NCBI RefSeq assembly: GCF_001029265.1
Contig: NZ_CP011856.1
Coordinates: 372,001-436,000, forward strand
Direction of reading: 5' to 3'
From: Spiroplasma eriocheiris
GTDB lineage: Bacteria; Bacillota_I; Bacilli_A; Mycoplasmatales; Mycoplasmataceae
DNA length: 64,000 bases
Both the position numbers and the translations under genes were made by a program. Of the stretch, positions 1 to 64,000 are shown piece after piece (within the stretch, counting starts at the first letter, position 1; each line of letters starts with the position of its first letter). The notes under the pieces were generated by a model. That model searched no databases. It was not told the origin of the DNA and saw only the letters and a program-made list of their open reading frames with translations.

Positions 1-85
1 GCTCAGGATACATTTATTAGGACATATTTAAATAATTAAGAATTTTTATTGTCTAAATATAATAATTATTTTCCCATGATAATTA

Positions 86-113
86 TTGTGATTTTTTCAA
101 AATAATTTATTAT
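86..113 (+). promoter_or_regulatory. Possible promoter upstream of the first gene
   Basis: A TTGTGA -35-like hexamer at 86-91 and TATTAT at 108-113 are separated by 16 bases. It is the only plausible promoter before the gene at 231. A transcript from here would pass through the hairpins at 120-145 and 174-208 before the start codon. Confidence 0.4.
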
Positions 114-119
114 AAGGTG

Positions 120-145
120 TATACTTAAATTTAAAAATAAGTATA
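120..145 (+). other. Leader hairpin
   Basis: An 8-bp perfect inverted repeat, TATACTTA at 120-127 and TAAGTATA at 138-145, has a 10-base loop. It lies between the possible promoter at 86-113 and the terminator-like hairpin at 174-208. Its role is unknown. Confidence 0.35.
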
Positions 146-173
146 AAATACTATTGTTAACAGAGTACTAGAA

Positions 174-208
174 GTGCCTAACAAATATTTTTTGTTAGGC
201 ACTTTTTT
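174..208 (+). terminator. Terminator-like hairpin just before a start codon
   Basis: GTGCCTAACAAA and its complement form a strong stem at 174-202 followed by TTTTTT. It ends about 20 bases before the start codon at 231, and no promoter is visible in between. It may end transcription of a gene left of the window, or act as an attenuator for the gene at 231. Confidence 0.65.
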
Positions 209-230
209 ATAAGATATGAAGGAGAATAAA

Positions 231-1544
231 ATGCCACAAAATGAACAAAATAATCGAATAAAAGTAGAATATAAAATAGTAACAAAAATTATTAATACTG
301 ATAATAGAACTGCTGAGTGTTTAATTTCTGAAGAATATAATGTTGATGAGACATCAGAAATTCTTAAAGAGGGGATATTAAAATTAGCTAATTCGATGAA
401 GATTCCATTGAAAAAACCTAACTTAGTTCAGCAAGAAGTTTGTTCAATTGGTTATGATCCCGAAAAAGATGGCAGTAATTATGATGAAATTTTTGGAATT
501 AATTCTTGAACAATTAAAATTATTAATAAAAGTCCTGAAATAGCGGGAGTGTTACAAATGATAAGTGCTATTACTTCTTTTACACTTCCTGTTAAATATG
601 ATGTTTGAAAAAAAGTTAATATTTATTTGTTATCCGGAGAAGCACTTAGTTATGCAGGTCGACCATTTATTGAGCGAAAATTACACCATAAAGAGTGATT
701 AACATATAACCAACAAACAGTTTTAAAATTATTATTAGTATTGAGTAATCTCTCCCTGGTGGCATCGGGGATTTATACTATTATTTATAATTATGGGGAA
801 GAACCAGAAGATGATAGTGTCTGAGAATTTCTGAAAGCAAAATTTTTTGGGAATGAAATTTCTAAATTTGCTTTAGCAGCCCAATTGGCACCCTTGGCCC
901 AGGCGATAACTACTTTTGCTCCTGACAGTTGTAAAAATATTATTAAAAGTATTATTTCGGGAATCGGAATTACCCGGGGTAGTTGTGGGCTTAAGTTTGC
1001 TTATGATTTAATTATTAAAGAAATTAATAATAAAAAATATGTTGCTAATTATGGAGCTGCTATCTTAGGCGTTAGCATTCCGATTGCTTTAAACTACCTT
1101 GTTGATTTAATTGCTTATTCAAGCCCATCTTTAAAGTGACTAAAACAAAAATTAATGTGAAAATTTAAAGGTGCTAATTGTGAAAGTATCAGTGGTCAAT
1201 CGGAATATTCAAGACTCCTTGATTCAGAATCACAAGATTGTCCTGACAGTAATCAAACGCATGTTGAACCAATTATGAATAGTTGTTGTTCAAATGGGTT
1301 GATTCTTACAAATGAAAAATCTGGAGGGCAGGATAAAATATTAGTTATTGATCAAGATAAGATACGCGCTACAATTGATACACAACATAGATTAATTTGA
1401 AACGACAAAAAAAATCAAATTATTTTAAAAGAAAAGCAGAATGAATTAGCACAAAGCAATCAGAAAAATGTTAATAATGTTATTATTATTCAGGAATCAG
1501 AGCAAGAATCAGAGCAAGAATCATCTATTTTTTGTTGCTGATAA
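231..1544 (+). CDS. Hypothetical membrane protein, 437 aa
   Basis: I do not recognise the family. An ATG at 216 is in frame, but the AAGGAG at 219-224 lies inside that extension, so the start at 231 is preferred. Reading TGA as Trp joins what would otherwise be several fragments into one frame ending at TAA 1542-1544. The N-terminal ~150 residues are polar. Hydrophobic stretches lie near residues 163-185, 213-230 and 272-298. The C-terminal ~140 residues are polar and hydrophilic, ending in a short ESEQ-type repeat and two cysteines. A membrane protein with a long soluble tail is likely. It stands alone, with a terminator-like hairpin upstream and a separate extended -10 promoter for the next gene. 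Confidence 0.75.
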
Positions 1545-1570
1545 GTTTTTAAAAAATATTGTTTGTCATA

Positions 1571-1579
1571 TGTTATAAT
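1571..1579 (+). promoter_or_regulatory. Extended -10 promoter
   Basis: TG-T-TATAAT at 1571-1579 matches the extended -10 form (TGnTATAAT). No good -35 hexamer is visible. It lies 41 bases before the start codon at 1620. Confidence 0.5.
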
Positions 1580-1619
1580 TACCATAGGAGCAGAATTGTT
1601 ATTTAGCAAGGGGGCGACT

Positions 1620-2000
1620 ATGAAAAATACCGAGGAATGTGAAGTTGAACTAACCGGAATTATTGAAAATAATAGCCAACAGTTACTTCCACAATACATT
1701 AGAGACATTGCAATTGCTAAAGAATGATTAGAGGAATTAATTGCCCGTGAGAGCGTGACCAACGAAGACTTATTGGCAATAAACAAATTATTAACTGACT
1801 TACTAACAAAAATCAGAATTGACCAACAATGCCAACATCAAAAAATCACAGCAACACCACTAGAAGTTGATGTTGAACAAATGACTGTGACTTGGGATCT
1901 TTTTTGTGAAGGCTGTTCAATTCGTAAAGAAAAAACTAGTAATTTAGATTTATCAGTACCCTTATCAGAGTTAGCAAAAGCAATCCCGTTTAATGAATAA
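1620..2000 (+). CDS. Hypothetical soluble protein, 126 aa
   Basis: The family is not recognised. The ATG at 1620 follows an AAGGGGG site at 1609-1614. One TGA is read as Trp at residue 43. The protein is soluble, with a helical, acidic N-terminal half (residues 1-70) and two cysteines in a short Cys-Glu-Gly-Cys stretch near residue 98. No membrane segment is seen. It is convergent with the ferredoxin gene, and the two share the hairpin at 2001-2030. It has its own promoter, so it is probably a single-gene unit. Confidence 0.7.
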
Positions 2001-2030
2001 AAAAATAACATTGATAAATGTTATTTTTTT
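2001..2030. terminator. Bidirectional terminator
   Basis: AAAAATAACAT at 2001-2011 pairs with 2018-2028 around a 6-base loop. There is a T run on one side and an A run on the other. It sits between two convergent genes and can serve both. Confidence 0.8.
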
Positions 2031-2280
2031 ATTCATTATCAGGATCTTCACTACTTTTGTGGTGATTACGATATTCTTCTAAGGTTTTAATAAAAATAGC
2101 TTGGGTTGGACAAACAATTTGGGCATCAACTAATTCCGCATCATTTTCTTTTGTATTTGCAAACCCATCATCATCCATAAAAAATGTTTCTGTCTCATCA
2201 ACCATTACACAACTACCACAAGCAATACACAAGTTAGTATTGACATAAGTTCTTTTTTTATCAATATTACGATCAGCCAT
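2029..2280 (-). CDS. fer: Ferredoxin-like [4Fe-4S] protein, 83 aa
   Basis: This is a small acidic iron-sulfur electron carrier. Three cysteines in a CxxCxxC pattern (Cys18, Cys21, Cys24) and a later Cys-Pro near residue 57 are the four ligands of a single [4Fe-4S] cluster, as in Bacillus-type monocluster ferredoxins. The N-terminal 12 residues are basic, while the middle and C-terminus are rich in Asp and Glu. The start is supported by AGAGGTG just upstream on the minus strand. It is transcribed alone, convergent with the gene at 1620 and divergent from the one at 2388. Its redox partner is unknown and no partner gene is adjacent. Confidence 0.88.
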   Translation of the reverse strand: MADRNIDKKRTYVNTNLCIACGSCVMVDETETFFMDDDGFANTKENDAELVDAQIVCPTQAIFIKTLEEYRNHHKSSEDPDNE

Positions 2281-2387
2281 ATTTGCACCTCTTATTTTCC
2301 ATAAACATTATATTATAAAATTTATTGATATTATTATATAATTCTTATATAAAATAAAAAAGTGGTTTATCAGGAGGTGTTATTAAA

Positions 2388-3089
2388 TTGGAAACGAGAA
2401 TGGAAAAGTTTGCCCAATTACGAGAAGAGATTAAAAAAGAAATTGAGCTTGACCAAGAAATTAATGAAGTTAACAAGGTTGTTAATAATTATATGAATAA
2501 GTTAAATGTAATTGATCCCGGACATTTTAACAGTATCAAAACTGATTTTGAACAAGAATTTAGTTGGGAAAAAGTTTTTCTTGATAAAAACCCGGATGAA
2601 CAACCATATTCCCCTAATTTTAAATATGACCTCCAACAATTATTAAACCAGATTAAAACTGAAACTAAGCAAGAAGATTTAATAACTTATAATTCTACTG
2701 CTGAGGCGGGAAATATTATGCATAATATTTTAATTAGTGAAACATTATTAAATAAACCAACATATGAAAAATACCAGTCAATATTAGAAGATATTTTAAA
2801 TAAAAAAGTTGATTATGTTAACCAGATTGAAGAAATTAAAAAATCATTAGCAAATTACCGGATTAATTCTTCTAACATTGATTTTGGAACCATTGCCCAA
2901 ATTCGTAAAAATGATCATCGCTCCACTAATGAAATGTTAAAAGAAGCAAGCAGTTTGGTGGAAGAAAAGCATACTAATATTTTAGCGTTGTTTAGAAAAA
3001 CAAAACTTCGTGATAAATATCCCTTAGTTGTTATTATTTTTGTTATGATAATAATGATAGTTGCGCTTGTTTTGATGGTAACATTATAA
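2388..3089 (+). CDS. Tail-anchored coiled-coil protein, 233 aa
   Basis: The family is not recognised. The start is taken as TTG 2388, because AGGAGGTG at 2372-2379 lies 8 bases before it. The first ATG (2401) is in frame but 21 bases from that site. The protein is hydrophilic, charged and probably helical for about 205 residues. One strong membrane segment (about residues 209-232) sits at the very C-terminus, giving a tail-anchored layout with the bulk in the cytoplasm. It is followed after 18 bases by cmk, so it is probably co-transcribed with cmk, der and gpsA. Confidence 0.75.
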   Translation: METRMEKFAQLREEIKKEIELDQEINEVNKVVNNYMNKLNVIDPGHFNSIKTDFEQEFSWEKVFLDKNPDEQPYSPNFKYDLQQLLNQIKTETKQEDLITYNSTAEAGNIMHNILISETLLNKPTYEKYQSILEDILNKKVDYVNQIEEIKKSLANYRINSSNIDFGTIAQIRKNDHRSTNEMLKEASSLVEEKHTNILALFRKTKLRDKYPLVVIIFVMIIMIVALVLMVTL

Positions 3090-3107
3090 ATTAGGGGATG
3101 TGAAAAG

Positions 3108-3779
3108 ATGAAAATAAATATTGCAATTGATGGTCCGGCGGGAAGTGGGAAATCTTCCGCCGGAGCTGAATTAGCTAAACAAATTGGCTACCAGTTTATT
3201 GATACAGGGTTAACTTACCGGGCTTTTACTTATTATTGTGTGGTTAATAATATTGATTTTAATGACCACCAAGCCTTACAAACTGCCTTAAAGAATTTTA
3301 ATTACCAAGTGATGGGTGATAATATTTTTGTGAACAATGAAAATGTTACTGACCAGTTACAACAAGAAATGGTGTTAAAAAATATTAATAAAATTACAGG
3401 GTTAGCTTTTGTTCGCGAGGCAATGGTTGACTTACAACGGAGTTTAGCAAAAGACCGGGGGGTCGTCATGGTCGGTCGTGATATTACTTCTGTTGTTTTA
3501 CCAACAGCCGAATTAAAAATTTTTTTAACAGCTAGTATCGAAGTTCGTGCTTTGCGTAGATGAAACCAAAATAAGGCTAATAATATTGTTCCAAATGATT
3601 TAGAATTTCTAAAAGAACAACTGATAAAACGCGACCAAGCAGACATGCAAAGAGCAACCGGGCCATTAGTAGTAACGCCTGATGCAATTGTGCTTGATAA
3701 TAGTAATTTAACATTTCCTGAAACTATTCAGGCGTTATTAAAGCTATATAATGAAAAAATTAAAAGCGAGGAACAATAA
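3108..3779 (+). CDS. cmk: Cytidylate kinase
   Basis: Phosphorylates CMP and dCMP with ATP to give CDP and dCDP in the cytoplasm. The P-loop [10 protein letters not shown] lies at residues 8-17, and the GRD motif (VGRDITSVV) lies near residue 123, both typical of Cmk. At 223 aa the length matches the bacterial family. One TGA is read as Trp near residue 152. The start is ATG 3108 after a GGGGATGTG ribosome site. The stop is one base before the der start, so the two are translationally linked. The cmk-der pairing is a known Mollicute and Firmicute gene order. Confidence 0.95.
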
Positions 3780-3780
3780 A

Positions 3781-5097
3781 ATGGCACGAAAAGGAACTGT
3801 CGCAATTATTGGGCGACCGAATGTGGGAAAATCAACTTTATTTAACCGAATTATTAAGGATCGTTTAGCAATTGTGGAAGATACTCCCGGGGTAACCCGC
3901 GATCGTATTTATGCATATAGTGAGTGACTAACCAGAGAGTTTTTATTAATTGATACCGGTGGGATTACTCTTGACCATCAAGCATTATTTGCCGAAGAAA
4001 TAAAAATGCAAGCAGAAATAGCAATTAATGAAGCTGATGTAATTGTTTTTGTTGTTTCCTATAAAGAAGGTATTAGTCCTGATGATGAAATGATTGCGAA
4101 AATGCTTTATAAAGCAAAAAAACCAGTGATTTTAGCAATTAATAAGTATGATAAACAAGAAAAAGATAATGAATTGTATGAATATATGGCACTAGGGTTT
4201 GGTGAACCAATTGCAATTTCTGCTAGCCATGGAATTGGAATTGGAGATTTATTAGACCAAATTATTTCTTATTTAGATGAATTACCCGTTAAAATTAAAA
4301 ATAAGGGGATTAATTTTTCAATTATTGGGCGACCGAATGTGGGAAAATCATCCTTAACCAATGCTATTTTGGGTGAAGAGCGCGTTATTGTTTCGGATAT
4401 TGCTGGAACAACTACTGATTCAATTGACACCACTTTTACCCGCAATAAAACTGAATATACGGTTATTGATACTGCCGGAATTCGCCGTAAAGGGAAAGTC
4501 TATGAAAAATTAGAAAAATATAGTGTCCTGCGGGCAGTGAGCGCCATTGAACGCAGTGATATTGTCCTTTTATTAATTGATGGTACCCAAAAAGTAACCG
4601 ACCAGGATACTAATATTGGTGGTTTGGCATTTGAACAAAAAAAACCAGTTATTATTGTAGTTAATAAGTGGGATGCTATTAGTCAGAAAACAGAGCGAAC
4701 AATGAATGAGATTGAAAAACAAATTCGTGGTTATTTTAAATATTTAAATTATGCTAAAATGGTTTTTGTTTCAGCCCTCGAAAAAAAACGGTTAAATGTT
4801 TTATTTAGTGCCATTGAAGAAGTTTATGCGGGGTTAAAACAACGGGTTAAAACGAGTGTCTTAAATGAAATTTTAGTAAAAGCCCAGTTATTAAATCCAC
4901 CCCCTGATTTTAATGGGGGCCGGGTAAAAATCTATTATGCGACCCAACCGGAAAGTACAATTCCAACGTTTATTATGTTTTGTAATAATCCCCAGTATGT
5001 TCACTTTTCTTATAAAAGATTTTTAGAAAATCAAATTCGTGATTATTTTGGATTTAATGGGGTACCAATTAATATTTTATTTAGAGAAAGAAAGTAA
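3781..5097 (+). CDS. der: Ribosome-assembly GTPase Der (EngA)
   Basis: A tandem-domain GTPase needed for 50S subunit maturation. Two identical P-loops (GRPNVGKS) occur at residues 11-18 and 183-190, each followed by its own switch and NKxD guanine-recognition motifs (NKYD and NKWD). A KH-like C-terminal domain fills about residues 350-438. The length of 438 aa is normal. One TGA is read as Trp near residue 50. It starts one base after the cmk stop, with an AGCGAGGAACA ribosome site inside cmk, and is followed 13 bases later by gpsA. Confidence 0.97.
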
Positions 5098-5110
5098 AAG
5101 AGGAACAACA

Positions 5111-6115
5111 ATGAAAAAAACTAGTAGTAATATTACCATTATTGGGACTGGTGCTTATGGAACAGTTTTAGCAAATGTTTTAACAGATAATGATCACCAA
5201 GTTATTATGTATGGTATTGACGAGACTGAAATTGCTGATATTAATAATAATCATTTAAATATCAAATTTTTTGGTGATTTAAAAATTAATCGAGAAATTA
5301 GGGTTACTAACAATTTGCAGGAAGCTTTAGAAGAAGCCGAGTATATTATTTTAAGTGTTCCGGTGGTGGCGTTGAAAACAGTAATTGCCAAAATTAACAC
5401 TACTCTAACGAAACCAGCTGTTTTTATTAATGTTGCCAAAGGGTTAGACCCAGATACCCATGAAGTTTTATCAAAATCAATTCCTACTTTGATTAAACCA
5501 GAATTATTTATTGCTTACGGTGGATTATACGGACCAAGTATTGCCAAAGAAGTTTTATTACGTAAACCAACGTGTATGATGGCAGTTTCGGAAAATTTAG
5601 CTGTTGCCCAGGCAATTCGAGAATTATTTCATAATGAATATTTTGTTACTTTTGCTGACCAAGATGTGATTGGTGCAGAATACGGGGTTGCGTTAAAAAA
5701 TGCTGTTGCCATTGCTTCGGGAATTTTTAATGGTTTGCATAGTTCTGATAATGCCAAAGCATCATTAATTACAATGGGTTTAAACGAAATTAAAATCTTT
5801 GCCTTAACAAAAGGGGCTAAAATTGAAACATTTTTAAACTTTGCGGGATTAGCCGATTTAATTTTAACCGCAACTTCTGTTAAGTCTCGAAATTATTCCT
5901 TAGGTTTTGAAATTGCGCAGGCTGATGATGCCAAAAGTGTGTTAGCTACTCATGCTAAGACAGTAGAAGGAGTTTTGACTTGTAAGGCAATCCATTTAGA
6001 AGCCGAAAAGCATCATCTTAAATTGCCACTATTTAATGGGTTATATGATATTTTGTACAATAATAAACGACCAAGTGCAGTCATTAATAGTATTTTTCAA
6101 AAAGCAATTATTTAG
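5111..6115 (+). CDS. gpsA: Glycerol-3-phosphate dehydrogenase [NAD(P)+]
   Basis: Reduces dihydroxyacetone phosphate to sn-glycerol 3-phosphate for phospholipid synthesis. The N-terminal Rossmann motif GTGAYG is at residues 12-17 and the catalytic lysine is near residue 196 (YGVALKN). The length of 334 aa matches the family. The frame is open upstream to 5039 inside der, but the AAGAGGAAC site places the start at ATG 5111. It is the last gene of the 2388-6115 run and is closed by a hairpin that overlaps its stop codon. Confidence 0.96.
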   Translation: MKKTSSNITIIGTGAYGTVLANVLTDNDHQVIMYGIDETEIADINNNHLNIKFFGDLKINREIRVTNNLQEALEEAEYIILSVPVVALKTVIAKINTTLTKPAVFINVAKGLDPDTHEVLSKSIPTLIKPELFIAYGGLYGPSIAKEVLLRKPTCMMAVSENLAVAQAIRELFHNEYFVTFADQDVIGAEYGVALKNAVAIASGIFNGLHSSDNAKASLITMGLNEIKIFALTKGAKIETFLNFAGLADLILTATSVKSRNYSLGFEIAQADDAKSVLATHAKTVEGVLTCKAIHLEAEKHHLKLPLFNGLYDILYNNKRPSAVINSIFQKAII

Positions 6116-6142
6116 GATAAAGTTGCTTTTTTTTTTTTTTTT
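6099..6142 (+). terminator. Terminator overlapping the gpsA stop
   Basis: AAAAAGCAA at 6099-6107 pairs with TTGCTTTTT at 6123-6131. The gpsA stop codon lies in the loop and an uninterrupted run of 16 T follows (6127-6142). Confidence 0.85.
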
Positions 6143-6168
6143 GTAAAATGACAATATTTTTGTATAAT
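6141..6168 (+). promoter_or_regulatory. Promoter of the 6220 gene
   Basis: TTGTAA at 6141-6146 and TATAAT at 6163-6168 are 16 bases apart. The -35 overlaps the end of the gpsA terminator T run. The start codon of the next gene lies 52 bases downstream. Confidence 0.55.
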
Positions 6169-6219
6169 TAATATATCAAACAAAATATTTGACAGTTATT
6201 TTAGGAGAACAGAACATAT

Positions 6220-6968
6220 ATGATACCAATCGATAACAAAATAGTTGACAGTTTTGCCAACTGAATTTATCAATTGAATATTTTTGCTATGACCTTTTTT
6301 ATGGTATTCTTACAATTTTATTTTTGATTACTACTAGAATATCATGGTCAATAATTTCACGTTATTTTATTAAAAAGGGATTTTTTAATAAAATATTTTG
6401 ACTAAAAATAATTTCATTTTTTAATTTTATTATTTTGTTCCCTGCTATTTATAAAATCATTCTGGTCTGGATTGTAATTTTATATGCAAATTTACCATTT
6501 TTTATTGATAATTTAAATGTCTTTTCTATGTTATTTTTAGTTTTTCTTTCAATGATGATCATTGTTAGTTTAATTTTAAAAAATTTAATGGATTTGGGAC
6601 ACTACCGCGGATTAGTCTTTTTTGATGGTGGTTTCTTATTGTACATTAATATTATGTTAGATGAAATTTTAATTTTTCTAATTATTGAAATTAAATCACT
6701 ACCATTCTTTGAAAAATTAATGGCCCAAACTATTAATGCGAAAATGTTATTATTTTTAGTAATTTTGTTGACATTAATTAGTACTGTTATTATTTATGAA
6801 TTAAGAATCTTAATTAATAAATTAGCATTTTATCAACCAATTGTTGAAAATCAGAATGCCTTTTTAACATTTATTTGAAAAATTAGTCCAAATAATTTTA
6901 TTGCTCAACTTCACCGCTTATGGGGAATTGGTATTGATCCGAACTACCACCAGGTTTTACAAAATTAG
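6220..6968 (+). pseudogene. Multi-pass membrane protein gene, apparent frameshift
   Basis: The family is not recognised. From ATG 6220 one frame encodes 44 residues, with a plausible amphipathic start and one membrane helix, and stops at TAA 6352-6354. The next frame is open from about 6237 to TAG 6966-6968. It has no good start of its own but encodes four or five further hydrophobic segments, including residues read from 6425-6520, 6520-6600 and 6640-6860. Joining the two near 6330-6354 gives one protein of about 249 aa. The AGGAG at 6203-6207 lies 12 bases before ATG, a little far. Either the gene is decayed or one base is missing in the sequence. The alternative is a 44-aa peptide plus a second gene starting at TTG 6324. 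Confidence 0.55.
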
Positions 6969-7046
6969 ATTAGAGGAAACTAATTAACTTATCAGAAATA
7001 AATTATTTATTACATTTTTTACTGTTCTTAATTTAACAAAATACTA

Positions 7047-7077
<31 letters not shown>

Positions 7078-7110
7078 TTTTAATGGACCACATTTTAGAA
7101 GGAGGAAACA

Positions 7111-7573
7111 ATGTTTACTTTACCAATCCAAAGGAATTTATTTCACCAACTAGTCTGAGAGCTTAATGAGATTATAAAGGTGGAAGTAGCTTTCAGTAAT
7201 CTTAATCCAATTATGGCACTTAAAATTGAATTATATTATGTGAAAAAAACAAAATAATGTTACCATCAATAATAATAAATTAGTCGAGATGTTTTTAGAA
7301 GTAATTAATCGCCGAGAATTGACTTTAAATACCTCAACGGTTTCAATGATGACAGAATATCAAAAATTATATCAAACTTATTTTCATCAAGCAGTTGATA
7401 TTAATGAAATTATTAGGGATATTAATGATCAAATTAAAAAAGTTTTTAATAATTATTATCTTGAAACTGAATTAAAATATTTGAAAAACTTTTTAGGTAG
7501 TTATTTAATGTGAAGACTTCTTAAACAAAAATTATCAGCATTAAGATTAAAAATTAAAAAAAATATTAAATAG
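7111..7573 (+). pseudogene. Hypothetical gene with A7 frameshift
   Basis: A strong AAGGAGG at 7099-7105 precedes ATG 7111. The first frame gives 48 residues and stops at TAA 7255. The +1 frame continues to TAG 7571-7573 with a helical, basic-ending protein. The switch point falls in a run of seven A at 7243-7249. With six A the two parts fuse into one soluble protein of about 153 aa. The family is not recognised. The gene may be decayed, phase-variable at the A run, or mis-sequenced there. It lies directly behind the (AAT)10 tract and 7 bases before the next gene. Confidence 0.5.
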
Positions 7574-7580
7574 GGAATGT

Positions 7581-8285
7581 ATGTTAGTTAAAACATATCA
7601 AATTATTAGTTTTGCCTCTCATGTTGAAGAAATCTTTTATTATCCGGTTATTAATCATACCAAAACACTACTTTATGAAAAGGAAAAGATCCCAGTTGAT
7701 CAAATCACAATAAAATTAAAGGTTAAATACTTTGAACCCACGGCTGAAAACTACCAAATTATTTATGATGATATTTATAATGGAATTGTTTTTGACCATA
7801 AGAAATGATATCCAAATGCTAGTGAATTTGTTTATCAGAAATTTTTTAATCTTGAAAAATTATCAGTGGATCTGGAGAAAGCCCGCTTAAAAATGCTTAA
7901 TTATTTAAAAGTTGGTTCAGATACTGCGAGTTATTACCCCTCATCACTAATCTTTCTCTTTAATGAATTAGTGGCGGCTGGTTTTTTAAATATTTTAGAT
8001 ACTAATAATTCTGAATATTTATTATATTTTGATGTTTATACCAAATGAATTACTTATGCAATTGATGTTTTAACCAACTGGTTAGGTTTTAAAATTTGTA
8101 ATTATCATCAAAGTCATGAATTTTATGAAAAAATTCACGACATTGCGCATCTTAACCAAGCAAATGTAACCCTTGATGAAAACCAACCCTTGGGGATCAA
8201 AAATAACGAGTTAGCCGACTTATATGCCGATTTATGAATTAATATTATTAATGATACTATTTTAATAACAGAAGTTAATAATTAA
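7581..8285 (+). CDS. Hypothetical soluble protein, 234 aa
   Basis: The family is not recognised. ATG 7581 follows a weak AGGGA site that overlaps the stop of the previous gene, suggesting translational coupling. Several TGA codons are read as Trp. The protein is soluble and acidic, rich in Tyr, Ile and Asn, without a signal peptide or membrane helix. It is the last gene before the terminator at 8287-8331, so it forms a unit with the frameshifted gene at 7111. Confidence 0.65.
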
Positions 8286-8286
8286 C

Positions 8287-8331
8287 AAATATTTATCAGT
8301 TCTTAATGATAGGAATGATAAATATTTTTTT
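8287..8331 (+). terminator. Rho-independent terminator
   Basis: AAATATTTATCA at 8287-8298 pairs perfectly with 8316-8327, followed by a T run to 8331. Confidence 0.8.
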
Positions 8332-8434
8332 ATTGGATTATGAATTAAATTGGAAACAAACTAAAATTATTAGGAAAATATTTGATTTTATAATATAATT
8401 TTATAAAGTGTTAAATGAAAAAATGGAGATTTAA

Positions 8435-8641
8435 ATGTTTAATTTTACAACTATTCAAAAATGAATAATTTATAGTAGTCTAATAGGATTTACTCTTATT
8501 GGTGCTGTTGGGGGAATTGTTTATGCATTTCATTATTTAACACCAGCTATTGTCTTATTATCGATTGCCGGAATTGGGTTAATTGTGGTAATGATCATGT
8601 GGTTTATTATTGAAGCAATTAATAAGAGAAAAAACTATTAA
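8435..8641 (+). CDS. Small two-helix membrane protein, 68 aa
   Basis: The family is not recognised. It starts at ATG 8435 after TGGAGA at 8424-8429. One TGA is read as Trp at residue 10. Two hydrophobic segments cover about residues 11-33 and 36-59 and are joined by a very short turn, ending in a basic tail (KRKNY). The stop lies 15 bases before the RpiR-type regulator, so the two are likely co-transcribed. Two overlapping TATAAT hexamers at 8389-8399 may be the -10 region, without a clear -35. Confidence 0.65.
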
Positions 8642-8656
8642 TTTTGGAGGGCTATA

Positions 8657-9493
8657 ATGACTGAAAATGAAATTATTCGGGAAATAAAAAAAATAAGTTT
8701 AGATGATGATCATCGATTTTCTTTTATTGCGAAATATATTGTTCAAAATTTAAGCGTTGTTCCGGAAAGTACCATTAAAGAAATGGCAGAGTATACTTAT
8801 ACTTCGGTGGCCACAATTAACCGGTTTACTAAATACTTGAATTTAGATGGTTATAAAGAACTTATTCATGTGGTGAAATATTTTAACCATAATATTAAAG
8901 CAGAAGATGATATTTTAAAATCAGCTGATAATAATGGTTTTATCTATGGCATTTATCATAATATTGTACGGAGTTTACATGATACTTTTCGTTTAACTTT
9001 AGGTCATAAGGAAAAGATCAGTGAAATAATTAATAAAATAAAAACAGCTCGTCGCATTAACATTTTTGCGGTGGGGGGAACATATAATGTTGCGAAAGAT
9101 TTCCAGGAAAAAATCTTACGCTTAGGTTTTAACGCGATTAGTGTTAATGATTTTCATAATGGTTATTTCTTAGCTAAAAATAGTACCAGTGAAGATTTAA
9201 CAATTGTGGTGTCATATTCAGGTGAAACCCAGGATCTAATTAAATTAGCAAGAATTGCGCAAGAAAATGCATGTCCGATTTTATTAGTATGTAAAAAAGC
9301 AAATAATACAATTAGTAAGATTGCTGACTATCAAATTACTATTAGTAGTAATGAATCAATTGAACGTACGATTTCTTCAACTAGTCGCTTTGCGTTGCTT
9401 TTTGCGCTGGATATTATTTATTATAATTTGTTATCATCAGACTTAGAAAAATATCAAACTATTTTGGACAACACCATTATTAATAAGTTTTAA
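8657..9493 (+). CDS. RpiR/MurR-family transcriptional regulator
   Basis: A sugar-phosphate-responsive regulator of 278 aa, normal for the family. The N-terminal helix-turn-helix spans roughly residues 15-75 (TSVATINRF recognition helix near 47-56). A SIS domain spans about residues 125-255, with AVGGTYNVAKDF and SYSGETQD as the phosphosugar-binding turns. GGAGG at 8646-8650 supports ATG 8657. Position directly before an EIIBC permease and murQ suggests it senses MurNAc-6-phosphate and controls that operon, as MurR does in E. coli. The exact ligand is inferred from context. Confidence 0.88.
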   Translation: MTENEIIREIKKISLDDDHRFSFIAKYIVQNLSVVPESTIKEMAEYTYTSVATINRFTKYLNLDGYKELIHVVKYFNHNIKAEDDILKSADNNGFIYGIYHNIVRSLHDTFRLTLGHKEKISEIINKIKTARRINIFAVGGTYNVAKDFQEKILRLGFNAISVNDFHNGYFLAKNSTSEDLTIVVSYSGETQDLIKLARIAQENACPILLVCKKANNTISKIADYQITISSNESIERTISSTSRFALLFALDIIYYNLLSSDLEKYQTILDNTIINKF

Positions 9494-9554
9494 GAAATTT
9501 TTGCGAGATAAAATTACAGATTTTGATATGAATTACCAGAAAGTGGCATTTTTC

Positions 9555-9582
9555 TTGTGAATTTTTCTATTTGTTTTATTAT
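9555..9582 (+). promoter_or_regulatory. Promoter before the PTS permease
   Basis: TTGTGA at 9555-9560 and TATTAT at 9577-9582 are 16 bases apart. They lie just upstream of the AGGAGGAG ribosome site at 9592-9599. A short leader would result. This is the likely target of the RpiR-type regulator; no clear operator palindrome was recognised. Confidence 0.5.
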
Positions 9583-9608
9583 TTTAATTATAGGAGGAGT
9601 TTTATCAT

Positions 9609-11339
9609 ATGGCAAAAGATGCAAAACAAACAGCCAAAGATCTGATTGATGTTATAAAAGCTGATAATGTTGTATCATATACTAATTGTTTAACACGATT
9701 ACGATTAAATATTAAAGCGAATGCCAATATTGATCTTGAAAAGTTAAAAGCAACCCCCAATGTTATGGGTGTTTTAACACCTTCACCAACGGAGTTGCAA
9801 ATTGTTTTAGGGCCTGGTTTTGTTAATAATGTAACCCAAGCATTTGGGAAACTAGTTAACATTGAACGCTCAGAGTATTCGGAGGGAGCTAATCCCAGTG
9901 GTGAGTTTATTAGTGCCGCTGATGCTGCCAAACAAGTAAAAGGTGAATTGAAACAAAAACAAAATTATATTCAAGTATTTTTTACAAAGTTTTCAAAAAT
10001 CTTTTCACCAATGATTATTGGATTTATCGGGGCTGGGATTTTATCGGGGATTGCCGGAATTATGCAATCTTCATACGGCGGAGTAATGGACGCCGCCCAC
10101 GCCCCGGCAGCTGCTCTCTCATGATTTAATGCCTTAGGGTTAATTCTAAATATTTGAAAGAATGCTTTTATTATTATTGTTGGATGACGTACTTGTGAAG
10201 TATTTGGAGGAAGTGGAGTTTTAGGGGCAATGACAGCCGCTATTTATTCACCATCATTCTCTTCACTAGTTGTGCCAATGTTTATTGTTAACAATGGTGA
10301 CCAAACAGTTAATTTCTTAGGGATTCATATTAATGATCCATTTAATAACTGATTAACTGTGGGATATCGTCCAGTTATTAATGCTAAAGGTTTATTAGAA
10401 TTTGGATACCCATCAGGAAATATCTTAGGGGCCTTATTAACCGCAACCGCTGCGTTATGAATTGAAAGAGGAGTCCGAAAATTCATGCCCGGAGCTTTAG
10501 ACACCGTGGGAACACCAACAATTACTTTATTTGTACTATTGTTATTAAATGTGTTCTTAATTGTTCCAGTTTCGGGATATCTCTATGAAGCAGTTGCTTG
10601 ATTCTTTGCTCACCTATATACCAATCCATTTGGAGCCTTTGTGCTTGCCGCCATCTTCCTGGTGGCGGTGGCCTTTGGAATCCATCAAGGGTTTGTTCCA
10701 ATCTATGCAATTTTGATTAAAGAAACCGGAGTTAATGGGCTATTTCCTATCTTGGGAATGGCTGGAATGGCTCAAATTGGAACGGGAATTGCATTGTGAT
10801 TTATGGCGGCGAAGGGTAGTCTCTTACGCCGCCAAATTCAAGGGGCGCTAATTCCGGCCGTCTTCGGAATTGGAGAGCCAATGATCTATGGGGTAACATT
10901 ACCAAGAATTCGTCCGTTCATCACCGCCTCAATCGGTGCTGGGTTTGGAGGATTCTTCATTGGAGCTGTTTATATGTGAGGACATATCACATTTGGTTTA
11001 AACTCAATGTTTGGGCCATCAGGTATTTTAGCGACATTTATGATGACAACTGATAAAGGAAATATTGGTTTAGCAGTTGTAATCTACTTAATTGGTTGTG
11101 CAATTTCAATTGGCGGGGGCTACTTAGTAACAATGTTCGGTTATTCGCGCATTGTCCAAGCTGGCGGTCGGGAAATGAAGCAACTTTATAAAAAAGACGG
11201 TAAATATCAACTTTGACAACAAATTTTATGAACTTGTGCTTTTATCACTGTAATTGGAATTTTTGTATACTGGACCGTAGAATATTACAAATTACCAAAA
11301 ACAGAGCGTTTAAAAATTAAAGAAGCAAAAGTGGAATAA
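9609..11339 (+). CDS. murP: PTS EIIBC permease, MurNAc-type
   Basis: Imports and phosphorylates a sugar. Residues 1-90 form an EIIB domain with the phosphorylated cysteine at Cys27 in the CLTRLRL motif. Residues ~115-555 form the multi-helix EIIC domain with a GIGEP motif (the GITEP signature loop). The total of 576 aa has no EIIA domain, so an EIIA encoded elsewhere must donate phosphate. Several TGA codons are read as Trp. The strong AGGAGGAG site supports ATG 9609. MurNAc specificity is inferred from the following murQ gene and the preceding regulator; a related amino sugar or the GlcNAc-MurNAc disaccharide is possible. Confidence 0.88.
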
Positions 11340-11410
11340 AAAAATCTATTAAAATTATCGAAGCTATTTAAAATAACACAATATAAATAATATGGGGAGA
11401 GAATAACAAC

Positions 11411-12316
11411 ATGAAAATTGATTTAACGAAAATTGATACTGAGCAACGAAATATTAACAGTATGAATATTGACAAAGAGACCACTGAAGGTATGCTGACA
11501 ATTATTAATAATGAAGATGCCAAAATTGCCCCAGCGATTAAAGACAAAATTTTAGTTATTGCAAAAGTTATTGATTTAATATTTCCAAAGTTTAATCAAG
11601 GGGGACGGGTAATCTACCTTGGAGCGGGAACATCAGGGCGAATTGGAATTCTTGATGCTTCCGAAATGCTTCCTACTTATGGAGTGGGTGAAGACCACAT
11701 TGTGGGGATTATTGCTGGGGGTGATAAAGCAATCCGCTTCCCAGCGGAAGGAGCCGAAGATGATCGTGCCCAAGCAGTTAAAGATCTGCAACAGTTAAAT
11801 GTTACGGCTTTAGATACTGTCATTGGGATCGGTGCTTCAGGAAGAACTCCCTATGTCTTAGCAGGTTTAGAATATATTAAATCAGTTGGTGGCTTAGCAG
11901 TCGGTTTATGTATGACAAAAAATTCAGAGATGAGTCAAATTGCTGATGAGACAATTGCAATTGAAACTGGGGCCGAAGTTATTACAGGCAGCACGAGAAT
12001 GAAAGCAGGAACTGCCACAAAATTAGTATGTAACATGATTTCAACAACATTAATGATTAAATGGGGAAAAGTATATCAAAACTTAATGGTTGATTTAATG
12101 GCTACTAATGAAAAATTAAAGGTAAGAACTGCAAAAATTGTTCGTGAAATAACTGGTGCCTCTGATGAAATAATTGAAAAAGCACTCGTTGAATCAAATT
12201 ATTCATGTAAACATGCTATTATCATGGTTTTAAAACAAGTAAGTTTTAAAGAAAGTGAAAGATTATTAGAAGAATATCATAATATGGTAACGAATGTTAT
12301 TAATGATATTAAATAA
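11411..12316 (+). CDS. murQ: N-acetylmuramic acid 6-phosphate etherase
   Basis: Cleaves the lactyl ether of MurNAc-6-phosphate to give GlcNAc-6-phosphate and D-lactate in the cytoplasm. The SIS-domain signature GAGTSGRIGILDASE lies near residues 72-86. The downstream ATGAEVITGSTRMKAGTATK region, with its GSTRMKAGT core, is also characteristic. The length of 301 aa is typical. It is 71 bases downstream of the permease with its own GGGGAGAG site. A terminator follows 23 bases after the stop. GlcNAc-6-phosphate would enter glycolysis through NagA and NagB, which are not in this window. Confidence 0.93.
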   Translation: MKIDLTKIDTEQRNINSMNIDKETTEGMLTIINNEDAKIAPAIKDKILVIAKVIDLIFPKFNQGGRVIYLGAGTSGRIGILDASEMLPTYGVGEDHIVGIIAGGDKAIRFPAEGAEDDRAQAVKDLQQLNVTALDTVIGIGASGRTPYVLAGLEYIKSVGGLAVGLCMTKNSEMSQIADETIAIETGAEVITGSTRMKAGTATKLVCNMISTTLMIKWGKVYQNLMVDLMATNEKLKVRTAKIVREITGASDEIIEKALVESNYSCKHAIIMVLKQVSFKESERLLEEYHNMVTNVINDIK

Positions 12317-12339
12317 TTAAGTAATTGTATTAAAAGGAG

Positions 12340-12372
12340 ACATCTTAAAATAAAACTTTAAGATGTTTTTTT
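12340..12372 (+). terminator. Terminator after murQ
   Basis: ACATCTTAAA at 12340-12349 pairs with 12357-12366, followed by seven T. Confidence 0.85.
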
Positions 12373-12401
12373 AATCAAGAAAATAAGGGGAGGCAAGTTT
12401 A

Positions 12402-13452
12402 ATGTTAGGAATTTCAATTTATGTAAATAAAACTAGTTTGCAAGAAAATATAGCAGCTATTAGGTTAGCAAAAAAGAACAGAATCCCTATGCTCTTTTTT
12501 CCTACCCGTGATCTCCCTAATTTTATTAATAATCCTGAGTTAATCCAGTTAGTTTCTTATGGACAAGAACAAAATTTTGAAGTTGGTTTCGAAATATCGA
12601 AGCATAATTTTGATTATCAACAACTACAAAAATTAAACCCCACATCCATCTGGTTAGATAACAGTTTTTCATTAAGCGAAATTATTAATATTATTGATAC
12701 CTTTCCGGGTAAAATTCAAATTTTAGCTAGTGATAATAATCTCAACGATGTACTAGAAATTTTTAAATTACGCGGTTCAAAACGAATCAGAGCATGATAT
12801 AATTGTTATCCAAAACCTTATACAGGGATGGAACAACCGGAATTTTTAGCACGGACATTAATTTTACAAAAATATGGGGTTAATTTAACAATTTTTCTAT
12901 CGGCTATTAGCGAAACCGACCAAGCGGAGACTGAATGTTTTCCCACAATTGAAGAGTTTCGCTACCTACCGCTTTATTTACAACTGCAATGGTTTAAATA
13001 TTTTGGGATAAATAATTTTATTGTTGCCAATAAGAAAATTAACCATAAAGAGATTGCACTCTTAATCAAGGTTGGTACTAGCACCAAGAGAATTTTTATT
13101 TAAAATTTCTTCATTGGGATTTTCTGACCAGACAAAAATACTCTTATTAAATAAAACGTTTTTTGTTGATTGAACCAGTAATCAATATTTAGTAAGATTG
13201 GTCGAAAGTAGCAATTTTAGTAAAAATAATGATAAAATAATGACATGAAATAATCGTAACTTAATATTTGGCCATAATACCCTATTAATTGACAATTATT
13301 TATACGGAAGATATCGTGGAGAGATTTATTTTACCAAAAAAAAGATTAATATTGATGAAAAAACTAACTATTTAGCGAACTGTACTAATTTTCAAGTTTT
13401 AATTGATTTGTTAAAACCACCAAGCAAAATAATGTTTATCGCTGAAAATTAA
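12402..13452 (+). pseudogene. mupG: MupG-family (DUF871) 6-phospho-N-acetylmuramidase, frameshifted
   Basis: The MupG family hydrolyses MurNAc-6-phosphate-GlcNAc inside the cell, and this gene sits next to murQ and the permease. GGGGAGG before ATG 12402 supports the start. The first frame encodes the N-terminal TIM-barrel part, beginning LGISIYVN and carrying NCYPKPYTG near residue 135, where the family usually has HNFYPRPYTG. It stops at TAA 13101-13103. The +1 frame, open from 13066, continues to TAA 13450-13452 with the family's C-terminal domain (IDNYLYGRYRGEI near its end). Total length fits a normal ~350-aa protein if the frames are joined between 13066 and 13100. The domain boundary region lacks a long homopolymer, so a genuine disruption is plausible. 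Confidence 0.75.
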
Positions 13453-13521
13453 ATAATTTCTGCCTCATAGAAATTAAATATTTTGGTTAATGTTGATTAA
13501 TTTTAAAAACTTCCGGAAAAA

Positions 13522-13554
13522 GTTTGATATACTTAATTATGTCAAACACTTTGA
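13522..13554 (+). promoter_or_regulatory. Inverted repeats upstream of the ribonucleotide reductase
   Basis: GTTTGA at 13522-13527 and TCAAAC at 13542-13547 form an inverted repeat. TCAAA-CAC-TTTGA at 13542-13554 forms a second, overlapping one. They lie 34-66 bases before the start codon at 13588, where a repressor could bind. No typical NrdR box was recognised and no convincing -35/-10 pair is visible. Confidence 0.3.
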
Positions 13555-13587
13555 CTTAGAATTTATATGTGAAGGAGTGAGAAAATA

Positions 13588-16122
13588 ATGTATTCAAAAG
13601 AACTTGTTGCTAGTTTAAATGCTGATATTCGTGCTTATTTTCCCCATATTAAGGAAATTGAACCTGATTATCATATGACTTTTGATGGTGTTTCAAGAAT
13701 GGTAGTCTTAGATCGTTATGCTCAAAAAGATAATGGTTTAAAAACATTAAAAAATAATGATCTTGTGATTACTGTTATTAAAGATGATGGTTGATTCCCA
13801 GCTCGGGGGTTTGGACATATTGTTAAAGTTGATCGTGAAGCAGGAACATGTGACATTAAAGTTGAGGAAGATTATGTTAATAGTATTGATCCTAATTTAT
13901 TAGTGGGTAGTGAAAAAGATATTATTCGTAAGAATCTTAATACTGTGGAAAAACCGTTAGAAATTTACTATGAACAAATTGCCTGACGAGTTGCTAAAGC
14001 GTTATCAAATAATGAAAAAGAACATGAAAAATATTTACAGATTTTCTTTGAAGAATTAAAAAACTTAAATATTGTTCCTGCCGGACGGGTACTATATGGG
14101 GCTGGCAGTGGTAGTGATGTTACTTTTTTTAACTGTTTTGTAATGCCCTTTATCAAAGATTCTCGGGAAGGAATTTCAGTTCATCGTAAAGAAGTAATGG
14201 AAATTATGTCCCATGGGGGTGGCGTTGGAACTAACGGAACTACTTTACGTCCTCGCGGCACAATTGCCAAATCAGTTGGGGGTCGCTCATCAGGAGCAGT
14301 TTCGTGGTTAAATGATTTAAGTACGTTAACCCATTTAGTAGAACAAGGTGGAAGTCGTCGGGGAGCACAAATGATTATGATGGCGGACTGACATCCAGAC
14401 ATTATTGAATTTATTATTTCTAAAATGCAAAATCCCAAGATTTTACGTTGGTTAAAGGATAATTCTCAAGATCGTTTAATTCGCGAGGAAGCTTCGCGAA
14501 AAATTAAATTTGTTCCCTTAACAAATTCAGAACGGAATTTATATGAATGAGCAATAAGTAAAGAAAATGAAGTTGATAGTAAAATTTTACAAGATGCCAA
14601 AATTAAATTAGAAGAGGGTGGAAATTGAGAAGTTGAAAACCCATCTTTCTTATCAGGCGCTAATATTTCGGTTACAATTTCTCATAAGTTTATGCAAGCA
14701 GTTGAAAATGATGATATTTGAGAATTAAAATTCCCAGACTTAGATAAATATACCCCAGAACAAAAACATTTTTATGATGAAAACTGACATAAAATTGGGG
14801 ATATTTATGAATGAGAGCAAATGGGTTATTCATTAAAAACATATTACACAATGCGTGCTCGTGACTTGTGAGATTTAATTAACTTTTGTGCTAATTATTC
14901 AGCTGAACCAGGTATTTTCTTTATTGATCAGGCTAATGATATGACAAATGCAAAGGCGTATGATATGAAAGTAGTTGCTACAAACCCTTGTGGTGAGCAA
15001 CCCCTTGCCCCATATTCAGTATGTAACTTAGCAGCTATTAACCTAGCTAATTTTGTTAATAAAGAAACAAAAGAAATTTTATATGATAAATTACAAGCAA
15101 CTGTTCGCAACTGTACTCGTTTGCAAGATAATGTTATTTATGCAACACCCTATTTTTTAGAAGCTAATAAAAAACAAGCTCTTGGTGAACGACGAGTTGG
15201 GTTAGGAGTAATGGGGTTACATGACCTATTAATTTACCATGGTGTTCGTTATGGAAGTCTAGCTGGTAATAAAATTGTTGATAAAATTTTTGAAGTAATT
15301 GCGACAACTGCTTATCGTACTTCAATTGAATTAGCGAAAGAAAAAGGCAGTTTTCCGTTCTTAAAAGATCGTGAGCGTTTTATTAATACAGGTTATATGA
15401 AAAAAATGCCAGAAGATATTCGTCAAGATATTTTAAAATATGGAATTCGTAATTCGCACTTATTAACAATTGCTCCAACTGGCTCAACTGGAACAATGGT
15501 GGGAGTATCAACCGGTCTAGAACCATATTTTGGTTTTAAATTCTATCGTTCAGGACGATTAGGGAAAAATATTGAGGTTAATGCTAAAATTGTTGATGAA
15601 TGATTAAAATATAACCCTGGTTATAGTGCTGATCATTTACCAGATATTTTTGTCTCAGCAATGCAATTAGCACCTGAGGAACATGCTGATGTGCAATGTA
15701 TTATTCAGCGTTGAGTTGACTCTTCAATTTCAAAAACTGTTAATGCTCCACGCGGATATTCTGTAAAAGATGTTGAAAAAATTTATACCCGTCTATACCA
15801 TGGGGGTGCTAAAGGGGGAACTGTTTATGTTGATGGTTCGCGCGATAGCCAGGTGTTGTCATTAACAACAGATAATGAACATCCTGCTTTAGAACAACTT
15901 AACTTAGAAAATTTAGGGGTAGAAGTTATTTCAAACATTGATAAAAATGAAATTGATAATAACTTAAAAGAAGCAGTTAAATTACGGGGAATTAACCAAG
16001 ACCGCAATGTGGGAACAGAAGTTGGTGATGTTTGTCCAATTTGTAAAGAAGGAACAATGATTGATGCTGGTGGTTGTGTGACATGTAATAACTGTAATGT
16101 TCAATTAAAATGTGGCCTATAA
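13588..16122 (+). CDS. nrdJ: Adenosylcobalamin-dependent (class II) ribonucleotide reductase
   Basis: Converts ribonucleotides to deoxyribonucleotides using a radical generated from adenosylcobalamin. The 844-residue single chain has the first active-site cysteine near Cys183 (FFNCFV), the substrate loop and the NPCGEQP active-site motif at Cys468 and Glu470. The C-terminal tail has CPIC, CVTCNNC and a final CGL, the cysteine-rich ending typical of NrdJ. There is no adjacent small subunit, as expected for class II. Many TGA codons are read as Trp. GAAGGAGTGAG precedes ATG 13588. The gene is monocistronic with a long terminator behind it. Its cofactor requirement connects it with the B12 uptake operon at 52.5-55.8 kb. 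Confidence 0.93.
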
Positions 16123-16127
16123 TAAAT

Positions 16128-16162
16128 AAAAAATCATAATTTACCAAAATTATGATTTTTTT
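16128..16162 (+). terminator. Terminator after nrdJ
   Basis: A perfect 15-bp stem (16128-16142 with 16147-16161) encloses loop ACCA and ends in a T run. Confidence 0.9.
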
Positions 16163-16495
16163 GTTTCGTGTTGATTATACTTGAAAAATTACAGAATAAA
16201 AATATTAATTTCAAACATTATTAATACCTAAAAAATAAAATTTTTGGATAGCGAATAATCCGAAATTTATTTTATAATTAAATTGAGCCTACAAGTATTA
16301 TATACATATGGGTTTATATTGTTAAAGAATTTAATTGTACTGACAATTAAATTAATGTTATATGAATAAAAGGTTGATAGTTTTATTAATTTTTTATTTA
16401 GTTAACTTTTAATGATATTGAATTAATGTGTTTTAGTTCAAATTAAAATTATGTACCTGCTTAAAATTATTAAAATTTAAGGAGGCAATTATTAT
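16163..16495. other. AT-rich intergenic region with an 11-bp hairpin
   Basis: No gene is seen in these 333 bases. AATTTAATTGT at 16328-16338 pairs perfectly with 16343-16353 around loop ACTG. It has no T run, so it is not a terminator. No convincing promoter pair was found. Confidence 0.5.
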
Positions 16496-16711
16496 ATGAA
16501 AATTATCGATCAAGTAGTAGAAATTCATTCAAATCAGTTAACATTCTTCGGTGACAACTTTGAAATTTTACCCTTTGGTGACACCGTTTTCCAGCAAGTG
16601 AGATGTGAATCAGATAACTTGCTACTCTTCAAATATTACAACAATATTATTTCAATTAAATGTAAATCATGTAAACAAATACATTATATTAATGTATTAG
16701 ATGATGAATAA
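16496..16711 (+). CDS. Small hypothetical protein, 71 aa
   Basis: The family is not recognised. A perfect AAGGAGG at 16479-16485 supports ATG 16496. The protein is soluble, with a CKSC pair near residues 56-59 and a further cysteine at about residue 37, which could bind a metal. There is no signal peptide or membrane segment. It lies 105 bases upstream of the conjugation-like module in the same direction. The hairpin at 16757-16807 follows it, so it may be either a separate unit or the first gene of the module. Confidence 0.65.
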   Translation: MKIIDQVVEIHSNQLTFFGDNFEILPFGDTVFQQVRCESDNLLLFKYYNNIISIKCKSCKQIHYINVLDDE

Positions 16712-16756
16712 CCAAATTTATAATTATATTTAATTACATAGCTATTGAGTGTATAT

Positions 16757-16816
16757 AACACCTGCAAATAAATAAGGATATGAAATCCGAATTAATTTGG
16801 AGGTGTTTTTCTTTTA
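16757..16816 (+). promoter_or_regulatory. Terminator-like hairpin that contains the next ribosome site
   Basis: AACACCT at 16757-16763 pairs with AGGTGTT at 16801-16807, with an inner GGAT/ATCC stem. A TTTTTCTTTT tail follows. The right arm includes the GGAGGTG ribosome site of the gene at 16817, so folding would both end transcription and hide the site. Confidence 0.5.
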
Positions 16817-17365
16817 ATGAAAAAAATTATTAACTGGTTGGTTTCTTTAACATTAATTGGAACTGTCACTAATTCGCTTGTTAGTTGTACGGGTGTTGAT
16901 CCGTTTGGGGGTGGGGGCAATCAACCAACACCCAGTCCGATCCCACATGATGTTAAATATTATCAAAATTTAATTACCAACACAATGCAACGAATTAATA
17001 GTATTGAAAAGAGCATTAAAGAATTTGAACAGCATAAAACCGATCCCGCTTGGTTTCCAACTCCCGCTGATTATCAACAAACCATTGATTTTATGGATAT
17101 TAGTCTTTATCAAAATGCTGTCACTTTCAATGATGCTGAATACCAAATCTTATTTATTACTAATAACGGAGTTTTTTCGGACCAAACCAAAGTTTTAGTT
17201 AAATGATATTTAGAGAATGAATTATTAGCTTTAAACCAACAATACAATTTAGAAAAAAAATATCCCCATGATTTTTCACAAGATGACCTAAAAACTTTAT
17301 TAACTAGCATTAATGAAGTGAAAAAACTTATTAATAACTTACAACTTACAAGATCAACTAATTAA
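16817..17365 (+). CDS. Lipoprotein, 182 aa, first gene of the conjugation-like module
   Basis: This is a membrane-anchored lipoprotein with a basic, hydrophobic signal peptide and a lipobox ending LVSC with the modified cysteine at residue 24. After the cysteine come a Gly/Pro-rich linker (residues 29-45) and then a mostly helical, charged domain to the C-terminus. The family is not recognised. The ribosome site GGAGGTG is part of the hairpin at 16757-16807. It precedes the pilin-like gene by 47 bases and is probably co-transcribed with it, suggesting a surface component of the transfer apparatus, though this is inferred only from position. Confidence 0.75.
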
Positions 17366-17412
17366 CAGGGCATGATTTTAACAAGAATTAAAAATAGAAA
17401 GAAGTGCTAAAG

Positions 17413-17730
17413 ATGAATTTACTGTTACATACCTTAAACCTACTAGGTGATAACCCGGCCCCGCCCAATGCGAGTGATATTTTAGCAACAGTAAAACCAT
17501 GAGTAAATATGGCGTTAGGGATTATTTTTGGGTTACTAGGACTATTTTGTGCGGTTAAATGTGCAATTATTGGATTTCACATTGCCAAAGCAGCTGATAA
17601 TCCGGAAATGCGTAGCGAATATGTACGCTCCCTAGTTTGACCAATTATTGGGTTGTTATCTGCTGTGTTAGTACCAACAATTGTTAGTGTAATCTTAAGT
17701 CAAATTTCGGGACCCTCAGTTGGTAGTTAA
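17413..17730 (+). CDS. Pilin-like conjugal transfer protein, 105 aa
   Basis: A small protein with two hydrophobic segments (about residues 32-58 and 76-98) joined by a short charged loop. An N-terminal Pro/Asn-rich stretch is probably outside the membrane. Size, layout and the following VirB6-like, VirD4 and VirB4 genes match the VirB2/TrbC-type pilin-like proteins of mycoplasma integrative conjugative elements (Mbov_0395 family). One-to-one orthology is not proven. The ribosome site before ATG 17413 is weak (AAAGAAGTG). It would form the pilus or channel lining. Confidence 0.7.
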
Positions 17731-17762
17731 CATTTAAAATAATAGAAAGCAGGTGATAAAGA

Positions 17763-18926
17763 ATGGGAAACATTTTTAAAGAAGCCCTCTACGAAGTACT
17801 CTGGGGAGTCTTCGTAATGGGACCATTACAATTAATTAATGTTTTTACCTATGTTCTAGATTATTTATCTGGAGGTTTTATCACTACAATTTTATTTGGT
17901 AATCAAAATAACTTTGATTTTAACAAATTACCCCAACAATTTTGAATTTTTTTAATTATTGCAATTGCAGTGTTTGCTGTTATTTTTTGTATTCAGATTA
18001 TGATTATTCAATTTAAAGAGCATGCCGAAAGTAAAAAGAAATTTTTGCAATGTCTCCTCAATTCAGGAAAAGCAATCATTTTTATGTTTTTAATTCCAAT
18101 TTTCTTTTTTGTCGCTAATTTCTGTATTGCTCAGTTTACCAAAACAATTGAGAATTCCTTTGGAAATAACGGTTCAATTGCGGATTATTTATGACATTTA
18201 GGTGATCCCAATTGGGATGGAACTACCAATTATACCCCTAGTGACTATGGTCCTCCAAATAATATTCTTGATTATAATATGACTGTGGAAATTTTTGGGT
18301 CATTATTTATGGTCGCGATTGTAATGTTAGTTGGTTTTATGGTTATTCAAAAAATTATTGAATTATTTTTCCTATTTATTATTTCCCCAATTGTGATGAT
18401 TACAATGGTTTTAGATGATGGTAAGAAAGTCTTTGTTTGAAAAGATATGGTTATTGCCAAATTTCTGGCCTCCTCCTCTGCAATTATTGGATTTGATTTG
18501 TTTATGACAATTACCCATTTAATTCTGAAAACAAATCTTTCTGGCTTAGATGCAAAACCGTTTGCTCGTCAATTATTATTAATTCTAATTATTTGTGGGG
18601 GTGGAGTGGCCACTTATGAATTCTCAAATATTATTAATTCATTAGTTGGTGAACATATGGGAGCTTCTTCTGGTTTGAATACTTTTCGGGCAATGGCTGG
18701 TGGGTTAACCTCAGCTTGAAACCCAGCAACCTTACCGCGCCATTTAGGAAAAATCCCGGGAATGTACCGGACTGCTAAAAAAGGGCATGATTTCTTAATG
18801 AACAGTGGTGATAGTAGACAAAGAGAAGAAAATGACCAAGCTCGTCGCACATGACAAAATGCTAATGTCGGAACGCGCCGCCGCAATACTATTCCTGGTC
18901 TTAATGGTAATCATCATAATAATTAA
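17763..18926 (+). CDS. VirB6/TrbL-like transmembrane protein, 387 aa
   Basis: A multi-pass membrane protein with about six hydrophobic segments between residues 10 and 300. A hydrophilic, Arg/Asn-rich C-terminal tail covers about the last 60 residues. This layout, between a pilin-like gene and the coupling ATPase, matches the inner-membrane channel protein of type IV secretion and the Mbov_0396-type protein of mycoplasma ICEs. AGGTGATAAAG precedes ATG 17763. It lies 32 bases from the pilin gene and 32 from the VirD4 gene, so it belongs to one operon. Family membership is inferred from topology and context. Confidence 0.7.
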
Positions 18927-18958
18927 TAAAATTGCCTCAGAAAGGAGAACAACAATTG

Positions 18959-20980
18959 ATGAAAGAGTGATTTAAAAAACGAAAATGGATGATTTTATTT
19001 CTTAGCATTGGTCTATGAGTTTTTATCTTTATAATGCTACTAGGATATGCAGTGTTCTATGATTTAGCACATAATAAAACTGTTAATTTTAAGGATATTG
19101 AGCAAATTTTAACAACTAACCAAAATAATTTTTTAACAATCTATGGTGCAATTGTTGGGGGAGTATACTTAATATTTGCCTTATTTTTATTAATTTTTAA
19201 ATATCATATTCGTTATGAATTTGTCGGAAAAACCCATGATAAAACATATGGGTCGGCAGAATGATTGAGTGTAAAACACTTAAATAAAAATTATGATTTG
19301 GTAAATTTAATGCATGCTGGTGATAAATACGGAGTTGTCGCTAATTCTTTCACCGGTAAAAATAAAAATTTTATGGCTAATATTCGGAAAGAAACCCATA
19401 CAATGGTTGTTGCGGGGACTCGGAGTGGGAAAACACAGGGGGTTGTTATTCCAACCTTACAATTATTTGCACAATCAGAGGTTAAGCCAGGAGTTATTAT
19501 TTCTGATCCCAAAGGAGAACTATTTGAAACTAACTCTAAAGTTTTTGCCGATAATGGTTATCGAGTTCTAAAGTTAGATTTACGAAGTCCAGAATTATCA
19601 GTCGGTTGAAATCCCCTAACATTAATTTATCAAGCCTGAGTAAAAGGGTGTGAATTAGAACGCAAGTATAAAGATAGTAATGGAACTGACCAAGAGTCAT
19701 CTAAATATTATTACTGGCAACAAAAAGCTCAAGATTACTTATCAGATATTTGTACCACTTTATACCCATGAAGTGATCCCAAGGATCGGTTTTGACAAGA
19801 ATCAGCGAGTGGAGCTGTCAAAGGGATTTTGTTAGCAATTTTATATGATATGCGTGAAAATAACAGTTTTGATGAAAAAAAATTTAACCTTGCTTCAGTT
19901 ATTCCAATTATTAATAACAAAGATAAATTATTTAATTATTTTAAAAAATTAGATATTTCTCATCCTGCTCGGATTGCAATTTCGGGGTTATTGGATGGGG
20001 CGAAGGAAACAACTGGTTCAATTTTGCAAAGTATTAAAACAGGGTTAGAAAAATTTAGTGACCCAATCTTAAGAACTCTAATTAGTAAAAATGAATTAGA
20101 TTTACAAACTTTAACTAATTGTCCAACTGCTGTTTTCTTAGTGGTTCCCGATGACCGGACAGATCGTCATATCTTTGCCAGTCTTTTTATTTCTCAATCA
20201 TATAAAATTTTGATTGAACAAGCTAGTTTAGCGAACCGAAAATTAGAAAAACCATTTTATTATATTTTAGATGAATTTGCTAATATTCCGAAAATTCCTG
20301 ATATGGGGGCAAAAATTTCAGTGTCTGGGGGGCGAAATATCTGATGAGTATTAATTATTCAAGATAAACCCCAGTTAGTTGATAAATATGGTGAAAATAT
20401 GGCCCGGACAATTAATAATAACTGTAGTATGCATATTTTCTTACAAACAATGGACATTGAAACAGCAAAATATTATTCAGAAATTATTGGGGAACGCACA
20501 ATTGTTTCAAAATCACGGAGCAACCAAGTTTTATTAGAAAAAAAACAAGCAAGTGGAACTCGCTCCTTATCAGGAGTTAGTTTAATTAAACCAGCTGATT
20601 TAATGCAACTACCAACAGGCCATGCGGTTGTGGTATATTCTAAAGAAAAACCATTAAAAGCCAAATTAATGCCAATGTGAAAATCTCCGTGTTATGCAAT
20701 GGGAAAAGTTGCTGATGAGGAATCTGTTCCCTTGACAGATGAAATTTTTGGGAAAGATTATGTTTATATCTTAGCAGCCGAAAATGATGACGCTTCTAGT
20801 GATAGTGGCGGTGGAGGAACTAACCAAACCATGGAATTATTACTAGAAAAAGAAAAACTTATTAAAGTCGAAGGAAAAGCAATTGAGATTGAAGAAATTT
20901 TAATTAATGAAGAAATTGATCCTCGAATATCAAAAAGTTTAACGGAAAAAATTGAAGAAATTTATGAATTAACTAAGTAG
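18959..20980 (+). CDS. VirD4/TraG-family coupling ATPase
   Basis: This protein brings DNA or protein substrates to the transfer channel. Two N-terminal membrane helices (about residues 8-30 and 60-82) precede the cytoplasmic ATPase domain. Walker A GTRSGKT is at residues 153-159 and Walker B ILDEF is near residue 438. The middle sequence (SDPKGELF) is typical of VirD4/TraG. The total of 673 aa is close to the family average. The C-terminal tail is acidic with an SDSGGGG linker. AAAGGAG before ATG 18959 supports the start; a TTG directly upstream is in frame but less likely. Several TGA codons are read as Trp. Confidence 0.9.
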
Positions 20981-20992
20981 AAGGTGGTTAAA

Positions 20993-21202
20993 ATGGCTGG
21001 TTGATTATCGATATGTTTGTTCTTATCATTAGCAGCAATGATTGTCAGTTTAATAGTTTGATTTCGGAAAAAACGAATTCAAAAAAAATATGAAGTTGAA
21101 ACATCCCATAACCGGTTAATGCGCCGTTGTTCGTTTTACTTTATCTTCACTTGTTTAGGAATCTTTATCATCTTGCTAATAATATATTTTTGTACAAAAT
21201 AG
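20993..21202 (+). CDS. Small two-helix membrane protein in the transfer operon, 69 aa
   Basis: The family is not recognised. The start is ATG 20993 after AAGGTGG. Two hydrophobic segments (about residues 4-24 and 45-66) flank a basic cytoplasmic loop. Two TGA codons are read as Trp. It lies 12 bases after the coupling ATPase gene and 17 before the VirB4 gene, so it is tightly within the operon. A VirB3-like role is possible from size and position but not shown by the sequence. Confidence 0.7.
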
Positions 21203-21219
21203 CCCAAGGAGGTGGAAAA

Positions 21220-24027
21220 ATGGACAATTTAATTCCAAAGAATGTCCGCAAGACAAAATTAGAATTTTGGCGGGGGATTGGCTTAGTTGAAATTCTAATT
21301 ATTATTATGTGAATTAGTTTAAGTACTTTGTTTATTATTGGATTACCAATTAGTAAAATGGTTAAAATTAGTTGTTGTATCTTATTTGCTATTTTAGCGG
21401 TTCCCTTATTATTACCAATTATGCCAGGTGTTAAGGGATGATATGCCTTATTTTTAATGTTTAAATTTTTTGCCCAAAAAAAACATTATCGGAAAGACTC
21501 CGTCCAAAATAATACTGGGTTTTTAGTTCCATATGATTGTATTGTTGATGAAAATTATATTAAAACCCAAAAAGTTAATGGGAAAAACCATTTTATTGCG
21601 GGTTTTGAAATTAAGGGTTACAATATTACCTTGCTAAACCCCGATGTTCAGGATTTAAAAATTAAGGAACTGCAAGCAACCTTTAAATTATTTGATTTTA
21701 GTTTTTCAATTGTTAAAGTTGATTTACCAATTTCGTTTGCCGATACAATTGAATTTTATGAAGAAACAGTTCGTCAAATTCGGGAAAATATTAACAATAA
21801 TTATTCACCAAAAGGTTTAAATGCCCGACTATTTGAAAACCAATCTTATATTCGTCATATGAAAAATGACACTTTGACAGCTGACAATGAAATTCAAACT
21901 AAAAAAGTCTTTTATCTTTATGTTTATGCTGATAAAATCCAAAAACTCCATGAATATATTGAAGTTATCAAAGCAAAATTAGAACTTAATAATTTTAAGG
22001 TAGACCTGCTAGCTGGTTATGACTTGGTTAATAGCATTAAACTAGTATTTAATCCTTATGGTGAAAAAATTAGTAAAGCGGAATATGAAAAACATCAAGA
22101 TAGTTTAGAAAATTTATTAGCTTTCAATGAATTTCAAATTAGACGGAATTATTTTAAAGCTGATAATGTTTATAGTTCTGTCTTTGGAGTCTATGATTAT
22201 TCAATTTTTGCTCGTTATGGCTGAGGGGCTAATTTAGCTAATAATGAACAAGCAATTATTTGAAATATTAGTCCTCTTGACTCTGCTCGGATTAAACGGG
22301 CTTTAAACAAGGCAGTTAATAATGCGCGTACCAAAGCAATGATGACCAAATCAAATGTTGATCGTAGTGAACAAGCTTATGAAATAAATGCCTATGAAGA
22401 TTTAATTGAAGCAATTACGGGAGCGAATGAAGTTGTTAAAAATGTTGATATTTTATTTTTAAACTATGGGTTAAATATGAAATTATTACATGAATCTGAA
22501 GCCCGGTTAAAACGAAGCTTAAAAGAATTAGACATTAAAGTTAATCCTTTAGCTTACCGCCAATTAGAAGGTTATAGTGCTTTTCTACCAAAAGGATTTG
22601 ACCCGTTAATGGAACAGAGTGGTCGTGAAATGCCTTGTTTAACTTTAGCAAGTTCATTTCCCTTTATTAATGGTGGTTTGGATGATGAACAAGGATTATA
22701 TTTAGGACAAAATAGTACTAATGACGTAATTGTTTTTGACCAGTTTAAATTAACTGATAAACGCAAAAACCATAATAAAATTATTATTGGGACCTCGGGA
22801 TCAGGGAAATCATATACTACGAAAAAAGAAATTGCGTTCCATCTAAATATGGGGCGAACTGTTATTGCTATTGACCCTGAACGAGAATATAAAGATTTAT
22901 GTTTATTCTATGATGGCCAATGAGTTGATACCGGTGATGCGACAGTAGGACGGATTAATCCCTTACAAGTATTAGACAATAGTTTCCGGGATGATAATGA
23001 TGATATTAATACCATTATTGATGCAGTGGAAAAAGAATTAGATGAAGAAAAAGCTGCTCCAATTTCAAACCATTTACGCTTACTAGACCAGTGATTTAAA
23101 ACCTTATATAAAGAACTAACGGAACGTGAACGTCGTTTATTAATTAATCAAATCCAAAAAACATACCAACGTTTTAATATTAATAATAACACTGAAATTA
23201 GCAAGTTAAAAAACACTGAGTTTCCAACTTTTAGTGATTTGTATGAAACAATTTGTCAATCTATTGCGGACCATGATGATCCAATCTTGAGTAATTTAAA
23301 GGAACTAATTTATTATGATTTTATGGGTGATGGCCAGTATGCAACATTATGAAATGGACCAACCACTTTAAACTTAAATTCTAACTTTATTGTTTATGAT
23401 GTCTGAACCTTATTTGACCAAGATATTCAAAAAGTAACTTCGGCCCAATTATATCTAATTCTAGCTTTTGTTAAAGGAGAAGTTAAACGAAATCGTTTTG
23501 AAAAAAATAATAAAATTGTGGTTGTTATTGATGAAGCCCACTTAGCGATTGATAAGGATAATCCCGTTGCTTTAAATTTTATGTATCAAATGGTAAAACG
23601 AATTCGAAAATATAATGGAGCGATGATTATTACTACACAAAATTGGAATGATTTTACAGGAACCGAAGAGATAAAAAAGAAAACAACAGCGATGATTAAT
23701 AATACCCAGTATTCAATGATAATGAACCTGGCACCCAGTGATTTGAAAGAAGTTGAAGAAGTCTACCATGCTTATGGGGGACTCTCAACCGAAGAGCAAG
23801 AATATATCGCGCGGGCCAGCAAAGGACAGATGTTATTTATTGTTTCTGGCTATGAACGTCATTGCTTAAAGATTGATGTTTCCGAAGCAGAAGCCTTAGC
23901 TTTTGTTAATGGGGTTGTTCCCACAAATGAACATGTTGAAAATATTAATCATAACCATGATGTTTTGTTTGTTGATGATTCCTTAAAAAAATACTTTGGT
24001 TCAAAACCAACAAGTAATTTAAAATAA
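21220..24027 (+). CDS. VirB4/TraE-family conjugation ATPase
   Basis: The energising ATPase of a type IV secretion or conjugation channel, 935 aa. Two N-terminal hydrophobic segments (about residues 20-72, resembling a fused VirB3 part) are followed by an N-terminal VirB4 domain. The ATPase domain has Walker A GTSGSGKS at residues 524-531 and Walker B VVVIDEAH around residues 767-774. The AAGGAGGTGG site at 21207-21216 supports ATG 21220. The TGA-as-Trp reading joins four pieces. It lies 22 bases before the large surface protein and corresponds to the conserved ATPase of mycoplasma ICEs. Confidence 0.92.
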
Positions 24028-24049
24028 CTAATGAAAAGAGTTGAAGCTT

Positions 24050-26938
24050 ATGAAATCTAAATATTTTTTATCTTTCCTTGGTTTTGTAGTTTTAACCAGT
24101 GCCGCGCCGAGTTTTTTTCCACATCCTGTTCTTAATAACTATCAAGATAAAACTTCTGATAATAGTTTAACAACTAAAGTTGGAGCCAGTCCCAACCCCT
24201 TTCATTTAAATATTCAATCGTCAATAAATTCACCAAATATTTCTTCCCATACTAATGGACTAGGCGCGTGGGGTGAGCATACCAATTCATCGGATGAAAT
24301 TAAATTTTTAAAATGAGATGCTTATGAAGCAACGTGGGATAAATTTGTAACTTATTATCCTAAAATTACTTTTTCCCTATATTCTAGTTTAGGAGGAGGA
24401 TGATTATCACCTAAGGTGGTACAAAGTTATGATGTCCAAACAAGTGATTTAAGTTATCAAGATAGTGCTTTTTATATTATTTCTTATGATGATCCAAGTT
24501 TACATTTAGCAGAAGTTGAAGGAGAAACAAAACTTACTTTAATAAAAGATGGCAGTTATTTATATCTTCAATTAACAGCTTTTACTGGGGCAATGTGGTC
24601 TGGACATGATGCTAATGCGCAAATTCAAGTTTATAATGCGACAATTAATTCAACTTTTAGTTTAGATGATTTTAAAAATAAAATTGCAAAAACATTATCT
24701 GCCCCAATTACTTTAGATTCTGATTTTTCCGGAAGTTTAGAAGATGCAAATAATATTCCTAATGAAACTAACAAATTAGATGCTGTCTTGCAAAATGCGA
24801 TGGGATATGAATATGATAATTGAAAAGGATTTGTTCAACAATATGCTTTTAATGACGAAACTAAAACAGCAACCACAACGATTAAGTTCATTTATCCACC
24901 AACGAAAGAACAACAAGTATGAACTTTTCAAACCCCAATTTCAATTTCATTAACCCCTGCCTATTGAGAAAAACAAATGGCAGATCGGTTAAATTTCTTT
25001 CCCGGGAAAGTTGTTGATCCTAATGATCCAACAAAATTAATTGATGATACTCCCAAAATTATTCCAGCCACTGATAAGAATCCTAAAACATTAATTTATC
25101 ATACTACTGTTAGTACAGAGTTTGATGCTAAACTAGATGACAATAATAAACCAGTTGAATTAATGACAGTGAATGGTGAGCAAGTTCCAGTTCTTGATAA
25201 TAAATTTACAATGACTTTAAAGGATAATCGAACAGTAATTCCACCTTCCGAGTCAAAAAGTAAAGGCTCAGAACCTGCTATGAATGTTTATAATATTTCT
25301 TTAATTAGAAAAAGTGGTCCTGGTGCCCAATATAATGTTAAAGTAGTTATTGATAACTTAATTCCCACTTTACAATTAAAATGATATGCATGGGATCCTA
25401 AAAATCATCCTGATCAAAATACATTGATTACTCCAACACTCCCTGATGGAAAACCTAACCCAAAATATGATCCCGAAATTAATCCTAAAACAGGGACTAA
25501 AACTCAAATTATTTGAGTTAAACGAAAATCTGACTATGCTTTTGCGCTAGATCCCTTAGATAATCAAGGTCAATTTATTAAAAATAAGGCTGATTTTGAT
25601 GAAGGATTTATTTCCGAAGGATCAGTTTCCGGCAAAGGGGTTAAAGAAAATTTTGACCCAACTAAAGTTAAAACTATTGAACGAGAAGGAGCAGATAAGA
25701 ATAATCAATTAGAACCTTATGCAAACCCCAATGCAAGTCAAAAAAAATGTCAAATTAGTAATCAAGATCTTTATTGATCAAATTCTGGTTTATGGCATTA
25801 CATTATTACAACAGAAGATGACCAAAAATATGAAAAATTTGTAAATATTGGTCCTACCTTTGAAAATAAATACCCACGTTTTTTAGATACCTTACCGGAC
25901 AATATTGCGGTTGATTTTTGAACCACAATCCATGGTTTACATTTAAAAAATTATTTAATGACTTATTATAATTTTGATAGTAAAGCAATTCAAAATTTAT
26001 CATTTGAACAAACAGTTGCTTATTGAAAAGAGTATGTTTCTAATACGGCAACCCAACGAATTCCTCCAGATCCGCACCCACATAATTTTACTGATTTATC
26101 ATCAATTGCGGAATTAGCGGGAGCGGTAAAAATGAATGCTACTAATATTGAAACGGCAAAAGCCACTATTGTTAGTGAAGTTGAAGAACGGTTAAAAAAA
26201 TATAAATTAGTTTATAATATTGATTATGCAATTTATATTAATGGTCAAATTTTAAGTGAGTGTAATGAACAATTAGACCCCTTATTTAATTATGGTTCTG
26301 ATGGATGAGCATGGTTAACGATTGACGTTCGGGCCTTGCCAACTTCTACATTAGCTATTAACCACCATCTAATGAAGGTTGGAAATAATAAAAAATATGA
26401 CCCCACAAAAGCAACGGATCTATCAAAAATTAAATTTGCTGATCAAACCTTTGATTTTACTAAACAAAATCCTGCTGATCTTAAAAAATGAATTTTAGGA
26501 TATATTAGTAATGTTTTAAAAGAAGGAAAATACCAAATTGTCTACCAAACTGATTATGTGGTTAAACCATTAAATGATAAAAGTTTAGCAGAGTTTATTA
26601 GTAATAATCACCCTGATGCGTTGGGAAAAACTCATTTAACCATTATTATTCAAGCAGTTGATACTTCGTTAATTGCCGTAGGCAGCACTAGTTTTGATTT
26701 AATTAATGACCCCAATGCTACTCCACCTGGACCGCCACCAATCCCAACTCCAACGCCGACTCCAACCCCATTTCCAGATAATCCCGGTTCTTGAATTAGT
26801 AAATCTAGTAATTTAGCTTGGTTTTTACCATTAATTATTGGGACTTCAACAATTGTTATCGTTACAATTATTTATGTTAAATATAAACGGAAAAAAGGGA
26901 TTGGGGGGAAACGTGTAATTAAAGGAACTAGAAAATAA
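24050..26938 (+). CDS. Large anchored surface protein, 962 aa
   Basis: The family is not recognised by sequence. The AAAAGAG site favours ATG 24050. An N-terminal signal sequence without a lipobox cysteine covers residues 1-22. A very long, Asp/Asn/Thr-rich extracellular part rich in beta-type stretches follows. A Pro-Thr repeat spacer (about residues 900-913) precedes one C-terminal membrane helix (about residues 924-944) and a basic tail. This is the layout of an adhesin held in the membrane. As the last gene of the transfer operon it may mediate mating-pair contact, like the large Mbov_0399-type protein of mycoplasma ICEs (an inference from position). The stop codon lies within the terminator loop. 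Confidence 0.8.
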
Positions 26939-26955
26939 CTTTTCTAGTTTTTTTT
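26926..26955 (+). terminator. Terminator at the end of the transfer operon
   Basis: AACTAGAAAA at 26926-26935 pairs with TTTTCTAGTT at 26940-26949, with the stop codon in the loop and a T run after it. Confidence 0.85.
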
Positions 26956-27014
26956 CAGAACTTTTTAATTATCATATATAATAGGTTATAGAAATGAGAA
27001 AAAAGAGGGACAAC

Positions 27015-27857
27015 ATGGATAGTAATATTAAACTGGTGGCCATTGATTTAGATGGAACCGCGTTGAACTCTAAACATGAGATGAGTTTAACAACTTTAAC
27101 AACTTTAAAAAAATTGGCTGATTATAATATTAAGTTAGTAATTGCTTCGGGACGCCCATTATATCAAATTAAGGAAATTATTGATAAATTAGCCTTAAAT
27201 GATATTAATGATTTTACGGTAGCTTTTAATGGCACTGTGGTTGCTAATAACCAAACCCATGATATTATTGCTACAAATCCGTTAGGAGGTTCTGATTTTG
27301 GCTTATTATGTCAAGAAATTATTGATTCTCCCCTTACGACAATGATCTTGTTTGACCAGTCAGCAAGTAATTTTAACCGAATTAAGATTTATTATAAAGA
27401 ATTAGCAGATGGTATTACCAACCGTTACTTTTCAAATCTACAGGATTTGCATGGTCAAGTTGAATTAGTTCCTTATAATAATCAAGAAATTATTGGTGGA
27501 AAGTTATTTATTGAAGGACCAGTTGCTGTTGTTGAGAAATTATTAGCAAAATGAAATGATAAGTTTGAAATTTGTCAAGAAATTAGAAATAACCGGACAA
27601 ATTTTGAAATTACTAATAAGAATATTACAAAAGCCTGGGGTATTCAACAAATCTGTCAACAATATAATATTGATCGTTCTCAAGTAATGGCGATTGGAAA
27701 TGAACATAATGATATTGAAATGTTAAAATGAGCAGCCATTGGGGTTGCAGTTGCTAATGCTGATGATGACGTGAAAGCGATTGCGGATGCTCTTACTGAT
27801 AGTAATGATCAAGATGGGGTTGCCAAAGCAATTAATAAATATCTTTTTAATAATTAA
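27015..27857 (+). CDS. Cof-type HAD phosphatase
   Basis: A HAD-superfamily hydrolase of the Cof/IIB type, probably dephosphorylating sugar phosphates or similar metabolites. Motif I is DLDGT near residues 11-15, motif II is the SGRP near residue 47, and the last motif is GNEHND near residue 236. In that last motif Asn stands where many relatives have Asp (GDxxND). The length of 280 aa is typical. An in-frame ATG exists at 26994, but AGAGGGA at 27004-27010 favours ATG 27015. Two TGA codons are read as Trp. Substrate is not predictable from sequence. Confidence 0.88.
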
Positions 27858-27932
27858 GAAATCAATTATTTTCAGCAGTTGTTTGTGCTATAATTTAATG
27901 TAGAATATAAAGCAAAGGGGATTTTTTAGCAA

Positions 27933-28640
27933 ATGGAAAAGACATATGTGATTAAAGTTTTAGCAAAAAAGGACGCGAAACTAAATTATCGCCCAGCTAT
28001 TGAATTAACACAAAGAATGTTACAAAAGCAATTGGATACGGATGAAAACATTAAAGTTACCTTGCGTTTTAAATGATACCGCCCAAGTCAGGCTGTCTTT
28101 GAAAATTTATATTTATATGCTGTCCATGGGACCAAAGAGGGATTTAAGCGTTATCATGATCTTTTTCCTACTGTTGAATTTAAAGAAGTTGTATCTTTTA
28201 AAGCACTTTATAAAGCAGTAATGAACATCTTTGTGAAAGTTGATGATGAAAGATTAAAAAATGGGGATGACTTAGTTTCAGCCACTGATTTTAGTAACTT
28301 TTTAGTAACAATTATTAACGAAGTTGTTAAAACAAACTTTATTAAATTATCATTTTATGATAAAAATCAAGATAATAGTAAAACCCTAGAGTTTATTACT
28401 CATGTTTTAGGTGGGATGTGCTTAGGAATTGCGAAATGATTTGGCTATAGTTTAATTATTTTAGAAGAAGGTCACGCATTGTTATCAAAAATATTTATGA
28501 ATAACTTAGAAAAAATTAAAGAAACCAAGGTGATTGATAGTATTGAATCAATCAACGCGTCACTATTTTTAATTGATGATACAATTACTTATTTAGAAGA
28601 TAGTTCTTATTTAACAGAAGAATTTAATCCAAGTTTATAG
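27933..28640 (+). CDS. Hypothetical soluble protein, 235 aa
   Basis: The family is not recognised. ATG 27933 follows AAAGGGG with a rather long spacing. There is no signal peptide or membrane segment. The protein is mixed alpha/beta in composition and acidic at the C-terminus. Two TGA codons are read as Trp. It lies 22 bases before the MBL-fold gene, in the same direction, so the two are likely co-transcribed. A TATAAT at 27889-27894 may be its promoter -10. Confidence 0.65.
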
Positions 28641-28661
28641 AGTTGAAAAGGGGTAGTAATA

Positions 28662-29303
28662 ATGGCAAAAATGAAGAATTTTATTGATTCGACATATGAT
28701 AATCAAAATGTTTATTTAATCATCAATGATAATAATGAAGCAATTATGATTGACGCTTCGAACGCAACATCCGCAGCCCTTCGCTATTTAAAAGAAAAAA
28801 ATATTACTTTACGAGCATTATTTATTGGTCATGGTCATATTGACCATTATGAAGGCTTAGATAATGTCTTGCGAGAATATCCCGATTTAAAAATTTATCT
28901 GCAAAAAATTGATTTGCGATTATTATCCCAAAAAACGGTGGATGATGTCACAGGAGAATTCATTGGTTTAGCAATTAACTATCCGTTAACAAACCTTGTA
29001 GCCTTGGAAGGTGATAGTGTTGTCCATGAAATTGGTTATGATATTGAGGTGTTTAATATTCCTGGTCATACTGCAGGAACCCAAGTGTTACGCATTAAAG
29101 ATTTAAACTTAGTAACAACTGGTTTTAGTTTATTACCAGATAAAACATCAGAAGGTTATACCGGCAAATTATGTAATGACAAATATTTCATTACTGAGTT
29201 AAAACGAATTACTAATTTAGAACCGCAATGGCATGTCCTTCCTGGTCATAACAAACCATTTCTAATGCAAGATGCCCTTGACCAGGGAGTTATTACTAAA
29301 TAA
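28662..29303 (+). CDS. MBL-fold metallo-hydrolase
   Basis: A glyoxalase II-like metallo-beta-lactamase fold protein of 213 aa. The metal-binding HGHIDH motif lies near residues 56-61. Further metal histidines are seen in NIPGHTAGT (near residue 134) and LPGHNKP near residue 196. It probably hydrolyses a thioester or another small ester in the cytoplasm. AAAGGGG precedes ATG 28662. It is followed directly by a strong terminator. Confidence 0.9.
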   Translation: MAKMKNFIDSTYDNQNVYLIINDNNEAIMIDASNATSAALRYLKEKNITLRALFIGHGHIDHYEGLDNVLREYPDLKIYLQKIDLRLLSQKTVDDVTGEFIGLAINYPLTNLVALEGDSVVHEIGYDIEVFNIPGHTAGTQVLRIKDLNLVTTGFSLLPDKTSEGYTGKLCNDKYFITELKRITNLEPQWHVLPGHNKPFLMQDALDQGVITK

Positions 29304-29308
29304 TCAAT

Positions 29309-29337
29309 AAAAAACAAAAGAAAGCTTTTGTTTTTTT
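29309..29337 (+). terminator. Rho-independent terminator
   Basis: AAAAACAAAAG ending at 29320 pairs with CTTTTGTTTTT from 29325, followed by T. Confidence 0.85.
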
Positions 29338-29407
29338 ATTTTTTTGTTTGAAAATTATTGGTTAATGTTATTATGTAGATAGGAGATTTTAGAAAGGACT
29401 TGTTAAG

Positions 29408-32131
29408 ATGTGTACCAAGAAAAAAATGCATAATTCTGTTGATAATAATCTTAAGACTTCTTATCAAGACCTTGCTAATACCACTACGCTTGCTGATTTA
29501 AAAAATAATTTAGCAGTTCCTTCGATTGGCTATCAATCAATAATGATATCAGCTGCTTTGGAGGCTCAAAGTTCCAATGCTATTAAAACAAAAGGTTTTA
29601 ATTTTTTTAAACAAATAATATTTACTTTTCTTAATCCGTTTAACTTATTATTAATTTTTATTTGTCTTTTTAACCTTACTAAATATATTATTGGTAATTA
29701 TCAAGATAATTTAGATTTAGCGAGTGCCATCATTGTTGCAGTAATGATGTTTTTAAGTGCGATTATTTCAATTGTCCAAGACTATAAATCTTTTCGCACC
29801 ACGAAACAATTAGCTAGCTTAGTGACCAAAACAACTGCTGTAATTCGCGATTATGATCTGGGTACTCACCAAATTACAAGTATAACCATTGCTGATTTAA
29901 TCAACCGTTCAATAAAAATCCCTGTTGATAATTTATTAGTTGGCGATCTTATTTATTTATCAACTGGTGATATTATTCCTGGTGATATTAAAATTATTTA
30001 TGCTAATAACTTTTTAGTTAACCAAGCTGTGCTAAATGGTGAATCAACTCCTGTTTATAAAACAAGTAATAATAATCTCACCCAAGCGGCGAATATTTTT
30101 GATTTAAATAATATTTGTTTTATGGGAACAAGTGTTAGTGCAGGGAGCGCGATTGGGGTGGTGATTGGAACCGGAAAAAACACCTATTTAGGGTCAATTA
30201 ACCAAGAAATTAAAACAACAAAAGTTACTAATAGTTTTAATATTGGGTTAGCAAAAATTACTCGGTTAATTATTTTAATGATTTTGGTGATGGTCCCGGT
30301 TGTTTTAGTTTTAAATGGAATTCGCACCCAAGCATGGTTAGATGCCCTGGTCTTAGCGATGTCGGTGGCGGTCGGGTTAACTCCTGAATCGTTACCAATG
30401 ATTGTGGCTGCTAACTTAACAAAGGGGAGTAAGAAACTAGCAAAACAAAAAGTTGTCATTAAACAACTAGACGCAGTTCAAAATTTAGGAGCGATTGATG
30501 TGTTATGTACGGATAAGACCGGAACTCTTACCGAAGATAAAATTATTTTAGATCGTTATTATAATTATGCGATGATTAAAAGCCCCCAGGTTTTAAAATA
30601 TGCTTTTTTAAATAGTTATTTTCAAACTGGAATGAAAAATCAAATTGATGAAGCAATTATTAACTATCCCCCAAGCCGTTTTATTACTAATTTACCGTTG
30701 GAATATCAACTACAAGGAGAATTACCATTTGATTTTACTCGTCGGCGTATGTCAGTTTTAATGCAAGAAAAAATAACTCAGAAACAAGTTCTAATTACCA
30801 AGGGGGCTTTTGAAGAAATTCTTAATATTTCTGAATATTATTTTGATAAAGGACTTGTTAAAAAACTAGATCGTGATACTAAAATTAAATTATTAGATGA
30901 TGCATTACAACTAAATCAACAAGGGATGCGGATTATTGCGCTTGCTTATCAAAATTACGAAGGAAATGAGCCCTTAACATTGGCAGCTGAACAACAGTTA
31001 ATATTTTTAGGTTTTTTATGTTTTAAAGATTTAATTAAAAAAGATGTAATTAGTACTTTAAAATTATTAAAAAAATATGGAGTAGAAACAAAAATTTTAA
31101 CAGGTGATAGTCAGCAAGTAACCTTAGCTGTTTGTCAACAAATTGGTTTTCAAATTAATGGAATTTTAGATGGCGAAGAAATTGATAACATGAGTGACCA
31201 ACAGTTAATGGAAGTGTTAAATAAAACTAATATTTTTGTAAAATTAACTCCCTTTCAAAAAGCCCGGATCATTGAATTATTACAAAAGAAAAAACATAAA
31301 GTTGGTTTCTTAGGAGATGGAATTAATGATGCGATTGCGTTACGCAAAAGTGATGTGGGAATTTCGGTTGATAATGCCACTGATATTGCCAAAGAAGCAG
31401 CAGATATTATTCTTTTAGAAAAATCATTATTAGTGTTAGAAAATGGGATAATTGAGGGTCGACGAATCTTTGCTAATATTATTAAATATATTAAAGTAAC
31501 GGTGGCGGCCAATTTTGGATTAATGCTAAGTTTAGTAATTGCTTCAGCCTGGTTAGCTTTTGCGCCAATGGCCCCCATTCAAATTTTATTTCAAAATTTA
31601 TTATATGATATTTCACAAGTGGCTGTTGTTTTTGATAATGTTCATCCTGATTTTATTAAAAAACCGCGCGGATGAAACACAAAAGGATTAATTTCTTTTG
31701 CATTATGAAATGGTCCCTCAGTAACGTTTATTAGTATTTTAAACTTTATTGTTAGTGGGATTATTCTTAGTTCAATTGCCCTAGCCAGTTCGTTAGCACT
31801 TGGTGCAACTAATAATCATTTAATTTCTCAATTTCAAACCACAATGTTTACCGAAGGGGCTATTTTGCATATGATGATGATTATGATGATGCGAACAAAT
31901 AAAATTAATATTTTTAAAGATGCGCCGCCGTTAAAATTAGTAGTTCCAATTGCAATGATTTTAGGAGTCGTGTTAGTCCTTCCATACCTACCAAAAATTA
32001 GTACTTGGTTACAATTGGCACCCCCAGATCCAATTTGGTATGCTTATTTAGTAGGTTTACTAGTTATCTTCATTATGATTAGTTCCCTCTTAAAAATAGG
32101 GTATTTAAAAATTTACAAAAAATGATTATAA
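29408..32131 (+). CDS. mgtA: Mg2+-translocating P-type ATPase
   Basis: Imports magnesium using ATP. The phosphorylated aspartate is Asp369 in the DKTGT motif, the TGES-like loop appears as NGEST near residue 215, and GDGIND lies near residue 637. About ten membrane helices are present, and the QNLLYDISQ stretch near residue 733 is characteristic of MgtA/MgtB-type (P3B) pumps rather than Ca2+ pumps. The total length of 907 aa matches the family. Two TGA codons and a third at the penultimate residue are read as Trp. AAAGGA lies about 11 bases before ATG 29408. Regulation is not evident; no Mg2+ leader structure was recognised. Confidence 0.92.
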
Positions 32132-32192
32132 TTATACTACTTAATAAATTTAGCAAAATTAAAATAAATAATTAGATTAAAGGAGAAAACAA

Positions 32193-32426
32193 ATGTTTAA
32201 ATGAAATGATAAGGCCCATTTTTATGTTCGGCTAGCTGCCTTAATAGCATTAAGTTTATTTTTAATTGCGGATGTAACTCTAGCTACTTATGATCCCCAA
32301 CCGCAATTCCGAATGTTATCTTACACCGAACGGATTTCAAATTATTATTCTTTTTTTACAACCCAAACTAATTACCTTGTTGCGTTTTATTTTTTCCTTG
32401 TTTCCGACGGTTTTTTAACTTGTTAA
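32193..32426 (+). pseudogene. Truncated Pr6Pr-type membrane protein gene
   Basis: AAAGGAGAAAAC before ATG 32193 begins an ORF with a hydrophobic helix at residues 14-32 and a typical FTTQTNYLVAFYFFL stretch near residues 56-70. This resembles the start of the multi-helix Pr6Pr/FAR-17a-like membrane proteins of mollicutes, which are usually over 200 aa. At 32386 the sequence enters the 1,708-bp inverted duplication, and the frame ends after a few foreign codons at TAA 32424-32426 (77 aa). The missing 3' part is not elsewhere in the window. It was probably cut by the rearrangement. The family call rests on one motif. Confidence 0.55.
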
Positions 32427-33363
32427 CAATTTCTTTTTGAAAATCATATAAGTATTTTCTCGTTGTTAAAAATTCGGTAGTTTGGTTAAACTGGTTATTA
32501 ATAATCTCTTCTTGAGCTAAGTGAATTCGGTTTAATAAATCAGCTCGCTCCGCTGGGTTATTAAAATTAACCAAACGATCAGTTCAGATTGTTTCATATT
32601 CAGTTAATAGTTGTTCATATAATTGGGGATTAGCAAATTCATTAACCTTAATATTTCATTCCCGACCGCGGACCATTCCTCGATATGTTAAATTAGAAGA
32701 TCCTATAATAGCAGTCCCAAATCCTGTTTTTCGGCGAAAAATTGAGGCTTTAATATGAATACGTTCGCTTCGTTTTTCTAAATTATCTTCAACTCTAATC
32801 TCAAAATTATCATAGGTGGTAACAAGGCGGGTTAACTCTTCTAAGTTAACAAAGGCCGCCATATTATCAAATGTAGTAGTAATTAACCGAATCTTGGTTT
32901 GACATTTATTAGCAATCGCAATTGAAGCTTCAATCTTATTTAAAATTGCTTTTGAAATAAATGGAAAAATAAAATCAACTTCATCGGCCGTTCTAATTTC
33001 TTTGTTAAGTTCATTAATTAACTCCTGGGCGTTTTGATTAGTAAATAGATGGTTATCCGTTAACCGAATTGTATTATGATATTCACTCGGATTATTATCT
33101 GAAATTTTTAATAAAATTTGCGGTAATAATTGCTCTTCAACATTAGTTTTACCAATTAAAGTATTTAAAAATACTAATTTTTCTTCTAATGTTGGATAAC
33201 TTTTTAATTTTGTTAATAAAAAATTATTATTAAATTGTTTTACTAAATAATGGTCCCAGTCTTTAATATAATCTTTTTCGTCGGTTAATTCTTTGACAAC
33301 ATAATTGTCTTCAATTTGGTCATTAAGTTTTAATAACAGATCATAAAACCCTTTTTGTTTCAT
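32368..33363 (-). pseudogene. Truncated PLD-helicase: stand-alone PLD nuclease domain
   Basis: This is a copy of the first ~326 codons of the gene at 38609, on the opposite strand, with the same ribosome site and start. At 32386 the duplication ends and five foreign codons lead to a stop, giving 331 aa. The phospholipase D-type nuclease domain is retained (HIK at residues 203-205, GSSN at 221-224). The helicase Walker A, which would follow at residue 331, is lost. One codon near residue 228 is CGA (Arg) instead of TGA (Trp). It could still be expressed as a nuclease-domain protein, but is more simply a rearrangement remnant. Confidence 0.8.
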
Positions 33364-34093
33364 TTTTTTCACCTTACTATATAATTATTGCTTTAGTTGG
33401 ATAAGTAGTTTTCTATTTATATTATATCTAGTTTTTAACAGTTATAAAAATATTACAAAATTTCTTTAATTTTTTTATTCCAGCCGCAAACTAACCCGAC
33501 AAAAATTAAGCAAAATATTAAAAGAATTACAAAAATTATGTACGAAAGCAAAATAATTATAGTTAATTATTCAAATTTTTTAGTATAATATGCTAGTGTT
33601 AGAACTTTAATTTATAAAAGGAGGAATGAGCAAATGGATATCGCAGCAGATAAAAAACATCGTAACTTTTATCTAACCGCTTTACTGATGATGATTCCCA
33701 TGACTGTCCAAGGGTTAATGGATAACTTTATTAGTTTATTCAATACTTTTATTTGTGGGCAATTTCAAAATGGAACCTATTCATCAGATGATATTGTGGC
33801 GGGAATTGGTTCACAAACGAATGTTTTTGAAATTGTTTGGTATGGTTTAATTGGGCTCGTTATTGCGGGAAATGTTTATACATCACAATATTATGGGGCC
33901 AAAGATTTTGCAAAGGTTCGCGAAACAATGAATACAAAACTTTGTTACATGGTGGGATTTGCCTTAATTTCATTAATTATTGTTGAATCAGCAACTCCTA
34001 ATATTATTAGTGCCATCATTGGGGGCAAAAACGCCGCTGGAGGTGCAGATAATGCCATCCATATTGGTGTTCAATATACAAGAATTGCCGCCA
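32386..34093. repeat. Inverted duplication, copy A (1,708 bp)
   Basis: This segment is the reverse complement of 37879-39586; position x here corresponds to 71972 minus x there. It carries the 5' part of the PLD-helicase gene (minus strand), the divergent promoter region and the 5' part of the MATE gene. Differences seen: 32682 (Arg here, Trp codon TGA in copy B) and 34027 (Lys here, Glu in copy B). No insertions or deletions were needed to align the features. Confidence 0.95.
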
Positions 34094-35148
34094 TTTCTTA
34101 TCCCTTGTTAGCAATCAGTTATTGTTTTGCAATGACCATGAATGCCCTAGGGAAAATTAAAATTACTTTATTAGCTTCCCTAGTGGGAATTCTAATTAAC
34201 TTACTTGTTTCTTGTTCATTTGGTTTTATCGGTGATCACGATACAATGTTTAAAGTTGATGGCCTAGCAGTTGGAGTCATCTTGTCATGGTTTGGTTCAA
34301 CAATGGTGTATGTGATTTACTTTTTAGTAACAAAACCAATTTTTCGTCCATACTTTAATATTTTCTATATTACAAAAGATATGCACAAAAAAATGATTAA
34401 AACTTCAATTCCCAATGTTGCCAACCAATTAATGTTAGGTTTTGCTTTAGTAATTCAAATTGCAATCTTTGCTCGGAACGGGGGACCACAAGCAATTGCC
34501 GCTTTACAAATTGTCTTAACAATTTTCACCCTTCTCTTCTCAATTTTCCGTCCGTTAACGGGATTAACGGCCTTCTTTGTTGGAAAAGAATTAGGTGCCA
34601 ATAATACTAAACAAGCCAAAGAAAACGCCTGACGGATTATCTTCTTAGTCTTTATCGTGTCCTTTATAATTGCCTTGCTCTTCTTATCAATGAGTTGGTG
34701 GGTACCACAAACTTTATATCCAAACCTAAGTGATTATACAAAATCACTAGCTTCTTGATACTTATATTTTGCTCCAATCTCATTCTTATGTACGGCCTTA
34801 ATTCAACTTCTATCCTTAATCTTAGGAGTTGGAGGTTATCAATTATATGCCTCAATTGCCAATATTATTATGTTATGGATGCTAGATGTCCTAGTAGTCT
34901 TCTTATTATTTAAATATACTAGTTTAACAATTCATTATGTTTTAATGATCGGTTGTTTATTAAAACTAATTGAACTAGCAGTCATCTTTACAATGTTCTT
35001 ATTAATTCCATGAAACCGGAATTTGGTTGTTCACGAAGAATCATATGCTCCTTCTCACGCAACCCCAGGACAAAAATTATACCATCAACGCCGAATGAAG
35101 AAAAAACAAACCCCAAATAATCCCAACCAACCTTCATCTGGAAATTAA
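33634..35148 (+). CDS. MATE-family efflux transporter
   Basis: A multidrug or toxin extrusion transporter in the membrane, 504 aa with about twelve hydrophobic segments and a hydrophilic, Pro/Asn-rich tail. The N-terminal motif PMTVQGLMDNFISLFNT is typical of MATE proteins. AAAGGAGGAATG precedes ATG 33634. The first 153 codons lie in the inverted duplication, and the same sequence recurs on the minus strand from 38338. TATAAT at 33584-33589 is the likely -10. It is divergent from the PLD-domain remnant. Substrate is unknown. Confidence 0.92.
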
Positions 35149-35180
35149 AAGAGTTTAATTACTAATTAAACTCTTTTTTT
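35147..35180. terminator. Bidirectional terminator
   Basis: A perfect 14-bp stem (35147-35160 with 35164-35177) with loop ACT overlaps the MATE stop codon. It is flanked by A and T runs. It lies between the MATE gene and the convergent gene at 35185. Confidence 0.88.
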
Positions 35181-35184
35181 GTTC

Positions 35185-35523
35185 TTAACGTTTCATACTA
35201 TAATTATAATTAGGATGTTTGATATTTTCACCATGTTCTGGACTAATCTTTGAACCCGCAAAACTAGTTTGGTTATTATTTTTTTTACTAAAAACAAATT
35301 TATGTTTTGATTTAATACACTCTGAGTTTAAACAATGTAGTTTGTATTCACAAGGTTTTGAACGACAAAAGAATAAACCATTCCCACAATTTTGACAACT
35401 TAACTCTGTTTTTTGTGACTCTTGAATTGCTCTACATTTTTCACAATTATCGCGATGTTTTTCACAGCCTACTAAAACGCTATCATGCATCGCAATGCGG
35501 CCTTTTCCTTCATTACTTGGCAT
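35185..35523 (-). CDS. Cysteine-rich, probable zinc-binding protein, 112 aa
   Basis: The family is not recognised. AAGGAGGAAA on the minus strand supports the start at 35523. About ten cysteines occur between residues 20 and 70, with CEKC, CQNC and CxxxxC spacings and two histidines, suggesting one or two zinc ribbons. The last 35 residues are basic and Asn-rich. No membrane segment is seen. It is convergent with the MATE gene and has a long non-coding stretch upstream (35524-35899). Confidence 0.7.
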   Translation of the reverse strand: MPSNEGKGRIAMHDSVLVGCEKHRDNCEKCRAIQESQKTELSCQNCGNGLFFCRSKPCEYKLHCLNSECIKSKHKFVFSKKNNNQTSFAGSKISPEHGENIKHPNYNYSMKR

Positions 35524-35899
35524 TTAAGTTTCCTCCTTGCTTATTCATTTGAATAAATAAAACTCATCCAGAATCTCACTTACCTATTTTGACAATACTA
35601 ATTTAATAATAAACAATACTAAATTCTATATTTAATTATAAATATATTATTAGGACTAGAAGATAACCATCAGTATTAAATAGAAAAGAGTCAAATCGGA
35701 TAAATTTATTGATTAAATAATAATTTTTCTTTTCTAATTTAATAGTGCTTAAGTAGGAAAAATACTTAAGCACTATTAAAATCATTATATATAATTATTT
35801 AAGTTTTCTTTGCCAATGATTATTAACATTTTTAAACAAGAAAAATGTAAAAAAATTCATATAAAAAATGATAATAAATTAATATTATCATTTTTTAAA
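35524..35899. other. Intergenic region with an 18-bp perfect hairpin
   Basis: No gene is seen. TTTAATAGTGCTTAAGTA at 35738-35755 pairs perfectly with 35763-35780 around a 7-base loop, GGAAAAA. It lacks a proper T run on either strand, unlike the terminators here. A separate terminator lies at 35863-35896. The promoter of the gene at 35523 should also lie here but was not identified with confidence. Confidence 0.7.
35863..35896 (-). terminator. Terminator of the 35900-37108 gene
   Basis: AAAAAATGATAATA at 35863-35876 pairs with 35883-35896. On the minus strand it lies directly behind the stop codon at 35900 and is followed by T. Confidence 0.8.
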
Positions 35900-37108
35900 T
35901 TATTTTTTTGCTTTTTTAGCTTCTACTTTCAAAACGTTTTCTTTAATTTCATTAATTTCTTCGACACTAGTAATCTCATTAAATAAATGATACAACATAT
36001 AATTTCGTTCCTTCGGATTAGTAAAATGTTGTTCAAAGAATTTAGCAGTATCATCAACAATTGTCATGAGGGCTAATGCTTCATCATTACTAATTTTTTC
36101 AGCTCCTAATGGTCCTTTCACAAGGGGTGGTAATTGTGAGACAAAAGTATAATCTTCTAACGCCCCTTCTTTTTGTGAATAATAGAAAATTCGGAATGAA
36201 GCCACTTTGCCAGCAATTGTTTTCACCGCAGTGCGAACAGCTGTCACTTTTGTTGATAACATGTTTTTAATGGCCACGGCAATTATAACCGTAATTGTTC
36301 CAATTGGGAAAATAATTTGAATAATTAAGTCTAAATCAACGCCAAATTTATCAGCAAAGATTGATTTAATTAAGGTATAGATATTTTGAATTAGTAAAAC
36401 GGTTACAAAGAACGCAAAATTAGTTGCGGTTCACCATTTATGTGGTACTAAAACTTCTGTTTTTTTACCAACAACATATCATAAGAAGTATGAAACTAAG
36501 ACTAACACAATTCCATAGGCTAATGATATTAAAGTTGTTAAAAAGTTGAAGAAACTAAAAACAATTGTTAAACTAGTAACAAAATTTAAATAAATTCTGG
36601 TGTTAAAAATCACATAATCATTTGGGAAAGTTGTTATTAAATTATAACGTCATTCAAAAGCACGGCGTTTATATAATTTAATAATAATTGTAATATAAAA
36701 ACATAAGCCTATTAATGCAATTACTGCGGTAATAAAAATATAAGAATAAGCCATGTTAATGTTAACAGTTCGCTGATCTCAGGCTTTTCCCCAGTCAGTA
36801 ACATCGTTATTCCCCTTCCCAAAGAAATTAAACGACATTAGGGAAAAATCAATTAATGGATAAGAAATTGACATTAACTGACGATAGCGCTCCTGAATTT
36901 CAGCATCGGTTAAACTACCGGTTTTAATTTCAGTTAAAATTTGGTTAACATTATTTTTTTCATTAATATCTGTCCGCTCTTTTAAAAATAAAACTAACAT
37001 TACAATCAAAACGGCGGTAAAGATTGCTCAGAAAATTAATAAAAACAAATATTGTCCACCAACAAAAGTACTTTTCTTTTTCTTGGTTTTAAAATTAGCA
37101 TTCTCCAT
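35900..37108 (-). CDS. Hypothetical multi-pass membrane protein, 402 aa
   Basis: The family is not recognised. The start at 37108 follows AAAGGTG on the minus strand. A basic N-terminus precedes a first helix (about residues 18-42), a hydrophilic loop of about 70 residues, then four or five further helices to about residue 285. The C-terminal ~115 residues are cytoplasmic, ending in a Lys/Ala-rich tail. Several TGA codons are read as Trp. It lies downstream of the chimeric gene at 37376, on the same strand, but a terminator and its own promoter separate them. Confidence 0.75.
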
Positions 37109-37205
37109 AAAACACCTTTTTTCTATTTTTCATAGTTTTCATCATTATTTTTAAAATAGATGAAGTGCGATTAAACAACAACCAATAGTTGTGCTTATAC
37201 TTAAT

Positions 37206-37234
37206 ATAATAATGGAAAATTATATAATTTGCAA
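37206..37234 (-). promoter_or_regulatory. Promoter of the 35900-37108 gene
   Basis: On the minus strand TTGCAA (37229-37234) and TATTAT (37206-37211) are 17 bases apart, about 97 bases before the start codon. Confidence 0.55.
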
Positions 37235-37318
37235 GAAATTAATAACTAAATTTTTTATATGTTTTAAACAATCTCTTGATATTGTTAACTTAAATACAAA
37301 TGGTTTCTAAAATAACAA

Positions 37319-37348
37319 TAAAAAACATGGGTTATTCCAATGTTTTTC
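37319..37348 (-). terminator. Terminator of the chimeric gene
   Basis: AAAAACATGG pairs with CCAATGTTTTT across a 6-base loop with one internal mismatch. On the minus strand it ends in T and lies just after the stop codon at 37376. Confidence 0.7.
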
Positions 37349-37375
37349 TAAATTGATACTATAATTGCTTGGTAA

Positions 37376-38338
37376 CTATGCTTGTCAACGCATTTTTCAG
37401 CTAGCAACACCAATATAAGTTGCTAATAACCCTAATGACACTGCTAAATAAATTGCGAAAGTAGTTGTGAAGCTAAAGTTTCCTTTTCATGCTGATAAGA
37501 ATGGATCTAAACAATATTTAAAGGGATTAATATATGTAACATATTTTAACACATTACTGTTTAAAATTAATTCGGCTGGCATAAATGATCCACTTAAAAA
37601 GGCAATTGGCATGTAAATAACATTTGAAACCGCCACAAAAGCAGTTGTTGATTTAAAGACTGACGCTAGCATCATTCCTAATCCAATCGAAGAAACAAAA
37701 ATAATTAATGCAAATGGAATTGCTGGTCCGACATTGTAAGGAATAGCAACTTTATTTCAACCAAATGAGCCACCAAAGAAAATACCTGCTCACAATAGTG
37801 TTCAAAAGAACGCTAAGATAATAAAGGCAAATCCCACCGCAATAACTGCTAAGACAAAGAAAATTGGTTTAATATTAGTGGCGCCAATTCTTGTATATTG
37901 AACACCAATATGGATGGCATTATCTGCACCTCCAGCGGCGTTTTCGCCCCCAATGATGGCACTAATAATATTAGGAGTTGCTGATTCAACAATAATTAAT
38001 GAAATTAAGGCAAATCCCACCATGTAACAAAGTTTTGTATTCATTGTTTCGCGAACCTTTGCAAAATCTTTGGCCCCATAATATTGCGATGTATAAACAT
38101 TTCCCGCAATAACGAGCCCAATTAAACCATACCAAACAATTTCAAAAACATTCGTTTGTGAACCAATTCCCGCCACAATATCATCTGATGAATAGGTTCC
38201 ATTTTGAAATTGCCCACAAATAAAAGTATTGAATAAACTAATAAAGTTATCCATTAACCCTTGGACAGTCATGGGAATCATCATCAGTAAAGCGGTTAGA
38301 TAAAAGTTACGATGTTTTTTATCTGCTGCGATATCCAT
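37376..38338 (-). CDS. In-frame chimera of MATE N-terminus and ABC-2 permease C-terminus
   Basis: The first 153 residues are those of the MATE transporter at 33634, with its own start, ribosome site and promoter region from the duplication. At 37879-37878 the reading frame passes without a shift into about 167 residues of an ABC-2-type permease. That part has several helices and a motif ending GSFMPAELI, typical of that family's C-terminal half. The frame ends at TAG (37376-37378), 320 aa in all. The native 5' half of the permease and its ATPase are absent. Function is doubtful; it is most likely a rearrangement product, yet it remains open and has a terminator. Confidence 0.75.
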
Positions 38339-39586
38339 TTGCTCATTCCTCCTTTTATAAATTAAAGTTCTAACACTAGCATATTATACTAAAAAATTTG
38401 AATAATTAACTATAATTATTTTGCTTTCGTACATAATTTTTGTAATTATTTTAATATTTTGCTTAATTTTTGTCGGGTTAGTTTGCGGCTGGAATAAAAA
38501 AATTAAAGAAATTTTGTAATATTTTTATAACTGTTAAAAACTAGATATAATATAAATAGAAAACTACTTATCCAACTAAAGCAATAATTATATAGTAAGG
38601 TGAAAAAAATGAAACAAAAAGGGTTTTATGATCTTTTATTAAAACTTAATGACCAAATTGAAGACAATTATGTTGTCAAAGAATTAACCGACGAAAAAGA
38701 TTATATTAAAGACTGGGACCATTATTTAGTAAAACAATTTAATAATAATTTTTTATTAACAAAATTAAAAAGTTATCCAACATTAGAAGAAAAATTAGTA
38801 TTTTTAAATACTTTAATTGGTAAAACTAATGTTGAAGAGCAATTATTACCGCAAATTTTATTAAAAATTTCAGATAATAATCCGAGTGAATATCATAATA
38901 CAATTCGGTTAACGGATAACCATCTATTTACTAATCAAAACGCCCAGGAGTTAATTAATGAACTTAACAAAGAAATTAGAACGGCCGATGAAGTTGATTT
39001 TATTTTTCCATTTATTTCAAAAGCAATTTTAAATAAGATTGAAGCTTCAATTGCGATTGCTAATAAATGTCAAACCAAGATTCGGTTAATTACTACTACA
39101 TTTGATAATATGGCGGCCTTTGTTAACTTAGAAGAGTTAACCCGCCTTGTTACCACCTATGATAATTTTGAGATTAGAGTTGAAGATAATTTAGAAAAAC
39201 GAAGCGAACGTATTCATATTAAAGCCTCAATTTTTCGCCGAAAAACAGGATTTGGGACTGCTATTATAGGATCTTCTAATTTAACATATTGAGGAATGGT
39301 CCGCGGTCGGGAATGAAATATTAAGGTTAATGAATTTGCTAATCCCCAATTATATGAACAACTATTAACTGAATATGAAACAATCTGAACTGATCGTTTG
39401 GTTAATTTTAATAACCCAGCGGAGCGAGCTGATTTATTAAACCGAATTCACTTAGCTCAAGAAGAGATTATTAATAACCAGTTTAACCAAACTACCGAAT
39501 TTTTAACAACGAGAAAATACTTATATGATTTTCAAAAAGAAATTGTTAACAAGTTAAAAAACCGTCGGAAACAAGGAAAAAATAAA
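37879..39586. repeat. Inverted duplication, copy B (1,708 bp)
   Basis: Reverse complement of 32386-34093. It ends at the left within the MATE/permease fusion point and at the right at residue ~326 of the PLD-helicase. A short imperfect match (AATTGnCGCCA) is seen at the left breakpoint in both contexts and may mark microhomology. Confidence 0.95.
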
Positions 39587-41638
39587 CATCTAATTATTAT
39601 GGCCACCGGAACCGGGAAAACGGTAGTTAGTGCTTTTGATTATCAAAATCAAATTAAAGAAAATAATAATGTTAAACCAACAATATTATTTTTAGCCCAT
39701 CAAAAAGAAATTGTTGATCAGGCCTTGTTAACATTTCAAAGTGTATTAAGAGATAAAAGTTTTGGTGAAGTTTTATATGACCAGATGACTTCCCAAAATA
39801 ATAACTATTTATTTGCCACAATTCAAACAATTCATAACCGCTTGTTAGAATTTGATCCGCAGCATTTTGATATTATTATTTTTGATGAAGCGCATCATAT
39901 TGCAGCGAAAACTTTTGAGCGAGTGTTTAATTATTTTAAACCAAAACAATTATTAGGGTTAACTGCCACTCCTGAACGTACTGATGGTAAAACAATTTTA
40001 AAATATTTTGATAATGAGTTTGCTAGTGAGTTAAGATTGTGGGATGCTGTCAACCAGCGTTTACTATGTCCGTTTGATTATTATTGTATTGATGATACGA
40101 CTTCTGATTTAACTGGGGTGGATTTAAATAATGATGAAGCTTTATTTCAAAAGTTAAATACAACGAGTCGTAATGAATTGTTGTATCAAATGATTAATAA
40201 ATATCTGGGCTATTATGCCAAACCAATGTGTATTATTTTTTGTATTACAACAGAGCATGCAAAAATTGTCGCAGAATTTTTAATAAAAAAAGGACTAAAA
40301 GCAAGTTACTTAACTTCCGAAGTTAATAGTAGCCGTACAGCAATTTTAAATGATTTTAAGAAAATGCGGATTAATTATTTATGTGTTGTCAACATGTTTA
40401 ATGAAGGAATTGATGTTCCTGAAATTGATACAATTATTATGTTGCGCCCCACTAATTCTAAAACAATTTATTTACAACAGTTGGGGCGGGGATTACGAAA
40501 AACTGATCATAAAAGTCGATTGGAAGTTTATGATTTAATTACTAATGTTGATAAAAAATATGATTTAACATTAGGAATTAAAAATTTATTTGCTAATAAT
40601 TTAACTTCTCGCAAAATGATTAGTGAAAACCAAGGGCTACCGTATGGTTGTACAATTACTTTAGAAAAACGCAGTCAAGAGATTATTTTACGAAATTTAA
40701 GACAATGATATGATGATAAACATCGCATTCGTTTACAGGTCCGCGAGTTCTATCAAAAATATGGACCGGAAGGATTATATAAAATTTTAGAAACCTATGA
40801 AATGTATTTATTAGATTTTTATAATATTCTGAATGATTTTTATTTAAAAGTTGCTCAAAATATTACTTTGTATAATAAAAATGAAAATGACCATCAACGG
40901 AATAAAAATATTTTTAAGCAGTTTTTATTTTTAAATAGTTACGACATTGTTTGATATTTTTATCATCGCTTAAAACAAAGCTTACCACCAAACCAATATC
41001 AACATTGCTATGATAATCTTTTGATGTGTTCATTATTATATGAAGTAACTAGTATGAATGCCTATGAAGGGATTTTTCCTAATTACCAAGAAATTGAAGA
41101 TTTAATTGATTATTTTATTGAGCATAACCAGTTAATTGTTAATGAATTATTATTAATTTTAAAATATAAACTTGACCATGAATTATTAATTGCAAGAGAA
41201 TCTCATCAACAGAATTCATTATTATACGGTAATTGAACTTTTACTGTTCGTCAAGCATTATGTATTATTGAAAGAACAAATTTTATTCCATCAAAACCGT
41301 TACGAATTATTGCTTTCCAAGCTGGACACTTAACTTTTGATGAAACTAAACTAGTTATTTTAGCTGATACCGAAGTTATTAACTATGGGAAATTAACTAA
41401 ATATGATCCTATCACAAAAGAATATTGGTGATCATTACCCGAACAGATGAAAATTAATAATAAATTAGTAAAAGATATTCAAAACCCTAATATTACCAAA
41501 TACTTATTTTTGCAAAATAAAATTAACCATCTCTATCCAAACCTTAAATTAAAGTTATATGATTTTATTGGAATTGGAAAATATTTAAAAATGGTTGACT
41601 CTGACATATTAACGGCAGAATTTAGTTTAATTAGTTAA
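38609..41638 (+). CDS. PLD-nuclease/SF2 helicase fusion, 1009 aa
   Basis: A DNA- or RNA-acting helicase with an N-terminal nuclease-like domain. The phospholipase D motif is HIK at residues 203-205 with GSSN at 221-224. The superfamily 2 helicase follows, with Walker A ATGTGKT at residues 332-338, DEAH at 426-429 and a motif VI QLGRGLRK near residue 626. The C-terminal ~350 residues resemble the DUF3427-type region found in such proteins. AAGGTG supports ATG 38609 (a GTG at 38600 is part of that site). Restriction or phage-defence roles are known for PLD-helicase fusions. It lies upstream of a second nuclease-helicase, separated by a terminator and a promoter. Confidence 0.85.
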
Positions 41639-41659
41639 AAAAAACTGGTTTTTTGGTTG

Positions 41660-41700
41660 AAATCTGAAAAGGAATTGCTAATTTTCTTTTCAGATTTTTT
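41660..41700 (+). terminator. Terminator after the PLD-helicase
   Basis: AAATCTGAAAAG at 41660-41671 pairs with 41686-41697, followed by T to 41700. Confidence 0.85.
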
Positions 41701-41773
41701 AAGTTAGTTGGGAAATTAATCAATAAAAATATGGGGTTTTTAATAGTCGTGATTTTGTCAAGTTTTACCAAAA

Positions 41774-41802
41774 TTGTGATATTATTTGTTGCTTGTTATA
41801 AT
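41774..41802 (+). promoter_or_regulatory. Strong promoter of the SF1 helicase operon
   Basis: TTGTGA at 41774-41779 and a perfect TATAAT at 41797-41802 are separated by 17 bases, 40 bases before ATG 41842. Confidence 0.7.
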
Positions 41803-41841
41803 GATAAACACCATATCGAGGAGAGCAAAGGAGAAAGGAAT

Positions 41842-44800
41842 ATGGAAGAAAAAAAGCTTTATACTAGTTTAAAACAATATCAAAATCGATTTTTACGACA
41901 AAAAGCCATTGGGAACTTATTTTTTACAAAAAATAGTACCGCTACCAACCGTAGTATCATTGATTTATACCAATTATTGTTTACTAATTTTGCTGAACCC
42001 CAACAAGAATTTCAAAATTTTTTAACCGGATCAGCTCTCAAACTAAAAGAAATAAACGCTTATAGTATTCCAAACATTGATTTGCATTTAAAAGTTTTAT
42101 ACTCTTCTGAAGATGATAAAGTTTTTATGCATAAATATCGGGAATTATCAACCAAATCAAATATTTTTAAAGTAAAACCAATTTTTGAAGAAATTATTAA
42201 ATTTTATAAACGTAAAAATAAGGATAATCCTGAGGATTTAGTTAATAAAACAATTAAGTTTTTAAATTCATATTTTGCTGAACAATTTGATAACTTAAAG
42301 ATTATTGTCAAAGATTCTGAAAATGAATTATCAGAAAAGGGGAACAATGTTTTTTATCTTGGTTATCCATATATTGAAGGATTTTTAGAAACAGAAGAAG
42401 TTTTTCGGGGACCATTATTATTATGACCAATTGTGGTTGATAATAATGATAAGGTTAAACGAGAAATGACATTAAGAATTGAAACAACTAACGTCATTAT
42501 TAACCCCATGATTAAACTTCGTCAGTTAGCAGCCCGTAAAATTAATTTAGATTTAGTTAATTTTGATCCGCTTGACGATGAAGAAGATGTTAATAAAATT
42601 GAAAAAGCGCTCACGGAACTAAGCGAGATTGGACTTACTGTTAAAAATAATAACCCAACTGTTGTGAGTCAAACAAGCATTATTACCAATTTTTCGTTGC
42701 CATTAAAAGCTTATAATAAAGAACAAGCAGCCAGTGAGTTAAAAAATAAATATAATTTTAATGAAAGTGCCATTTTATGTGCGGCTTTTATTGGAATTTA
42801 TAAAACAACTAACACGGCTTTATTTAGTGATTATAATAAAATTTTAGATAATACTAATTTAGGGGAATTAAATGATTTATTTTTTCAAATTTTAAATGAA
42901 TATGAGGATTCAAAAGAAAAACGAATTGAATTTGAAAAAAGTTTTCGTGAACAAGATGTCATTGCGATTAGTGAGTTAGATTTTTATCAAAAACTAGCAA
43001 TTAAAAAAGCAATGAATTCAAATTTAATTATTGAAGGGCCACCTGGTACCGGAAAATCGCAAACAATTACTAACCTAATTGTTAATGATATTTATCGCGG
43101 TGATAATGTTTTATTATGTGCGGAGAAAAAAACAGCTTTAGAAGTTGTTTATAATAATATGAAAAAATTCCAAAAATATTGTTTATTTATTGACGATATG
43201 AATAATAAAAGTTTTGTTTTTTCACAAATTAAAGCCGCTATTGATAGTTCTTTAAATACCGTGGTTAGTGAAAAACAAAAGATCAGTAATGATGAAATGG
43301 ATTATTATTTTGATAAAATCCGGGAATATCGTCAGCTAATTGAAGAAGAAAAAACTCAAAATTATACGCTATATAAAAATGATTTAAAAGATATTAATAA
43401 TTACTTAGATCCTAATTATTATGAACGTTTAAATCAATATGCAATTTTTTCATTAGCCTTAGAAAGTTTTACCGAAGGTGTGGAAAAGATTTATGCTAAC
43501 TTAGATGATATTATTAAAATTAAGGAATTTAAACAAAAGTTTGCTGTTTTAATTGAACTGCATTATAAAAAAATTAATTTTTTAAAATTAAGTAAGTTAT
43601 TAACAAAAATCAAAGATAAAAAATTAGATTATTTAATCTATAATATGCTAGCAAAAGGTGAAATTAAGCCAAAGATTAACTTAACAAAAGATTATGATGA
43701 TTATGTTAATTTTTTATCCGAAGCAAGTAGCAAAATTACAAAATTAAAAACAGAACTCGAATCATTAGATGAATTTTTAGCAGGATTAGTGTTATTAAAA
43801 TTAGAAACCAATTTTGATCCAATTATTACTGATAATTATCCATTTATTGATTTTTTATTAGAAAGTCAATTGGCAAAAGACCACTTGATTATTTTATACA
43901 AATGAATTTATATTAAAAACTTTGAAAATAATAATGAAGATATGATTGGAATTGCCAACTCTGTTTGACATAAAGAAATTAAAGAAATTGAAATCAAATC
44001 AATTAATGTGGCCATTGACCAGTTAGATAATAACTTAGCAATTGATATCCGGGAAAAAATTCAAAGTTTAGGTCCGGAAATTCAAGACCAAATTATGATG
44101 CTGAAGAAAGTTGTCAATAATAACTCGCGGAAATCATTAAAATTTATTTTTAGTAATTATCCCTTAGCAATTCACACACTCTTTCCAGTGTTAATGACCA
44201 CCCCAGATAGTGCCGCAATTTTATTAGAAACCAAACCAAATTTATTTAACCAGGTTATTTTTGATGAAGCATCCCAGTTATTTGTGGAAAAAACAATTCC
44301 AATTATTTATTGGGGGCAACGAATTGTTGTGGCGGGAGATAGTAAACAATTACGCCCAACTAATTTCTTTGGAATTAAAAACACTGGCGAAGAAGAAACC
44401 GAGGACTTTAATGATAATTTAGAAGCAGAAAGTCTCCTTGATTTTGTTAATGGAAAAATTCCAAGTCGTATGCTCCGTTATCACTACCGTTCTGTGCATA
44501 AAGAGTTAATTAATTTTTCAAACACGGGATTTTATACTGACCAGTTATTTACAAATTCAAATACAAAACTATCAACAATTCCGATTGAAGAAATTTATTT
44601 ACCTGAAGGGAAATTTATTAATCGTCAAAATCGTCCTGAAGCCGAAGCAGTTGTTAATAAAATTGAAGAAATTTTAGAAACTCGTAAACATAATGAAACA
44701 ATTGGGGTTATTACTTTTAATGTGAAACAAAGTGTATTAATCCAAAGTTTATTAGATAAAAGAGCTCAAAATAATAAAAAATTAGCAGATGAATTAAACC

Positions 44801-45561
44801 GGATTGTGGATCGTAAAAATTATTCAATTTTTGTTAAAAACCTTGAAAATGTTCAAGGTGATGAACGTGATATTATTCTATTTTCATTTGGTTTTGCTAA
44901 AAATGAAAATGGGGTCTTTCGAAATTACTTTGGACCATTAAGCGACCGTGGTGGGGAAAACCGCTTAAATGTAGCCATTACCAGAGCAAAGCGAAAAATT
45001 TATTTAGTAAAATCAATTAAATCTTATGATATTAGTAAGGATAGTAAAAATAAGGGACCAAAATTCTTACATTATTATTTAAAATATGTGGAAGCCTTAA
45101 ATAATCCAAATATTGAACCAGAACTTCGTGATGATTTCTTAGATAATGTGTTAGGAGAATTACGAAATGAAGAAACTGGTAATAATGTTATTGAATCAGA
45201 AGTAGTAGAAGTAAAAACAACCAACCCAGAATTTCAAGCAGAAGTATTGGTTGCTCTTGATCAGTTAATTCAGGAAAATGGTTATGGAAAACGTTTTCAA
45301 ATTAAACAGCAAATTAAAGTTGACAATTATCTAATTGATATTGGAATTTATGATAAAAAGGAACAAAAATTTGTGTTAGGAATTGAAATTGATGGGGAAC
45401 ATTATAATAAAATCTTAGCCCAGAAAGAATACGATTTTTATCGCCAAAAATATTTAGAAGTTCGGAATTGGGAAATTTATCGAATCCCATTATTAAAATG
45501 GGAAGTTAACCGTGAGAAAGTTCTGAGAGATATTGCATTAAAAATGGAAGGGGTTAAATAA
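41842..45561 (+). CDS. SF1 helicase with C-terminal endonuclease-like domain, 1239 aa
   Basis: A superfamily 1 (UPF1/Dna2-like) helicase. A large N-terminal region (about 1-385) precedes Walker A GPPGTGKS at residues 399-406. A long insertion follows, then Walker B DEAS at 808-811 with GDSKQLRP just after, and the late motifs (VAITRAKRKIYL near residue 1050). The last ~85 residues resemble a DUF559/Vsr-type nuclease fold (IDIGIYDKK, LGIEIDGEHY, W-rich end). AAAGGAGAAAGGA supports ATG 41842. The frame is open upstream to 41731 but lacks a ribosome site. The next gene starts two bases after the stop. The architecture suggests nucleic-acid defence or repair. Confidence 0.85.
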
Positions 45562-45563
45562 TT

Positions 45564-47305
45564 ATGTTTGATTTAGAACGCATTAAAAATTTTAAATTTT
45601 TTGAAGAATTTAAAGACTATATTTTTGATTATGTTGATAATGTTTCTCAGCAACTAAGTAAAGAAGAAGTTCTCGCTATTATTGATAAAATGTTCCCCCA
45701 AACTAGTGATCTTAAAATTATTGAATTTTTAAATGAAGTCCAATCGCGGGGTGGAGAATGAATTCAGTATGATGATCATCAAATTATTACGGATGATAAT
45801 TTTATTGCTAGTTCTAGTAATAAAGATTTGGTAGATGACGATGATGATGAAGGGATGAGCACCGCTGAAGTTGATGCCGCTATTCAAGATATTATTAATA
45901 ACCCAACAGTAGAAGTCGAAAAAAACCCTTCGATGGGAATTGATTTAGAATTAACGGAAGACAATTTTGCGGAAGATTCTGGTAATGATGATTCGGCCCC
46001 TTTAACAACTAGTGATGATGAATTAGTTGATGAACAAGATGATTTATCAAGAGCTGTTACTGAAGATAACAAACCAATTTCTAATAGTAAAACTTCACCA
46101 GACAAAACAACAAAAGGTTCAACACCAATTGTTGATGAAGAAAATTTATCGGATGATGATTCTATAAATCAAAAGACCAAAAAAATCTCTAAAAAAGCGA
46201 AAAAAGGCACAAAAAATAAGCAATCACCAACATCTGATGAAACAAGTGATACTACTAATAATATTAGTTCTCGTTATAAATTAGAACCTTATTGAGATAT
46301 TTTCTTCTTAGAAATTTCCCATAATGAATTTGCTGGGCCTTCAACTCCTGCAATTTTACAGCAAGCAAAAACGTCTTTAAAAACATATTCATCCTTATCA
46401 GATATTTTAGATGATTATGTTGCAAAACATAATAACGGAGAAGATACCACTGAACTTTTTGCCCAGTTTAATGAGAATTCCCCAGCTAATAATGTTTTAC
46501 AACAACGTTTACATGAAATTGATAAGGTGCTCCCTCAAAATTCTGACCAATTGCCAGATGAATTCCCAACTGGCGATAATTTAAACCTGGATTTTATTGA
46601 GGAAAAAACTAATGAATTTGAAGAATTTATGATTTATCGTAAATTTGATGATAAATTCTTAGAAAAATGTTATCTTTCTGCTTTTGATAATGACCAACAT
46701 AAGAAAATTATTAAAAAGATTTGAAAAAAAGGCAACTATAGTAATTTATTTATCAGTGACTATACTTTAATGTATGAATTTATTAAACAAACCAATGCGC
46801 CGGATGCGTTAGTCAAAGAATTATGAGAAACAAAAATTATTCCGTACATTTATATTCAATATTTAATTGAAATAGTTGAAATGGATATTAGTGATATTGA
46901 AATTACAGAAACAATTGCTAAAAAATTAGTAGTTTATTTTGAACTTTTAATACAAAAATTAATATGGCAAATATTATGAAACCTGATTTTGAAGACCACC
47001 GTAGTTGGAAAAAAGAATATAAGGAAAGTCTTCTTAATAGTTTACAAACTTACCAAATTAATGTGGCAGAAAAAGGGCATTTATCGGAGTTATTCTTAAA
47101 TAAAAATTTAGTTGCCAAATTAAGAAAAAAATTAGAACTTTGTTTATACCATGATGAAATTTTTGCAAACCATAGCTTATTAGACCAAGGATTATGAAAT
47201 AATTTAAGTAAAATTGGTAATTTAAATGATAAAGAAGTTATTTATTGTATGGGAAGTATGGTTTGACAGTATATTCAAATGTTTAATATGACATTTTTTA
47301 AATAA
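45564..47305 (+). pseudogene. Acidic hypothetical protein gene with A5 frameshift
   Basis: The family is not recognised. ATG 45564 lies two bases after the helicase stop, with AAGGGG inside the helicase gene, so the two are coupled. The first frame encodes a helical N-terminus (residues 1-70), a long Asp/Ser-rich low-complexity region (about 85-235) with a basic KKAKK patch, and a folded C-terminal part. In a run of five A (46954-46958) the sensible sequence moves to another frame and continues to TAA 47303-47305. With six A the frames join into one protein of about 580 aa. Left as it is, the first frame runs on with unlike sequence to a stop near 47100. Decay or a base-call error is possible. 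Confidence 0.65.
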
Positions 47306-47314
47306 AAATTACTT

Positions 47315-47343
47315 AAAAAAAGAAAATCTTATTTTCTTTTTTT
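47315..47343 (+). terminator. Terminator of the helicase operon
   Basis: A perfect 13-bp A/T-rich stem (47315-47327 with 47331-47343) with loop CTT and a T run. Confidence 0.8.
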
Positions 47344-47413
47344 ATTTTTATGAAAATTTCCCAGCAACACTAGGGTTTTAAATGTAATATTTTTTTGTCA
47401 AGTCTAAAAATAT

Positions 47414-47441
47414 TTGCTATTAAGTTTTAAATTGATATAAT
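47414..47441 (+). promoter_or_regulatory. Promoter of the 47479 lipoprotein
   Basis: TTGCTA at 47414-47419 and TATAAT at 47436-47441 are 16 bases apart, 37 bases before the start codon. Confidence 0.6.
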
Positions 47442-47478
47442 TAGGCAAAAGAAATATACAGATAAAGGAGACATTAAA

Positions 47479-48525
47479 ATGAGGAAATTGTTGGCGCTTA
47501 CAACTTCGATAACTTTAATAACTTCTTCAACAATGAATATTGTTTCTTGTAACCTAGATACGGCTTTACCATTTTATAATAATGATGGGATGACTAAGCA
47601 AAATGAAGAAGATATTAATGATGCCGTTTTAGGTGGTTTTGATATTCCAGGAAAATCAAAAATTTCATCATTATTTGATTATAATTTAGATAAATGAGCA
47701 GCTGAAGATGTTAATAATCTTAATGGGAATTTATTAGAAACGAACCTTAATCTTAATAAGATTAGTCCTTCCATAAATGCCCAACATTTTAGTCCGAAAG
47801 TTTCTTTAACTTCAAATTCTTTATTATATACAGCTCCAAATTCCCGCGATTATGATGATCATAAAAAAGATATCAATAAACTAATTCGCGAATCTTTATT
47901 ATCATCAAATGATATTATGGAACAACCAACTGATAAGATTGTTAATAAATATGAAAGCTATCTAACCGACCAGGAAAAAGCTGATTCTATTATTAATATG
48001 GAAAAAGTTGTTGAATATTACGAAAAAATCTATAATCCTGAAACTCCATCCGCTCAGAAAAAACGTTGATTATATGTCGATAAATTACGTGGTAATTATA
48101 CTAATTGGTTTAAACAAGGGCGTGATTGAAATAGTAACCCATTTTTACCAGATTTTGATTTTAAAAATGTTAAATATGTGCAAAGTGTTTTCTACTATAC
48201 GATTTTAGAACATTTTATTCAAGCAAGTGGGGAAAAATATAATGTTAATTTAACCCATATTTGAGGACCACATTTAAGTCGTAGTATTAATAGCAATATT
48301 GCCCAAATTAACTTTACCTTTACTGCATGGGATCCTTTAAAATGAGTTAAATACTATGTTGATGGTCATCCAATTGTTGACAGTAACGACAATATTTTTG
48401 AAAACATGCCAATTATTCCGTTAGATGAAAAAGTAGGGGTAAAATTAATTGTCACTGATATTTATGGCGGTAGTTCAAGTTATATTATTGGAAACTTTAC
48501 TTTTAGTAAATTATTAAATTTATAA
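47479..48525 (+). CDS. Lipoprotein, 348 aa
   Basis: A secreted lipoprotein of unknown family. The signal peptide ends in IVSC with the lipidated cysteine at residue 24. AAAGGAG precedes ATG 47479. The mature part is Asn/Asp-rich, without membrane segments. A C-terminal portion rich in beta-type stretches (about residues 260-345) resembles a folded extracellular domain. Several TGA codons are read as Trp. It has its own promoter. The two permease genes follow 88 bases later in the same direction and could be co-transcribed. Confidence 0.78.
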
Positions 48526-48612
48526 AGAATAGTTTTTTAAAACTATTTTTTATTTTTGATTATAATTAAATTAAATACTAATCAAAATGCTGAGAAGAAA
48601 AGGAAAATATTA

Positions 48613-49437
48613 ATGAAGATTATTTTTAAATTAATCTGAAAATTTCAAAGTAAATCATGAATTTCCGGGGCATTAATTTTTATTGTGCCAGTGATTTTTT
48701 TATTTATAAGTGTGGAAACAGCAAATACTTTGAATAGTGGTTCTAGCAACGGCCCTTATTTAGCCCTCCCCGGTGTAATTTTAGCCATTAGTCCGCTAAT
48801 TGGCTTAATTAATTTAGGAATTACTATTTCTGAAATTCGGAATACCACTTTTTATAAACACTTAAAAATTAGTACAATTAATCTACCAATTTTGTTTGGC
48901 AGTTTAATAATATATAACCTCTTTGTTACTATAATAGGAACATTATGAATAATGTTAGTTGGTTTTAGTGTTTATCATTCATATCTCCATGCTTTTAAAT
49001 GAATTAACTGACCATTGTTTAGCCTCGCGATCATTATTAGTACAATTTTAGCTTGTAGTTTAGGACTTTTATTAGGAATTGTCATTAATAATTTTAAATG
49101 AAGTATTATTATTGCGCTAGTTATCTTTTTATTAAGTATTTTCTTATCAGGGTTATATCTCCCCCTCATAATTTTAAAAAATAATTTATTTTTAACAATT
49201 ATTAGTTATTGCTTACCTTTTACTTACCCAATGGGAATTTTATTAGTTAGTTGATATTATTCTCCTCCAGTTATTCCCGTGACCGGACAACCACTTGTCA
49301 AAGCAAGTGATTATAGTATTTTTTCCAACTTAACAATTCCATTAATAATTAGTTTAGTTTTAATTGGCATTATTTTATTAGTAATTTTAGGATGATGATA
49401 TTTTAAGTATTTCCATTTTAGCAAGGGGGCATATTAA
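48613..49437 (+). CDS. ABC-2-type permease-like membrane protein, 274 aa
   Basis: A six-helix membrane protein with the layout of an ABC-2 permease (helices near residues 20-40, 55-75, 95-120, 140-165, 175-195 and 235-262). A conserved FLSGLYLPL and SYCLPFTYPMG stretch is shared with the following gene. ATG 48613 follows AAAAGGAAAA. It ends one base before the next gene's start and is about 40% identical to it by eye, so the two are tandem paralogues that probably form a heterodimer. No ATPase gene is adjacent; the nearest in the window is at 59136. Confidence 0.75.
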
Positions 49438-49438
49438 A

Positions 49439-50236
49439 ATGAAGACTTTCCACTTAATTTGGCGTTACCAAAATAAATCAATTTTATTATGGTTTTTAGT
49501 TTTTATTTTACCAATTATCTTCTTAGTAATTATGACCCAGTTAGCAAGTTTAATGAACAGTCAAGTGGCTGGAAAAGCTGCTTTTATTGTATTACCAGGC
49601 ATTATTTTATCAATTGGTCCCACTATTGGTTTAATTAACCTTGCTATTACGATTGCTGAACTACGAGTTACCAAGTTTTATAAGCATTTAGCTGTGTTGA
49701 TGGTAAATGTTAAAGATTTTATTGTTAGCTTAATTTTATATAATTTATTAATTAGTATTATTAGTTCAATGTGAATTATGGGTTTCGGGTTTTTAGTTTA
49801 TAATTCCCAAATTAATTTTAGTTGAATTAATTGATTTTATGTTTTTATTGCTGTTGTTCTGAATTCTATTTTAGCTTGTTTAATCGGTTTTTGTTTAGGA
49901 ATTGCTTTTAATAACTTTAAAGTAACGTTGTTATTAGCGGGGATTATATTTTTATTAACTGTCTTTTTATCAGGGCTATATCTACCTTTATTAGTAATTA
50001 AAGCTAGTCATTATTTAAAATATTTTAGTTATTGCTTACCCTTTACTTACCCAATGGGGGTGATGATTCTTGGGTGGTATAATTTTGTGCCTTTATATAA
50101 TCACCATCCAATTGTTGACCAAGGAACCTATAATTTATTTGATAGTCTCACTGTTCCCTTAGTAATTTCTTGCTGTTGAATTTTAGTTTTTTTACTAATA
50201 ATTTATTTAATTAGTAAATTAAAAAAATGAATTTAA
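49439..50236 (+). CDS. ABC-2-type permease-like membrane protein, 265 aa
   Basis: A paralogue of the preceding gene with the same six-helix layout and the same FLSGLYLPLL and SYCLPFTYPMG stretches. The AAGGGGG ribosome site lies inside the end of the upstream gene, so translation is coupled. Several TGA codons are read as Trp. Partner ATPase and substrate are unknown. Confidence 0.75.
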
Positions 50237-50290
50237 CCATTTCTTTTGAGAGGATTAAATTAGTTTGAAAATATAAAAATGTCATAAATC

Positions 50291-50318
50291 TTTTTTTTTT
50301 TTTTTTTAATGTATAATT
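50291..50318 (+). promoter_or_regulatory. T18 tract in the promoter region of the 50357 gene
   Basis: Eighteen uninterrupted T (50291-50308) end four bases before a TATAAT at 50313-50318. The tract fills the -35 and spacer positions, so a change in its length would alter promoter geometry. Homopolymer tracts in such positions cause phase variation in several mycoplasmas. Confidence 0.7.
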
Positions 50319-50356
50319 TGAAATATACTAATTTATAAAAAAGAGGGTAAAAAACT

Positions 50357-52486
50357 ATGAAAAATATGATTCCTAATTTTTTGTGTGCGCAATGTCAAGC
50401 AGAATTACAAAATAAATTAAATACTATTAAGGTCACTCGACCAGATTTTTTAAAGAATTTAATATTTTTAGAAATTAGAAATAAGAGTTTGGTGGAATTA
50501 AAAGAAAAGTATGATATTAAAATAGTCTTATATTTACGGTGTGCTAATCGTCATTTTGGGCTATTTGTAAAAAGTAGTTTGTTTGATATAAAAGGTGATT
50601 ATAAGGATATTGTTCGTAAAAATGTTATTCCTTATAATAATAAAGTCTTTTTGAATGAAACCCCTAATAATATAGTAAAGAAAGATAAAGCTTTTGATCC
50701 ACCAACTTTGGTTTCACAAGATCTGCCAAATCTAAATTATCCAATTTCAAATAGTGAAGATATTAATTATTTAAAAAATGTTGATAGTAAAATTAATCAA
50801 TTGGGCATGATGCATTTGCATAGTTTAAAGCATATGTCAAAGATGCGCCGTAATTTTTTGATTTCTTTTTTAATTTTTATTTTGTTGGTGGCTGCTGGTT
50901 TGGCTACGGGATTAGGATTTTATTTTTCTGCTTCTAAAAAAGTGACAAGTAATAATTTTAATGGCGGGGTTAATCTTATTGCTTTAGCTGAAGATTTTGA
51001 TGATAATGTTTTAGGCCATATTGCCGATAATCAAGATTCAACAATTTTAGCAGAAGTGAAAAAGCATAATCCTAGAGTAGTTGTTGAAGATATTTTTTTA
51101 AGAAATACTACACGAACATCAGCAGTTATTGCGGCAAAATCAGCTAGTGGTCATTATTAATATAATTCACAAGTTACTGTTACTTTTTTACCGCAAGTAG
51201 TAACTTTAAAAACAGATTTGAGTAGCCAAATTATTGTAGGTGAAGTTAATGATCCATCAATTGAAAAAGATGTTTTAAATAATCTTGGCAAGGAAAATCC
51301 TAATTTAAAAATTAATCAAATATTAGTTAAGGACTATAATAAATCAGAAGCTAAAATTGTTGTTAAACCAGATAGTACTGTTTATATTCCTGGTGATTCT
51401 TTGATGGTTTATTTTAATACTGGTGGGAAAAAATTATTATCGCAAGATTTAATTGAGCCAAATATTGGTAATATTGTAAATAATAAATCTGAAACTATTA
51501 GTAAAGCATTGGTTGCTAAAAATAAAGACCTAAAAATCGAAGAAATTGAGTTGTTGTCAATTACATCTTCAACTGCAAAAGTGACTGCAAAAAAAGACAG
51601 TAAAATATATGTTTCTGATAATGTAGAACCAATTGAAATTTATTTTCAAGTATATAATCCTAATATTGGAAAAATAAAAAAACAAACTGCTCATTTTGAT
51701 ATGACTAATTTAGGGGGAGTTTGGACTGATTATACCAAATTAGCTGAATTGAAAGATTCAACGATATTATTAAATTTAGGAAAAAAAATTGTTGAGTTAA
51801 ATCGAGATGGTTCTTTTAAAAAAGATTTCATTGATGTTCCAGAATCTAACATTACATTTTATAAAATTGTGCAGTTGTTAGATGGTAAAATTTATGTTTT
51901 TGCTGGTAATTTTAATAATTTGCTAATTTATTCTTTAGAATTGAGTGGATCAATACCTAAGTTAATTTTGCTTAAAAAATTTAGTGGCCCTGATAAGATT
52001 CTTTACTTTTTCCCACTTTCTAATGGGCAGTTTTTAGCTGCTAGTGGTAAATATATTTATATTTTTGATTTTGATTGAACACTTAAAAAAACATATGATT
52101 TCTATGAAACCTCTAATGACGGTGGGAAAGTTATTGGATTTTTATTAATTAATAAAAATCCAAATTTTGGGGATTTGATAAAAATTGCTACAGAGAGTAA
52201 TATTTATTCTTGAGAAATTGGATCAGATAATTTTAAACTTTTATCACAAACCGCTACTCTTGTTCAGACTATTGCGCAATTGGATGATGGCACTATTTTG
52301 GCTTTCAATTATGGGAGTCATCAAATTTTACAATTGAATGATGATGGTACAATTAGAATTGTGGTTGCTAACATGTTAGAGAGTTATGCTGCTGGTTTTT
52401 TTGAGACTTCTGATCATAAATTATTTTTTTCAGTAGTTAGTGCTGATATAAATCATCTTTATTTATATGAATTAAATAATAAATAG
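50357..52486 (+). pseudogene. Repeat-containing surface protein gene with in-frame TAA
   Basis: One open frame from ATG 50357 (AGAGGG ribosome site) to TAG 52484-52486 is broken only by TAA at 51158-51160. The N-terminal ~165 residues include a CAQC pair and a Cys near residue 62. One membrane helix (about residues 172-195) is followed by repeats of about 80 residues, with LG.I / N..I / Y-type positions, from about 215 to 440. A propeller-like C-terminal region has recurring L.DG units. The stop falls at the end of the first repeat, at a place where the neighbouring repeats read on. Either the gene is decayed or it makes a 267-aa membrane protein plus a second product from an internal start (TTG 51218). 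Confidence 0.65.
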
Positions 52487-52524
52487 TTTATTTAGATGTA
52501 AAAAATAAAATAATGTTTGCAATT

Positions 52525-52551
52525 TTGACAACTTCTTCATATTATTAAGAT
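52525..52551 (+). promoter_or_regulatory. Promoter of the riboswitch operon
   Basis: A perfect TTGACA at 52525-52530 is followed by TAAGAT at 52546-52551 (15-base spacing) or AGATAA at 52548 (17). The riboswitch begins about 20 bases later. Confidence 0.55.
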
Positions 52552-52567
52552 AACAACTTAAAAAAGC

Positions 52568-52720
52568 AAATTTTGGATATTACGGGAATTAGGTGCAAGT
52601 CCTAGGCTGTCCCAGCAACTGTAATGCTGATGAACACTATAAAAATCCATTGAGATAAAGATCTTGAGAAGGAATAGTAAGTAAAATGAAGCTAAGCCAG
52701 TAGACCGATCTAAAAATTTA
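52568..52720 (+). ncRNA. Cobalamin riboswitch
   Basis: Conserved core elements appear in order: GGGAA, AGGTGcAAgTCC, GCtGtCCC, GCAACTGTAA (52584-52624) and the B12 box AAGCCAGTAGACC near 52694-52706. The outer P1 stem can form between AAATTTT at 52568-52574 and AAAATTT at 52713-52719. It binds adenosylcobalamin or a related corrinoid and controls the genes downstream. A terminator hairpin at 52837-52860 suggests control of transcription elongation, as in other Firmicute cobalamin riboswitches. Confidence 0.9.
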
Positions 52721-52836
52721 CAAACCAATTATCAATACGATAATTATTATCCCTGGGGTTTGGATAATTAATTGTTTACTAGTAGTTAAAATGAAGGTTG
52801 ATTTTCTAACCAAAACCTACTAATTAATAATTATTC

Positions 52837-52860
52837 AAAACGCTCCAAAAGCGTTTTTTT
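52837..52860 (+). terminator. Riboswitch-controlled terminator
   Basis: AAAACGCT at 52837-52844 pairs with AGCGTTTT at 52850-52857 and runs into seven T. It lies between the cobalamin riboswitch and the first gene, 22 bases before the ribosome site, as expected for an expression platform. Confidence 0.8.
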
Positions 52861-52894
52861 AGTTGTTAAGAACTCATAATTAAAGGAGAACAAT

Positions 52895-53392
52895 ATGAAT
52901 AAAACTAATAAAAAAAATTGAGTAATGTGGTTAATAATTGCCCTTGCGAGTATTATTTTTAGTGCTTCGGTAATCTTAAACATTACATATTTGCCAAAGT
53001 ATTTTGCATTAAAAAATCGGGTTGATAATACTTTAAAAATAAAAATTAATGCCTACGATGCGACAAAACCGGTCCATGAAATGTTGTTTAGTTCCAACTA
53101 TGAATCAACAATGTTAACATTAGGAGATTTAATGCAAAATTATCCTGATAGCTTTGCGGTTATTGCCAGTGGTTCTTTAGGACATTGGCTAGAAGGAGTT
53201 AATACTAACAAAGGATGAATTAAAAAAACAGCTCATGATTCTGAATATTGAGCAATTACCAGTCCCACAAATTCAAAATGTAAGGGTAATACTGATCCTA
53301 AAAGTAATATTTCTGATATTTGTGGGGTAGGGATTGATGATTTATTCTTGAAAAATAATGATGTTTTTAATTTAATGTTAGTTACACAATAA
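52895..53392 (+). CDS. Transcobalamin-like (DUF4430) membrane-anchored protein, 165 aa
   Basis: A probable surface corrinoid-binding protein. The basic N-terminus and one helix (about residues 11-32) form an uncleaved anchor or signal. The rest lies outside: LTLGDLM near residue 76, HWLEGV, EYWAIT, then a Cys-containing loop and GIDDLFLKNNDVFNLML at the end. This order of W..., YW... and GID..L..ND.F matches the C-terminal domain of transcobalamin and intrinsic factor (DUF4430). The two cysteines in the loop may form a disulfide. AAAGGAG supports ATG 52895. It is the first gene behind the cobalamin riboswitch and is a paralogue of the gene at 55237. Confidence 0.82.
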
Positions 53393-53396
53393 AATT

Positions 53397-54128
53397 ATGA
53401 AAAATTTTTGAGGTAAACTAAAAACAAAATTTTTGTTTCATAAGCGTCCTTATACTATTAAAACTTTAATTCAAATTTGCTTAATTCCAATTTATGCGGC
53501 GTTAGTTTTTGCGTTAAAAGAAGCAATGGCTTTTTTACCAAACATTGAACCAGTGACATTATTAATTTTATTTGCTGGAGTTTATTTTCCTTTTTATATG
53601 AGTTTTAGTATTAGTCTAATTTTTTGCTTTCTTGATGGTTTATACTGGGGTTTTAATTTAAGTTGGTTTTTACCATACTTAATTATTTGGCCACTTTTAG
53701 CGGTTATTGGGCGAGTTTGTCGTCCGGTAATTCTCAAATGATGGTGAACATTTATTATTATTGCTGGTCTTTTTGGGTTATTATTTGGTTTTGTTTTTGC
53801 TGTTATTAACTGACTAGTAGTGGTCATCATTGGTAACCAAATTAACGGGGGGCAAAGTTTTGCCTTAATTGCCTGATGATTAAACGGATTATCTTATGAT
53901 GGTATTCACTGTGCGGGAAATATTATGATGGCCGGGGTTTTATTTTATCCTTTAACCAGACTATGAGTTAACCATCTCCAATATTATTTATTTTATGAAG
54001 ATGATAAACGCATTATTTCCTATAATATTTTTTCCAAAAAAACCCAAGCAAAATTAGAGACGACTTCATCATTTGAAATGAAACCATTAGAACCATTAAG
54101 CGAAAACGAAAAAATACAAGAGAGGTAG
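53397..54128 (+). CDS. ECF transporter S component, probably for cobalamin
   Basis: The substrate-binding membrane subunit of an energy-coupling-factor vitamin importer, 243 aa, with about six helices between residues 20 and 195. The W..GLSYDGIHCAGNI stretch near residue 168 matches the G-x-x-x-D-x-x-H-x-x-GN signature of a corrinoid-type S-component group. The C-terminal ~45 residues are hydrophilic. No ribosome site is seen before ATG 53397, which starts four bases after the upstream stop, so translation is probably coupled. The shared EcfA/EcfA'/EcfT energising module is not in the window. B12 specificity follows from the riboswitch and the DUF4430 neighbours. Confidence 0.82.
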
Positions 54129-54140
54129 TTACATTTAAGA

Positions 54141-55178
54141 ATGAAAAAATTATTAACAATATTTACGAGTCTAACTTTATTAACCACTATTACAACACCA
54201 TTGGTGGGGTGTTTAAATAATCAAACAAACAATCAACAATATCAAGAACCTGCCTGAGTAAAAACTTTTGCGAAAGTGGTTAGTCAAAACAAAGAAGCAG
54301 TCAGAGTAGCATATGAAAATTATTATGTTGATACCAATACCAAATCAATTTGGGATCAGCATGATTATTTAGATATTGCAAAAAATAATAATCTTTTTAT
54401 TTATTTACAAGCAGCTAATAATTTAACAGAAGCTACGCAGTATTTACAATTAATTGATACTTCTGATATGGGGATGACAACAAAAGGAAAAGAACCAATA
54501 ATTTTTGATAGTAATTTTGAAAGTAACCAGTTTATTACCCAAGATACTTCGGTAGGTGGAGCTGCATTAATGGCCTACCAAAAATTTGATGATATTTTAA
54601 ATAGTAGTAAGGCAAAAACAACTTGAGGTGATAAGAACCGTGAAAGTTTTATTAAATTTGGTTCAATGTCAAAATACCAAGGTGACGACCGAGCAACTTG
54701 ATGAAATTCAAACCACTGAGAAAAATTACTATCAACTGAAAAAAATATCCCAGATTTAAAAAATAACCCAAATGTTTATTCAGAATTAGATTTATATAAC
54801 CAGTGAGCAGCGGGTAATCCGGGCATGAATGTGCCGCTAAGTGTAGTAGCAAAGGGATTGTTTAAATTACATGCAACAACTCAAAAGCATGTCTATCGTT
54901 TGGAAGTTAATTCAAATGAATATTGGATTAATAATAATGGGGAAGTAGTTACTTATTCATTACCTCACTGGGGATTTATGTTTCGAATTTATGATACTCC
55001 TAATCAACAAGCATGAACGAAAGATCATTTAGCTTTTTCGTCACCTCAATTGCCAATTATTAATAAAGAAATGTTTAAATATCAAGACATTAAAGATTAT
55101 TTATTACAATCAGATTATTTATCATTTAATGACCAAGAAACCACAAAATTTAAAGATAATAAAATTATGGCTAGTTAA
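54141..55178 (+). CDS. Lipoprotein in the cobalamin operon, 345 aa
   Basis: A surface lipoprotein. The signal peptide ends LVGC with the lipidated cysteine at residue 24. The mature part is hydrophilic, Asn-rich and without further cysteines. A Trp- and Tyr-rich C-terminal region (HWGFMFRIYDT near residue 283) lies before the end. The family is not recognised; its place between the S component and a second DUF4430 gene suggests a role in corrinoid capture or delivery. It starts 12 bases after the S-component stop with AGAGGT upstream. Several TGA codons are read as Trp. Confidence 0.72.
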
Positions 55179-55189
55179 CGTCATATCAT

Positions 55190-55219
55190 AACATTCGGAA
55201 AAATATCCGCACGAATGTT
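55190..55219 (+). other. Intercistronic hairpin in the cobalamin operon
   Basis: AACATTCG at 55190-55197 pairs with CGAATGTT at 55212-55219. An alternative inner CGGA/TCCG stem is possible. No T run follows, so it is not a standard terminator; it may affect RNA stability or processing between the two genes. Confidence 0.55.
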
Positions 55220-55236
55220 TGCAAAGGAGAATTAAG

Positions 55237-55830
55237 ATGAAAAATTTACTAACAATAATGTCAAGTTTAACATTAATTACAACCCCAATAATTTCGCAAG
55301 TCGGAAATATCCAAAATGCAACACCGCAGGAGCTATTAACACCGGGGGTTGATAATAATTATCAGATTGATGCTAATTGGGATTTTAGTTCCGCTATCCC
55401 TAGCAATAATGAAACCATTACTATTAATGCTTATGTTGACTGATCACAATGAGATCCAGCAAAACCCCAACAAACATTAGCAACAATTACAACTAAAATT
55501 GATAAAACCTTATTACAAGATGATAATACTTTAGGTAATCTAATGAATTATTTAAATAATTATTATCCAACAATTACTGCTGGTATCAAAGCACCTTTTA
55601 AAATTAATCCGGAGGTAACCCAATATGGGCGAGTTTTAGAAGGAATTTATGATTGGAATAAATCAGTTCAGGATTATTTAACTGGTTGAAAAGAGTCATA
55701 TTGATCATTAAATAGTCCCACTAATCCATTTTGTGCTGAGCAGCCAAATAATTATTGTACCAGAGGAATTGATGGTTTAGAATTACAGCAAAATGACACA
55801 TTTGATTTGTATTTTGTAAGATTAGTTTAA
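55237..55830 (+). CDS. Transcobalamin-like (DUF4430) secreted protein, 197 aa
   Basis: A second probable corrinoid-binding protein. A signal peptide without a lipobox cysteine covers about residues 1-22, so it is probably released or processed. The mature part shows LGNLMNYL, a YDWNKSV...TGWKESYWSL region, a two-cysteine loop and GIDGLELQQNDTFDLYFV. This is the same order as in the gene at 52895 and in the transcobalamin C-terminal domain. AAAGGAGA at 55223-55230 favours ATG 55237 over the in-frame upstream TTG. It is the last gene of the operon; a 13-bp hairpin follows at 55866. Confidence 0.8.
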
Positions 55831-55865
55831 ATTATATTATATATAGTAAATTATTAATTTATTTT

Positions 55866-55912
55866 TATTATCACTACCTTATTAACCATAAATATGGTAG
55901 TGATAATATTTA
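55866..55912 (+). terminator. Probable terminator of the cobalamin operon
   Basis: A perfect 13-bp stem (55866-55878 with 55896-55908) with a weak T-rich tail. Confidence 0.6.
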
Positions 55913-56005
55913 TCCTAATAATAGAAATATATTTTTATTTTTTGTTATTTTTTAAAAAAATATGTAATAATAAAATTATAAGAAAAATTAAGGAGATATA
56001 TAATT

Positions 56006-57247
56006 ATGAATAAGTTATTGATTATTTTAGGAACATTAACATTAGGTGGTACCCCAGCGGTGGGGGCTTTAACAGGACAATTAAATTCTGCAAGTTTTAC
56101 CTCAACAAATAATGTGAAGTTAGTTAATAAGACTAACTTAAATGATATGAAAATTAATCCAACTACTATTGAACTAAATAGTAATGAAGTTGATGATATT
56201 ACGACTCATGTGTGAACTACAATGTTAAATTCATATCCTACTTATGAAGAATTTTGGGTTGATTTATTAACAAATCCAGAGCGCTTTATTATTAAAGATG
56301 CTAAATTTGAAATGCCAAATTTTGATTCATCAATTACATACAATATTTATATTATTGCGAAACCAACTGATGAAAAATATGAAGGAGTTGCTAATTTTAA
56401 AGTTATTTTAAAAAATACCGGAAAAATTGATATTAATGATTTTACTGAATTATTAAAAAATGGGATAACAGTTAAAGCAAAAACAACAAAGATTGCTTTT
56501 GGTACAACAAATGCAAATGCTTATAAAGAAGAAATTTTTAATAATTTAGATATTTTCTTAGCCGCATCACCGGAAGAAACAGGAAGTTTATTTATTGACA
56601 ATATTAATAATATTGAAGTTATCGGTCTTGATAATCCAGTTACTAAAATTAATAACTATACCTTTAAATATCACATTAGATTAAATGTTGTCAAAGAGTC
56701 AGTTAATTTAGTACAAAATAGTTTTTTATCATTTGATTTAACTTTAGGAGTATTATATAAAAATTTAACATTTAATCCTAACTATTCTGAATCAGGAACG
56801 GCAACCGCCGATTGAAGTAGTTATGATTCATGAGCAAATTCAAATAAATATCGTAGTTGAAATACAATAGCCGATTTATCAAAATGATATGGCGAAGATT
56901 GAGAACGTTTTAAAACTGAATACTCAAATCTAATTATAAATTATAGTAATCTTGGCTATGATTGAAATTGATCATTAATTGCTGGTTCGCATAGTAATGA
57001 AAATTTAGCTCTTAATTTAAAAGATATTTCACCCACTGAAGAAGGGACAAAAATATCAGAACTTTCGTGAAGTGATTCTTCAGGAATGGCATATGCTAAT
57101 ATAACTTTAAAAATATGAATAAGAATTATTCCTGAAACAATGGAGCTTCAATTTCGAACTTATGGTTTTATGGAAATTAAGGTAATTTCAGCGCCGCTTG
57201 ACCGAATTTCTGGAACAATGGCAATAAATAGTGTAAAATTTGAATAA
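56006..57247 (+). CDS. Secreted protein, 413 aa, unknown family
   Basis: AAGGAGAT precedes ATG 56006. A signal peptide without a lipobox cysteine covers about residues 1-20. The mature protein is Asn/Asp-rich, with Trp/Ser/Asn clusters around residues 270-300 and beta-type stretches to the end. No membrane segment or known motif was found. Many TGA codons are read as Trp. It is separated from the cobalamin operon by the hairpin at 55866-55908 and about 100 AT-rich bases, and has its own terminator, so it is probably transcribed alone. Confidence 0.72.
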
Positions 57248-57250
57248 GAT

Positions 57251-57290
57251 AAAAAATTAGAAGGCCCACATGGTGTTTTCTAATTTTTTA
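57251..57290 (+). terminator. Rho-independent terminator
   Basis: AAAAAATTAGAA at 57251-57262 pairs with 57278-57289, ending in T. Confidence 0.85.
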
Positions 57291-57314
57291 TTTTTTGAAA
57301 GGAACTTATTATAA

Positions 57315-59135
57315 ATGAAGTTGGCAATTTTTCATTGAAAAATATTAGTAACATATTTATGATTATTAATAACATTCATTAGCACTAAAGTATATTTTAT
57401 TCTTCAATTTTTACTAAATTTTTTGTTTTTACTAGGAATTAGCAGCATTATAGTGACCAAGAATGCGCTTGGAACTAATATTGCTTGAACTTATTTTTTA
57501 TTATATTTTTGTTTTAATTTTGTGAGCGGAATTTATATTTGTTTAATAACATTAGCCCTTTTTAAAGATGAGGAACAAGATGGTACTAACTATTTAATTA
57601 CTAGCACCCTAAAATATTCCAAATTAAATCTTTATTGTGCACGTTTTTTAGCAATTTTTATCATTACGTTTTCAACAATTATGATTAGTACAATTATTCC
57701 ACTTCTATGTTGTTATGGCCTTGATGCTAATTATGGCAATTACTTTTTTACTAAATTTTATGGTTTTGTAGCTACAAGTATGATATTAATTATTTTCTTT
57801 TTTATATTAACATTATTATTAAGTTTTCTTTTTTCAGCTAAGGCAACAATTATTTGATTTATTTTAATATCATTAATTAGTTTTGGAATTAATTTTCTTA
57901 TTGCTTTTGGGTTACAATATTCTGATTCCAATGGGCGTACCTCACCCTATATCCTAGCTTTAATTACTGCCAAACAGCGAAAACAATATAGCGAATATTA
58001 CTATTTGAAAGAATTTAAAAATATTGTTACTAATTTAAATTTTCAAAAATATTATAATGTTCAAATTGATGCAACCCTGGCGAATAACCTATTTAAAATT
58101 AAAAATAAGTTTCCGTTTTTTCAAGATGCTATTTTTCAATATAATAATTCAACCCTAGGTTTCAACCAACTACTTATTTCTTGTCTTAATGCTCAAACAA
58201 TTAGTGTTTGTGACCAGGTATTTAAAACTTTTCATGATGGGGAACTAACAATGAAACTAAGGTTTAGTCATCAGTTTTTAGATAATTCAATTTTTAAAAA
58301 TATTTTAACAACTGATAGTTTAAATGCTAATTTAATTGTTCAACCTGCTTATTCTCAGCAAAAGTGAAGCCAGGAAGTTTCTAAATCAGTGAATGTTAAT
58401 AATTTTAAAAATAATTATTTAAAAATGCTTGCTAATATTTTAGTAAATAATATTTATCATAATAACTATTTTTCTCCTCCTGCAATTAGTAAACTATTAT
58501 CTTTTATAAAAATGAAGGAAGTAAATCCAAGCAATACGCTTGAAACATTAATTCCAATGTTTGCCAAGCAATTAAATGTCCCGTTGCAAAACGTTAATTA
58601 TTTGATGAACTATTACCATAATAGTGCTGCTAAATACAAATATACTTTTGATGAAGAGATCATTAATGGTCAGGGGGCAGTGTGATATTATTTTTATCAA
58701 ACTTTATCGAATTATTATTTAAATAACCTGTTAGAATTTGATAATGAAAATAGTTTTAATAATTGAGTTCAAGGCATCTTTATGTATAATGAAGTCTTTC
58801 GTTATCTTAATTATTTTGATATTCTTTACCATCCATACCAGTTATGAACTAGTAATTATGAATTTGAAAATGTTAATTTATCAAATCCAAGTGCCCAACT
58901 AACAAAATATCTTTCGCTAGCAGCTGGACAATTTTATTTGTTATTAAATGAAAAAATCTTACCTAATTTTTATCAAATTATTCAGAATGATCAGCCAAAT
59001 ATTATTCTAATCGTTAACCCATTTCAAATTTCCAATCATACCAATAAAGTGGCAATCTATTGTGTTTATTTAACATTAGCAATTAGTAGTTTATATTTAG
59101 GCTATTTATTTTTTAAAAGAAAGGATTTAGTTTAA
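57315..59135 (+). CDS. ABC exporter permease with large extracellular domain, 606 aa
   Basis: A membrane subunit of an ABC-2-type transporter. Several helices lie between residues 10 and 220. A large Asn/Tyr-rich extracellular part (about 235-575) and a last helix near residues 580-600 follow, giving the layout of a permease with a big external loop. The RDLV-like end and the next gene's ATPase, which starts immediately after the stop, mark it as a transporter pair. AAAGGAA precedes ATG 57315. A decayed paralogue lies at 60046. Substrate is unknown. Confidence 0.8.
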
Positions 59136-60017
59136 ATGCAACCAAATATTTTAATTAAATTAGTAGATGTTAAAAAACAATTTAAAAACAAAGAGGTTTT
59201 ACACCAAATTAATTTTATTTTAGAAAAAGGTCAACTGCATGGATTAATTGGACCTAACGGTTCGGGAAAGACCACGATGATTAAATCGTTACTCAATGTT
59301 TTAAATATTAATCATGGGGAAGTTTATATTGCTGAACAAATTAAAGGAAAAATTGGCTATGTTCCGGAAGTGGCTAATTTTAAAAAAGGATTAACTTGTC
59401 AGCAATATTTGATAATGGTAGGTTTAATTAAAGGGATGAGCTATCAAGCAGCAAAAACAAGAACTTGGGAGTTGTTAAAAGAACTTGACTTAACTGCTGT
59501 TGCCAAGAAAAATCCCAATAAATTTTCAAGTGGATTAAAGAAAAAGTTATTAATTGCTAATATTTTATTTACTGATTGTGATGTTATTATTTTAGATGAA
59601 CCTACCGATAATCTTGACCCTGATATGCGGTTATGAATTATTAAACTGATTAAAAAATTAAATGCCGAGGGAAAAACAATTTTAATTTGTACACATATTT
59701 TGTCAGAAGTAGAAGAACTATTAGATTCCTTAACAATTATTAAAGAAGGAAAAATTCTATATTCAGGAACTCGTCCCAAATTAATAAATCCTGTGTTGGA
59801 AATTAGTTTTTTAGATAGTACTTCTGAAAAAATCTTTCAGAACTATGCTCAGCAAAATAATCTTGCATATCAAAAAATAAATGATACCTGCATAATAACT
59901 CTTTCAGAACCAAAACAAATTTTTTTAGAAAAATTATATCAATTAAAAATTAAACCGTCTAAATTAAAAGAACATCATGAGACACTCTATGATTTATATA
60001 ATAAATATATTAAATAA
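59136..60017 (+). CDS. ABC transporter ATP-binding protein
   Basis: The cytoplasmic ATPase of the exporter, 293 aa. Walker A GPNGSGKT lies at residues 38-45 and Walker B VIILDEPTDNLD near 150-160. The signature motif is unusual: FSSGLKKK stands where most relatives have LSGGQ. A His-switch appears as CTHIL near residue 188. The last ~80 residues are a divergent C-terminal extension. The start codon directly follows the upstream stop, with AAAGGA inside that gene. It is followed by the decayed permease paralogue at 60046. Confidence 0.9.
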
Positions 60018-60045
60018 CTAAAACTAGAAGGGAAGGGCATTTCAG

Positions 60046-61763
60046 ATGAAATTACAACTTTTTAAAGTTTATTGTTGGTTATTATTTAAAAGTTTTGTTA
60101 CAAAAATTTATCTTTTTTTTCAGATTGCTATTAACCTAATTTTTACCTTAGTTATTTTTGCTCTGGTGGCAAAAAATAGTTTAAATTTTAGTGATGCAGT
60201 TGCCCTGGGATATTTTATTTATTATTTAAGTTTTCTTGTTTTTACTGGTTTTTTTGTAGTGATGAAAAGCATTAATTTTTTTCAAGATGATATAACTGAT
60301 AATACTAGTTATTTAACAACTTCAATAATGCGATATTCCCGACTAAATATTTTTCTTTCTAAATTTAGTGCCATTTTTATCATTACTTTTTTGACGATTA
60401 TTATAAGTATAATTATCCCTTTATTATTTGGTTATCTTATTAATATTAATTATAGTAACTATTATTTTAATCGTTTTTATGGTTTTATCTTATTTAGTAT
60501 AATTTTAATCATTACTTTTTTTAGTTTAACTATTTTCTTTAGTTATTTATTTTCCCCCGCATAATTATTTTATTATTTTTCCTTATTAATTTTTTTATTA
60601 CAATTGGTAATATAATATGTTGTGTTTTTGTAACAACCCCCCTTAATGATGCGGGAATTGTTTCAAAATTATTACAAGATCAGAAAACTAAAACAACTTT
60701 CGAACAGCAGTATGGGAGTTATTTTGCAAAGTTTATTAGGGAATTAAATTTTACTAGTGATCTTTTTACTCCGATGTATGATTTCCCTTATTTTTAGAAT
60801 CCATTATTATTTACTAAGATCCAATTTTTAGTTAATAATTCTCCAGAAGATTTTAATAATTTAATAACCCAATGTGCTAGTTCTCAAAGCCTCAATGGTT
60901 GTCAAAATATTGTTAAAATTATGCAACAACAAAAATTAGTTATTTCTTCCAGTCTAACTGCAAATTTCTTACATAGTAATAATCATCTTATTCAAACTTT
61001 AATAACAAATTTAAATCTAGGCGTATTATCTGATCATGTTGGACTGGTAAATGTTAGTCAACTTTATAATAATTATCAGTCGCTAATTACCAAAATGCCT
61101 GATCTGGCAATTAAAAATTTATTAAGCCGAATGTTAACATTCGATAATTTACAGCAAAAAAAATTCTTAAATAAAAATATTGTTAAGTTTCTTGAGATAG
61201 TGAAACCTAGTTCTAACTATAATTTGACATTTTGATCTTTAGCAGCCAACCAAGCTAATGTTCAGTTAAACAATCTAAGTTATTTAATTAACAATGTTTC
61301 TCTTAATGATTTTAGTTTAACAGGTTTTCTTGGGATTTTTACAGATTTAATTGTTTTATTAAATGAATATTATCACCAGGTAATTACTGTCCAAGATCAA
61401 AATTTAATTCATAAGGTTTATTATTATAATGATGTTATCAAATATACTAATTATTTTAATTTATTTTATCATCCGTATAAACTTTTAACACCCTTTATGA
61501 ATGTTGAAGATCAGAGTAACCTTACAACTACTTTTTATAGTTTAGGTGATGTTCATATTCCTAATAATAATTATTTCAATTATATAGAAGTTCAAAAAAA
61601 TGATGTTAATAATAATCGTTTAGTTCGAACCTTTTTAATAACAAATTCGTTTGTTTTAACAAGGAATATTAATTATGGAGTTTTAACTGGAGTTTATTTG
61701 GTTCTTATTTGTTGTCTATGAGGTTTGACATATTTGATATTTTATAAAAAAGATCTTGTTTAA
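60046..61763 (+). pseudogene. Decayed paralogue of the ABC permease
   Basis: ATG 60046 (AGAAGGGAAGGG site) begins a sequence similar to the permease at 57315. The first frame stops at TAA 60562 within the helix region. The sequence continues in another frame, where TAG near 60797 interrupts it again, and then runs on to TAA 61761-61763. The full length, the helix near the end and the final KKDLV match the intact paralogue. Two independent disruptions (a frameshift near 60555 and a nonsense codon) point to a real pseudogene rather than a reading error. It is followed by a terminator. Confidence 0.8.
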
Positions 61764-61790
61764 AAAAAGCATTTTATAAATGCTTTTTTT
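61762..61790 (+). terminator. Rho-independent terminator
   Basis: A perfect 13-bp stem (61762-61774 with 61778-61790) with loop TAT and a T run, overlapping the stop codon of the pseudogene. Confidence 0.85.
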
Positions 61791-61886
61791 ATTTTAAAAT
61801 TTCATATTTTTAATTAATTTCGTGAAAATAAAAAAAGAAACTTAATATCCATTAGTTAAATAGATATTGAGATGAAAGTTATGTAA

Positions 61887-62198
61887 CTAAAGGAAATTAA
61901 AAAGGAAATTGATAATTTAAGTAAAAATGATTTGATTATTTTAGCAGAATTAATTCAAAAGAAAGTTAAAAATTACGATCAAATAACTTTAATTAATATA
62001 TCAAATAATAAATTTAAAAAAGTTAAATGAAAAATGGTATTTATTTACCACAATGTAAAGGAAAATCAATCTACAAAAATTGAATTATTAATTAGTGATG
62101 TTGATGTAAATTTATTGATGAAAATAGAAAAGCATCAATATTTGAACAAAAAAATTATTAAACATAATTTAATTAATCATTTTCATAAAATTAATTAA
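61887..62198 (+). CDS. Hypothetical charged protein, start uncertain, ~100 aa
   Basis: A frame open from 61887 to TAA 62196-62198 encodes a basic, Lys/Asn/Ile-rich soluble protein with no membrane segment. No standard start is well placed: an ATG at 61881 is directly followed by TAA, and TTG 61932 lies 15 codons in. The gene may begin at a rare codon near AAAGGA at 61890, or may have been damaged at its start. One TGA is read as Trp. The family is not recognised. It lies between two terminators, in its own unit. Confidence 0.4.
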
Positions 62199-62472
62199 AA
62201 ATATATAAAATTTTCATAAATTTGAAATATTCAATAAATAATAAAATAAGTTTAAATGACTTAAAGAGCTATTTTTTTTCAATAACGTTTATTTTCATAA
62301 ATGTGAAAACTATTGCTTTTTTTTAATACGATTAGATGTGAGAATAGCGGGACTGTGAATTTTTAGGTGTCTAATCTCAAAAAAGGGTATGTAAAAAACA
62401 TTTAAGATAAAGCAAATGTTATTTTTTAGTTTTGTAATTTTAAGACTAAATAAAGAGAGGATATAAGAATAA
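62199..62472. other. AT-rich intergenic region with a possible structured leader
   Basis: No gene is seen. GATTAGA at 62330-62336 and TCTAATC at 62370-62376 form an inverted repeat around 33 relatively GC-rich bases. A TTTTCA/TGAAAA hairpin lies at about 62292-62309. No clear promoter pair for the next gene was found. Confidence 0.4.
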
Positions 62473-64000
62473 ATGAAGAAATTGTTGTCATTTTTAGGGG
62501 TAATTTGTTTAAGTTCTTCGGTAACTACTAATATTATTGCTTGTGGAGGATCACATCAGTCTGATGTTGAAAAACAACAAGTTAATTTTGAGGAACTCTT
62601 AACAAAGTTACAAAATCAAGTTGTTAGTTCTTTTGGCAAAACTGTTAATGAACGTAAGAATTTAATTACAGCTAGTACTCTTAGTAATTCTGAAATAACG
62701 GGTGGTAATATTGTTGACATAATTAAAAATACTGATGTTGGTAAGGAAGTTACTGATCAAAAAGTTAAGAAAACTATTTTTAATAATTTAAATAATATTG
62801 TTCAAGATATTAGTACAACTTTAATTGCTAATAAAGAATTTAGTGTGTTATTTGATAACTTGCCATCAAAAAATATTTTAACTTTAAATACTGAAACTTC
62901 TACTTTAACAAAACAAAATTTTGATGGACAAGGGATTATTGATGCTTTAGGAGAAAGTGGTAATGATACATTAAAAGAAGCATTAAAAAATATTAACCAG
63001 GATGCTTTAAAAGATGTTTACCATTTAGAAGTTAAATTAAACTTAAAATTGAGTTATCAAAAAGAAGGAAAATTAGAAACTTTAGATTTAAGTCTTAATA
63101 ATTTTAATCTTTATATTGTGTACAATATTGCTGCCCTTAGTCAGTTAATTACAATTGCTTCTGATAATTTATCAAAATTTATTGCTAATTCAATTCAAGA
63201 AATTGATTTCACTAAATTAGATGCAAAACAATATCAAGAATTTTTAAAATTAGATAAAGCTTCTTTAACAAGTGACCCTAATTTTTTAAATACAAATGTT
63301 TTCAATATTTTAAAAAATACTATTTTTCATGACTTTAAAAATTTAAAGATAAATAGTTATAGCACTACTTTAAACAATGAATTTGGAAGTAATACACTTG
63401 ATGATAGTAGTAATTATAATTTAAATAATTTATCATCATTAACAACACCAGAACTTTATTCATCACTTTCTAATACTTTAACTAAACAAGAGACAGATTT
63501 TATGAATAATTTGCAAAGTTTTCTGAAAAATGTTCCCGAAGGACAACAGGTTTTAGATGCTAATCGTATTTTTGGATATGGTAAATTTTCCTTAAATAAT
63601 TGGCAGTTTAAAGATTTAGCATTAGAGCAAGTTGAAACTAACTTGATAATTAAAAAAACCTGAACAAGAGAAAAAAGTTGGGGTTATTTTGCCAAAGTGG
63701 CAGCTGATTTTTTAGCACAGAATTTTTTAGGAAATAAAATGTTTAGTTTTAGCACTGATCAATTAATTTTTAATATTAAAGATGATTTATTAGATAAAAA
63801 ATCAGTTTATACTGAGCTAAGCAATATTAAAGGCAAATTAACTTTTAATAATTTATTAAGTATTTATCGAAATGTTTTTATTCATTACGAATCAGGAGTT
63901 ACACTTGGCAGCGAACTGATTGATTTTTCTGAGGGCGGGTTAATGAACTTAGAATTGCCACTTACAACAGTTAATAATTTAGCAGGACCTACTTTTGATG
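62473..64000 (+). CDS. Large lipoprotein, cut by the window end
   Basis: A surface lipoprotein of which at least 509 residues are visible; the frame is still open at the window end. The signal peptide ends IIACGG with the lipidated cysteine at residue 24, the common Spiroplasma form. The mature part is Asn/Lys/Thr-rich, with recurring heptad-like helical stretches and no membrane segment. GAGAGG lies about 13 bases before ATG 62473. At least one TGA is read as Trp (residue 397). The family is not recognised. Confidence 0.8.

What the first reader, a model, noticed from the sequence alone, without database searches (positions are those of the whole stretch)
52525..55830. Riboswitch-controlled B12 capture operon with two transcobalamin-like proteins
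Seen: a cobalamin riboswitch core and B12 box, then a T-tailed hairpin, then an anchored DUF4430-like protein, an ECF S component, a lipoprotein and a second DUF4430-like secreted protein, with gaps of 4, 12 and 58 bases. Known: DUF4430 corresponds to the C-terminal domain of transcobalamin and intrinsic factor, and such genes occur near corrinoid importers in Firmicutes. Inferred: a wall-less bacterium uses surface proteins to hold corrinoids, perhaps in competition with host binders, and passes them to the S component. The unrecognised middle lipoprotein may be a new part of this system.
Basis: partly seen in the sequence, partly recalled or inferred. Interest (0 to 1): 0.85.

Follow-up and report, generated by a model that had tools for sequence, protein, structure and literature searches.

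The report
Vitamin B12 capture operon in Spiroplasma
A wall-less Spiroplasma bacterium carries an RNA-switched operon whose surface proteins, two of them shaped like the B12-holding half of human transcobalamin, most likely grab vitamin B12 and pass it to an importer that feeds a B12-dependent enzyme for making DNA building blocks; most parts are of known kinds, but one lipoprotein and a linked membrane protein look new.

Summary
Observation confirmed. Window 52558-52727 is a full cobalamin riboswitch (Rfam 86 bits, cut-off 31.5), followed by a hairpin whose loop complements an aptamer loop, a terminator-like hairpin, and four genes (code 4) with gaps of 4, 12 and 58 bases. Gene 2 resembles CbrT, the B12-specific ECF S component (PDB 6FNP). 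Genes 1 and 4 form one family; the model of gene 1 has the transcobalamin beta-domain fold (Foldseek E 4e-6; Z 11-13), and homologues hit Pfam DUF4430. Gene 3 is a lipoprotein of a new family found in nine Spiroplasma genomes, always inside a B12-riboswitch operon.

The same window encodes a B12-dependent ribonucleotide reductase (nrdJ, 13588-16122). The genome's two other B12 riboswitches precede B12-independent reductases (nrdDG; nrdF-I-E). The genome has one BtuR adenosyltransferase. In relatives, nrdJ, S component, BtuR and DUF4430 proteins co-occur, and in three species S component and BtuR are fused. In a Spiroplasma subgroup, B12 riboswitches also precede a deoxynucleoside-salvage operon.

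Best reading: AdoCbl-repressed B12 uptake serving NrdJ. The kind is known; lipoprotein C, a linked ABC-2 permease and the salvage branch are new. Corrinoid binding and host competition are untested.

The parts
52558..52727 (+). cobalamin riboswitch aptamer (RF00174); aptamer loop CCCAG at 52611-52615
   Evidence: cmscan 86 bits, E 8e-20, model 1-189 complete; three such switches in the genome
52739..52776 (+). P13-like hairpin whose loop (CTGGG, 52753-52757) complements CCCAG of the aptamer: kissing-loop partner
   Evidence: fold; complement found downstream in 35 of 41 related switches against 0.5 expected, with compensatory changes CCCAG/CTGGG, CCTAG/CTAGG, ACCAG/CTGGT
52837..52861 (+). terminator-like hairpin with T run, between switch and first gene (OFF switch)
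52895..53392 (+). gene A: N-terminal membrane helix plus transcobalamin-beta/DUF4430-like extracellular domain (165 aa)
   Evidence: AlphaFold2 pLDDT 86; Foldseek 5np4 E 4e-6, VIA Z 11.7 to 2bb6 and 13.1 to 3u7z, next unrelated fold 6.5
53397..54128 (+). gene B: ECF S component, CbrT-like (243 aa)
   Evidence: phmmer to 6FNP chain A E 1.2e-6; family profile E 1.6e-15, the only PDB hit
54141..55178 (+). gene C: lipoprotein of a new family (345 aa), lipobox Cys24
   Evidence: LP_plasma 26.3 bits, cut-off 24; no Pfam or PDB relative; homologues only in Spiroplasma, in B12-riboswitch operons
55237..55830 (+). gene D: secreted or membrane-held second DUF4430-like protein (197 aa)
   Evidence: homologous to A, phmmer E 3e-5, same family profile
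13588..16122 (+). nrdJ: adenosylcobalamin-dependent (class II) ribonucleotide reductase, likely user of the imported B12
   Evidence: TIGR02504 541.5 bits, cut-off 399.95, at genome 385957-387858 = window 13957-15858; Pfam reductase barrel domain
48556..49437 (+). ABC-2 type permease 1, same family as permeases beside lipoprotein C in relatives
49439..50236 (+). ABC-2 type permease 2, same family
   Evidence: PF01061 41.9 bits

Best explanation
This is a B12-uptake operon switched off by adenosylcobalamin. Shown by sequence: a complete cobalamin riboswitch with its kissing loop and a terminator-like hairpin precedes four genes. Inferred: when AdoCbl is scarce the transcript runs through. Protein A (tethered by a membrane helix), secreted protein D and lipid-anchored C then sit on the wall-less cell surface and hold corrinoids. 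The CbrT-like S component B, driven by the shared EcfA-EcfA'-EcfT module encoded elsewhere in the genome, imports them. BtuR converts them to AdoCbl, which serves the class II reductase NrdJ. When AdoCbl rises it closes this operon and, through two further riboswitches in the same genome, the B12-independent reductases nrdDG and nrdF-I-E. Inferred steps are corrinoid binding by A, C and D, hand-over to B, and ligand response of the switch.
For: Riboswitch and kissing loop. CbrT likeness with 6FNP as the only solved relative; 6FNP is the B12-transporting ECF-CbrT of L. delbrueckii, in a nrdJ-cbrS-cbrT-pduO cluster (PMC5997447). Transcobalamin-beta fold for A; homologues reach Pfam DUF4430. NrdJ in the window, BtuR in the genome, EcfT with two ATPase genes beside it. 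Other two switches precede nrdDG and nrdF-I-E. Co-occurrence over 60 genomes: nrdJ with S component p 2e-12, with DUF4430 family 2e-10, with BtuR 4e-9. S-BtuR gene fusion in three species. nrdJ next to the operon in G004, G006, G008, G010, G012 and in it in G020. A and S under purifying selection, dN/dS 0.15 and 0.06.
Against: No binding or transport was measured. A and D alone do not reach any Pfam family. Fold does not prove corrinoid binding. Fisher values ignore relatedness of genomes. In close relative G009 gene C is deleted and D carries a stop codon while A and B are intact, so C and D are accessory. No B12-binding (PF02310) enzyme or QueG was found, so the case for B12 use rests on NrdJ alone.
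Confidence: 0.82

Rival explanations
1. A and D are structural or regulatory surface proteins with a DUF4430 fold that do not bind corrinoid; only the S component handles B12.
For: Fold alone is not function; A and D lack a Pfam hit of their own; two S components carry their own C-terminal extracellular part that only weakly resembles A.
Against: Fold is that of the transcobalamin beta domain, whose isolated human form was solved with cyanocobalamin bound (5np4, title); the family follows S component and nrdJ across genomes.
Confidence: 0.2
2. The S component imports a different corrinoid-related compound, such as cobinamide or another cobamide, rather than B12 itself.
For: ECF-CbrT also transports cobinamide (PMC5997447).
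Against: BtuR and NrdJ need a complete cobamide for the final step; loop-assembly genes were not looked for here.
Confidence: 0.15
3. Lipoprotein C is not part of B12 uptake; it is a surface protein of other function (for example an export partner of the ABC-2 permease) that B12 limitation happens to induce.
For: C has no recognisable fold (Foldseek best E 0.33, Z at most 4.4); it travels with an ABC-2 permease of exporter type; it is lost in G009, which keeps A and B.
Against: All intact copies are in B12-riboswitch operons, some with their own switch; unrelated lipoproteins fill the same slot in G019, G020, G029 and G045, as if a surface lipoprotein were needed.
Confidence: 0.35
4. The hits are chance or decayed relics without function.
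For: Remnants of C and of nrdJ occur in some relatives.
Against: Intact ORFs, intact kissing loop, purifying selection on A and S.
Confidence: 0.02

Closest known systems
ECF-CbrT cobalamin transporter of Lactobacillus delbrueckii (nrdJ-cbrS-cbrT-pduO; PDB 6FNP, PMC5997447)
   Same: CbrT-like S component, shared ECF module, coupling to a class II reductase and an adenosyltransferase
   Different: Here under a cobalamin riboswitch, with two DUF4430-like proteins and a new lipoprotein; BtuR-type instead of PduO-type adenosyltransferase; code-4 mollicute
DUF4430 protein beside rtpR and 'additional lipoprotein component of putative cobalamin ECF transporter' in Lacticaseibacillus rhamnosus (PMC9963975)
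   Same: DUF4430 beside a B12-dependent reductase, and an annotated surface partner for a cobalamin ECF transporter, are already on record
   Different: No structure, riboswitch or second copy discussed there; A is held by a membrane helix, not a lipid
Transcobalamin / intrinsic factor beta domain (5np4, 2bb6, 2pmv) and bacterial DUF4430 3u7z
   Same: Fold of protein A
   Different: No alpha-barrel domain; a stand-alone domain on a membrane helix, with two conserved Cys in most members
Cobalamin riboswitch on Streptomyces nrdABS (Borovok 2006, cited in PMC4991794)
   Same: B12 switch represses a B12-independent reductase where a class II enzyme exists
   Different: Here it covers class Ib and class III, and in sister species deoxynucleoside salvage

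Membership tests
Cobalamin riboswitch (RF00174) | Covariance-model score above curated cut-off | tested here: met
   86 bits against 31.5, full length
Cobalamin riboswitch (RF00174) | Kissing loop between aptamer and downstream hairpin | tested here: met
   CCCAG with CTGGG; 35 of 41 switches, covarying
Cobalamin riboswitch (RF00174) | Binds AdoCbl or another cobalamin and alters expression | not testable with these tools
   needs in-line probing and a reporter
ECF S component of the CbrT family | Sequence relationship to CbrT rather than other S components | tested here: met
   6FNP is the only PDB hit, E 1.2e-6 single and 1.6e-15 profile
ECF S component of the CbrT family | EcfA, EcfA' and EcfT present in the genome | tested here: met
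   EcfT 150 bits; two ATPase genes directly upstream (L155)
ECF S component of the CbrT family | Transports cobalamin | not testable with these tools
   no assay; indirect support from BtuR fusion
DUF4430 / transcobalamin beta-domain fold | Fold match clearly above unrelated folds | tested here: met
   A: E 4e-6, Z 10-13 against 6.5 for the next fold; D not modelled
DUF4430 / transcobalamin beta-domain fold | Pfam PF14478 match | tested here: inconclusive
   A and D themselves none at E 1; 3 of 18 family members hit, best 1e-8; homologue L151 31.3 bits over cut-off 23.8
DUF4430 / transcobalamin beta-domain fold | Binds corrinoid | not testable with these tools
   needs a binding assay
Mollicute lipoprotein (LP_plasma) | Signal and lipobox model above cut-off | tested here: met
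   C: 26.3 bits, cut-off 24
Class II ribonucleotide reductase | TIGR02504 above curated cut-off | tested here: met
   541.5 bits against 399.95

The most novel reading that the evidence does not exclude
Lipoprotein C together with the linked ABC-2 permease family is a new corrinoid-acquisition device of wall-less bacteria: C captures B12, or a protein carrying B12, at the bare membrane and passes it by way of the two transcobalamin-like domains to the ECF S component, with an exporter-type ABC transporter assisting.
Probability: 0.33. Interest if true: 0.8.

Novelty: new variant of a known kind. Interest (0 to 1): 0.64.

Why it matters
A survey in 2009 found no cobalt or B12 users among 17 mollicutes (inferred from its counts, PMC2667541), and I found no paper in the held library on B12 riboswitches in Spiroplasma. 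Here a Spiroplasma and about a third of the sampled relatives keep import, adenosylation, a B12-dependent reductase and, mostly, B12 switches. The readable targets of the switches are B12 capture and routes to DNA precursors, so they give a direct, testable link between vitamin supply and choice of dNTP source. The fusions and the recurring surface parts make the old guess that bacterial DUF4430 proteins hold B12 directly testable, and lipoprotein C is a concrete candidate for a new corrinoid-capture protein.

Tried and rejected
Fold of lipoprotein C: model of moderate confidence (pLDDT 72), no convincing match; weak Ig-like rows at Z up to 4.4. C as a DUF4430 relative: profile comparison finds only signal-peptide similarity. 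C as homologue of the lipoproteins beside the S component in G019, G020, G029, G045: only signal peptides or a few residues align. Extra domain of the G020 S component as DUF4430: only a weak C-terminal alignment, not claimed. L133 as a distant C relative: the locus holds ThiI- and NifS-like genes, chance hit. PduO-type adenosyltransferase: absent in all 60 genomes; BtuR type found instead. PF02310 enzymes and QueG: absent in the genome.

Full report
Observation. The window is from a code-4 genome of 1,365,714 bases; relatives carrying the same genes are named Spiroplasma. The size fits S. eriocheiris, from memory only. Rfam finds one RNA in the window: RF00174 at 52558-52727, 86 bits, full length. 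Downstream lies a hairpin at 52739-52776 whose loop CTGGG complements CCCAG of the aptamer. Across 41 related switches the complement is found in 35, against 0.5 expected by shuffling, and it changes in step (CCCAG/CTGGG, CCTAG/CTAGG, ACCAG/CTGGT), which is good evidence for the known loop-loop contact of cobalamin switches. A terminator-like hairpin follows at 52837-52861.

The S component. Gene B matches 6FNP chain A with E 1.2e-6 alone and 1.6e-15 as a family profile, and no other solved protein. 6FNP is ECF-CbrT of L. delbrueckii, shown to transport cobalamin and cobinamide and encoded as nrdJ-cbrS-cbrT-pduO (PMC5997447). The genome has EcfT with two ATPase genes directly upstream, the shared driving module.

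The transcobalamin-like proteins. A and D are homologous and belong to a family of at least 18 proteins. Neither hits Pfam alone, but three of 18 members hit DUF4430, best 1e-8, and a further homologue in Spiroplasma sp. JKS002669 exceeds the cut-off. The model of A (pLDDT 86) matches the beta domain of human transcobalamin (5np4, E 4e-6), intrinsic factor, haptocorrin and the bacterial protein 3u7z, with Z 10-13 against 6.5 for the next fold. 5np4 is an isolated beta domain with bound cyanocobalamin (its title), so the domain alone can hold B12. Most members share a cysteine pair between the last strands.

The lipoprotein. C has a mollicute lipoprotein signal above cut-off, no Pfam or PDB relative and no clear fold. 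Copies occur in this genome, G004, G006, G008, G010, G012, S. platyhelix, Spiroplasma sp. JKS002669 and sp. AdecLV25b (in two ORFs there), with broken remains in G001, G003 and G005. Each copy lies in an operon headed by a cobalamin riboswitch. In 296 genomes of the class other matches cover mainly the signal peptide. In close relative G009 C is gone and D carries a stop codon, while A and B remain, so A and B are the core, C and D accessory. A family of ABC-2 permeases, two of which lie at 48556-50236, sits beside C in all other intact copies except S. platyhelix: upstream of the switch in G004, G010, G012, between switch and C in G006 and G008, after C in the two named Spiroplasma strains. 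Close members (over 150 bits) are almost confined to genomes with C or its remains. Their role is unknown.

What the B12 is for. The window itself encodes a class II ribonucleotide reductase at 13588-16122 (TIGR02504 541 bits), and the genome one BtuR adenosyltransferase and no PduO. The other two riboswitches of the genome precede nrdD-nrdG and nrdF-nrdI-nrdE. No PF02310 enzyme or QueG was found, so NrdJ is the only B12 user seen. Over 60 relatives nrdJ and S component agree in 57 (p 2e-12); nrdJ also goes with DUF4430 proteins and BtuR (relatedness not corrected). nrdJ lies beside the uptake operon in five genomes and within it in G020. In G024, G031 and G036 the S component is fused to BtuR, the strongest sequence evidence for B12 as substrate.

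A further branch. In nine Spiroplasma genomes (some copies broken, as in G013) a cobalamin riboswitch precedes deoD, deoxynucleoside kinase, transketolase, a KDPG-type aldolase and a nucleoside deoxyribosyltransferase-like gene; these genomes show no class I reductase. So the readable targets of the switches fall into two groups: corrinoid capture, and B12-independent supply of deoxynucleotides. The targets in G044 and G050 could not be read.

Mechanism and confidence. I hold AdoCbl-repressed B12 uptake for NrdJ at 0.82; corrinoid holding by A and D at about 0.7; a role of C in uptake at about 0.55. Host competition is not tested.

Novelty. DUF4430 next to a B12-dependent reductase and a surface partner of a cobalamin ECF transporter are on record in lactobacilli (PMC9963975), and riboswitch control of a B12-independent reductase is known from Streptomyces (PMC4991794). 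New here, as far as the held library shows, are the mollicute setting, lipoprotein C, the linked permease, the S-BtuR fusions and the salvage branch.

Noticed in passing
L064 1366-6530, also L035, L040, L042, L045, L048, L059, L061, L065: Cobalamin riboswitch ahead of a deoxynucleoside-salvage operon (deoD, dNK, tkt, aldolase, deoxyribosyltransferase-like) in nine Spiroplasma genomes that lack class I reductase hits; broken in some (L065).
   Followed up: partly
window 48556-50236: Two ABC-2 permeases whose closest relatives sit beside lipoprotein C and B12 riboswitches; no ATPase gene next to them in the window.
   Followed up: partly
L153 5359-6024 (genome 661359-662024, minus): Second, more distant CbrT-like S component in the same genome; also in G006 and G008.
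   Followed up: no
L080 3650-4726, L087 3639-4715, L082 3631-4707: S component fused to BtuR adenosyltransferase in one reading frame in three species.
   Followed up: yes
L066 2624-3805 and L095 2155-3267: S components with an extra C-terminal membrane helix and extracellular part that may be a diverged DUF4430 domain.
   Followed up: partly
window 55190-55219: Perfect 8-base inverted repeat AACATTCG/CGAATGTT between genes C and D, no T run; possible RNA processing or stability element.
   Followed up: no
window 17404-20980: Genes resembling a conjugation system (small membrane protein, large membrane protein, VirD4/TraG-like coupling protein) just after nrdJ.
   Followed up: no
G001, G003, G005, G007, G011, G013: Spiroplasma genomes with no class I or II reductase hit; all but G007 keep B12 riboswitches.
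   Followed up: no
L046 7737-8204 and following, L060, L039: A third type of B12-riboswitch operon: D-like protein, another lipoprotein (about 295 aa) and an ABC ATPase gene.
   Followed up: no
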